In this document: positions 1-39,496 of the stretch, piece after piece | Layout of the letters: every line of letters begins with the position of its first letter | Numbering within the stretch: the first letter of the stretch is position 1 | NCBI GenBank assembly: GCA_013043005.1 | Contig: JABDOZ010000180.1 | Span: 1-39,496, forward strand | DNA: 39,496 nt | Reading direction: 5' to 3' | From: Flavobacteriaceae bacterium | GTDB lineage: Bacteria > Bacteroidota > Bacteroidia > Flavobacteriales > Flavobacteriaceae | Notes under the pieces: model-generated | The model's database searches: none | Told to the model about the DNA's origin: nothing | The model's input: the letters and a program-made list of their open reading frames with translations, nothing else | Program-made: the position numbers and the translations under genes

Positions 1-279
1 CCAATGATGAACCATTTTGGGTTCATTTATAGTAAGAGTATCCGTTTTAAAGCCTACATAACTTATAACCAATTTGGTGTATTCTCGACTGTAATCAATA
101 GTGAAATTTCCATCAACACCTGTTACAGTTCCAATTGTTGTATCGAGCCAGTATACGTTTGCTCCTGCCAATCCTATACGCTCATTTTTGTCGTTTGCTT
201 CCATGATCATTCCAGTAAGGGTTTCCTGTGAAGCCAAAATTCCGGGAAGCATTATTATAAAGTATATTATTCGTTTCAA
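1..279 (-). CDS. TonB-dependent receptor-like protein, N-terminal part (signal peptide plus carboxypeptidase-D regulatory-like/CarbopepD_reg_2-type beta domain), truncated by the window edge
   Basis: The minus strand read by eye from a TTG start at 279 gives (L/M)KRIIYFIIMLPGILASQETLTGMIMEANDKNERIGLAGANVYWLDTTIGTVTGVDGNFTIDYSREYTKLVISYVGFKTDTLTINEPKMVHHW. It is open to the window edge. The pattern G.V.D.....L.GANV...T..GT.TD..G.F.I......L..SYVG.K is typical of SusC/TonB-receptor N-terminal domains. Confidence 0.75.
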   Translation of the reverse strand, partial: MKRIIYFIIMLPGILASQETLTGMIMEANDKNERIGLAGANVYWLDTTIGTVTGVDGNFTIDYSREYTKLVISYVGFKTDTLTINEPKMVHHW

Positions 280-348
280 TTTGATTGTATTTTAATGTTC
301 TTGTTAAGATTTGAGATTGGAATGCAGAATTTTCTACATAGCAAAATG

Positions 349-370
349 CACTTCAAAATCAATTGAAGTG
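349..370. repeat. Hairpin between the HYC_CC_PP gene and the TonB-receptor gene
   Basis: CACTTCAA-AATCAA-TTGAAGTG, perfect 8-bp stem, no T tract. Confidence 0.5.
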
Positions 371-390
371 TTAAAGAAATAAAGAGAAAA

Positions 391-804
391 TCAAATTAAG
401 AAAACCCGATCCATGAGATTTAAATCTTCGACCAGATTAGGTGGATAATAATTTTTATGTGGAATTATATGTTGTGGTAATCCTTCAAATAGATTCACAT
501 AAGAATAAATGTACGAAGCTATGAATAACTGATGTTCAAAATCTGAATTATCAAATGATTTAACAATCAACTCGTCTTGGCCTTGAAAAACATCTATCGT
601 ATCTTTACAACATGATTTTTTTGTGATAGCTTCCAATTCTTTTTCCGTTTCTTCCATCGCACACTTTTCGGCTTCAGTAAATACAGAAACATCAATCAAA
701 ACATCACCACAAAAGTGCTTTTCAACAGTAAAAGATACCGTAGAAAACAATACTAATAATGACATAAGTACTGATAAACTTTTATGCAAAATCCGTTTCA
801 ACAC
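391..804 (-). CDS. HYC_CC_PP-type small secreted Cys-rich protein
   Basis: 137-aa ORF with N-terminal signal peptide and conserved Cys/His pattern (KHFCGDVLIDVSVF...KCAMEE...KKSCCKD). It sits directly upstream of the TonB-receptor gene, as is usual for this family. Confidence 0.75.
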   Translation of the reverse strand: MLKRILHKSLSVLMSLLVLFSTVSFTVEKHFCGDVLIDVSVFTEAEKCAMEETEKELEAITKKSCCKDTIDVFQGQDELIVKSFDNSDFEHQLFIASYIYSYVNLFEGLPQHIIPHKNYYPPNLVEDLNLMDRVFLI

Positions 805-860
805 AGGTTAAAATTACAAAAATTAAAGGGAGAAAGGTCCTTTTTATGATGTGTTAACAT

Positions 861-1289
861 TTATTTCTTTTGCTTATAGTAGTAAAAAGCAGGTAATAAT
901 AACAATAATATAATTGGCTGGATTAAGAACCGGCGAATATTAAAAAAGAGGTAATAGTCTTCTTGTCGTGGATTTAAAACAAAATATAAAAATAACGCCA
1001 GCAACAAAACATAAGCTCCTAAATAAACAAATCCAGAAAACTTGACAATATTCTTATCTTTAAAAAACACATAAAGAATTCCTAAGGACAGCACCGAGTT
1101 CATTATATATCTTATGGTAGTAAATGCTGTTAACTTAAAAACTTCACGTCTTGGATTATCTATATACAGATAATCGTTTTGAAAAAATGTTAAATAGGGA
1201 TCGTAGAATAACTCATTTTCAAAAAAACGAATGGCCGCCAAAAGACCGAACAGGATAACTAGCAGTATGTATTTTGTAGCTTTAGACAT
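861..1289 (-). CDS. Exosortase F system-associated membrane protein
   Basis: 142-aa protein with several TM segments and a ...NPRREVFKLTAFTTIRYIMNSVLSLGILYVFFKDK... motif. It overlaps the xrtF stop by 8 bp. Confidence 0.75.
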   Translation of the reverse strand: MSKATKYILLVILFGLLAAIRFFENELFYDPYLTFFQNDYLYIDNPRREVFKLTAFTTIRYIMNSVLSLGILYVFFKDKNIVKFSGFVYLGAYVLLLALFLYFVLNPRQEDYYLFFNIRRFLIQPIILLLLLPAFYYYKQKK

Positions 1290-1860
1290 TTCGCTTATTT
1301 AAATTTGAAAACCGATTGACCCAAAACATCCATAGAAGAAATACCATGCCATAGATGATTGCAGGAAAAATAACAACGTGCAAAATTTCACGTCTCCAAG
1401 GATAATGGAATAATCCAACCGACAGAATTGCAATCCTAATAAGATTTACAACATATAGTAGCGTACTTCCGGCTAACAAGTAGAATAACGTAGTTTTAAA
1501 TTTTCCCGAAAATGCTATTACAAATGAAATGAACAAAATTATGATACTAATTGAATTGCACCCTTCAACCACTCTGGCTACATATTTATCTCGAATTATA
1601 ATCTTCATTGTCGGTTCATCAGGATGTGCCTCAATTTTTGTTTCATAACCAAACGTATTCAAAATTTCCTGACTTTGCTTTGCAACTGTATGAGTTAAAT
1701 AATCCGGATAATATTTAGAGCCGTCTGAATAATCTAAATATAATTTATAGACTACCGCTAGCACAATATAAACTGATAAAAAAGTAATAATAAACCTAAT
1801 TACAGGTTTATATTTTTTAATTAGTTCCAGCACACAGAAAAATTTAAAATTGCTCCACAA
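1282..1860 (-). CDS. xrtF: Exosortase family protein XrtF
   Basis: Multi-TM protein with an exosortase/archaeosortase catalytic pattern: Cys in VEGCNSISIIILF, Arg in NLIRIAILS, His in LHVVIFPAIIYG. The true start may be an internal GTG near 1833. Confidence 0.8.
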   Translation of the reverse strand: MWSNFKFFCVLELIKKYKPVIRFIITFLSVYIVLAVVYKLYLDYSDGSKYYPDYLTHTVAKQSQEILNTFGYETKIEAHPDEPTMKIIIRDKYVARVVEGCNSISIIILFISFVIAFSGKFKTTLFYLLAGSTLLYVVNLIRIAILSVGLFHYPWRREILHVVIFPAIIYGMVFLLWMFWVNRFSNLNKRNV

Positions 1861-1922
1861 TTTAGTAAATGCAGTGTAATTATTTGTAGAAATTAGATAC
1901 TTTTACAAAAAAAAATAACATT

Positions 1923-2375
1923 ATGAATTTCAGTGAGTTAAAACCACTAATTCTGGAAATATTCAAAAAAAAGGTTCCGCTTGATGATATTTTACTGGAA
2001 ATCTGTCTATTACTTGAAAGCAAAGTTGAGCACTACAATTGGGTTGGATTCTATTTCAAGAATGGCAATAGAAATGAGCTAAAACTAGGTCCTTATGTTG
2101 GAGAGCCAACAGACCATGTCATCATTCCATTTGGTAAAGGTATATGTGGTCAAGTTGCTTTGAGTAATAAGAACTTTGTAGTACCTGATGTTTCAGCTCA
2201 AGACAATTATATTGCATGCAGCTTAACTGTAAAGTCAGAAATAGTAATTCCAATTTTTGTAAATGAAGAAAATGTTGGTCAAATAGATATCGACTCGAAT
2301 ACAACTGACCCTTTTACTGAAGAAGATGAACGTTTTTTGGAGTTTGTTTGTAAAAAAGTTTCAAAAGTTCTTTAA
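1923..2375 (+). CDS. GAF domain protein, free-methionine-(R)-sulfoxide reductase-like
   Basis: HYNWVGFYF...LGPYVGEPTDHVIIPFGKGICGQVA...VPDVSAQDNYIACSLTVKSEIVIPI resembles the fRMsr family. Two of the three canonical Cys are retained (GICG, IACS). Confidence 0.8.
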   Translation: MNFSELKPLILEIFKKKVPLDDILLEICLLLESKVEHYNWVGFYFKNGNRNELKLGPYVGEPTDHVIIPFGKGICGQVALSNKNFVVPDVSAQDNYIACSLTVKSEIVIPIFVNEENVGQIDIDSNTTDPFTEEDERFLEFVCKKVSKVL

Positions 2376-2379
2376 TAAA

Positions 2380-3636
2380 TTACATTCCGGTTCTTATCGC
2401 TTCTACCGGATCTAATCTGGAAGCAGACAAAGCCGGTAAAATACCAGCAATAAGACCTATTATAGTAGAGACAATAAATCCTATAACCATGTTTTTAAAG
2501 GATAAGATAAATTCAAAATCTCCTGTAATTTGTGAGAGTCCTACTGTAGCTATCCAAACCAGAATTAGTCCAACTATACCACCTATAACAGCTAAAATGA
2601 CTGCTTCAAACAAAAACTGAAATAGGATAAATCGGTTTTTAGCTCCAAGTGATTTTTGAATTCCAATTAAATTGGTTCTTTCTTTAACACTCACAAACAT
2701 TATATTGGCAATCCCAAAGCCTCCAACAAGTAAAGAGAAGCCACTAATAACCCAACCAAAAACATTCATTTGGCCGGTAATATTATCAATAAAGTCGGTA
2801 AATCCCTGTAATTGATTTACAAAGAAGTTTGTAACTTCATCTGGTTTTAGACCCCTATAAAGTCTTAATCTTTGCGTGATCATTGCATTAAATTCTGCCA
2901 GATCAATCCCACTTTCTGGTTTAACCATTATAGCAGGAAATGCAAATCTGTTATTTTCTCCAAAAATTCTTCTAACAAAATTTACGGGAACAAAGACCGC
3001 CGTATCCTTTGAATTGCCAAAAAGTCCGGATCCTTCTTTTTTTAAGACTCCAATTACGTTGAATTTCCTGCCGTAAAGTCTAACCTGCTTTCCAATTGGA
3101 TTAAAATCGTCAAACAAACTGTTTGCCACTTCATCACCTAAAACGACAACCGGAACTCCAGAATTCGACTCCGATTCATTGAAGAAACGACCTTGTGCTA
3201 TTTGCAGGCTTTCAATATCATAATATTCATGTGTAATGGCTCCAATTCCAACATTGGTAATAGATCTATCCTGATATTTAACTGTTTCTTCACCTACATT
3301 TAATTGAAAAGTGGCAGCTTCAACATTTGGAATTTTATTGGCAATGAATTGGTACTCATCAAAAGTCATATCCGGGAATTGTTCTTTCTTCCAATTTGGA
3401 ATATTCGGTGTTGGTGCGAACGAAAATCGCATGATGTAAAGTGTGCTATTATCTAATGAGCTAATACTACCCTTTATTTCCTCCTTTAAGGAGTCAACTG
3501 CAGCCAACACTGCTATAATGGAAAAAATACCTATTGTTACACCTAACAATGATAAAAAAGTACGCAACTTATTGTTGCGCAAAGCATTTATTGCAAAATA
3601 GAAGCTCTCTTTAACTAATCGAAGGTAAAAAAACAT
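2380..3636 (-). CDS. MacB/FtsX-type ABC transporter permease (paralog 1)
   Basis: MacB architecture: N-terminal TM, large periplasmic domain, C-terminal three TM; ALRNNKLRTFLSLLGVTIGIFSIIAV; ...ERTNLIGIQKSLGA...LDPVEAIRTG. Confidence 0.85.
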   Translation of the reverse strand: MFFYLRLVKESFYFAINALRNNKLRTFLSLLGVTIGIFSIIAVLAAVDSLKEEIKGSISSLDNSTLYIMRFSFAPTPNIPNWKKEQFPDMTFDEYQFIANKIPNVEAATFQLNVGEETVKYQDRSITNVGIGAITHEYYDIESLQIAQGRFFNESESNSGVPVVVLGDEVANSLFDDFNPIGKQVRLYGRKFNVIGVLKKEGSGLFGNSKDTAVFVPVNFVRRIFGENNRFAFPAIMVKPESGIDLAEFNAMITQRLRLYRGLKPDEVTNFFVNQLQGFTDFIDNITGQMNVFGWVISGFSLLVGGFGIANIMFVSVKERTNLIGIQKSLGAKNRFILFQFLFEAVILAVIGGIVGLILVWIATVGLSQITGDFEFILSFKNMVIGFIVSTIIGLIAGILPALSASRLDPVEAIRTGM

Positions 3637-3659
3637 GCTTTTATAATATTTTATGTCAT

Positions 3660-4913
3660 TTAAAATCCTGATCTAATAGCCTCTACAGGATCTAACCTTG
3701 AAGCTGAAATAGCTGGAATTACACCAGACAACAATCCAATTAATGATGATAGAGAAAATCCCAAAAATACATTAAATGTTGATAAAACAAATTCAAACTC
3801 TTCTGTAAATTGAGATAAAATTATAATCGTAAACCAAACTAGAAAAAGGCCGACTAAACCTCCAACTATTGACAAAATTATAGCCTCGAACAAAAATTGA
3901 AAAAGGATAAATCTGTTTTTGGCTCCCAGTGATTTTTGTATGCCAATTAAATTGGTCCTTTCTTTTACACTAACAAACATTATATTAGCAATTCCAAATC
4001 CACCAACCAATAAGGAAAATCCGCTTATTGCCCATCCAATAGAATTCATAAAAGAAATAATACCGTCAATAGCATTTGTTAATCCTGTCAATATATTCAC
4101 AAAAAAATTGTTTATTGAATCAGCCTTGATACCTCTCCTAATTCTTAATTTTTGAGAAATCTCAGATTTTAATCCAGCCATATCAACACCAAGTTTGGGT
4201 TTAACTATAATTACATGATTCATTCTGTCGTCATTATCACCAAATCTTTTTCTTAAATAATTCGCAGGAATAAAAATAGAAATGTCATTACTGTCACCTA
4301 ACAATCCTGACCCTTGTTTATTTACAACACCTATAACGGTGAACCTTTGACCGTACAACCTAACACGTTTACCTATTGGTTCACTTTCACCAAAAAGAGA
4401 CTTTGCTATTTCATCTCCTATAACAACGACTGGTTTACCAGAATTTGATTCGGCTTCATTATAAAATCTACCTTTGGAGAACTTTAAAACCTGAATATCT
4501 GAGAATTCGTATGAAACAGGTACCACATTTACATTAGTCACAGAATTAGACTCGTACTTTATACTTTGCCGCATAACAAATAGCTGATAACCTACATGTT
4601 GTGCGTCTGAAAGCGATTCTTTAAGATATTTATATTCATCATAAGAAACTTCCGGAAAATTTTGTCGTTTCCATCGTGGTACCTCTGTAGGTCCAAATGA
4701 AAATTTGGCCAAATAAATCGTATTTTTATCCAGGCCACTTAGCTGATCTTTTATTTGTTTGTCTAAGGAATCTACAGCTGCTAAGACTGCTATAATTGAA
4801 AATATTCCAACAGTAACACCTAATAAGGATAAAAAGGTTCTTAATTTATTGTTTCGCAGCGCATTTATTGCAAAATAAAAGCTCTCCTTAACTAAACGTA
4901 AATAAAAAAACAT
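3660..4913 (-). CDS. MacB/FtsX-type ABC transporter permease (paralog 2)
   Basis: Same architecture as the downstream paralog; the two share a nearly identical N-terminal block and TM2-proximal block. Confidence 0.85.
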   Translation of the reverse strand: MFFYLRLVKESFYFAINALRNNKLRTFLSLLGVTVGIFSIIAVLAAVDSLDKQIKDQLSGLDKNTIYLAKFSFGPTEVPRWKRQNFPEVSYDEYKYLKESLSDAQHVGYQLFVMRQSIKYESNSVTNVNVVPVSYEFSDIQVLKFSKGRFYNEAESNSGKPVVVIGDEIAKSLFGESEPIGKRVRLYGQRFTVIGVVNKQGSGLLGDSNDISIFIPANYLRKRFGDNDDRMNHVIIVKPKLGVDMAGLKSEISQKLRIRRGIKADSINNFFVNILTGLTNAIDGIISFMNSIGWAISGFSLLVGGFGIANIMFVSVKERTNLIGIQKSLGAKNRFILFQFLFEAIILSIVGGLVGLFLVWFTIIILSQFTEEFEFVLSTFNVFLGFSLSSLIGLLSGVIPAISASRLDPVEAIRSGF

Positions 4914-4950
4914 ACCCTTTCGATTGGAATAAAGATAAGACGTTTTTTAT

Positions 4951-4962
4951 TAACAATTGTTA
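4951..4962. repeat. 12-bp palindrome in the divergent ABC-permease/purH intergenic region
   Basis: TAACAATTGTTA, perfect dyad. Confidence 0.45.
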
Positions 4963-5016
4963 CAAAAAATCTAATTCACAAGTCTAATTCCTATCCATAT
5001 TTTAAAGGTAAATACG

Positions 5017-5024
5017 TAATTTTG
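5017..5024 (+). promoter_or_regulatory. Candidate -7 box upstream of purH
   Basis: TAATTTTG matches TAnnTTTG; weak -33 region. Confidence 0.4.
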
Positions 5025-5066
5025 ACAAAATTAAAATTGCAACGTTTAAACTAGATAAAAGTCACA

Positions 5067-6599
5067 ATGAGTCACAGTAAAAGAATTAAATCAGCATTGA
5101 TTTCCGTTTATAGTAAAGAAGGGCTAGAACCTATTATTCATCAATTAGATAAATTAAATGTTACCATCTATTCAACTGGTGGAACACAAAAGTTCATTAA
5201 TGACCTTGATGTTGAAGTGACTCCTGTTGAAGAAGTCACATCGTATCCATCTATTCTTGGCGGTAGAGTAAAGACCCTGCACCCTAAAGTCTTTGGTGGT
5301 ATTTTAAACAGGCAGAATAATGATAGTGATATAGCAGAACTGGAAGAATATGAAATCCCTCAAATTGATTTAGTAATTGTCGATCTCTATCCTTTTGAAA
5401 AAACGGTTGCTTCTGGAGCGAATGAACAAGATATAATTGAAAAAATTGATATAGGAGGCATTTCTTTAATTCGGGCTGCTGGAAAAAATTACAGAGATGT
5501 GCTTTGCGTATCTTCAGTTGATGATTATTCAGAAGTATTGAACTTATTAAATAAAAATGAAGGAATCATAAGTGAAGAAGAAAGAAGATTATTTGCTGCT
5601 AAGGCATTTAATGTTTCATCTCATTATGATACTGCCATTTTCAATTATTTTAATAAAAATCATGAGATTGTATCATTAAAAATCAGTGAAACTCAAGGTA
5701 AGGTCTTAAGATATGGTGAGAATCCACATCAAAAAGGATTCTTCTTTGGAAATTTTGATGACATGTTCACTAAACTTCATGGAAAAGAATTGAGTTATAA
5801 CAATTTGCTTGATATTGATGCTGCGGTTAACCTGATGAATGAATTTAAAACTGAAGGACCAACATTTGCTATCTTAAAACACAATAATGCCTGTGGTTTT
5901 GCCACCAGACCAACACTTCATGAAGCATATGTAGATGCCTTGGCAGGAGATCCGGTTTCTGCTTTTGGTGGTATTCTTATCTGTAATAAAGAAATTGATA
6001 AAGCTACAGCGTTAGAAATTAATAAATTATTTTGTGAGGTAGTCATAGCGCCATCCTATGAATCTGAAGCATTGGAAATTCTTAAAAGCAAGAAGAATAG
6101 AATCATGCTAATTTTAAAGGAAGTTCAACTTTCTCAAACTACTGTCAGGTCTTGCCTAAATGGTGCTTTGGTTCAGGATCGAGATAATAAAACTGACTCC
6201 ATTGAAGAATTAACCCATGTAACCGAATCGAAACCCACTGCTAACGAATTGGATGATCTGATATTTGCATCAAAAATATGCAAGCATACCAAATCAAATA
6301 CGATCGTACTTGTTAAAAACAAACAACTGTATGCTAGTGGTACTGGTCAGACGAGTCGAGTAGATGCGCTTAATCAATCCATTCATAAGGCTAAATCTTT
6401 TAATTTTGACCTAAATGGAGCTGTTATGGCAAGTGATGCTTTCTTCCCGTTTCCAGATTGTGTTGAAATTGCCAACAATGCTGGTATTAAAGCAGTTATA
6501 CAACCAGGTGGCTCGATAAAAGATCAATTAAGCATTGATTTTTGTAATGAAAACAATGTTGCTATGGTATTTACAGGAACGCGTCATTTTAAGCATTAA
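5067..6599 (+). CDS. purH: Bifunctional AICAR formyltransferase/IMP cyclohydrolase
   Basis: YPSILGGRVKTLHPKVFGGIL, LRYGENPHQ, KHNNACG, SDAFFPFPDCVEIANNAGIKAVIQPGGS, C-terminal TGTRHFKH. Confidence 0.97.
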   Translation: MSHSKRIKSALISVYSKEGLEPIIHQLDKLNVTIYSTGGTQKFINDLDVEVTPVEEVTSYPSILGGRVKTLHPKVFGGILNRQNNDSDIAELEEYEIPQIDLVIVDLYPFEKTVASGANEQDIIEKIDIGGISLIRAAGKNYRDVLCVSSVDDYSEVLNLLNKNEGIISEEERRLFAAKAFNVSSHYDTAIFNYFNKNHEIVSLKISETQGKVLRYGENPHQKGFFFGNFDDMFTKLHGKELSYNNLLDIDAAVNLMNEFKTEGPTFAILKHNNACGFATRPTLHEAYVDALAGDPVSAFGGILICNKEIDKATALEINKLFCEVVIAPSYESEALEILKSKKNRIMLILKEVQLSQTTVRSCLNGALVQDRDNKTDSIEELTHVTESKPTANELDDLIFASKICKHTKSNTIVLVKNKQLYASGTGQTSRVDALNQSIHKAKSFNFDLNGAVMASDAFFPFPDCVEIANNAGIKAVIQPGGSIKDQLSIDFCNENNVAMVFTGTRHFKH

Positions 6600-6653
6600 T
6601 TTTATTACTTTTACCACAATAAATTTAACCTCATTAATTAGGCATAAAACAAT

Positions 6654-7682
6654 ATGGGATTTTTTGATTTCCTAACCGAAGATATAGCTATTGACCTTGG
6701 TACTGCAAATACGCTAATAATTCACAATGATAAGGTTGTTGTGGATAGTCCATCAATAGTAGCACGTGATAGAATTACAGGAAAAATAATAGCAGTTGGC
6801 AAGGAAGCCAGCATGATGCAGGGAAAGACGCATGAAAACATTAAGACAATAAGACCCTTAAAAGATGGTGTAATTGCTGATTTTGATGCATCAGAACAGA
6901 TGATAAATATGTTCATCAAAAATATACCTGCATTAAAGAAAAAATTCTTTACACCAGCCTTGCGTATGGTTATTTGTATCCCTTCTGGAATTACCGAAGT
7001 AGAAATGAGAGCGGTAAGAGAAAGTGCCGAAAGAGTGAACGGAAAAGAGGTTTACCTCATCCATGAACCAATGGCTGCTGCAATTGGTATAGGTGTTGAT
7101 ATCATGCAGCCTAAAGGGAATATGATTGTGGATATTGGTGGTGGAACAACTGAAATAGCAGTTATTGCTTTAGGTGGAATTGTTTGCGATAAGTCGGTAA
7201 AAGTTGCAGGTGATGTATTTACAAATGATATTGTTTATTACATGCGTACGCAACATAATTTATATGTTGGTGAACGAACTGCAGAAAAAATAAAAATTCA
7301 AATAGGTGCGGCTACTGAAGATCTAGAATTACCACCTGAAGATATGAGTGTTCAAGGAAGAGATCTGCTTACGGGAAAACCAAAACAGGTGCAAATCTCA
7401 TTTAGAGAAATTGCCAAAGCTTTAGATAAATCAATATTGAGAATAGAAGATGCCGTTATGGAAACATTATCACAAACACCTCCGGAATTAGCTGCTGATA
7501 TCTATAATACGGGAATCTATTTAGCTGGTGGCGGATCCATGCTTCGTGGTTTGGATAAACGACTTTCTCAAAAAACAGATCTCCCTGTTTATATTGCTGA
7601 AGACCCGTTAAGAGCGGTTGTAAGAGGTACTGGAATCACTTTAAAAAATCTCGTGAAATTCAAGAGTGTTCTGATTAAATAG
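6654..7682 (+). CDS. mreB: Rod shape-determining protein MreB (actin-like)
   Basis: IDLGTANTLI, HEPMAAAIGIGVDI, NMIVDIGGGTTEIAVIALGGIV, YLAGGGSMLRGLD. Confidence 0.97.
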   Translation: MGFFDFLTEDIAIDLGTANTLIIHNDKVVVDSPSIVARDRITGKIIAVGKEASMMQGKTHENIKTIRPLKDGVIADFDASEQMINMFIKNIPALKKKFFTPALRMVICIPSGITEVEMRAVRESAERVNGKEVYLIHEPMAAAIGIGVDIMQPKGNMIVDIGGGTTEIAVIALGGIVCDKSVKVAGDVFTNDIVYYMRTQHNLYVGERTAEKIKIQIGAATEDLELPPEDMSVQGRDLLTGKPKQVQISFREIAKALDKSILRIEDAVMETLSQTPPELAADIYNTGIYLAGGGSMLRGLDKRLSQKTDLPVYIAEDPLRAVVRGTGITLKNLVKFKSVLIK

Positions 7683-7689
7683 AATTTAA

Positions 7690-8502
7690 ATGCAACAAAT
7701 AATTAATTTTATTATTAGAAACAAAAATTTTCTTTTGTTTCTGTTGCTCTTTATAATATCCTTCATTCTTACAGTACAGTCCCATTCATTTCATAGAAGT
7801 AAATTCATAAGTTCAGCTAATTTTTTAAGTGGTGGAATCTATAATTCGGTTCATAATATATCACAATACCTGGACCTTAAAACCGAAAATAAAATATTAA
7901 TAGAGGAAAACTACAAACTAAGGAATTTACTATTCAATCAAACTGAAAATAATTTAGATTCAGTAATTGTTGACAGTTCATTCTATTCAAAGGAGTTTAA
8001 GTTTACTCCGGCTTCATTGATTAAAAACAGTTTTAGCAGTACCAACAATTCTCTATTAGTAGATAAGGGAGAAAAAGATGGTGTAAAAGAAGATTTTGGT
8101 GTTATTACTTCAAAAGGACTTATTGGAATAATCGACAACACCTCTAATAGTTATTCTAGAGTTGTCTCCATTTTAAGCACTAAAAGTAAAATTAATGCGC
8201 AGTTAAAAAAGACTAACCACTTTGGCACCTTATTGTGGAATGGTGATTCTCATGAGATTGTTCAACTTATGGATGTACCTAAAATTGCACCAGTTCAAAT
8301 TGGCGATACCGTAATAACAGGTGGCAGGTCTACAATTTTCCCAAAAGGAATTTATATAGGTACAATTACTTCATTTCAAGTTGATAATGCTGAGGATTTT
8401 TATGAAATCAATATTAAGCTATTTAATGACATGACTAATATTGGACACGTGTATATTGTTGAAAACCTGAAAATTAAAGAGTTAATAAATCTGGAAAAAT
8501 AG
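7690..8502 (+). CDS. mreC: Rod shape-determining protein MreC
   Basis: N-terminal TM, coiled coil, beta-rich domain (VDKGEKDGVKEDFGVITSKGLIGII); position directly after mreB. Confidence 0.93.
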   Translation: MQQIINFIIRNKNFLLFLLLFIISFILTVQSHSFHRSKFISSANFLSGGIYNSVHNISQYLDLKTENKILIEENYKLRNLLFNQTENNLDSVIVDSSFYSKEFKFTPASLIKNSFSSTNNSLLVDKGEKDGVKEDFGVITSKGLIGIIDNTSNSYSRVVSILSTKSKINAQLKKTNHFGTLLWNGDSHEIVQLMDVPKIAPVQIGDTVITGGRSTIFPKGIYIGTITSFQVDNAEDFYEINIKLFNDMTNIGHVYIVENLKIKELINLEK

Positions 8503-9006
8503 ATGAATAGCGTTGTTGCCACAAATATTGCCCGATTTATTGCATTAGTTTTAGTGCAAGTTTTGGTTTTCAATCATATTAATTTTCTTGGTTATATTAA
8601 TCCTTACATCTATATTCTATTTATCATTTTATATCCGGTAAAGAATAATAGAACCTTATTCATTTTCTTAGCATTTTTATTAGGCTTGTGCGTTGATATT
8701 TTTTCTGATTCAGGAGGCGTTCATGCTGCTGCCAGCGTTTCGGTTGCCTTCTTGAGACCTGGATTTCTAAAATCTGTATTTGGCGCTTTATACGAACATC
8801 AAACAATAAAATTTAGTAATATTGATATTGTACCTAAAGTTTCTTATATAGCATTTTTAACTGTTGTTCATCATTTTATTTTATTTTCACTTGAAATTTT
8901 TAACTTTTCAAAAATAATTTTAGTCGCTCAAAAAACGTTATTCTCCAGTATATTTACTATTATCATTTGTATTTTAGTGACTATTATTTTCACACGAAAA
9001 AGTTAA
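8503..9006 (+). CDS. mreD: Rod shape-determining protein MreD
   Basis: 167-aa multi-TM protein between mreC and mrdA; GYINPYIYILFIILYP and FLLGLCVDIFSDSGGVHAAASV. Confidence 0.9.
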   Translation: MNSVVATNIARFIALVLVQVLVFNHINFLGYINPYIYILFIILYPVKNNRTLFIFLAFLLGLCVDIFSDSGGVHAAASVSVAFLRPGFLKSVFGALYEHQTIKFSNIDIVPKVSYIAFLTVVHHFILFSLEIFNFSKIILVAQKTLFSSIFTIIICILVTIIFTRKS

Positions 9007-10910
9007 TGAGACAATTTTTACTTTATTTTTTCATTCTCGCAGTAGGAATAATTTTTTTAGCCAGATTATTCTATTTACAGGTATACAATGCTCCAACAGA
9101 AAATTTGTTTGAGGATAATGCCATTAGGAAGGTTTTTGATTACCCTAAAAGGGGGTATGTATATGATAGAAATGGCGTATTACTAGTTTCTAATCAACCT
9201 TCTTATGATGTGATGGTGATACCACGTGAAGTCAAACCTTTAGATACAATTGAATTTTGCTCTTTATTAAAAATTGACAAAGCGGATTTCATAAAAAAAT
9301 ATAAAAGAGCAAGAAATTATTCTCCCAGATTGCCTTCAGTATTTGTTTCTCATTTATCAAAAGAAGACTATGCCTATCTTCAGGAAAAAATGCGAAAATT
9401 TGAAGGTTTTTATATTCAAAAGAGGTCACTTCGTGATTATCAGACTTCGATAGGCGCTAATGTATTAGGCTATATTACAGAAGCGAATCAAGCCACTATA
9501 AAGAAGAATCCTTATTATAGAATGGGTGATTTGATTGGTAAACAAGGTATAGAATACTCATATGAGGAAGTGCTTCGAGGTGTTAAAGGAGTAAAATTCA
9601 TCCAGAAAGACAGATTTAACAGAGATATTGGCCCATATAAGGATAAAATGTTTGATACAATACCTCAAAAAGGTAAAGACATTACAACAACTATTGACGC
9701 TAATTTGCAGGAATATGGTGAAAAATTAATGGCAAATAAACGAGGTGGTATAATTGCAATTGAACCTGCGACTGGTGAAATTCTCACAATGATCACTGCT
9801 CCTACTTATAACCCCAATTTGCTTGTAGGCAGAGTTCGGTCTAAAAATTTTACAAAACTATATAATGATACCATTAGTAAACCATTATTTGACAGAGGAT
9901 TACAGGCAATGTATGAGCCCGGTTCACCCTTTAAAACCCTTAATGCCCTAATAGCCTTACAAGAAGATGTGATTAGCTTAGATGAGAAGATCACATGTTA
10001 TGCTGGTTATAAATATGGAGACAGATTCATGGGTTGTCATTGTCGAAGAGGAACTAAAAACGCTATGATCAAGGGCATTCAAGAATCCTGCAATGCATAC
10101 TTCGCGACGGTTTACCGAAGAATTATTGATAAATATGATAAACCATCAGAAGGTCTTGACAATTGGAATAAACATGTGACTAGTTTTGGCCTGGGAAATT
10201 ATCTGGGATATGATCTTGCCGTTGGACAACCTGGAAAAATTCCTAGTTCGGCAACATATAACAGAATGTACGGTGAAAATCGTTGGTATTCTACCTTCAC
10301 AATTTCGAATGCTATCGGTCAGGGAGAAGTGCTTGCTACACCTATTCAATTGGCTAATATGACAGCTGCTATTGCCAATAGAGGACATTTTTACACACCT
10401 CATATCATAAAACATGTTGAAGGTCAAGAAATTGATAAAAAGTATACAACCCCTAAAAAAACAACGATTGATGCAAAATTTTTTGAACCTATTGTTGAAG
10501 GCATGAATTTGGTGTATAAAAAGGGAACAGCGAAATACATTCAAATACCTGGAATAGATATCTGCGGTAAAACTGGTACAGCAGAGAATTTCACCAAAAT
10601 TAATGGAGTTACCACTCAATTGACAGATCATTCAATTTTTATAGCTTTTGCCCCTAAAGATGACCCAAAAATTGCCATGGCAGTATATGTAGAAAATGGT
10701 TATTGGGGAAGTCGCTGGGCTGGAAGAATTGCGGGATTAATGATAGAGAAATACTTGAAAGGCAAAATTACTCGAACAGATATGGAGCGATATGTATTGA
10801 ACGGTAATTTAGAAGAAGAATATGCAAAACCATATTCCGGGGAGTCCTTTTGGATCAATGATAAGAGTGAATTTCAAGAAATATCTTTACCTGTAGATGA
10901 GGCAAACTGA
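9006..10910 (+). CDS. mrdA: Penicillin-binding protein 2 (transpeptidase, elongasome)
   Basis: SxxK in EPGSPFKTL, SxN in SCNAYF, KTG in CGKTGTAEN. The start is placed at 9006 (MRQFLLYFF), overlapping the mreD stop (TAATG), rather than the ORF-track start at 8967. Confidence 0.95.
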   Translation: MRQFLLYFFILAVGIIFLARLFYLQVYNAPTENLFEDNAIRKVFDYPKRGYVYDRNGVLLVSNQPSYDVMVIPREVKPLDTIEFCSLLKIDKADFIKKYKRARNYSPRLPSVFVSHLSKEDYAYLQEKMRKFEGFYIQKRSLRDYQTSIGANVLGYITEANQATIKKNPYYRMGDLIGKQGIEYSYEEVLRGVKGVKFIQKDRFNRDIGPYKDKMFDTIPQKGKDITTTIDANLQEYGEKLMANKRGGIIAIEPATGEILTMITAPTYNPNLLVGRVRSKNFTKLYNDTISKPLFDRGLQAMYEPGSPFKTLNALIALQEDVISLDEKITCYAGYKYGDRFMGCHCRRGTKNAMIKGIQESCNAYFATVYRRIIDKYDKPSEGLDNWNKHVTSFGLGNYLGYDLAVGQPGKIPSSATYNRMYGENRWYSTFTISNAIGQGEVLATPIQLANMTAAIANRGHFYTPHIIKHVEGQEIDKKYTTPKKTTIDAKFFEPIVEGMNLVYKKGTAKYIQIPGIDICGKTGTAENFTKINGVTTQLTDHSIFIAFAPKDDPKIAMAVYVENGYWGSRWAGRIAGLMIEKYLKGKITRTDMERYVLNGNLEEEYAKPYSGESFWINDKSEFQEISLPVDEAN

Positions 10911-12180
10911 TAGAAGTTTTAGATTTGACTGGATAACAATTCTAATTTTTTTAGCACTTGTTGTTTTTGGATGGTTTAATATCTTCTCAGCCTCTACCAC
11001 TTTGGAATTCAGCAGTTATTTTGATTTGAGTCAGCCTTATGGCAAACAATTGTTATTCATTATACTAACAGTTGTTTTAATTGTTATAATTTTATCTTTA
11101 GAGGCCAAATTCTATGAGCGTTTTTCGAGTATAATTTATATACTTTCGCTTATTTCTTTGCTAGGACTCTTCATATTTGGCAAAACAGTTTCAGGAGCAA
11201 CATCGTGGTATGGATTAGGATCTGTTACCATACAACCCAGTGAATTTGCAAAAGCCGCTACAGCATTGGCTATCGCTAAATACACCAGTGACCTCCAAAC
11301 CAATATAAAAGCATTTAGTGATCAAATTAAGTTATTCATTATCATATTAATACCAGCCATTTTAATTTTGCTTCAAAATGACATGGGAAGCACAGTTGTA
11401 TATGGAGCTTTCTTTTTTGTATTGTTCAGAGAAGGATTACCCAGAGTATATCTTTATTTAGCAGCATTATTTCCTATTACGGCAATTCTAGCGTTAAAAT
11501 TCGGAATTATTTTGTCATCTATAATTACAGTTCTCCTGATAGCACTTTTCTATTTATACTTTCTTAAATCAAGAAAAAGAAATAGATTTTTTAAAATAAT
11601 GGGTTTGTCAATTTTAATGATCATTTTTTCATTTGGAGTTAAGTATATATACCAACACAGCCTTCCACCTCATCAAAAAGATAGAATTAGCTTATGGTTA
11701 AGACTTGAAAAGGATCCAGATAAATTAGAGCGTATGAAAAAAACGTATGCTTATAATTTATTAGAATCAGAAAAGGCGATAAGTTCCGGTGGTTTCTGGG
11801 GAAAAGGCTTTCTTGAAGGAACAAGAACCACCGGTAAGTTTGTACCCGAACAGCATACCGATTACATATTTAGTACTGTGGGAGAAGAATGGGGATTTAT
11901 TGGAACTTCTATAGTCGTAATTCTATTTGTTCTTTTATTATTGCGCATACTTCATCTGGCAGAACTCCAAAAGAACCAATTTAGCAGAGTATATGGTTAT
12001 GGTGTTGCTTCGATTATTTTTATTCACTTTTTTATCAATATTGGGATGGTTATGGGACTCATTCCAACTATAGGAATTCCACTACCTTTCTTTAGTTATG
12101 GCGGATCGGGTCTTTGGGGATTCACCATTCTATTATTCATTTTCATAAAATTAGATTCCAACCGTATTAATGAATGGTAA
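10897..12180 (+). CDS. rodA: Rod shape-determining protein RodA (SEDS glycosyltransferase)
   Basis: SEDS family: FGWFNIFSAS, WYGLGSVTIQPSEFAKAA, NDMGSTVVY, VPEQHTDYIFSTVGEEWGFIG, IPLPFFSYGGSG. Overlaps the mrdA 3' end by 14 nt. Confidence 0.96.
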   Translation: MRQTDRSFRFDWITILIFLALVVFGWFNIFSASTTLEFSSYFDLSQPYGKQLLFIILTVVLIVIILSLEAKFYERFSSIIYILSLISLLGLFIFGKTVSGATSWYGLGSVTIQPSEFAKAATALAIAKYTSDLQTNIKAFSDQIKLFIIILIPAILILLQNDMGSTVVYGAFFFVLFREGLPRVYLYLAALFPITAILALKFGIILSSIITVLLIALFYLYFLKSRKRNRFFKIMGLSILMIIFSFGVKYIYQHSLPPHQKDRISLWLRLEKDPDKLERMKKTYAYNLLESEKAISSGGFWGKGFLEGTRTTGKFVPEQHTDYIFSTVGEEWGFIGTSIVVILFVLLLLRILHLAELQKNQFSRVYGYGVASIIFIHFFINIGMVMGLIPTIGIPLPFFSYGGSGLWGFTILLFIFIKLDSNRINEW

Positions 12181-12199
12181 ATTAAAGGATTATCTTGTT

Positions 12200-13294
12200 T
12201 TAACTTTTGACATCCAGCGCATCTCTCAGCGCATTTCCCATTAGCATGAATGCCATTACTAAACTCATAATGCAAAGCCCGGGTATTATCGCAAGATAGG
12301 GCTTACCAAGAATAATATAGTTATAGTGATCCTTTATCATAGCTCCCCAACTTGCCATAGGAGGCTGAGCACCAATACCCAGAAAACTTAAACCGCTTTC
12401 TATTAAAATGGCAGCAGCAAAATTAGCAGCAGAAATCACTATAATCGGAGCCATAATATTAGGTAAGATATGCCTTATTATTATGCGTAAATCTCCATAT
12501 CCAAGAGCTCTGGCCGCGGTAATATATTGCATTTCTTTTACACTGAATATTTGTCCTCGCACGACTCTTGCAACCTCAACCCACATTGTTAATCCAACAG
12601 CAATAAATACCTGCGAAAATCCTTTGCCTAAAGCTAAAGTAATTGCAATAACCAATAACAAGGTTGGGATAGACCAGGTTACATTTATAAGCCACATTAT
12701 AAATGCATCAACCTTCCCACCATAATAACCTGCGATACTGCCTAAAAAAATACCGATGACTAAAGAAATAAAAACTGCTACAAACCCTATGGAAAAGGAA
12801 ATCCTTGCCCCAGCTAATACTCTGCTTAAAAGGTCTCTACCGTACTTGTCTGTACCAAGTATAAATTGCTTCTCGAATATAAACTTATCTATCGACTCAT
12901 CTTTCATGAAATTAGCATCAATGGTCTTTGAGATACCCTCTAAACCATCTGATGAATAGGTGGTATAGGACAAAATACCGTTATTTAGTCCATAATTCGA
13001 AATTGGTATCTCATTATTAGGATTTCTTTCTCCAAAAAACACCTTATTCAACCAATTTTGCGAAGAATTTATTTCATTAGGAAGGGACAAAACTTTTACC
13101 TTAAAACCAGGTTTTTTAGAATGAATAGACAAATGCATATTATTCGCATTTTGAGAGTTGTCCGGGGCAATGACATATGCAAAAATTGAAACGAGTCCAA
13201 CCAGAATTATAAACCAAAAGCTAAAAACGCCCCAAAAGTTTTTTTTGAACTTTTGAAGCGCTAGTTTAGATAATGAGTTCACATGATCACTCAT
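12200..13294 (-). CDS. OppC/DppC-type ABC transporter permease
   Basis: LGTDKYGRDLLSRVLAGARISFSIGF and the EAA loop EMQYITAARALGYGDLRIIIRHILPNIMAPIIV, then GLSFLGIGAQPPMASWGAMI. Contains a roughly 100-aa insertion between TM1 and the TM core. Confidence 0.92.
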   Translation of the reverse strand: MSDHVNSLSKLALQKFKKNFWGVFSFWFIILVGLVSIFAYVIAPDNSQNANNMHLSIHSKKPGFKVKVLSLPNEINSSQNWLNKVFFGERNPNNEIPISNYGLNNGILSYTTYSSDGLEGISKTIDANFMKDESIDKFIFEKQFILGTDKYGRDLLSRVLAGARISFSIGFVAVFISLVIGIFLGSIAGYYGGKVDAFIMWLINVTWSIPTLLLVIAITLALGKGFSQVFIAVGLTMWVEVARVVRGQIFSVKEMQYITAARALGYGDLRIIIRHILPNIMAPIIVISAANFAAAILIESGLSFLGIGAQPPMASWGAMIKDHYNYIILGKPYLAIIPGLCIMSLVMAFMLMGNALRDALDVKS

Positions 13295-13301
13295 ATTATT
13301 T

Positions 13302-15455
13302 TTAGTCTTTTATAGTAGCCACTTTTTTAATTTCGTAGGATATTTTTAGATCATTAAGAACGTTTATGGCTTCCTCCATGTAAACATCCTGAGTTAAACT
13401 CTCAAGCCATCTTTCTCTTTTTTCCTTTAAGATTGTGTCCGAAACAAAAAGTTCTTTTTCATAAGGCAATGACTCAAATGATAAATTAGTCTTGTATTCT
13501 GAAATCTTATCAAATCGATCCGCTTCTTTTTCAGCCAACTCCAATCGCTGTTTATAGATCTCATAATTTAATGGATGAACCTTTTCATCACGGATGGTTT
13601 TTACCCATTTTGCACTTTCTTCAATAAGCTTTAATTGCGGGTTATTGATAAGTCTTTCTTTGCTTTTCTGTATGGTGGTATCATAATCAAAGTAACTATC
13701 CCATAAATTATAGTCAACTTCATCAATCATGTCATAAGGTAATGGGTTTTCATATTCTCTTTCACCAAAATCAATGTAACTATATCGGTCAGGTAAAACA
13801 ATATCGCTTTTCACGCCTTCTAATTGAACAGATCCTCCATTGATTCTGTAATATTTCTGTACCGTTAATTTTAACGCTCCCAAGTCACCGCTTTTGTTAT
13901 TTCTTACCATTCTGTTTAGATCAACAAATCTTTGAACAGAACCTTTTCCGTGTGTTTGTTTACTGCCAATGACAATAGCCCTTTTATAATCCTGCATTGC
14001 AGCAGCTAGAATTTCTGATGCTGATGCCGAGAGTTCATTGACCAACAATACTAATGGCCCATCCCATGCAATCGATTTATCTTTATCTTTTAAAACCTCT
14101 TTTGGTTCACCTGGAGATTTTACTTGAACAACAGGACCGTCTTTAATAAATAATCCAACAATATCAACAGCTGTTTGCAGTGAACCTCCCAAATTATTTC
14201 TAAGGTCAATTACTAAGCCTTCCATTCCCTGTTCTTTTAGACGCTCAATTTCAAGTTTTAAATCAGAAGTGGCATTCCGGTTATTTTTAAAATCATCAAA
14301 ATCTGCATAAAACTTTGGCAGATTGATCACTCCAAATATTTTATCTTCCTTATTAACAAGTGAGGATTTTGCATACGTTTCTTCTAATTCAACTACATCT
14401 CTTACTATATCAATTTCTTTTATGGTTCCGTCAACTTTTTTGACTGTAAGGGTAACCTTTGTGCCTTTCGGTCCTTTTATGAATTTAATTGCGTTATCTA
14501 ATCGCATTCCCACTATGCTTAATGCTTGCTCTTCATTCTCTTGTTTAACTTTTAATATGATATCACCAACTTCCAGTTCTTTTCCTTTCCAGGCTGGACC
14601 ACCAGATATAATTTCATTTACTTTCACTTCATCCATCCTTTTCTGAAGTCTTGCCCCAATACCTTCGAAACTTCCTGAAATTCTCATATCAAAAACGTCC
14701 TTATCTTCTGGGGCGAAGTAAGTAGTATGAGGATCAAATTCTTCTACAATTGCATTTATGTAAACAGCAAACCAATCCTTTCTTTCCAGATCATCGATTA
14801 AGTCATAATACTCATTTAAAGAATTCAAGGTTTGCTCCCTCGCTTCTACTTCAATCTCTTCATTAGTCTTGGTCTCGTAATCCGGATCCTTTTCTAACTC
14901 ATTATTTTGGTCTTCGAACAAATCATTATAATTTGCGATTGAGGCGTATTTGAGTTGTAATCTCCAGCGATCTTTTAACTGCCTTTTATTCTTGACATAT
15001 GGAATATTTTCATAATCTGAATTGAACTCCTCAGATTTACTGTAATCAAACGAGGACTCTAAAATATCTCTATATATTTCTTCACTTTCTTCCATCCTTT
15101 GAGCTAATCTTTGATAGGTTAAGTTGAAGAAAGTCAAATCATAATCCTTGAGCTGATCGTCTATCTGCATTTCATATGCTGCGAACTCTTCTAGGTCTGA
15201 TTGATAGAAATAACGTTTGAATGGATCTAAGTTCTCTATGTAATCAGAATAAACTTCAATAGAAAATTCATCGTTCAAATCTTTCGGGTCATAATGTCCT
15301 CTATCTAAGATGTAAGTAATGATCTGTATCAGCATTTTATCTTTATCAGGATCATCGAAAGTTTTTGAAGTAAAACTGCATGACGCAAATGCCAGCAAAA
15401 TAGTAAGCATCAACAAATAATAATTCCTTTTCATAAATTCCCTTTTATATTTCAT
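13302..15455 (-). CDS. prc: C-terminal (tail-specific) processing protease with PDZ domain; probable lipoprotein
   Basis: PDZ (GGPAWKGKELEVGDIILKV), S41 Ser/Lys site (LVNELSASASEILAAAMQDYKRAIVIGSKQTHGKGSVQ), lipobox LAFASCSF. The start is more likely MKRNYYLL at 15434. Confidence 0.93.
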   Translation of the reverse strand: MKYKREFMKRNYYLLMLTILLAFASCSFTSKTFDDPDKDKMLIQIITYILDRGHYDPKDLNDEFSIEVYSDYIENLDPFKRYFYQSDLEEFAAYEMQIDDQLKDYDLTFFNLTYQRLAQRMEESEEIYRDILESSFDYSKSEEFNSDYENIPYVKNKRQLKDRWRLQLKYASIANYNDLFEDQNNELEKDPDYETKTNEEIEVEAREQTLNSLNEYYDLIDDLERKDWFAVYINAIVEEFDPHTTYFAPEDKDVFDMRISGSFEGIGARLQKRMDEVKVNEIISGGPAWKGKELEVGDIILKVKQENEEQALSIVGMRLDNAIKFIKGPKGTKVTLTVKKVDGTIKEIDIVRDVVELEETYAKSSLVNKEDKIFGVINLPKFYADFDDFKNNRNATSDLKLEIERLKEQGMEGLVIDLRNNLGGSLQTAVDIVGLFIKDGPVVQVKSPGEPKEVLKDKDKSIAWDGPLVLLVNELSASASEILAAAMQDYKRAIVIGSKQTHGKGSVQRFVDLNRMVRNNKSGDLGALKLTVQKYYRINGGSVQLEGVKSDIVLPDRYSYIDFGEREYENPLPYDMIDEVDYNLWDSYFDYDTTIQKSKERLINNPQLKLIEESAKWVKTIRDEKVHPLNYEIYKQRLELAEKEADRFDKISEYKTNLSFESLPYEKELFVSDTILKEKRERWLESLTQDVYMEEAINVLNDLKISYEIKKVATIKD

Positions 15456-15461
15456 CTTGAA

Positions 15462-15529
15462 TATGTAAACCTGGATTCTTGCTTTTTATTGTCGTTACAA
15501 CAATCTACTGCCAAAAATAGGTTTACATA
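15462..15529. repeat. 11-bp inverted repeat upstream of prc
   Basis: TATGTAAACCT (15462-15472) and AGGTTTACATA (15519-15529), 46-bp spacer; a minus-strand TATTTTTG -7-like box lies at 15512-15519. Confidence 0.6.
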
Positions 15530-15685
15530 ATTAATTTAATATCTTATTGATTATTTTTTTAACTAAAATAAAGAAAATATTATGCCAATATTGAGATATG
15601 GTACTAATTTTTTGTTAAACCATCTAATTTCAATTATTAAGTAGTATTTTACTTATTTTAGCATTGCAATTATAAAAATAAAAAA

Positions 15686-16462
15686 ATGGGGAATAGACCA
15701 CTTATTTTAGTAACAAATGATGATGGTATTACTGCGCCTGGGTTAAGAACATTAATTAAAGTAATGAATGAAATAGGTGATGTAATTGTTGTTGCTCCTG
15801 ATAGCCCTCAAAGTGGTATGGGACATGCGGTAACAGTTGATTCCACATTGTTTGTGGAAACTGTAGAAATAGACAACGGACCTCAAATTGAATATAGTTG
15901 TTCGGGGACACCTGCAGACTGTGTTAAGTTGGCAAAAAATCAAATTTTGAATAGATTGCCTGACCTGTGCGTATCAGGAATAAACCATGGATCGAATTCT
16001 TCCATTAATGTCATATATTCCGGAACCATGAGTGCCGCGATAGAGGCTGGATTAGAAGGTATCCCGGCGATTGGATTCTCACTATTAGATTATAGCTGGA
16101 ATGCTAAATTTGAAGCTTCAGAAGACTATGTCAGGTCGATTGCCAGCAATGTCCTGAAAAATGGATTACCAGAAGGAATTGTCCTAAATGTTAACATTCC
16201 CAAGTTGGATAAAAAGGATATTGAGGGTATAAAAATATGTCGTCAGGCAAAAGCCATTTGGAGAGAAGAATTTGATAAAAGAAAGAATCCACAAGGGAGA
16301 GATTATTATTGGTTGACCGGAAAATTCGTTAATCTGGACAATGGAGAGGAAACTGATGAATGGGCGTTAAAAAATAATTATGTTTCGGTTGTGCCAATAC
16401 AATCAGACCTGACTGCGCACCATACAATTAATGAATTAAACAAATGGAAACTGAATGATTAG
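15686..16462 (+). CDS. surE: 5'/3'-nucleotidase SurE
   Basis: ILVTNDDGITAPGLRTL, VVAPDSPQSGMGHAVT, SGTPADCVKLA, VSGINHGSNSSINVIYSGTMSAAIEA. Confidence 0.97.
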   Translation: MGNRPLILVTNDDGITAPGLRTLIKVMNEIGDVIVVAPDSPQSGMGHAVTVDSTLFVETVEIDNGPQIEYSCSGTPADCVKLAKNQILNRLPDLCVSGINHGSNSSINVIYSGTMSAAIEAGLEGIPAIGFSLLDYSWNAKFEASEDYVRSIASNVLKNGLPEGIVLNVNIPKLDKKDIEGIKICRQAKAIWREEFDKRKNPQGRDYYWLTGKFVNLDNGEETDEWALKNNYVSVVPIQSDLTAHHTINELNKWKLND

Positions 16463-16733
16463 AAGAGATGTTATAGTTGGATTTATAATAGGTTTGTTGG
16501 CCAATTTAGTTGGTATAGCAATTTACATCGTCTTGTTTTCAAAGGAAGGATTTGAAGGCACTATAAAATCTGCGATTACCTTCAGTTTTATAGGTAAGTT
16601 GGTTAGCCTGGGAGCTATTTTAAACCTTATTGTCTTTTTCATATTTATAAAAATGAATGAAGATCACAAAGCTAGAGGTGTATTATTGGCGACCTTGTTG
16701 GCTGCCATTGTCGTTATAGCTAACAAAATCTAG
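16455..16733 (+). CDS. Small hypothetical membrane protein between surE and lpxB
   Basis: 92-aa ORF with three hydrophobic segments, overlapping the surE 3' end by 8 bp; no recognised domain. Confidence 0.7.
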   Translation: MIRRDVIVGFIIGLLANLVGIAIYIVLFSKEGFEGTIKSAITFSFIGKLVSLGAILNLIVFFIFIKMNEDHKARGVLLATLLAAIVVIANKI

Positions 16734-16826
16734 TAAAGTGAAACATTCGAAGCTAAGATTTTTGTCGAGCATGAAATGATTAAATGAATGTTACATATGA
16801 CCGATAAAAACAATAGATATAAACTC

Positions 16827-17942
16827 ATGAAATATTATATTATTGCTGGTGAAGCTTCCGGAGATTTGCACGGATCTAACCTAATGAAAGCTATACAAAA
16901 ACATGATGCCAAAGCTCAATTTAGGTTTTGGGGAGGAAATCTCATGCAAAATATAAGTGATAATTTGGTAAGGCATTATCGGGACCTTGCTTTCATGGGG
17001 TTTTTAGAAGTCATCAAAAATATCAGGGTAATCTTGAAAAATATATCTTTTTGCAAAGAAGATATCCTTTACTATAATCCTGATGTAATCATTTTTATTG
17101 ATTATCCGGGTTTTAACTTAAGAATAGCTAAATGGGCTAAAACGAAAGGCTATAGCACTCATTTTTATATATCACCACAAATCTGGGCCTGGAAAGAGAA
17201 TAGGATAAAATCTATAAAACGCGACATAGACAAAATGTACGTTATTCTGCCTTTTGAAAAAGATTTCTATGAGAAAAAACACAATTTCCCCGTAGAATTC
17301 GTAGGACATCCACTTATCGATGCTATTTCTGAAAGAATTCAGGTAAATGAAGAAGCATTCAGATCCGAAAACAACCTGAATTCCAAACCAATTATTGCCC
17401 TTTTACCTGGAAGCAGAAAACAGGAAATTAAAAAAATGCTTTCTATAATGATATCTGTAATTGATGACTACCCATATTATCAATTCGTAATAGCAGGTGC
17501 ACCAAGTCAGGACTTTTCATTTTATAAGTCTTTTATTAAAAATTCTAAAGTTGGATTTGTAGATAACAAAACTCATGATCTGTTGAGTGTTTCATATGCG
17601 GCAGTGGTTACTTCGGGAACAGCAACTTTAGAAACGGCTTTATTTAAAATCCCGGAGGTAGTATGTTACAAAGGCAGCTGGTTTTCTTATCAGATAGGTA
17701 AACGACTTGTGAATTTGGAATATATCTCTTTGGTGAATTTAATAATGAACAAAGTCGTGGTCACAGAGTTAATTCAAAATGAATTTAATAGGGAAAATCT
17801 AAAGAAAGAAATTGATAAATTACTGGATCCCAATGAGCGTACGCAATATTTTTTAAACTATTATGAACTGGAAAAAAAGCTGGGAGGAAAAGGTGCCAGT
17901 GATAAAACCGCTGAATTAATTTATAATTCAATAAAGGAATAG
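16827..17942 (+). CDS. lpxB: Lipid-A-disaccharide synthase
   Basis: MKYYIIAGEASGDLHGSNLM, VIFIDYPGFNLRIAK, YISPQIWAWKENRI, FVGHPLID, LLPGSRKQEI, TSGTATLETAL. The start is moved from 16788 to 16827. Confidence 0.96.
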   Translation: MKYYIIAGEASGDLHGSNLMKAIQKHDAKAQFRFWGGNLMQNISDNLVRHYRDLAFMGFLEVIKNIRVILKNISFCKEDILYYNPDVIIFIDYPGFNLRIAKWAKTKGYSTHFYISPQIWAWKENRIKSIKRDIDKMYVILPFEKDFYEKKHNFPVEFVGHPLIDAISERIQVNEEAFRSENNLNSKPIIALLPGSRKQEIKKMLSIMISVIDDYPYYQFVIAGAPSQDFSFYKSFIKNSKVGFVDNKTHDLLSVSYAAVVTSGTATLETALFKIPEVVCYKGSWFSYQIGKRLVNLEYISLVNLIMNKVVVTELIQNEFNRENLKKEIDKLLDPNERTQYFLNYYELEKKLGGKGASDKTAELIYNSIKE

Positions 17943-17949
17943 TTGACTT

Positions 17950-18480
17950 ATGCCCAGAATTCTTTTTATACTGCTATTGATATTCTGCACAAGTGCCTGC
18001 AAATCTAAAAAGAAAGTAATCACTAAAAAGAGTCAGTCTGTCAAAACAGAAAAAGTATCTAAAACTGATAACTCATCCAGTTCAATAGATTACTCAACTG
18101 CTGCCAAAAATGTTGTAGAACATGCCAAAAAATTTGATGGTGTTCGCTATAAATATGGCGGCACGACAAAAAAAGGGATGGACTGTTCCGGATTGATTTT
18201 CACGTCTTTTAACAAAGAAAATATTTCTTTACCAAGAACCACTCAAGATCTTGCTAAAACCGGTGAATGGATAGACCTAAAAGAAGTGCAAAAAGGGGAT
18301 CTGTTATTTTTTGCCACAAAAAAGAAGAGCAGAAAAGTGAATCATGTTGGCATAGTAACCACCTCCAGGGTTGGAAACGTAGAATTTATTCATGCCAGCA
18401 CCAGCAATGGTGTCATGATATCCAATCTGGCAGAACGCTATTGGTACTTTGCCTTCGTGCAGGCACGCAGAGTATTGTAA
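17950..18480 (+). CDS. NlpC/P60 family lipoprotein (cell-wall endopeptidase)
   Basis: Lipobox LLIFCTSACKS; catalytic Cys in KYGGTTKKGMDCSGL, His in VNHVGIV. Confidence 0.92.
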   Translation: MPRILFILLLIFCTSACKSKKKVITKKSQSVKTEKVSKTDNSSSSIDYSTAAKNVVEHAKKFDGVRYKYGGTTKKGMDCSGLIFTSFNKENISLPRTTQDLAKTGEWIDLKEVQKGDLLFFATKKKSRKVNHVGIVTTSRVGNVEFIHASTSNGVMISNLAERYWYFAFVQARRVL

Positions 18481-18499
18481 TAATTTTTATATTGCTGCA

Positions 18500-20536
18500 A
18501 TGCAGTTACTTAACTTTACAATAATTAAACTTACCATAGCCTTAGTTACAGGTGTTTTAATTGGATCTTATTCTAATTTACCTGTTAATTATTCGCTGTT
18601 AATTTGTTTAATTTTATTATTTCTTCTGGGAATTTCATATGTAATTAACAGAACAAGAAGGAAGAAGACCATTCTGTTTGGATTGATATCATTTCTTTTG
18701 TTTTCATCAATTGGAAATCTTACCTCGTCTTTTAACAATCAACAAAATCATTTAAACCATTATACAAACCATTTCAATCATGAGTTAGACACTATTCAAA
18801 CATTTGTTTTTAAAATCAGAGAGGTATTAAAACCCGGTAATTATTATGACAAATATATCATAGATATTAAAAAGATCAATGACCAAAACGTAACGGGAAA
18901 ATCATTGTTAAATGTCCAAAAGGACTCCTCGAACTCAGCGTTGAAGGTAGATGATCTTGTAATAACAAAGACCGTTTTTAAAGATTTGAATTCACCCTTG
19001 AATCCACATCAATTCAACTATAGATCTTATCTAAAAAATAAGTATATATATCATCAACTTCTTACCAAAAAGAAAGAGCTTTTGATTTTAGACAGGGAGA
19101 AGACAAGTTTTTTTGGTTTTGCAGCGCAGTTAAGGGAAAACATTAATGATAAACTCAAAACATTTGATTTTAAAAAAGATGAATTAGCTATAATCAATGC
19201 ATTAATCCTTGGTCAGCGACAAGATATATCTGAAGAGATTTATAGTAGCTATACTAAAGCCGGAGCCATACATATTCTGGCTGTTTCCGGTTTACACGTT
19301 GGTATCATTCTACTGCTACTGAATTTTCTATTCAAACCCCTTGAAAGAATAAAACATGGATATTTTATAAAAAAGACATTACTATTATTAGTTCTTTGGA
19401 GTTTTGCAGTGATTGCAGGATTGTCTCCATCTGTTACAAGAGCGGTAACCATGTTTAGTATTGTAGCCATTGGAATGAATCTAAAAAGGCCAGCCAATAT
19501 TTACAATACACTGGCTATTTCAATGTTTGTACTGTTACTAATTAAACCGACTTTTTTATTTGATGTAGGGTTTCAATTGAGTTATCTAGCTGTATTTTCA
19601 ATTGTATGGATCCAGCCAAAATTGTATGAAATTTGGAATCCGAAGTTTTGGTTGTCTGATAAATTCTGGCAAATCTTTACGGTAACTATTGCAGCGCAAA
19701 TTGGAGTTGTTCCGCTTAGTTTATATTACTTTCATCAGTTTCCCGGATTGTTCTTTATTTCTAATCTGGTAATAATTCCGGTATTGGGGTTTATTTTAGG
19801 TTTTGGAATATTTACTATTATTCTAGCTTTAATAGGTATTCTTCCACAGATTATGGCATCTGCCTTTGGATACATAATAAGTATAATGAACGATTTTGTG
19901 ATGTTCATTTCTAAACAGGAAGACTTTTTGTTCAAGGACATTTCATTTGGATTACTATCAGTTGTTGCAAGTTATTTGTTGATTATATCATTGGTGAACC
20001 TTTATAAAAACAGATCATACAGATTTATTGCCTTTGCTTTAATTTCTACAGCTCTATTTATTTCAGTTCAGATTTATTACAAATACGAGAATTCTTCAAA
20101 TGAGTTTTTAATTTTTCATAAAAGCAGATATAGTTTGATAGGTTTTAAAAAGAGTACAAATTTGGAACTTCATCACAATTTAGATAGTTTGACATTAGCC
20201 AAACAAAAGTTATTGACCAATTATAAAATTGGAAACTCGATAGAAGAAATTAAGGCAGATAGTATAAGATCTGTTTATAGAATAAAGGATAAATTGATGC
20301 TGATTGTTGACAGCCTTGGGGCTTATAAAACAACATTTAAAACAGATTATGTCTTGTTAAGAAACTCTCCAAAAATTAACTTAACCAGATTAATTGATCA
20401 TCTTAAACCAGAACTAATAATTGCAGATGGAAGTAACTACAAAAGTTACCAGGAACGCTGGTTGAAAACCTGTTTAAAAAAAGAAATCCCTTTTCACCAA
20501 ACCAATAAAAAGGGAGCATTTATTATTGAGTTTTGA
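18500..20536 (+). CDS. ComEC/Rec2-type competence membrane protein
   Basis: LRENINDKL..., LILGQRQDISEEIYSSYTKAGAIHILAVSGLHVGIILLLL, VIAGLSPSVTRAVTMFSIVAIG. The start is placed at MQLLNFTII (18500). Confidence 0.9.
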   Translation: MQLLNFTIIKLTIALVTGVLIGSYSNLPVNYSLLICLILLFLLGISYVINRTRRKKTILFGLISFLLFSSIGNLTSSFNNQQNHLNHYTNHFNHELDTIQTFVFKIREVLKPGNYYDKYIIDIKKINDQNVTGKSLLNVQKDSSNSALKVDDLVITKTVFKDLNSPLNPHQFNYRSYLKNKYIYHQLLTKKKELLILDREKTSFFGFAAQLRENINDKLKTFDFKKDELAIINALILGQRQDISEEIYSSYTKAGAIHILAVSGLHVGIILLLLNFLFKPLERIKHGYFIKKTLLLLVLWSFAVIAGLSPSVTRAVTMFSIVAIGMNLKRPANIYNTLAISMFVLLLIKPTFLFDVGFQLSYLAVFSIVWIQPKLYEIWNPKFWLSDKFWQIFTVTIAAQIGVVPLSLYYFHQFPGLFFISNLVIIPVLGFILGFGIFTIILALIGILPQIMASAFGYIISIMNDFVMFISKQEDFLFKDISFGLLSVVASYLLIISLVNLYKNRSYRFIAFALISTALFISVQIYYKYENSSNEFLIFHKSRYSLIGFKKSTNLELHHNLDSLTLAKQKLLTNYKIGNSIEEIKADSIRSVYRIKDKLMLIVDSLGAYKTTFKTDYVLLRNSPKINLTRLIDHLKPELIIADGSNYKSYQERWLKTCLKKEIPFHQTNKKGAFIIEF

Positions 20537-20544
20537 TTATTTTA

Positions 20545-21084
20545 CTAGTTGAATTCAGGCTTGAAATTTTTGAAATAGGCATTTGCATCTTCCTGATTTT
20601 TCAAATTCTTGTAGTCATTGCTATGAAACAATTTTAAATATACTTCCAATTGCTGAGGTGTTTGAAATCCTTTTACCTGCGTAATGAGTCCCTTATTTTC
20701 ATCAAGAAAAACAATGGTAGGAAATGCGTTTACACCAAAGTATCTTGACAATTGATGAGTCGAATTTCTTCGATACGCTTTAGCAGGGTCATAGTTAGGA
20801 TTTGTAAATTCATGCCCATTAAAATTGACCATATCATTTCCTTCGGCATTAAATTTTACCGCATAATAATGTTCGTTTATAAACTGTGATACATCTTTGT
20901 TCTTGAATGTTCTTTTATCAAGCAATTTACATGGGCCACACCAATTGGTGTAGAAATCCATTATGATCTTTCTTGGTTCTTTTTGCTGCAGTTCTATTGC
21001 TTCCTCGATACTCACCCAGTTTATTTCCTGGGCACTGCTATTCAGGGCAACGAATAAAACAAGTATAAGTAGTATTTTTTTCAT
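20545..21084 (-). CDS. Secreted thioredoxin-fold protein
   Basis: Signal peptide; MDFYTNWCGPCKLLDKRTFKNKDVSQFI (CxxC) and cis-Pro motif VNAFPTIVFLD. Confidence 0.9.
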   Translation of the reverse strand: MKKILLILVLFVALNSSAQEINWVSIEEAIELQQKEPRKIIMDFYTNWCGPCKLLDKRTFKNKDVSQFINEHYYAVKFNAEGNDMVNFNGHEFTNPNYDPAKAYRRNSTHQLSRYFGVNAFPTIVFLDENKGLITQVKGFQTPQQLEVYLKLFHSNDYKNLKNQEDANAYFKNFKPEFN

Positions 21085-21139
21085 GATAGTTTTAGTCGAA
21101 ATAATTTCTCAAATATAACAAACAAAAAACAAGCCAAAA

Positions 21140-22906
21140 TTATTTGTCAATTCCGTGCATCAATCTTTTCAAAGGATTATTCAGAGCCAACATGGCTAAT
21201 CCCGCAATAAATGGAATGATCGTAAATATTAAGAAAAAACCAGAAAATCCTACTTCACTAGCTATACTATCTGAATATTCTGCCATTATGGAGGCTAATT
21301 TTCCAGATAAACCAATAAACAAATACCAAATACCAAATATGAACCCTAACATTCTGGCAGGCGCTAATTTGCTAACATAAGACAACCCTACAGGTGCTAT
21401 TGATAGTTCCCCCATAGTATGGAATAAAAAAGCTAAAATTAGCCATATCATACTTACTGAAGCTGTCTGAGCACCAGGTGGAATAGAAGATGCCCCTAAT
21501 ACAAGCATTCCAAAGCCAAGGGCCAACAAGGTAAAACCACCAAAGAATTTTTGAGGGCCCGAGAATTTGTATTTCTCCCAAAACTTTGAATACAAGGGTG
21601 CTAAAGAAATAATAAATATTGGATTCAAAATTTGGAACCAAGAGGTGTCTACCAAAGCTGTGTCTCCTGTTACTTTATCATAAACTCTAAAAATTACCAA
21701 TGCCCATATTATTAAAAAACTTATAGACGTAAATAAAATAGTTAACGGAAATTTTTTGATAATAACTGTTGCAAGTTTAAAAATCACCCAGGTTAGAACC
21801 AGCATTGGTGCCACTGACAGAATAAAGTCGATTACTTTGTAAATTAACGCCCATGAATCTGTTAGTGTACGATTGGTATAATCTCGTGCAAAAATATTCA
21901 TGGTCGTTCCAGCCTGTTCGAAACTTGCCCAAAAGAAGATCACAAAAAATGCTATGATGAATATTACCTTTAATCGATCTCGCTCAACTGCTTCAAATCG
22001 CTTTAAACGCGATAAACCCAGATATGCAAAGATCACAATAGAAACAAGGAACATGACAAACCCAACAGAAATGTCATAACCTGCAAAAGTTTGTGGCAAG
22101 AAGTGATACCCTCTTGTTACTACAGAAGTTATTCCTTCTACAATCCAAGTCACAGCTAAAATTCCACCTATTACGGTCAAAACATTATCAGTCGAAGTAA
22201 ATGGCACTTTGATTTCCTTTCCGGAAGACGCATCTGTAACTAATTTTGATTTCGGCATAGAGGCTTCTTTTCCAAATATGCTTCTCGCAAAATAGAATTG
22301 GAGCAACCCAAACAGCATAAAAATTCCGGCTAAACCAAATCCGAAACTCCAACTAAATGTTTCACCAATCCAGCCTACTAACAATGTTCCTATAAAAGCA
22401 CCAGAATTAACTCCCATGTAAAAAATGGTGTAAGCTCCGTCCTTTTTCTTGCTTTGAGTTGAGTACATCTTCCCTACAGTAGAAGACATGTTAGGCTTAA
22501 ACAAACCTGTGCCTAAAACAATTAAAAGCAACCCTACATAGAACATAAACTTGAGGTCAAATCCAATTTGTAGGTCAGCAATAGCCATAGATGCATGGCC
22601 CAAGGTAATAATTGCAGCTCCAACAATAACAGTTTTTACATGTCCCCATTTATTATCGGCAACCCAACCGCCTAGTAAAGGCAAAAAGTAAACCAACATG
22701 ACATACCACCCAAAAAGTGCGTATGCTTCTGAGCGTTCCCATCCCCAACCTCCATCAGAGACCTTTGCAACCAGGAACAAGATCAACAAAGCACGCATAC
22801 CATAATAGGAGAACCGTTCCCACATTTCTGTGAAGAACAGGACAAATAATCCTGCCGGATGCCCTAGTACCTGAGTCTTAAAGATATCATTGGATGATTT
22901 TTCCAT
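21140..22906 (-). CDS. POT/PTR2 family peptide:proton symporter
   Basis: EMWERFSYYGMRALLILFL (ExxER), GLFKPNMSSTVGKMY, FYMGVNSGAFIG. Confidence 0.92.
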   Translation of the reverse strand: MEKSSNDIFKTQVLGHPAGLFVLFFTEMWERFSYYGMRALLILFLVAKVSDGGWGWERSEAYALFGWYVMLVYFLPLLGGWVADNKWGHVKTVIVGAAIITLGHASMAIADLQIGFDLKFMFYVGLLLIVLGTGLFKPNMSSTVGKMYSTQSKKKDGAYTIFYMGVNSGAFIGTLLVGWIGETFSWSFGFGLAGIFMLFGLLQFYFARSIFGKEASMPKSKLVTDASSGKEIKVPFTSTDNVLTVIGGILAVTWIVEGITSVVTRGYHFLPQTFAGYDISVGFVMFLVSIVIFAYLGLSRLKRFEAVERDRLKVIFIIAFFVIFFWASFEQAGTTMNIFARDYTNRTLTDSWALIYKVIDFILSVAPMLVLTWVIFKLATVIIKKFPLTILFTSISFLIIWALVIFRVYDKVTGDTALVDTSWFQILNPIFIISLAPLYSKFWEKYKFSGPQKFFGGFTLLALGFGMLVLGASSIPPGAQTASVSMIWLILAFLFHTMGELSIAPVGLSYVSKLAPARMLGFIFGIWYLFIGLSGKLASIMAEYSDSIASEVGFSGFFLIFTIIPFIAGLAMLALNNPLKRLMHGIDK

Positions 22907-22908
22907 AA

Positions 22909-24393
22909 CTACTCAATTTGGTTGCCATTTGCCTCGCGAGGTCTAATAACTAATTTGTCATAGATATATAAAGCAATGATAGTAAATGCACCTATGCCCA
23001 CAATTACATACCAAATTTTATTAGGATTATAGCTGTCCCATAGTAATTGTGTCATTTCCCATTTACCCATATTTAATTTTTCTGAAGCTAATTGAAAATA
23101 ATCATTTTTAGTAAAGCTATCTGATATTTCAGGCATCTCAATGCCCCTTTCAGTCATTTCTCCTTGAAGCAAACTTAATTTATCTGACCATGACTGATAT
23201 AAATTACCGGCAATAAATTTTGTAAAGAAGTTTCCTGCGGCAACCGGTAAAAAATAGGTGCCTTGGTATAAGGCTTCTTTCCCTTTAGGAGAAATTAATG
23301 CGATAAAAGAAGAAAAGGTTGGATTGGTAGTCATTTCTCCTATAGCGAAAATAACAGTCCCTATAATTGTAAACATGACATTATTTGTGTAAAAAGTTAA
23401 TCCTACGCCAATTGCTGCAATTATAAACCCTCTTATCATAGCACTTACATGGCGCATTTTAATAACAAAATAAGACACAAACATCTGCAATAAGATAATC
23501 ATCCCAGCATCAATATTTGTAAACCATTCAGGCTTTACCTGACCATCTTCTGTAAGAGTTCTACCAAGCCCGGGAAGCGTTTCATTGATCCAATTCGCGA
23601 TTACTGAACTATCCACCCAATCTTCAATGAAGTTTGGAAGCGTATAAAATAATTGATTGAACATGGTCCAGAAACCTATCATTAATATTAGAAGAACTGT
23701 CAAACGAACATCTTTAACAGCTTCCCATATTTTTTTTAGTGAATTTACAATGGCTTTTCCGATGGATTCTTTTTCTACTTTTTCTCTGTAAGGTTCTTTG
23801 AAAAAGAATAAGAGCATTAATAGATTAATACCAATAACCACAGATCCTTGAATAAAAATAAGTTTCCAGCCATAAGTTGTTCTTAGATACGATGAACAAG
23901 CTGGCCCTATGAAACCACCTATATTTACCATCATATAAAATATCCCAAATCCTAATGTTCCATTTGACTTATCAGTTGATTTAGTAATAATCGCTGAAGC
24001 CACTGGCTTAAACATGGCTGCTCCAATAGCAACAAACAAAAACACAAAATACATGCTCCAGTACGTATCGACGGTTCCCATTAAGTAATAGCCTGCAATC
24101 AAGATCACATAAGCTATAACCAACGAGAGTTTATATCCGATTCTATCTGCAATAACACCTGTGAATATTGGCAAAAGATAAAGCAGGCCTGTAATATCAG
24201 ACATGATATTTCCTTTTTGAATATGGTTGAACCCAAGGCCACCAGTATCAGTAGAACCTACTAGATATAACGCAAACAAGGTGAAAACTCCATACCATGC
24301 CCAGCGTTCCATGAGTTCCATGAAACTACCGATCCAAAAGGTTTTATTAAAGGATTTTACGGACTGTATAAATGATCTTTTTTCTGTACTCAT
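22909..24393 (-). CDS. POT-like MFS transporter (divergent member)
   Basis: ELMERWAWYGVFTLFALYLVG (ExxER retained, YYG altered), AAMFKPVASAIITK, FYMMVNIGGFIGPA. Confidence 0.85.
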   Translation of the reverse strand: MSTEKRSFIQSVKSFNKTFWIGSFMELMERWAWYGVFTLFALYLVGSTDTGGLGFNHIQKGNIMSDITGLLYLLPIFTGVIADRIGYKLSLVIAYVILIAGYYLMGTVDTYWSMYFVFLFVAIGAAMFKPVASAIITKSTDKSNGTLGFGIFYMMVNIGGFIGPACSSYLRTTYGWKLIFIQGSVVIGINLLMLLFFFKEPYREKVEKESIGKAIVNSLKKIWEAVKDVRLTVLLILMIGFWTMFNQLFYTLPNFIEDWVDSSVIANWINETLPGLGRTLTEDGQVKPEWFTNIDAGMIILLQMFVSYFVIKMRHVSAMIRGFIIAAIGVGLTFYTNNVMFTIIGTVIFAIGEMTTNPTFSSFIALISPKGKEALYQGTYFLPVAAGNFFTKFIAGNLYQSWSDKLSLLQGEMTERGIEMPEISDSFTKNDYFQLASEKLNMGKWEMTQLLWDSYNPNKIWYVIVGIGAFTIIALYIYDKLVIRPREANGNQIE

Positions 24394-24411
24394 TTTTCAA
24401 TTATATTAATG

Positions 24412-24443
24412 AAAAAGCTCAAGCAGAATTACTTGAGCTTTTT
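24412..24443. terminator. Bidirectional intrinsic terminator between the two POT genes
   Basis: Perfect 12-bp stem AAAAAGCTCAAG-CAGAATTA-CTTGAGCTTTTT with A/T tracts on both sides. Confidence 0.85.
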
Positions 24444-24478
24444 GTTATTTATAAAATATTACATTAAAAGGATTGATA

Positions 24479-25966
24479 TTAAACAACACCATGCATAAGT
24501 TTCTTTAAAGGCTTATTGAATAATGCAATTAAGACTGCAATACTAATTAAAACAAGCCCTATTGTTCCAAAAATATCGGTATACTTTGCAAGGCCTTCGG
24601 CAGGTGTTAAAGCTTCTCCTGTATCACTATGTCCTCCCGTAAGCGATGCAATTTTACCTCCAACATAATTCGCAATGGCAAAACTTAAGAACCAAGCTCC
24701 CATAGCCGTTCCTGCAATTTTTTTAGGGGACAGTTTTGTTACCATCGATAAACCTATAGGCGACAAGAACAATTCTCCAGTAGTATGAAGCAAGTATAAG
24801 AAAACTAAAGTTAAAATAGGTACCTGGTAGGCATCGTTTACAAACTGAAGACCAATTTTAGTAACCAAGAATCCCAGAGCTAACTGAAATATCCCCAATG
24901 CAAATTTCATAGGGATACTAGGATTTTTACCTATTTTATCTAGTTTAACCCACATAACTGAAAAAATGGAACCAAAAACAATTATAAAAAATGGATTAAA
25001 AAATTGTGTATTAGAAGCTGGCATTACCCAGCCAAAAACTTCACGATCAACATTTCGGTCAGCAAACAAAGTCAGAGACGTACCTGCTTGTTCAAAGCAT
25101 GCCCAGAAAGCAATATTAATAAGCATAAATATGAGCAACGCTATCATTCTATCTTTCCAAATTTTCACTTTTTCTGTTGTATCAGCATCTATTCCTGCTT
25201 TAATAAGTACTATAGAAATGAACACAAACAGTGCTAATAAAAGGTAATCCATCAATCCATTATTTCTTATTAAAAAATAAGCAACAGGAATTAAAATTAA
25301 AGAAGCAAAAGCAACCATTTGAGCTTTGTTAAATGGTCCAAAAGCTTTTTGTTTACCTTCTTCTGTATAACCTAAACCTTCAGCAGCAGAATAGTTATCC
25401 CTTCCAAAATAAAATATGAATAATCCCATCAACATACCAATACCAGCAAGAGCAAATCCGTACTTAAACCCATAGGTTTCACCCACATAAGCGACAACAG
25501 TCGTTGCCAAAAGCGCACCAATATTGATACCTATATAAAAGATTGTGAATCCGGAATCTCTTCTCGGGTCGTTTTCTTTATATAACTTACCCACAATAGT
25601 TGATATGTTGGCTTTAAAATAACCATTGCCTAAAATCAAGGCTCCCATACCAATCATTAAGAACTGTTCTGAACCACCAAGAATAACAAACTCTCCAATT
25701 GCCATTAAAACTGCACCTAAGAGTACTGCGTTTCTGTAACCAAGATATTTATCCGCCATTTTACCCCCTAAAATTGGAGCAGCATAAACTAAACCAGTAT
25801 AAGCACCATAAATCAAAGCGGCATCCGCATCACCCTTCATTAAAGATTTTACCAAATAGAGAGTTAAAAGTACTCTCATTCCATAGTAACAAACCCGTTC
25901 CCACATTTCTGAAAAGAATAAGGTCATTAGACCTCTTGGATGTCCTTCTTTTATTTTATTTTTCAT
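24479..25966 (-). CDS. POT/PTR2 family peptide transporter
   Basis: EMWERVCYYGMRVLLTLYLV, GNGYFKANISTIVGKLY, FYIGINIGALLATTVVAYVGE. Confidence 0.92.
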   Translation of the reverse strand: MKNKIKEGHPRGLMTLFFSEMWERVCYYGMRVLLTLYLVKSLMKGDADAALIYGAYTGLVYAAPILGGKMADKYLGYRNAVLLGAVLMAIGEFVILGGSEQFLMIGMGALILGNGYFKANISTIVGKLYKENDPRRDSGFTIFYIGINIGALLATTVVAYVGETYGFKYGFALAGIGMLMGLFIFYFGRDNYSAAEGLGYTEEGKQKAFGPFNKAQMVAFASLILIPVAYFLIRNNGLMDYLLLALFVFISIVLIKAGIDADTTEKVKIWKDRMIALLIFMLINIAFWACFEQAGTSLTLFADRNVDREVFGWVMPASNTQFFNPFFIIVFGSIFSVMWVKLDKIGKNPSIPMKFALGIFQLALGFLVTKIGLQFVNDAYQVPILTLVFLYLLHTTGELFLSPIGLSMVTKLSPKKIAGTAMGAWFLSFAIANYVGGKIASLTGGHSDTGEALTPAEGLAKYTDIFGTIGLVLISIAVLIALFNKPLKKLMHGVV

Positions 25967-25985
25967 ATTGTAAATTAATTTAGTT

Positions 25986-26002
25986 TAAACCGATAAGGTT
26001 TA
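25986..26002. other. Short intercistronic hairpin between the DPP-IV-like gene and the POT gene
   Basis: TAAACC-GATAA-GGTTTA (6-bp stem). Confidence 0.35.
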
Positions 26003-26006
26003 TTTA

Positions 26007-28427
26007 TTAGTTAGTTGTTTTATCCTTACTTTGTTGCTTTCTAAGCTCTTTAGCTTTTTTGATGTTATTTCGTCTTATTTCTTTTTTGGAAAGTATTTTT
26101 TTAGGTTCTTGATTTTCCTTTATCAGGTTGTTCTCTTTCTGAACATTTTCACCAGTTATAAGTGTTTTAGAATTTGTTATTGATTTTTTTAATGAAGTAT
26201 TCTCAGAATAGCCAGTACTGGCGTTAGTATATATTTTATTTGATCCATTCCCAAGATGCTTATTAATAAAATTCGTCATTTTTTTGTACAAATGCAATCT
26301 TGTATTCCCTCCATAAATGCCGTGATTCTTGTCAGGATATATTGCCCACTCAAACTGCTTATCGGCTTGTATTAATGCCTCTACCATTCTCATCGTATTC
26401 TGTAAATGCACATTATCGTCTGCCGAACCATGAATTATTAAATAATTGCCTTTCAATAGTTCAGGATAATTAAATGGAGAATTATCATCATATCCGTTTA
26501 GGTTCTCTTCTGGTGTTCTCATGTAACGTTCTGTATAAATTGTATCATAAAAACGCCAGCTTGTAGTTGGAGCAACTGCAATTGCCATACTGAATATATC
26601 ATTGCCCTTAAGGATACAGTTTGTAGACATGTGACCACCAAAACTCCAGCCCCAAATACCTATTCTTTCTGCATCGATATAAGATAATGAACCTAATTGT
26701 TTAGCTGCCGCTATTTGGTCTTCTGTCTCATATTTAACCATATTTAGATAGGTTAATTTCTTTTTAAATTCTGCTCCTCTATACCCAGTTCCTCTGCCAT
26801 CAATGCAAACAATAATATAGCCTTGTTGGGCCAGCATGCGATGCCAATAATCATTTGCTCCATTCCATGTGTTAGCTACAGACTGAGATCCAGGACCAGA
26901 ATACTGATACATCAATAAAGGATATTGATCCCCGGGATTAAAATTTGTAGGTTTGATCATCCACATATTAAGATCATAACCATTCACTTTAATTGTACTG
27001 AACTCTTTTTTGGGAAGTTTATAATCAGATAATTTTGTTGATAATGCCTTGTTATCCTTTATCTTTTTAAGAACATTGCCAGTTCCTGAGTCATTCAAAG
27101 TATATTCGGGAGGATTTGTAGAATTGGAAAATCTATTGATAAAAAACCCATAATCAGAACTAAACGAAGCATTATGAGTCCCTTCGCTCTTGGTCAATCG
27201 TTTTTTGTCTAGACCATTTATTCCGATTGAATAAATATCCCGATTAATTGACCCTTTTTCAACTGATTGGTAGAATATTTTTTTGGTTTTACTATCATAT
27301 CCGTATAATTTGGTGACGTCCCATTTCCCTTTGGTTACCTGATTAATCAATTTTCCATACTTATTATAGTAATAAATATGATTATAACCATCTTTTTCAC
27401 TTGTCCAAATAAAGCTATTATCCTCTAAAAAAGTTAGATTATCTGTAATGCCAACATAGGTGTCACTTATTTCTTTTAAAACAACAGCACTTTCATAGCC
27501 ATTGGCATTTATTAACCAGAGATCTAATTCATTTTGATGCCGGTTTAAATATTGAGCGCTCAATATTTCTGAATCCTTTGTCCATTTTATCCTAGGAATA
27601 TACGTGTCTTTGTATTCCTCTTCAAAATATACCTTTTCAGACTCATTTGTTAGAATATCATAAATATACAATGTGACTTTAGAATTGGTTTCTCCTGCTT
27701 TTGGATATTTAAATACCTGCTGTTCCGGATACAATTCCTTGCCATAGATATCCATAGAAAACTCTGCCACATTGGTTTCATCAAATTTAATATATGCAAT
27801 TCTGTCACTCCCAGAATTCCAGTCAAAGGCTCTCACGAATTTAAATTCTTCTTCATATACCCAGTCAGTTATTCCGTTTATGATTTTATTTTTTACTCCG
27901 TCATAAGTAACTTGCTTTGTACTATTCATGACGAGATCTTTTACATAGATATTGTTATTCAAAACGTACGCAATCTTATTACCATCAGGAGAAAAGGTTG
28001 GTTCCTGGATTTCTTCTTCTGATATGAGTTGTAACGAATTGACCAATGAATTGAACACATAATACTTCCCTATTCTGGATCTTCTGTATATAGGCCTTAT
28101 CTCTGTTCCTAATATTACCTTAGTTTCATCTTCACTAAAGGTATATGAAGAAAATTTGTCTATTTCAGTAAAATCTTTTGTGCTAAAGTAGGTCTTGACC
28201 TTTTGTGAAGTTCTGTAGTCATAAATGTCAATTGATACATTTTCATTTATTCTGTCATTGTTTAGAACAGAATAGTGCTGGCCATTATTCATGGAATTCA
28301 AAGCATCTATTCTTTCAGTCCTGAATGTTCCATTCCAAATTTCTTCTAGGGTAATTTCTTTATTCTGGGCTTGTATATTAGAAACTACTAAAAAGATGAA
28401 AAGAAACAATAATTTAAAAATTCTCAT
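26007..28427 (-). CDS. S9 family dipeptidyl peptidase IV-like prolyl oligopeptidase
   Basis: Signal peptide, DPP-IV beta-propeller; Ser in GIWGWSFGGHMS, Asp in IIHGSADDNVH, His in PDKNHGIYGG; unusual basic C-terminal tail. Confidence 0.93.
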   Translation of the reverse strand: MRIFKLLFLFIFLVVSNIQAQNKEITLEEIWNGTFRTERIDALNSMNNGQHYSVLNNDRINENVSIDIYDYRTSQKVKTYFSTKDFTEIDKFSSYTFSEDETKVILGTEIRPIYRRSRIGKYYVFNSLVNSLQLISEEEIQEPTFSPDGNKIAYVLNNNIYVKDLVMNSTKQVTYDGVKNKIINGITDWVYEEEFKFVRAFDWNSGSDRIAYIKFDETNVAEFSMDIYGKELYPEQQVFKYPKAGETNSKVTLYIYDILTNESEKVYFEEEYKDTYIPRIKWTKDSEILSAQYLNRHQNELDLWLINANGYESAVVLKEISDTYVGITDNLTFLEDNSFIWTSEKDGYNHIYYYNKYGKLINQVTKGKWDVTKLYGYDSKTKKIFYQSVEKGSINRDIYSIGINGLDKKRLTKSEGTHNASFSSDYGFFINRFSNSTNPPEYTLNDSGTGNVLKKIKDNKALSTKLSDYKLPKKEFSTIKVNGYDLNMWMIKPTNFNPGDQYPLLMYQYSGPGSQSVANTWNGANDYWHRMLAQQGYIIVCIDGRGTGYRGAEFKKKLTYLNMVKYETEDQIAAAKQLGSLSYIDAERIGIWGWSFGGHMSTNCILKGNDIFSMAIAVAPTTSWRFYDTIYTERYMRTPEENLNGYDDNSPFNYPELLKGNYLIIHGSADDNVHLQNTMRMVEALIQADKQFEWAIYPDKNHGIYGGNTRLHLYKKMTNFINKHLGNGSNKIYTNASTGYSENTSLKKSITNSKTLITGENVQKENNLIKENQEPKKILSKKEIRRNNIKKAKELRKQQSKDKTTN

Positions 28428-28549
28428 CTTAAAATTATAATTAGGAAATTAATTGTCAAGTTTAATAAAAATAATGCAGAAAAACGCATTTAATCTTGGT
28501 TAATTAGTACTATTTAGTAACATTCTAGCCTATATTAGTATCAACTTGG

Positions 28550-28557
28550 TATCTTTG
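28550..28557 (+). promoter_or_regulatory. Candidate Bacteroidota -7 box upstream of the HMG-CoA reductase gene
   Basis: TATCTTTG matches TAnnTTTG exactly; no clear TTTG -33 element at the usual 19-bp spacing. Confidence 0.45.
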
Positions 28558-28579
28558 TTTTTAAATTATATTAATAAAA

Positions 28580-29902
28580 ATGAGTAAATCGATTTCAGGG
28601 TTTTCTAAATTATCAAAACAAAAAAAAATTGAATGGATAATAGATACCTATTTCCCAAATAATGACGATGCTGCTCAAATTATTAAACAATATTGGAATA
28701 ATGATGAAATACTGCAAAAATTGCATGATGAATTCATAGAAAACACCATAACTAACTATTATCTCCCTTTTGGTGTAGCACCAAACTTTCTAATTAATGG
28801 TAGGCTATATGCCATTCCAATGGCAATAGAAGAAAGTTCTGTGGTTGCTGCAGCAAGCAAATCTGCCAAGTTTTGGTTGGATCGTGGTGGATTTAAAACA
28901 AAAATTATTTCAACAACAAAAATTGGGCAGGTACATTTTTTATTCAATGGTGCATATGAAAAATTGAATTCTTTTTTTAAGTCCATAAAGCACAAGCTAA
29001 TTGATGATGCTAAACCTATAACCCAAAATATGGATAAGCGTGGAGGTGGTATATTAGATATTGAATTACGAGATAAAACTCAGGGTTTAGAAAACTATTA
29101 TCAGCTTCACGCAACCTTTGAGACATTGGATGCCATGGGAGCAAATTTTATCAATTCCTGCCTCGAACAATTTGCATCTACACTGAAACATCAGGCGGAA
29201 GACTTTGAAGGTTTTGATGACAACGAAAAAAATATTCAGGTTATCATGAGTATTTTATCAAATTATGTACCGGACTGTTTGGTAAGAGCTGAAGTAAACT
29301 GTCCAGTAGCTGAATTGAATGAAGACAAGAACTTAAGTGCCACAGAATTTGGTACTAAATTTATTCAGGCACTTAAAATAGCTGAACTTGATCCTCATAG
29401 AGCTGTAACACATAATAAAGGTGTTATGAATGGTGTTGACGCTGTTGTACTGGCCACGGGAAATGACTTTAGAGCTATTGAAGCCGGCGTTCATGCCTTT
29501 GCTGCAAGAAATGGAAACTATACAAGTTTAACACATGCTAAAATAGAAAATAGCATGTTCTCATTCTGGATAGAACTTCCAATGGCTTTGGGCACTGTAG
29601 GTGGCTTAACTAACTTACATCCCTTGGTTAAATTAGCCTTAGAGATGTTACACCATCCAACTGCAAAAGAATTAATGCAAATAGTTGCAGTTGCTGGTTT
29701 AGCTCAGAATTTTGCTGCTATAAGGTCCTTGATCACTACAGGGATACAAGAAGGACACATGAAAATGCATTTGATGAATATTTTAAATCAATTTCATGCA
29801 AATGAAGAGGAAAGATCTGCAATCGTGGAACATTTCAAAAAAAATGTAGTTACTCATAGCGCTGTTGTTGAGGCTATCAATGATTTAAGAAATAAGAATT
29901 AG
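28580..29902 (+). CDS. Hydroxymethylglutaryl-CoA reductase, degradative/class II type
   Basis: PFGVAPNFLINGRLYAIPMAIEESSVVAAASKSAKFW, THNKGVMNGVDAVVLATGNDFRAIEAG, LGTVGGLTNLHPLVK, QNFAAIRSLITTGIQEGHMKMH. Confidence 0.95.
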   Translation: MSKSISGFSKLSKQKKIEWIIDTYFPNNDDAAQIIKQYWNNDEILQKLHDEFIENTITNYYLPFGVAPNFLINGRLYAIPMAIEESSVVAAASKSAKFWLDRGGFKTKIISTTKIGQVHFLFNGAYEKLNSFFKSIKHKLIDDAKPITQNMDKRGGGILDIELRDKTQGLENYYQLHATFETLDAMGANFINSCLEQFASTLKHQAEDFEGFDDNEKNIQVIMSILSNYVPDCLVRAEVNCPVAELNEDKNLSATEFGTKFIQALKIAELDPHRAVTHNKGVMNGVDAVVLATGNDFRAIEAGVHAFAARNGNYTSLTHAKIENSMFSFWIELPMALGTVGGLTNLHPLVKLALEMLHHPTAKELMQIVAVAGLAQNFAAIRSLITTGIQEGHMKMHLMNILNQFHANEEERSAIVEHFKKNVVTHSAVVEAINDLRNKN

Positions 29903-29910
29903 TTACAGGA

Positions 29911-30816
29911 ATGTATAACTATTATAGCCGAGGAAAATTGTTGATTACTGGAGAATATACAGTTCTTGATGGAGCACTTGCCTTCGCTATTCCATCAAAA
30001 TTTGGTCAGTCTTTAACAGTTGAACCACTAAAAGATCCAAAACTTGTTTGGGAAAGTATAACCAAAGATGGAAAGATCTGGTTTAAAGGTTCATTTTCTA
30101 TTGAAAATGACATAATTGTAGCTAACCAGCAAAATGAAATATCAGACCGCCTTGTTGCAATATTGAATGCTGCGAATAAACTGAATAAGCAATGTTTAAA
30201 TTCAAATACTGGATTAAAAATAACCACCAAGCTTGAGTTTTCCAGATCCTGGGGTCTTGGAACCTCATCTACCTTGATTAATAACATTGCCTCGTGGTTC
30301 AATATTGATCCCTATGAACTTTTAGAAAAAACCTTTGGCGGAAGCGGATATGACATAGCTTGCGCTCTTAGGAATTCTGCACTGACCTACCTATTAAAAG
30401 GAAATGAAAAACGAATAAATAGTTTAGAATTCAATCCCAAATTCAAACAACAATTGTTCTTTATACACCTCAATAAAAAACAAGATAGCCGCAAAGGTAT
30501 AGCTACTTATAATCTTCAAAAAAAAGAGGTTGCTGATTCAATATCTGAAATAAGCAAAATTACTTCAAAACTTATAGAATGTAAAAATCTAAAAGAATTT
30601 GAAAAATTAATCACTCAGCATGAGGCCATAATCTCCGGGATTATCAAGATTAATCCAATAAAGGAAAGGCTATTTAAAGATTTTCCTGGAGCTATAAAAA
30701 GTCTAGGTGCCTGGGGCGGAGACTTTATTCTAGCCACAGGTAATTTGGAAGAAATGAAATATTTTAAGAATAAAGGATATAGTACAATTTTGAGCTTTAA
30801 AGATATTCTTGTATAA
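29911..30816 (+). CDS. GYDIA-type GHMP family kinase (probable mevalonate-pathway kinase)
   Basis: GKLLITGEYTVLDGALAFAIP, SWGLGTSSTLINNIASW, GGSGYDIACALRNS, SLGAWGGDFILAT; directly follows HMG-CoA reductase. Confidence 0.9.
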   Translation: MYNYYSRGKLLITGEYTVLDGALAFAIPSKFGQSLTVEPLKDPKLVWESITKDGKIWFKGSFSIENDIIVANQQNEISDRLVAILNAANKLNKQCLNSNTGLKITTKLEFSRSWGLGTSSTLINNIASWFNIDPYELLEKTFGGSGYDIACALRNSALTYLLKGNEKRINSLEFNPKFKQQLFFIHLNKKQDSRKGIATYNLQKKEVADSISEISKITSKLIECKNLKEFEKLITQHEAIISGIIKINPIKERLFKDFPGAIKSLGAWGGDFILATGNLEEMKYFKNKGYSTILSFKDILV

Positions 30817-30850
30817 AAAAACCCTCTTGAATTTTCAAAAGGGTTAATAA
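30812..30850 (-). terminator. Intrinsic terminator for the minus-strand PPIase gene
   Basis: Minus strand AACCCTTTTGAAAATTCAAGAGGGTT followed by TTTTTTATAC; an 11-bp stem with one mismatch. The T-tract reaches the stop codon of the convergent kinase gene. Confidence 0.75.
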
Positions 30851-30866
30851 TTTATAGTAACATATT

Positions 30867-33023
30867 CTATTGTACAGTTTCTGCACGGTTATCTTCAATA
30901 TCAGCTGCTGTCTTTAGCGCATTAAACAAGGATGAATTTACAGAATTCACTCGTTTGTTTGTTATTTGATTTGCCATAGCCTGGTAATTGTCTAATTCTA
31001 TAGCTGGTGTTACTTTTGTAACTTCTAAAATATAAACTCCATTGTTGCCATCAATTAGACCAGAGGTTTCACCTTCTTGCAAACCGAAAGCCGTTCCCAC
31101 TACTTTTGGTTCTCTACCTGCTCCGGAAAGAGTTGGATTCTTCATATTTACAGCTAATGCTGTTCGTACTGACTGCTTTTGATTAGATGCAACTTCCTGC
31201 ACAGTTGCACCTGTAACATTTTCTCTTATCTGCTTCGCTTTTTTCTGTTTTCTGACTAAAGGGACAACTGTTGCAGAAGCGTTTTCAACACTCATAAGTC
31301 CTTCTTCATTTTTAGCAGATAATTGAACAACTACATAGCCTCCTCCTGGAAGATTAAATCGATCTGAATCACCAATATTTCTTTCTTCCTCAAAGGCCCA
31401 TCTTACAATAGCACGTTGATTGCCAACTCCTGGAATATTCTCCTGCAATAATTTAATTCCATTAACAGGACGTACTACATAATTCTTTTCTTTTGCTACT
31501 TCCTGAAAATCTCCTTCCTCTATTGCTATCTCAAATTTAGACGTATCTGTAAATACATTGTCTATGGTTTTTTCTGAAGGTTGAATCTTTCTGCCAATTG
31601 TAGCTAATTTAACAACTTTCTGCTTGTCTTTTTGTCCTTCTATTTCAATTATATGAAATCCAAATGCTGTTTTAACTACTCCTAAATCACCTTTATTTCC
31701 TTCAAATGTAAAGTCTCTGAATTCTGGAACCATTGTGTTATATGCGTACCAATCATATCGCCCTTCTTTTTCAATACTACCCTGATCTGAAGAAAACTCT
31801 CTTACAAAATCAGGAAATTTAGAACGGTTTACTTTTAAAATAGATGCTAAGCTATCTGCTGTTGCCTTAGCTTCAGATTCAGTTTGAGAAACTTTAGATG
31901 GATCTGCACTTGCAGCGCCAACAAATGGAATTAGAATATGTCTGGATTTTACAGAATCAGGAAGCTGCTTAAATTCAACCATCTTAGTCAATTTAAAGTA
32001 TCCTGCATCTTTGTATGGTCCGAAGATTTTACCTTTATTCATGTTAAAAACACTATCAGCGTATGCTACCGGAATGTCTTTTTTGAATAAAAATCTGTCA
32101 TCATATTTAATATCTGATCCGGCAATCACATTGACGAAACTCTCGTTATCTTTAACTTTTCCGAACCCTGGAATTGTATCGTTATTTTTTGTTATTTCAT
32201 TATACTCTACTTTACCTTCCAGTAATTTATTTAACTCGTCTTGAATTGTGTTTTCGTCTTCCAGAGTTGCTTCTTCTTTAAATAGAACATAATTTATATC
32301 CCTGGTTGCTTCAACTTCAAAGTCCTTGGGATGTTTTTTAATATAATCACTAATTTCTGTTTTACTTACAGTTATTGTACTGTCTGCAATAGAAGAATAA
32401 GGAATTTGGACGAACTTTATATCAACTTTATTATTTTCCAATTCATGCTCCATTTTACCTTCTGCAACTGTAGCGGTCACACCAGCTTTCACCATGTTGT
32501 AATATGCTTTTTCTTTAGCTGATGCCGCTAAATTTGCTTCTGTCTCTAACCACTGGTTATACAAGGCAAAACTATTGGCATCAGATTCTGCATTAGCCTT
32601 TAAGTTAGCCAAAAACTCATTAAGTTTTCCTTCATCAAAAACACCATCTTCATTTAAAAATGTAGGATCCTGGCCATATCTTGTTTTTATAAGATCTTTC
32701 ATTTGCTCATTTTCCACTTCTAATCCCAACTCATTGAACTCTGTTTCCAGAATAGCGCGACGTACCTCAATATCCCAAACTCTGTTCATTGCTTGTGTAC
32801 TTGAGGCTGAAGGTCCCATTTGCCTTTGAATTACTTCCACTTTTCGTAAAAAATCTTCCCGTGAAATGTCATTTCCGTTAATTGTGGCAATGATATTTTG
32901 AGATTTACTTGTGAGAGCGCCACTGTTTCTAAATAGATCTGCCAAAACAAATGAAAAAAGAGCTAAAGCAATAACCAATATTAAGAAAAGAGAACGCTGT
33001 CTGATTTTATTTAAAACTGCCAT
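30867..33023 (-). CDS. SurA N-terminal/PpiD-like peptidylprolyl isomerase (periplasmic folding factor)
   Basis: N-terminal TM anchor (ALALFSFVLADLFRN), SurA_N segment, parvulin domain (SRHILIPF...FPDFVREFSSDQGSIEKEGRYDWY...FGFHIIEIEGQ). Confidence 0.92.
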   Translation of the reverse strand: MAVLNKIRQRSLFLILVIALALFSFVLADLFRNSGALTSKSQNIIATINGNDISREDFLRKVEVIQRQMGPSASSTQAMNRVWDIEVRRAILETEFNELGLEVENEQMKDLIKTRYGQDPTFLNEDGVFDEGKLNEFLANLKANAESDANSFALYNQWLETEANLAASAKEKAYYNMVKAGVTATVAEGKMEHELENNKVDIKFVQIPYSSIADSTITVSKTEISDYIKKHPKDFEVEATRDINYVLFKEEATLEDENTIQDELNKLLEGKVEYNEITKNNDTIPGFGKVKDNESFVNVIAGSDIKYDDRFLFKKDIPVAYADSVFNMNKGKIFGPYKDAGYFKLTKMVEFKQLPDSVKSRHILIPFVGAASADPSKVSQTESEAKATADSLASILKVNRSKFPDFVREFSSDQGSIEKEGRYDWYAYNTMVPEFRDFTFEGNKGDLGVVKTAFGFHIIEIEGQKDKQKVVKLATIGRKIQPSEKTIDNVFTDTSKFEIAIEEGDFQEVAKEKNYVVRPVNGIKLLQENIPGVGNQRAIVRWAFEEERNIGDSDRFNLPGGGYVVVQLSAKNEEGLMSVENASATVVPLVRKQKKAKQIRENVTGATVQEVASNQKQSVRTALAVNMKNPTLSGAGREPKVVGTAFGLQEGETSGLIDGNNGVYILEVTKVTPAIELDNYQAMANQITNKRVNSVNSSLFNALKTAADIEDNRAETVQ

Positions 33024-33079
33024 TTGAGTAATTTGTTGTTAAAATATTGTGCGCGAAAATACCATTTTATAATCAATAA

Positions 33080-33111
33080 TAAAAGTAGTATAAGTATAAA
33101 TTAAGCCAAAA
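33080..33111 (-). promoter_or_regulatory. Candidate Bacteroidota promoter for the PPIase gene
   Basis: Minus strand TTTTG (33111-33107), N19, TACTTTTA (33087-33080), close to TTTG-N19-TAnnTTTG. Confidence 0.55.
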
Positions 33112-33119
33112 GAAGGCAA

Positions 33120-34409
33120 TTAATCTAAGTCTTGAATTTTAAGATGTACAAGGTCTATTTTAGTATTGGACACTTCCAGAATTGTAATCTTTAGATTATC
33201 AATTGAAACCTCGTCATTCTTTTCAGGAATCATCTCGGTATAATTTACAATTAATCCACCCAATGTTTCATAATTTTCATCTTCCGGTAAATTGAATTTA
33301 TATGTTTCGTTTAAATAATCAATCTCGAGTCTTGCAGACAATCTAAAATTATTATCATCTATTTTTTCATCGATCAGTTCGATAGAATCATGCTCATCCT
33401 CAATCTCACCAAACAACTCTTCTACAATATCTTCAACTGTCAATATACCTGATGTTCCCCCATATTCATCTAAAACAACTGCAATACTTTTTCTCTTTTT
33501 TGTTAGATTATTCAATATGTCTTTGATCAACATGGTTTCAGGAACAAATTCTACCGGTAAAATTATTGACTTAATGGTCTTTGGTTTCTTGAATAATTCA
33601 AATGAATGGACATACCCTAAAATATCATCAATTGTATCTTTGTATACCAAAATTTTTGAATAACCTGTATCTGTGAATATTGAACTCAGGTCTTTTGGGT
33701 TTTCATGCAACTCTACAGCAGTTATTTCTGTTCTTGGAACCATGATCTCTCTTGCCTTTACTTCAGAAAATTCCAAAGCATTTTGAAATATTTGTATTTC
33801 TGAATCTACATCATCCGTCTCCTCTACAGATTCCATTTGTTCACTAATATAATTTCCTAATTCAATCTTAGTAAAAACAAGTTGCACATTATCCCCTTCT
33901 GTTTTAAAGATTTTCACTAAAATCACATCGGTTATCCACATTACAAAATTTGATATCAGGCTAAACAACCAATAGAAGAAATATGCGGGAACTGAGAAAA
34001 ATTTAATGAGTTTGTTTGAATAGATCTGAAAAAACACTTTTGGTAAAAATTCTGCTGTGATAAGAATTATTATCGTTGAAATTATTGTTTGTGTCAATAA
34101 ATTGAAATCTGTTAGAGCAGAATTAATAACAGAACTACTTGATGGTAAAATTGTATCAAACCATCCCATTAACAAATCACCCATAAATAATCCGTAAATA
34201 ACCAATGCAATGTTATTTCCAATTAACATGGTTGCCATAAACTTAGACGGTTTATTAGTAAGCCTTGTTAAAATTTTTGCAATGAAATCATTTTGCTTTT
34301 TTTCAATTTCAATATGGATTTTATTCGAAGACACGTAAGCGATCTCCATACCTGAAAAGAAAGCGGATAACAATAAGGATACAATTATAATTATTATATC
34401 ACTATTCAT
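33120..34409 (-). CDS. CNNM/HlyC-CorC family protein (DUF21 + CBS pair + transporter-associated domain)
   Basis: DUF21 TM region, CBS motifs (REIMVPRTEITAVEL, KSIAVVLDEYGGTSGILTVEDIVEELFGEIEDEHD), C-terminal CorC_HlyC domain (YETLGGLIV). Confidence 0.93.
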   Translation of the reverse strand: MNSDIIIIIVSLLLSAFFSGMEIAYVSSNKIHIEIEKKQNDFIAKILTRLTNKPSKFMATMLIGNNIALVIYGLFMGDLLMGWFDTILPSSSSVINSALTDFNLLTQTIISTIIILITAEFLPKVFFQIYSNKLIKFFSVPAYFFYWLFSLISNFVMWITDVILVKIFKTEGDNVQLVFTKIELGNYISEQMESVEETDDVDSEIQIFQNALEFSEVKAREIMVPRTEITAVELHENPKDLSSIFTDTGYSKILVYKDTIDDILGYVHSFELFKKPKTIKSIILPVEFVPETMLIKDILNNLTKKRKSIAVVLDEYGGTSGILTVEDIVEELFGEIEDEHDSIELIDEKIDDNNFRLSARLEIDYLNETYKFNLPEDENYETLGGLIVNYTEMIPEKNDEVSIDNLKITILEVSNTKIDLVHLKIQDLD

Positions 34410-34412
34410 AAC

Positions 34413-34607
34413 TTATTGGTTGTTCTTATCCTCAAATTTTTTTCTGTAACGTTTTCTAAAAAAGAAAATAAATACCGCTAATGCTGCCAATAAAAGAGAC
34501 ATTAAAGCTCTGGTACCATTACCAGTCGACCATTGTGTATAGGCGTCGTACAAAAAAAGGATCGCAAAAACCAGATATGCATATTGAAAAAACCCTAATA
34601 GTTTCAT
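34413..34607 (-). CDS. Small hypothetical membrane protein
   Basis: 64-aa ORF with two TM segments and a basic C-terminus; 3 nt from the CNNM gene, so probably translated in the operon. Confidence 0.65.
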   Translation of the reverse strand: MKLLGFFQYAYLVFAILFLYDAYTQWSTGNGTRALMSLLLAALAVFIFFFRKRYRKKFEDKNNQ

Positions 34608-34640
34608 GTTATAAAAATAATAATTAGTAGTGCCGTTAAA

Positions 34641-35195
34641 TTATTCATCAAGATAAACAATTCCTGTGATTTCCAGTACTCTTGATTTTGTAAAATCCAT
34701 ATTGGAATCGAAACCATTACCATTGATTATTTGTTCGTTGTCAGAAAATTTAATGGGTTTATTAGTAAAAAGCCATTCTTTTTCCTGATCGAAGTACAAT
34801 TGCTCAGCCTCCAGCTTTTTCCCTTCATACGTGGTTAATACAACATTATCTTGCAGATCTATTAGATTGGTTTTATCATATACTATGGCATAATCTGAAA
34901 CTATGGTACTTTTTTGATTTTCGGAGTTAAACAAATAGAGTGTAATCCCATCTGTAAACTCAGAATATGGAAAGTCCAGATTACTGTAATCGTACATCTT
35001 TTTGCTTATGAGGTGAGCTTGAAGTTTCCCTGAATCTGTGTACTTTAAATTAATATCTTCAGCAATTCCAATAGGTTCGTTCTGAGATATCCCAATTTTT
35101 TGAACTTCTTTAAAATTACTTTCACAACAAAAAAACATGGTCACAAAAATTATTGTGACCATGTTTAACATTATTTGCTTTAAATTTGATATCAT
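34641..35195 (-). CDS. lptC: LPS export ABC transporter periplasmic protein LptC
   Basis: Lipoprotein signal MISNLKQIMLNMVTIIFVTMFFCCES; LptC-like beta repeats (DLQDNVVLTTYEGKKLEAEQLYFDQEKEWLFTNKPIKFSD...INGNGFDSNMDF). The start shares one base with the TPR gene stop. Confidence 0.88.
   Translation of the reverse strand: MISNLKQIMLNMVTIIFVTMFFCCESNFKEVQKIGISQNEPIGIAEDINLKYTDSGKLQAHLISKKMYDYSNLDFPYSEFTDGITLYLFNSENQKSTIVSDYAIVYDKTNLIDLQDNVVLTTYEGKKLEAEQLYFDQEKEWLFTNKPIKFSDNEQIINGNGFDSNMDFTKSRVLEITGIVYLDE
35129..35166 (-). terminator. Terminator-like hairpin embedded in the 5' coding part of lptC
   Basis: Perfect 14-bp stem on the minus strand, AAACATGGTCACAA-TAATTT-TTGTGACCATGTTT, followed by TTTT (T7 run including stem bases). 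Confidence 0.6.
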
Positions 35196-36577
35196 TATAT
35201 GCTAGGAACTTTAACACTGCCTCCTACCCAACATTTGAAAGAAATTGTTTCACCAGAATTACCTTTTGCAAAAATTTCACTTTTACTTGGTGCCTTGGCC
35301 ATATAGTTAGCAGCCTGTTTTGCTGCCGTCTTCGCTAAGTTTCTATCCACTCTTCCAGCCTTTCTGGATTCATCTGCTGCTTTCCAGTAGATTGCTCTTT
35401 TTGTAAAGTTATCATCTCCACAGTTATTTGCACTTTTAGCATACATTTGTCCAACAACCAAATGAACTTTACCCATTGATGGATTTGCCTTTAAAGCTTT
35501 GTAGTAGTAATTCCTTGCCCCAGAATAATTGCCATTTTTTCTTAATTTATCACCAATCTTATATAAAATTTTTGATTTTTCAAATTGATCTGGTTCTAGA
35601 TCAATAGCTTGATTGTAAAAAGAGATTGCTTCTCTTGTTTTACCTTCTTTATCCTTTAAGTATCCTAAATAATATGCTGTATCAGCAGAAGGATTTGTGT
35701 TGTGATAAGCATTTACCAATTTAAAGAATAATGGATCGTCAGTACATTCTTTAGAAGCCATTCTGTTAACTGCTCTTTTCAACCAAATGCCATCATTTTT
35801 ATTAGATTCAAAATCTCTACTATATAGTGGAATTAAATTATCACAATTTGCCCTGCTACCCAGTTTAGAATCTATACTGCCGGATACTTTATCATAAGCA
35901 CTTAAATAACTCTCATAAGATTTTTTATACTTACTTTCCTTTTTTGTCAATTCGGTTCCAGCTTCTTCCTTAACAACTAATTTATTTAATTTCGTTGTAT
36001 AGTTCTTTATCTCAGATTCAATTTTTTCAAATACATCATCATATTTATTAAACAGTTCCCGAGCTGGTTTTTGTCCTTTATCAAACAAATCAACCATTAA
36101 AGAGAAATATGTGTATAATCCTTTAGGATTGGTAAAAGTTTTGGCATCTTCTGTAAAAGCTTTATCAAATGCATCATAAACTTGTTGGTCTGATTTACCC
36201 AAAGCATCCTTATTATCATACATTAATTGAGCTTTTTTAGACAATAAATCACCTTTTTTCAATTTATTAGGAAAATTCTCTGCTTTCTGATCCCAAAGTT
36301 TAAGAAGATCATTGATGTTTGCGGTTTTATCCGCTCCTGAAGAATTCTTTATTCTATCCTTTAAAATACGTTCTCCATAAACATAAATAGCTTTATTGAA
36401 TTTTGGACATTCATTTCTTACCAGCATCCAAGGCTCGTAAGCTGCATTATAATTTTTAGATTTTACATATTCACTAAAAATTGACAAATTGGTCATACAT
36501 TGCTCATTCTGCTGAGTAAATCCAAAATTAAGTCCCAAAAACAGAACAGAGATAATTAGTGTAATTTTCGTCTTCAT
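35195..36577 (-). CDS. Tetratricopeptide-repeat secreted protein
   Basis: Signal peptide; TPR segments (ADTAYYLGYLKDKEGKTREAISFYNQAIDLEPDQFEKSKILYKIGDKLRKNGNYSGARNYYYKALKANPS). Confidence 0.85.
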   Translation of the reverse strand: MKTKITLIISVLFLGLNFGFTQQNEQCMTNLSIFSEYVKSKNYNAAYEPWMLVRNECPKFNKAIYVYGERILKDRIKNSSGADKTANINDLLKLWDQKAENFPNKLKKGDLLSKKAQLMYDNKDALGKSDQQVYDAFDKAFTEDAKTFTNPKGLYTYFSLMVDLFDKGQKPARELFNKYDDVFEKIESEIKNYTTKLNKLVVKEEAGTELTKKESKYKKSYESYLSAYDKVSGSIDSKLGSRANCDNLIPLYSRDFESNKNDGIWLKRAVNRMASKECTDDPLFFKLVNAYHNTNPSADTAYYLGYLKDKEGKTREAISFYNQAIDLEPDQFEKSKILYKIGDKLRKNGNYSGARNYYYKALKANPSMGKVHLVVGQMYAKSANNCGDDNFTKRAIYWKAADESRKAGRVDRNLAKTAAKQAANYMAKAPSKSEIFAKGNSGETISFKCWVGGSVKVPSI

Positions 36578-36616
36578 AATATTTAATTTAAAGCTGTTAG
36601 ATTTCTTTCAATGCTA

Positions 36617-37915
36617 TTAGTCAAATTTTCTTTTTTCAAACCATCTATCATTTAAAGATAAGCTTAATTGTACATTTATAAAATTTTCTTTTATTAAATT
36701 ATTGTTGGTGGTTCCTCTTTTGCCAATTTCTAGACCAAAATTTGTATTAGAGAAAACCCGGCCAACTGGTAATCCTACTCCAAAAGATATGCCAAACTCA
36801 TTTATCGTTTCTGAATTGATGTTTAATCCGGTATTTTCAAATTTAACTCCTGCCCTGTAAACAATGCGCTTCCAGTAGCTTGTCAATGATTTATAATTAG
36901 GAATAATAAAACCTCCAAAACTAAAAGTAGAACCATCCTCATACACCGATCCTGCTGAACCCAGAAAGTCATTATAAAATTCACTGGTATTCTGAGACGT
37001 ATACTCTGCACCTAAAAACCATTTTTTTGGTTGACCCAAACCGGCTCCAAATGAAAGTCTGGATGGGATTGTCAAGTCCGTTTCCCTTTCATCATCACTG
37101 AGGGTTGTATCAATAGTTTCCTGAACATCTTCAAAACCGTTAAAGAAAATTTGAATAGTTGAAAACGATCTTTGGTTGATTGATGACAAATTAAATTCCG
37201 GAGCATAGGTGATTCCGGTGATCAACTCTAATTTTGGAGTAATCATTTTTTTATACGATAAACCGAAATTGTAGTTCAAGCCACTAAGGTCTGATCTGTT
37301 CTCTTCCCTGGATTGAAATTGAAGCGGATTGCCATCTGAATCATATAAAAAGGCTATGGAGCTGTTTTGAATATTTCCAAAATCATAGTTTGCATCTATT
37401 CCTATACTTAATTCCTTTGTGACCTGGTAGGCTAATGTTAAAAATGCTTTGTTTAAGCCACCTTCTCCTCGATATCTATTTGTTATATCATCACCATTGT
37501 AAGATTCTAACTTATAGCCTACAGAAGTATATGGCATCAGACCAAATCCTAATCCAAATTTACCAATTGGTATACCCAGTGCCAAATAATCAAAGGTTGT
37601 AGATGCTGTTTTTTCCTCAGCATCATCAGTAATTAACTTGAGTGAGTTATTACTACCACCAACAGTAAACTTAACAGGTCTGTTATCCCCACCAAAAGAA
37701 GCTAAATCTAAACCTGCATAAGATGCAGGATTCCTTAAATTTATGTGAATACTATCCGTATAGATACTTAAACCTCCCATACTTCTGTTTTCTACAGTTC
37801 CTTTAAATTTCAGGCTGCCTATACCATAAAATGAATAAGGTGAAGTTGTACCTTCTTGTGCTTGAATATTGAATGCAAAAATAGCAATTATGACAAATAA
37901 AAGTTTTTTTATCAT
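36617..37915 (-). CDS. Outer-membrane beta-barrel protein (FadL/PorV-like architecture)
   Basis: Signal peptide, SPYSFYGIGSLKFKGTVENRSMGGLSI, NLRNPASYAGL, repeated amphipathic strands, C-terminal NVQLSLSLNDRWFEKRKFD. Overlaps the coaX stop by 4 bp. Confidence 0.85.
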   Translation of the reverse strand: MIKKLLFVIIAIFAFNIQAQEGTTSPYSFYGIGSLKFKGTVENRSMGGLSIYTDSIHINLRNPASYAGLDLASFGGDNRPVKFTVGGSNNSLKLITDDAEEKTASTTFDYLALGIPIGKFGLGFGLMPYTSVGYKLESYNGDDITNRYRGEGGLNKAFLTLAYQVTKELSIGIDANYDFGNIQNSSIAFLYDSDGNPLQFQSREENRSDLSGLNYNFGLSYKKMITPKLELITGITYAPEFNLSSINQRSFSTIQIFFNGFEDVQETIDTTLSDDERETDLTIPSRLSFGAGLGQPKKWFLGAEYTSQNTSEFYNDFLGSAGSVYEDGSTFSFGGFIIPNYKSLTSYWKRIVYRAGVKFENTGLNINSETINEFGISFGVGLPVGRVFSNTNFGLEIGKRGTTNNNLIKENFINVQLSLSLNDRWFEKRKFD

Positions 37916-38643
37916 TTACTTAAATTATATTCCAAAATAAAGTTTAACCCTTCCAACAAGAAATTAGAGTTCGCAAATATGGTACTTTTTAATTGGTTAG
38001 ACAAAAAATCAGCGTCTCCACCTGTTAAAATAACTGTTAATTCTTTAAATTCTTCGCTATATTTAGTGACAACACCATTTATTTCAAGTAAAACTCCAAA
38101 AATAATACCTGAATGTATGGATTCGTCTGTTGTAGTGCCTGTAATATCCTCTGGTAGTTTGGTATCTAATAACGGTAAATTAGCAGTCAAATTATTTAAA
38201 GACTGATACCGCTGTCTTATACCAGGAGAAATGGCACCTCCTAAATACTCATTTTTATTGTTTATAAAATCATAAGTAATGCATGTCCCCGCATCGATAA
38301 TTAAAACATTTCTCGTTGAATAATTTTGGACCGCACTGCTTACCAGAGCAATTCTATCAACACCGAGTGTTTTTGGAGATTTGTATAAATTTTTAAAAGG
38401 TAGTTTGCAATTAGCATCCAGAACCAATAGTTGAACTTTTAACCGAATTTTATCTAACAATGATGCTTTAACTTTCCCAACTGAAGATATTACAGACTTG
38501 TCAATTTGTGGAAATTTTTTCAGCAGTTTATTAACGGAAGATATAATTCTTGAGGGCTTGATTGTTTCTTTAATGACCAAATAATTTTTATCAAAAACGG
38601 CTAGTTTAACATTTGTATTTCCTACATCAATTATTAGGTTCAT
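37912..38643 (-). CDS. coaX: Type III pantothenate kinase
   Basis: MNLIIDVGNTNVKLAVFD, KTLGVDRIALVSSA, NVLIIDAGTCITYDFIN, YLGGAISPGIRQRYQSL, VILTGGDA. Confidence 0.95.
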   Translation of the reverse strand: MNLIIDVGNTNVKLAVFDKNYLVIKETIKPSRIISSVNKLLKKFPQIDKSVISSVGKVKASLLDKIRLKVQLLVLDANCKLPFKNLYKSPKTLGVDRIALVSSAVQNYSTRNVLIIDAGTCITYDFINNKNEYLGGAISPGIRQRYQSLNNLTANLPLLDTKLPEDITGTTTDESIHSGIIFGVLLEINGVVTKYSEEFKELTVILTGGDADFLSNQLKSTIFANSNFLLEGLNFILEYNLSK

Positions 38644-38717
38644 TTCTCACAGAATTGGCGTAAATTTACAAAATGAGCTGCAATTTTTGTCCTCATAAAG
38701 GAATTTATATTTATGGC

Positions 38718-38754
38718 GAATTGTATCTGATAATTTTGTAAAAATATACAATTC
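38718..38754. repeat. 9-bp inverted repeat in the coaX/tRNA-Phe intergenic region
   Basis: GAATTGTAT (38718-38726) and ATACAATTC (38746-38754), 19-bp spacer. Confidence 0.5.
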
Positions 38755-38783
38755 CAGATGAAACCATTTTTATTTGGTTTTGT

Positions 38784-38814
38784 TTTGAGGATAATAAAAA
38801 TGAATATATATTTG
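38784..38814 (+). promoter_or_regulatory. Bacteroidota-type promoter driving tRNA-Phe
   Basis: TTTG (38784-38787), N19, TATATTTG (38807-38814); exact match to TTTG-N19-TAnnTTTG. Confidence 0.75.
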
Positions 38815-38867
38815 CACCTGCCTGCGGCAAGCTTGACTGCAATCTCGATAGATATTGAGAAGCAACC

Positions 38868-38940
<73 letters not shown>

Positions 38941-38950
38941 CATAAAGCAC

Positions 38951-38978
38951 AAAACCCGTTCGAAAGAGCGGGTTTTTT
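38951..38978 (+). terminator. Intrinsic terminator downstream of tRNA-Phe
   Basis: AAAACCCGTTC-GAAA-GAGCGGGTTTT then TT; 11-bp stem with one G-T wobble and a GNRA loop. Confidence 0.85.
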
Positions 38979-39116
38979 ATTTATAAAGGCGTGGGAAGAT
39001 TGCTTACCAAAACTTAAGTAAATGTAAAAACGGCTAACGTTGTTAGCCGGGTTGTATTTTCAATAGTTAGACCAAAGGAACACAATGCGCAGCTGAGTAT
39101 CTCCTAGTGGTGCCAC

Positions 39117-39150
39117 AAAAAATCCTTAACGATTTGTTTAAGATTTTTTT
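39117..39150 (+). terminator. Second intrinsic terminator-like hairpin
   Basis: AAAAAATCcTTAA-CGATTTGT-TTAAGATTTTTTT; stem with one bulge and a T run. Confidence 0.6.
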
Positions 39151-39175
39151 TGTTTCATTTCAATTAAAAGAACAA

Positions 39176-39445
39176 CTATCCTGATCTTGTTTCCATCTTT
39201 CCGAGAAAGTTCAGCACCAGAACTAAAAGACTTATCAGAATAAAAATGATTCCAATTACATTCCAGTTGTCTTCAATATTTTTAAAAATACCATAAAATA
39301 AAAAATAGAACCCATAGAAGTACCAGAACATCTTTCTAATTTTCGATTTGGTTTTTACAGATAACTTTTCTGCTCGAAGTGAGAAAAAGTGAGCTATCAA
39401 CACTAAACCAAAAATCGCAATCATGATAAACATCCCTTCTTCCAT
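39176..39445 (-). CDS. Small hypothetical membrane protein
   Basis: 89-aa ORF with three hydrophobic segments (MFIMIAIFGLVLIAHFFSL, FWYFYGFYFLFYGIF, IGIIFILISLLVLVLNFLG). Confidence 0.55.
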   Translation of the reverse strand: MEEGMFIMIAIFGLVLIAHFFSLRAEKLSVKTKSKIRKMFWYFYGFYFLFYGIFKNIEDNWNVIGIIFILISLLVLVLNFLGKMETRSG

Positions 39446-39496
39446 CTTTCAAAATTAGTGTTTTTATTGAAACAACAATTATTATAACTCGACCTC

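Follow-up and report, generated by a model that had tools for sequence, protein, structure and literature searches.

Gene organization of the lptC region

The window, i.e., the whole stretch of 39,496 nucleotides of a Flavobacteriaceae bacterium that was analyzed, contains a run of co-directed genes on its minus strand. The first gene of this cluster is coaX (37912-38643), which was assigned to type III pantothenate kinases by family search, and it is followed by bamG (36617-37915), encoding an outer-membrane barrel protein (NF053685, 460 bits versus a cut-off of 250). BamG is a core and apparently essential subunit of the BAM complex of Bacteroidota (PMC12611786). Downstream of bamG lie a gene for a TPR-repeat protein of 460 aa (35195-36577; family search) and lptC (34641-35195), which encodes a protein of 184 aa (PF06835, E 3e-16; TIGR04409, E 8e-25). 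The TPR gene had been predicted to end where lptC begins, and the TAA of the former and the ATG of the latter were indeed found to overlap by one base (TAATG). The run continues with a gene for a 64-aa membrane protein that matched no family (34413-34607), a CNNM/CorC-type membrane protein gene (33120-34409), and, as its last member, a SurA/PpiD-like peptidyl-prolyl isomerase gene (30867-33023), the latter two assigned by family search. It is closed by an ordinary gene-end terminator on the same strand (30820-30845), consisting of 11 pairs followed by a T-rich tail, an architecture that is shared by the hairpin in lptC described below.

The Bacteroidetes -7 motif TAnnTTTG did not occur in the window at a frequency above chance, and there was no match to it on the minus strand from the hairpin to the 5' end of the TPR gene; on this basis, a promoter of lptC's own within the window was rejected.

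A terminator-like hairpin in the signal-peptide codons of lptC

On the minus strand, positions 35166-35129 read AAACATGGTCACAA TAATTT TTGTGACCATGTTT TTTT, in which a perfect stem of 14 bp encloses a 6-nt loop and runs directly into T's. This confirms the element originally predicted at about 30 nt past the lptC ATG; the actual onset of the stem is 29 nt downstream of the first base of this codon (35195). The 5' arm (35153-35166) and the loop (35147-35152) were read directly from the sequence, as were the 3' arm (35133-35146) and the T7 tract (35129-35135), which would form the U-tract in the RNA. A homologous 5' arm is present in relatives, and the 3' arm covaries with the 5' arm. The T7 tract is composed of the last three T's of the stem and four further T's at 35132-35129, and it coincides with the FF codons of the lipobox region. 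With 5 GC among its 14 pairs, the element combines a stable, G-C-containing stem-loop with a U-tract directly after the stem, as is typical of intrinsic terminators.

Among the terminator-like sites in the 30-39.5 kb part of the window, the lptC hairpin is the best paired (14 pairs). The genome contains no second copy of its exact sequence, and when searched with a covariance model built for the hairpin family, it gave a sole strong match, in lptC (70 bits), with 35 bits for the antisense strand of lptC and 30 bits for the next independent site. The surrounding 146-nt region has a predicted folding energy of -30.9 kcal/mol, versus -22.6 kcal/mol for shuffled sequences (z -2.7). A comparison with shuffled codons had been proposed along with the original prediction; the native hairpin was stronger in 149 of 150 draws of synonymous recoding of the same peptide (-22.4 versus a mean of -12.5). 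Membership of a known RNA family was rejected, since Rfam 15 gave no match at the gathering score, the best chance match reaching 22 bits versus a gathering score of 58.7.

The genome-wide rarity of such elements was estimated from 400 kb of the complete genome of a relative (G126), in which the -20.1 kcal/mol of the lptC hairpin compares with a weaker median of -15.3 kcal/mol for 27 intergenic terminator-like hairpins. Just three sense-strand in-ORF hairpins of the same class were found in these 400 kb, lptC's included. Of the other two, one (L207) seems to result from an ORF start placed too far upstream, and the other (L213, in a DUF2490-like gene) is not shared by relatives; the idea that flavobacterial signal peptides commonly harbor such hairpins was therefore rejected.

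Conservation, covariation, and phylogenetic distribution

Relatives were gathered via LptC protein similarity, independently of the hairpin, and most of the roughly 60 sequences obtained carry a stem of 12-18 bp in the same codons. In 58 aligned sequences, 93.4% of the cells are paired, compared to 86.4% in shuffles, and changes on both sides of a pair were found in 69 cells, distributed over 8 of 15 pairs, versus 14 cells in shuffles and 4-10 in slid-partner controls. Mapped on a tree of LptC bodies, these correspond to about 27 separate double-change events, such as ATGGTC..GACCAT for ATAGTC..GACTAT, GTCAC..GTGAC for GTCAT..ATGAC, and the variant CCATAG..CTATGG in Bizionia. G-U combinations occur in 39 cells versus A-C in a single cell, and some paired positions co-change through amino-acid replacement (T to M with V to M). 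In three loci (L005, L006, and L010) a codon is inserted in the loop and the stem is extended to 16-17 bp. The hairpins of relatives have a median energy of about -20 kcal/mol; native sequences usually reach -20 kcal/mol or lower, whereas synonymous recodings average near -11 kcal/mol, with a median z of -3.0 (162 sequences, non-Flavobacteriales included). A lack of stem conservation in relatives had been named among the conditions that would refute the original prediction, and this check came out clearly in its favor: the stem is kept by double compensating changes, and the claim of a terminator-like element under selection in the lptC signal-peptide codons, at a position from which upstream transcripts could be ended, is supported. 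On the basis of the covariation, the synonymous null, and the relocation outside lptC described below, the hairpin is judged not to be a product of chance, and an origin by chance or peptide symmetry was rejected.

The tract that follows the stem has a median of 7 T in 8 positions in relatives. The codon two before the lipobox Cys is TTT in 117 cases and TTC in none when it encodes Phe, as compared to 1207:267 in the LptC body (18% TTC), and the codon directly before Cys, when encoding Ser, is TCN in 132 cases and AGY in none, as compared to 956:522 (35% AGY); the sequences underlying these Phe and Ser counts are not phylogenetically independent. Judged from this codon choice, the T-tract is selected at synonymous sites.

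The covariance model matched in 276 of 400 genomes of the family, representing 179 of 237 genera, a figure that is slightly generous because near-threshold matches can be ordinary gene-end terminators (L131, L137, L138, L140, and L141); the top 30 loci of the model are all located in lptC. When genomes without a model match were sampled, 25 of 30 still had a strong hairpin of other sequence in the same place, as exemplified by AAAAGCGTGATGGCAAC-TTTG-GTTGTCATCACGCTTTT in L154. A rough estimate from these comparisons would place the hairpin in about 95% of the Flavobacteriaceae. It is absent from L064-L066, L156, L157, L167, and L168, the final four of which are mostly small genomes, and in view of these absences the hairpin is not considered indispensable. 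Other Flavobacteriales families also contain it (L110, L114, L118, L122, L134, L135, L136, and L139), and in the rest of the class its occurrence is patchy (families f20 and f25, parts of f45, f48, f68, f32), with most lineages lacking it. Hairpins of unrelated sequence occur in or near the same lptC codons in scattered Bacteroidia families outside the Flavobacteriales (L179, L185, L187, L188, L196, L227, L229, L249, and L250), for which common ancestry and repeated origin are both possible. One locus (L126, genome G021) contains two lptC start regions about 2 kb apart (1015-1077 and 2991-3053) with identical hairpins, which suggests a recent tandem duplication including lptC.

Relocated starts and distance to the open reading frame

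In Bizionia arctica (L058), Xanthomarina gelatinilytica (L054), and a MAG (L056), lptC has a new downstream start and signal peptide, while the hairpin and a T7-8 tract are retained 25-30 nt past the TPR stop codon, inside a short open leader ORF (for example, MINTVLHKTNYIVTAFAVTMFFLYSIYLFF followed by a stop). These three relocations may represent one event. In two other loci (L124 in G006 and L125 in G379), a second signal-peptide-like stretch is inserted between the hairpin and mature LptC, possibly resulting in two membrane-targeting segments in one protein. Taken together, the relocation and the insertion indicate that the element is kept apart from its coding role.

The distance from the ORF start to the stem has a median of 29 nt, and 80% of the values fall within 24-32 nt. 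In five loci (L112, L116, L119, L121, and L174), which were assigned to Flavobacterium because their LptC is 58-65% identical to that of a named Flavobacterium record, the junction is without the TPR gene and bamG precedes lptC, separated by a spacer of about 50 nt. The stem in these loci is located 30-35 nt from the lptC start and 81-86 nt from the upstream stop codon. Across the contexts compared, the hairpin's distance to an ORF start is what stays constant. The bamG-lptC spacer of four of these loci (L112, L116, L119, and L174) contains a conserved sequence, AAGCTCATTACAATTTACTACATTTGGCAAATG, within which TACATTTG resembles the Bacteroidetes -7 element, and lptC may have its own promoter at TACATTTG in such Flavobacterium-like loci.

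Interpretation as a probable start-proximal intrinsic terminator

The hairpin, its U-tract, the selection on both, and the fixed distance to an ORF start can be read from the sequences themselves. Their most probable explanation, to which a probability of about 75% is assigned, is that the hairpin acts as a conserved start-proximal intrinsic (Rho-independent) terminator in the lptC signal-peptide codons, with read-through alone feeding lptC and later genes. According to this model, polymerase would arrive from the coaX-bamG-TPR genes (in Flavobacterium, from bamG or from a promoter close by), and the stem would fold 29 nt after the lptC start codon, confronting the polymerase with a full-strength terminator too early for a ribosome begun on lptC to catch up. 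Some of the polymerases would then be released at the U7 tract, and lptC and the genes after it would be supplied by read-through alone, leaving their expression below that of the upstream genes. We infer that transcripts end at the U-tract, that this termination is partial, and that it serves to adjust how much lptC is expressed.

In Escherichia coli, measured efficiency is maximal (about 0.9) for terminators separated from a stop codon by more than 30 bp, and a terminator 30 bp inside an ORF becomes just about 10% less efficient when this ORF is translated (PMC4824070). When these geometry data are carried over from another phylum, a mainly constitutive throttle would be expected, and such a throttle is regarded as more likely than a regulated switch. 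Several considerations weigh against a terminator. A transcript that ended in lptC would be without a stop codon for the ribosomes begun there, which is costly, and a strong stop ahead of lptC, a probably essential gene, would need either enough read-through or a second promoter, for which no candidate was identified in the window. Moreover, hairpins also serve in RNA processing and pausing.

The original prediction went further in proposing that termination is relieved by translation of lptC. In such a translation-gated attenuator, the first lptC codons would act as a leader ORF, and a ribosome that has begun on lptC, or one that has just completed translation of the TPR gene, would cover the stem and allow read-through, whereas lagging translation would lead to a stop. 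This reading is considered possible but doubtful. An ORF start is found 24-35 nt before the stem in nearly every context, including Flavobacterium, where the upstream stop codon is 81-86 nt away, and pyrBI-type leaders operate similarly (PMC5021804). The stem usually lies 24-35 nt past an ORF start, which fits the placement of terminators in leader-peptide attenuators, within a short translated ORF or directly behind it, and a short open leader ORF through the hairpin persists in the three loci with relocated starts, although it may be a mere young relic there. However, inspection of aligned N-termini revealed that the codons between start and stem vary freely, with no conserved regulatory codons or pause sequence, and conserved antiterminator pairing upstream was lacking as well: an alifold covering the 5' arm together with 110 nt upstream gave no consensus structure, with just the terminator helix conserved, and a two-state switch or antiterminator upstream of the stem was rejected for this reason. 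The loss of only about 10% in E. coli (PMC4824070) also argues against gating. Thus, of the translation-coupled antitermination originally proposed, the selected terminator-like element stood, and its relief by lptC translation did not find comparable backing; a fixed partial terminator would be no less probable than a conditional one. A still somewhat more tentative variant holds that the lipoprotein signal sequence of lptC is itself the leader peptide, and that translation or the export state of the signal peptide decides on polymerase passage. If true, such an attenuator would tie expression of a lipopolysaccharide-transport gene to translation or envelope status across the Flavobacteriales.

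The remaining alternatives dispense with termination. A hairpin that protects the 3' end of a processed coaX-bamG-TPR RNA, or that marks a cleavage site, would account for a strong, covariation-kept stem at a gene junction, but it leaves the synonymous-site selection for an unbroken U-tract unexplained, and Flavobacterium keeps the hairpin inside lptC although its 50-nt spacer would be free to hold one; a processing or stability function is therefore judged unlikely. The perfect dyad and the half-site CATAGTCAC, conserved in many genera, might also suggest a DNA operator bound by a regulator. This was rejected as highly improbable in view of the tolerance of GT mismatches but not of AC (39 versus 1), the freely changing arm sequences among lineages (ATAGTCAC, ATTGCTGCC, and GTGATGGC), and the variable loop length and arm spacing, and the one-sidedness of the conserved T-tract points in the same direction. 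Finally, the near-symmetric signal peptide (IVT..VTM) present in many species could have generated the palindrome as a by-product with no nucleic-acid function, a probability that becomes negligible given that the fold is lost on synonymous recoding, that pairs co-change through amino-acid replacements, and that the hairpin survives outside lptC in L054, L056, and L058.

Relation to known systems and implications

The putative lptC terminator shares features with several known systems. The operon-internal partial terminators of Clostridia ABC importers (PMC9045158) likewise consist of a stem-loop and a U-rich tail between co-directed genes, with less downstream RNA expected; they are intergenic, whereas the lptC hairpin lies inside the downstream coding sequence and is order-wide. 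Attenuators of the pyrBI type (PMC4824070, PMC5021804) also have an intrinsic terminator near an ORF start that is translated through, but the translated ORF at lptC is normally the structural gene itself, and conserved regulatory codons, a pause site, and an antiterminator are missing. Premature ORF-internal 3' ends detected by Term-seq in E. coli (PMC7815308) are found within or upstream of ORFs, some with intrinsic-terminator features as at lptC, where the comparison instead concerns selection at one gene across an order. The closest geometry is that of the synthetic tR2 construct W48 (PMC4824070), in which a terminator was engineered 30 bp after the AUG in E. coli with about 10% loss to translation, whereas the lptC hairpin is natural and conserved in the Flavobacteriales. 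Precedents thus exist for 3' ends inside ORFs (PMC7815308), for partial terminators within operons (PMC9045158), and for leader attenuators (pyrBI). What would be novel is a terminator that is maintained by covariation within signal-peptide codons, and this in one and the same gene throughout an order. A literature search, which was incomplete and provides weak evidence of absence, retrieved neither a report of such an element nor a direct record, for Bacteroidota, of an attenuator at lptC or of any conserved terminator inside an ORF, and lptC is unmentioned in the main text of a Flavobacterium psychrophilum transcriptome paper.

Apparent terminators within genes are usually dismissed as noise, and the one in lptC is kept by dozens of compensating mutations across an order, with selection that goes as far as shaping the sequence of the LptC signal peptide. 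The pattern suggests that flavobacteria throttle transcription at the lptC start. If the hairpin terminates, the supply of LptC would be set by read-through downstream of the BAM gene bamG, offering a handle on the balance between outer-membrane protein and LPS machinery. Signal-peptide codons, being sequence-tolerant and Phe/Leu-rich, would be a natural hiding place for terminators, and this pattern can be searched for elsewhere.

Other terminator-like hairpins

The hairpin of the DUF2490-like gene in G126 (L213, 3733-3762) has a 13-bp stem and a T-rich tail and is likewise located in signal-peptide codons, beside a carbonic-anhydrase-like gene; it is unconserved in relatives (1-2 of 10) and served as a negative control. 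On the plus strand of the window, the region 38868-39049 contains a tRNA-Phe gene and two strong terminator-like hairpins just past the tRNA (38951-38976 and 39031-39049).
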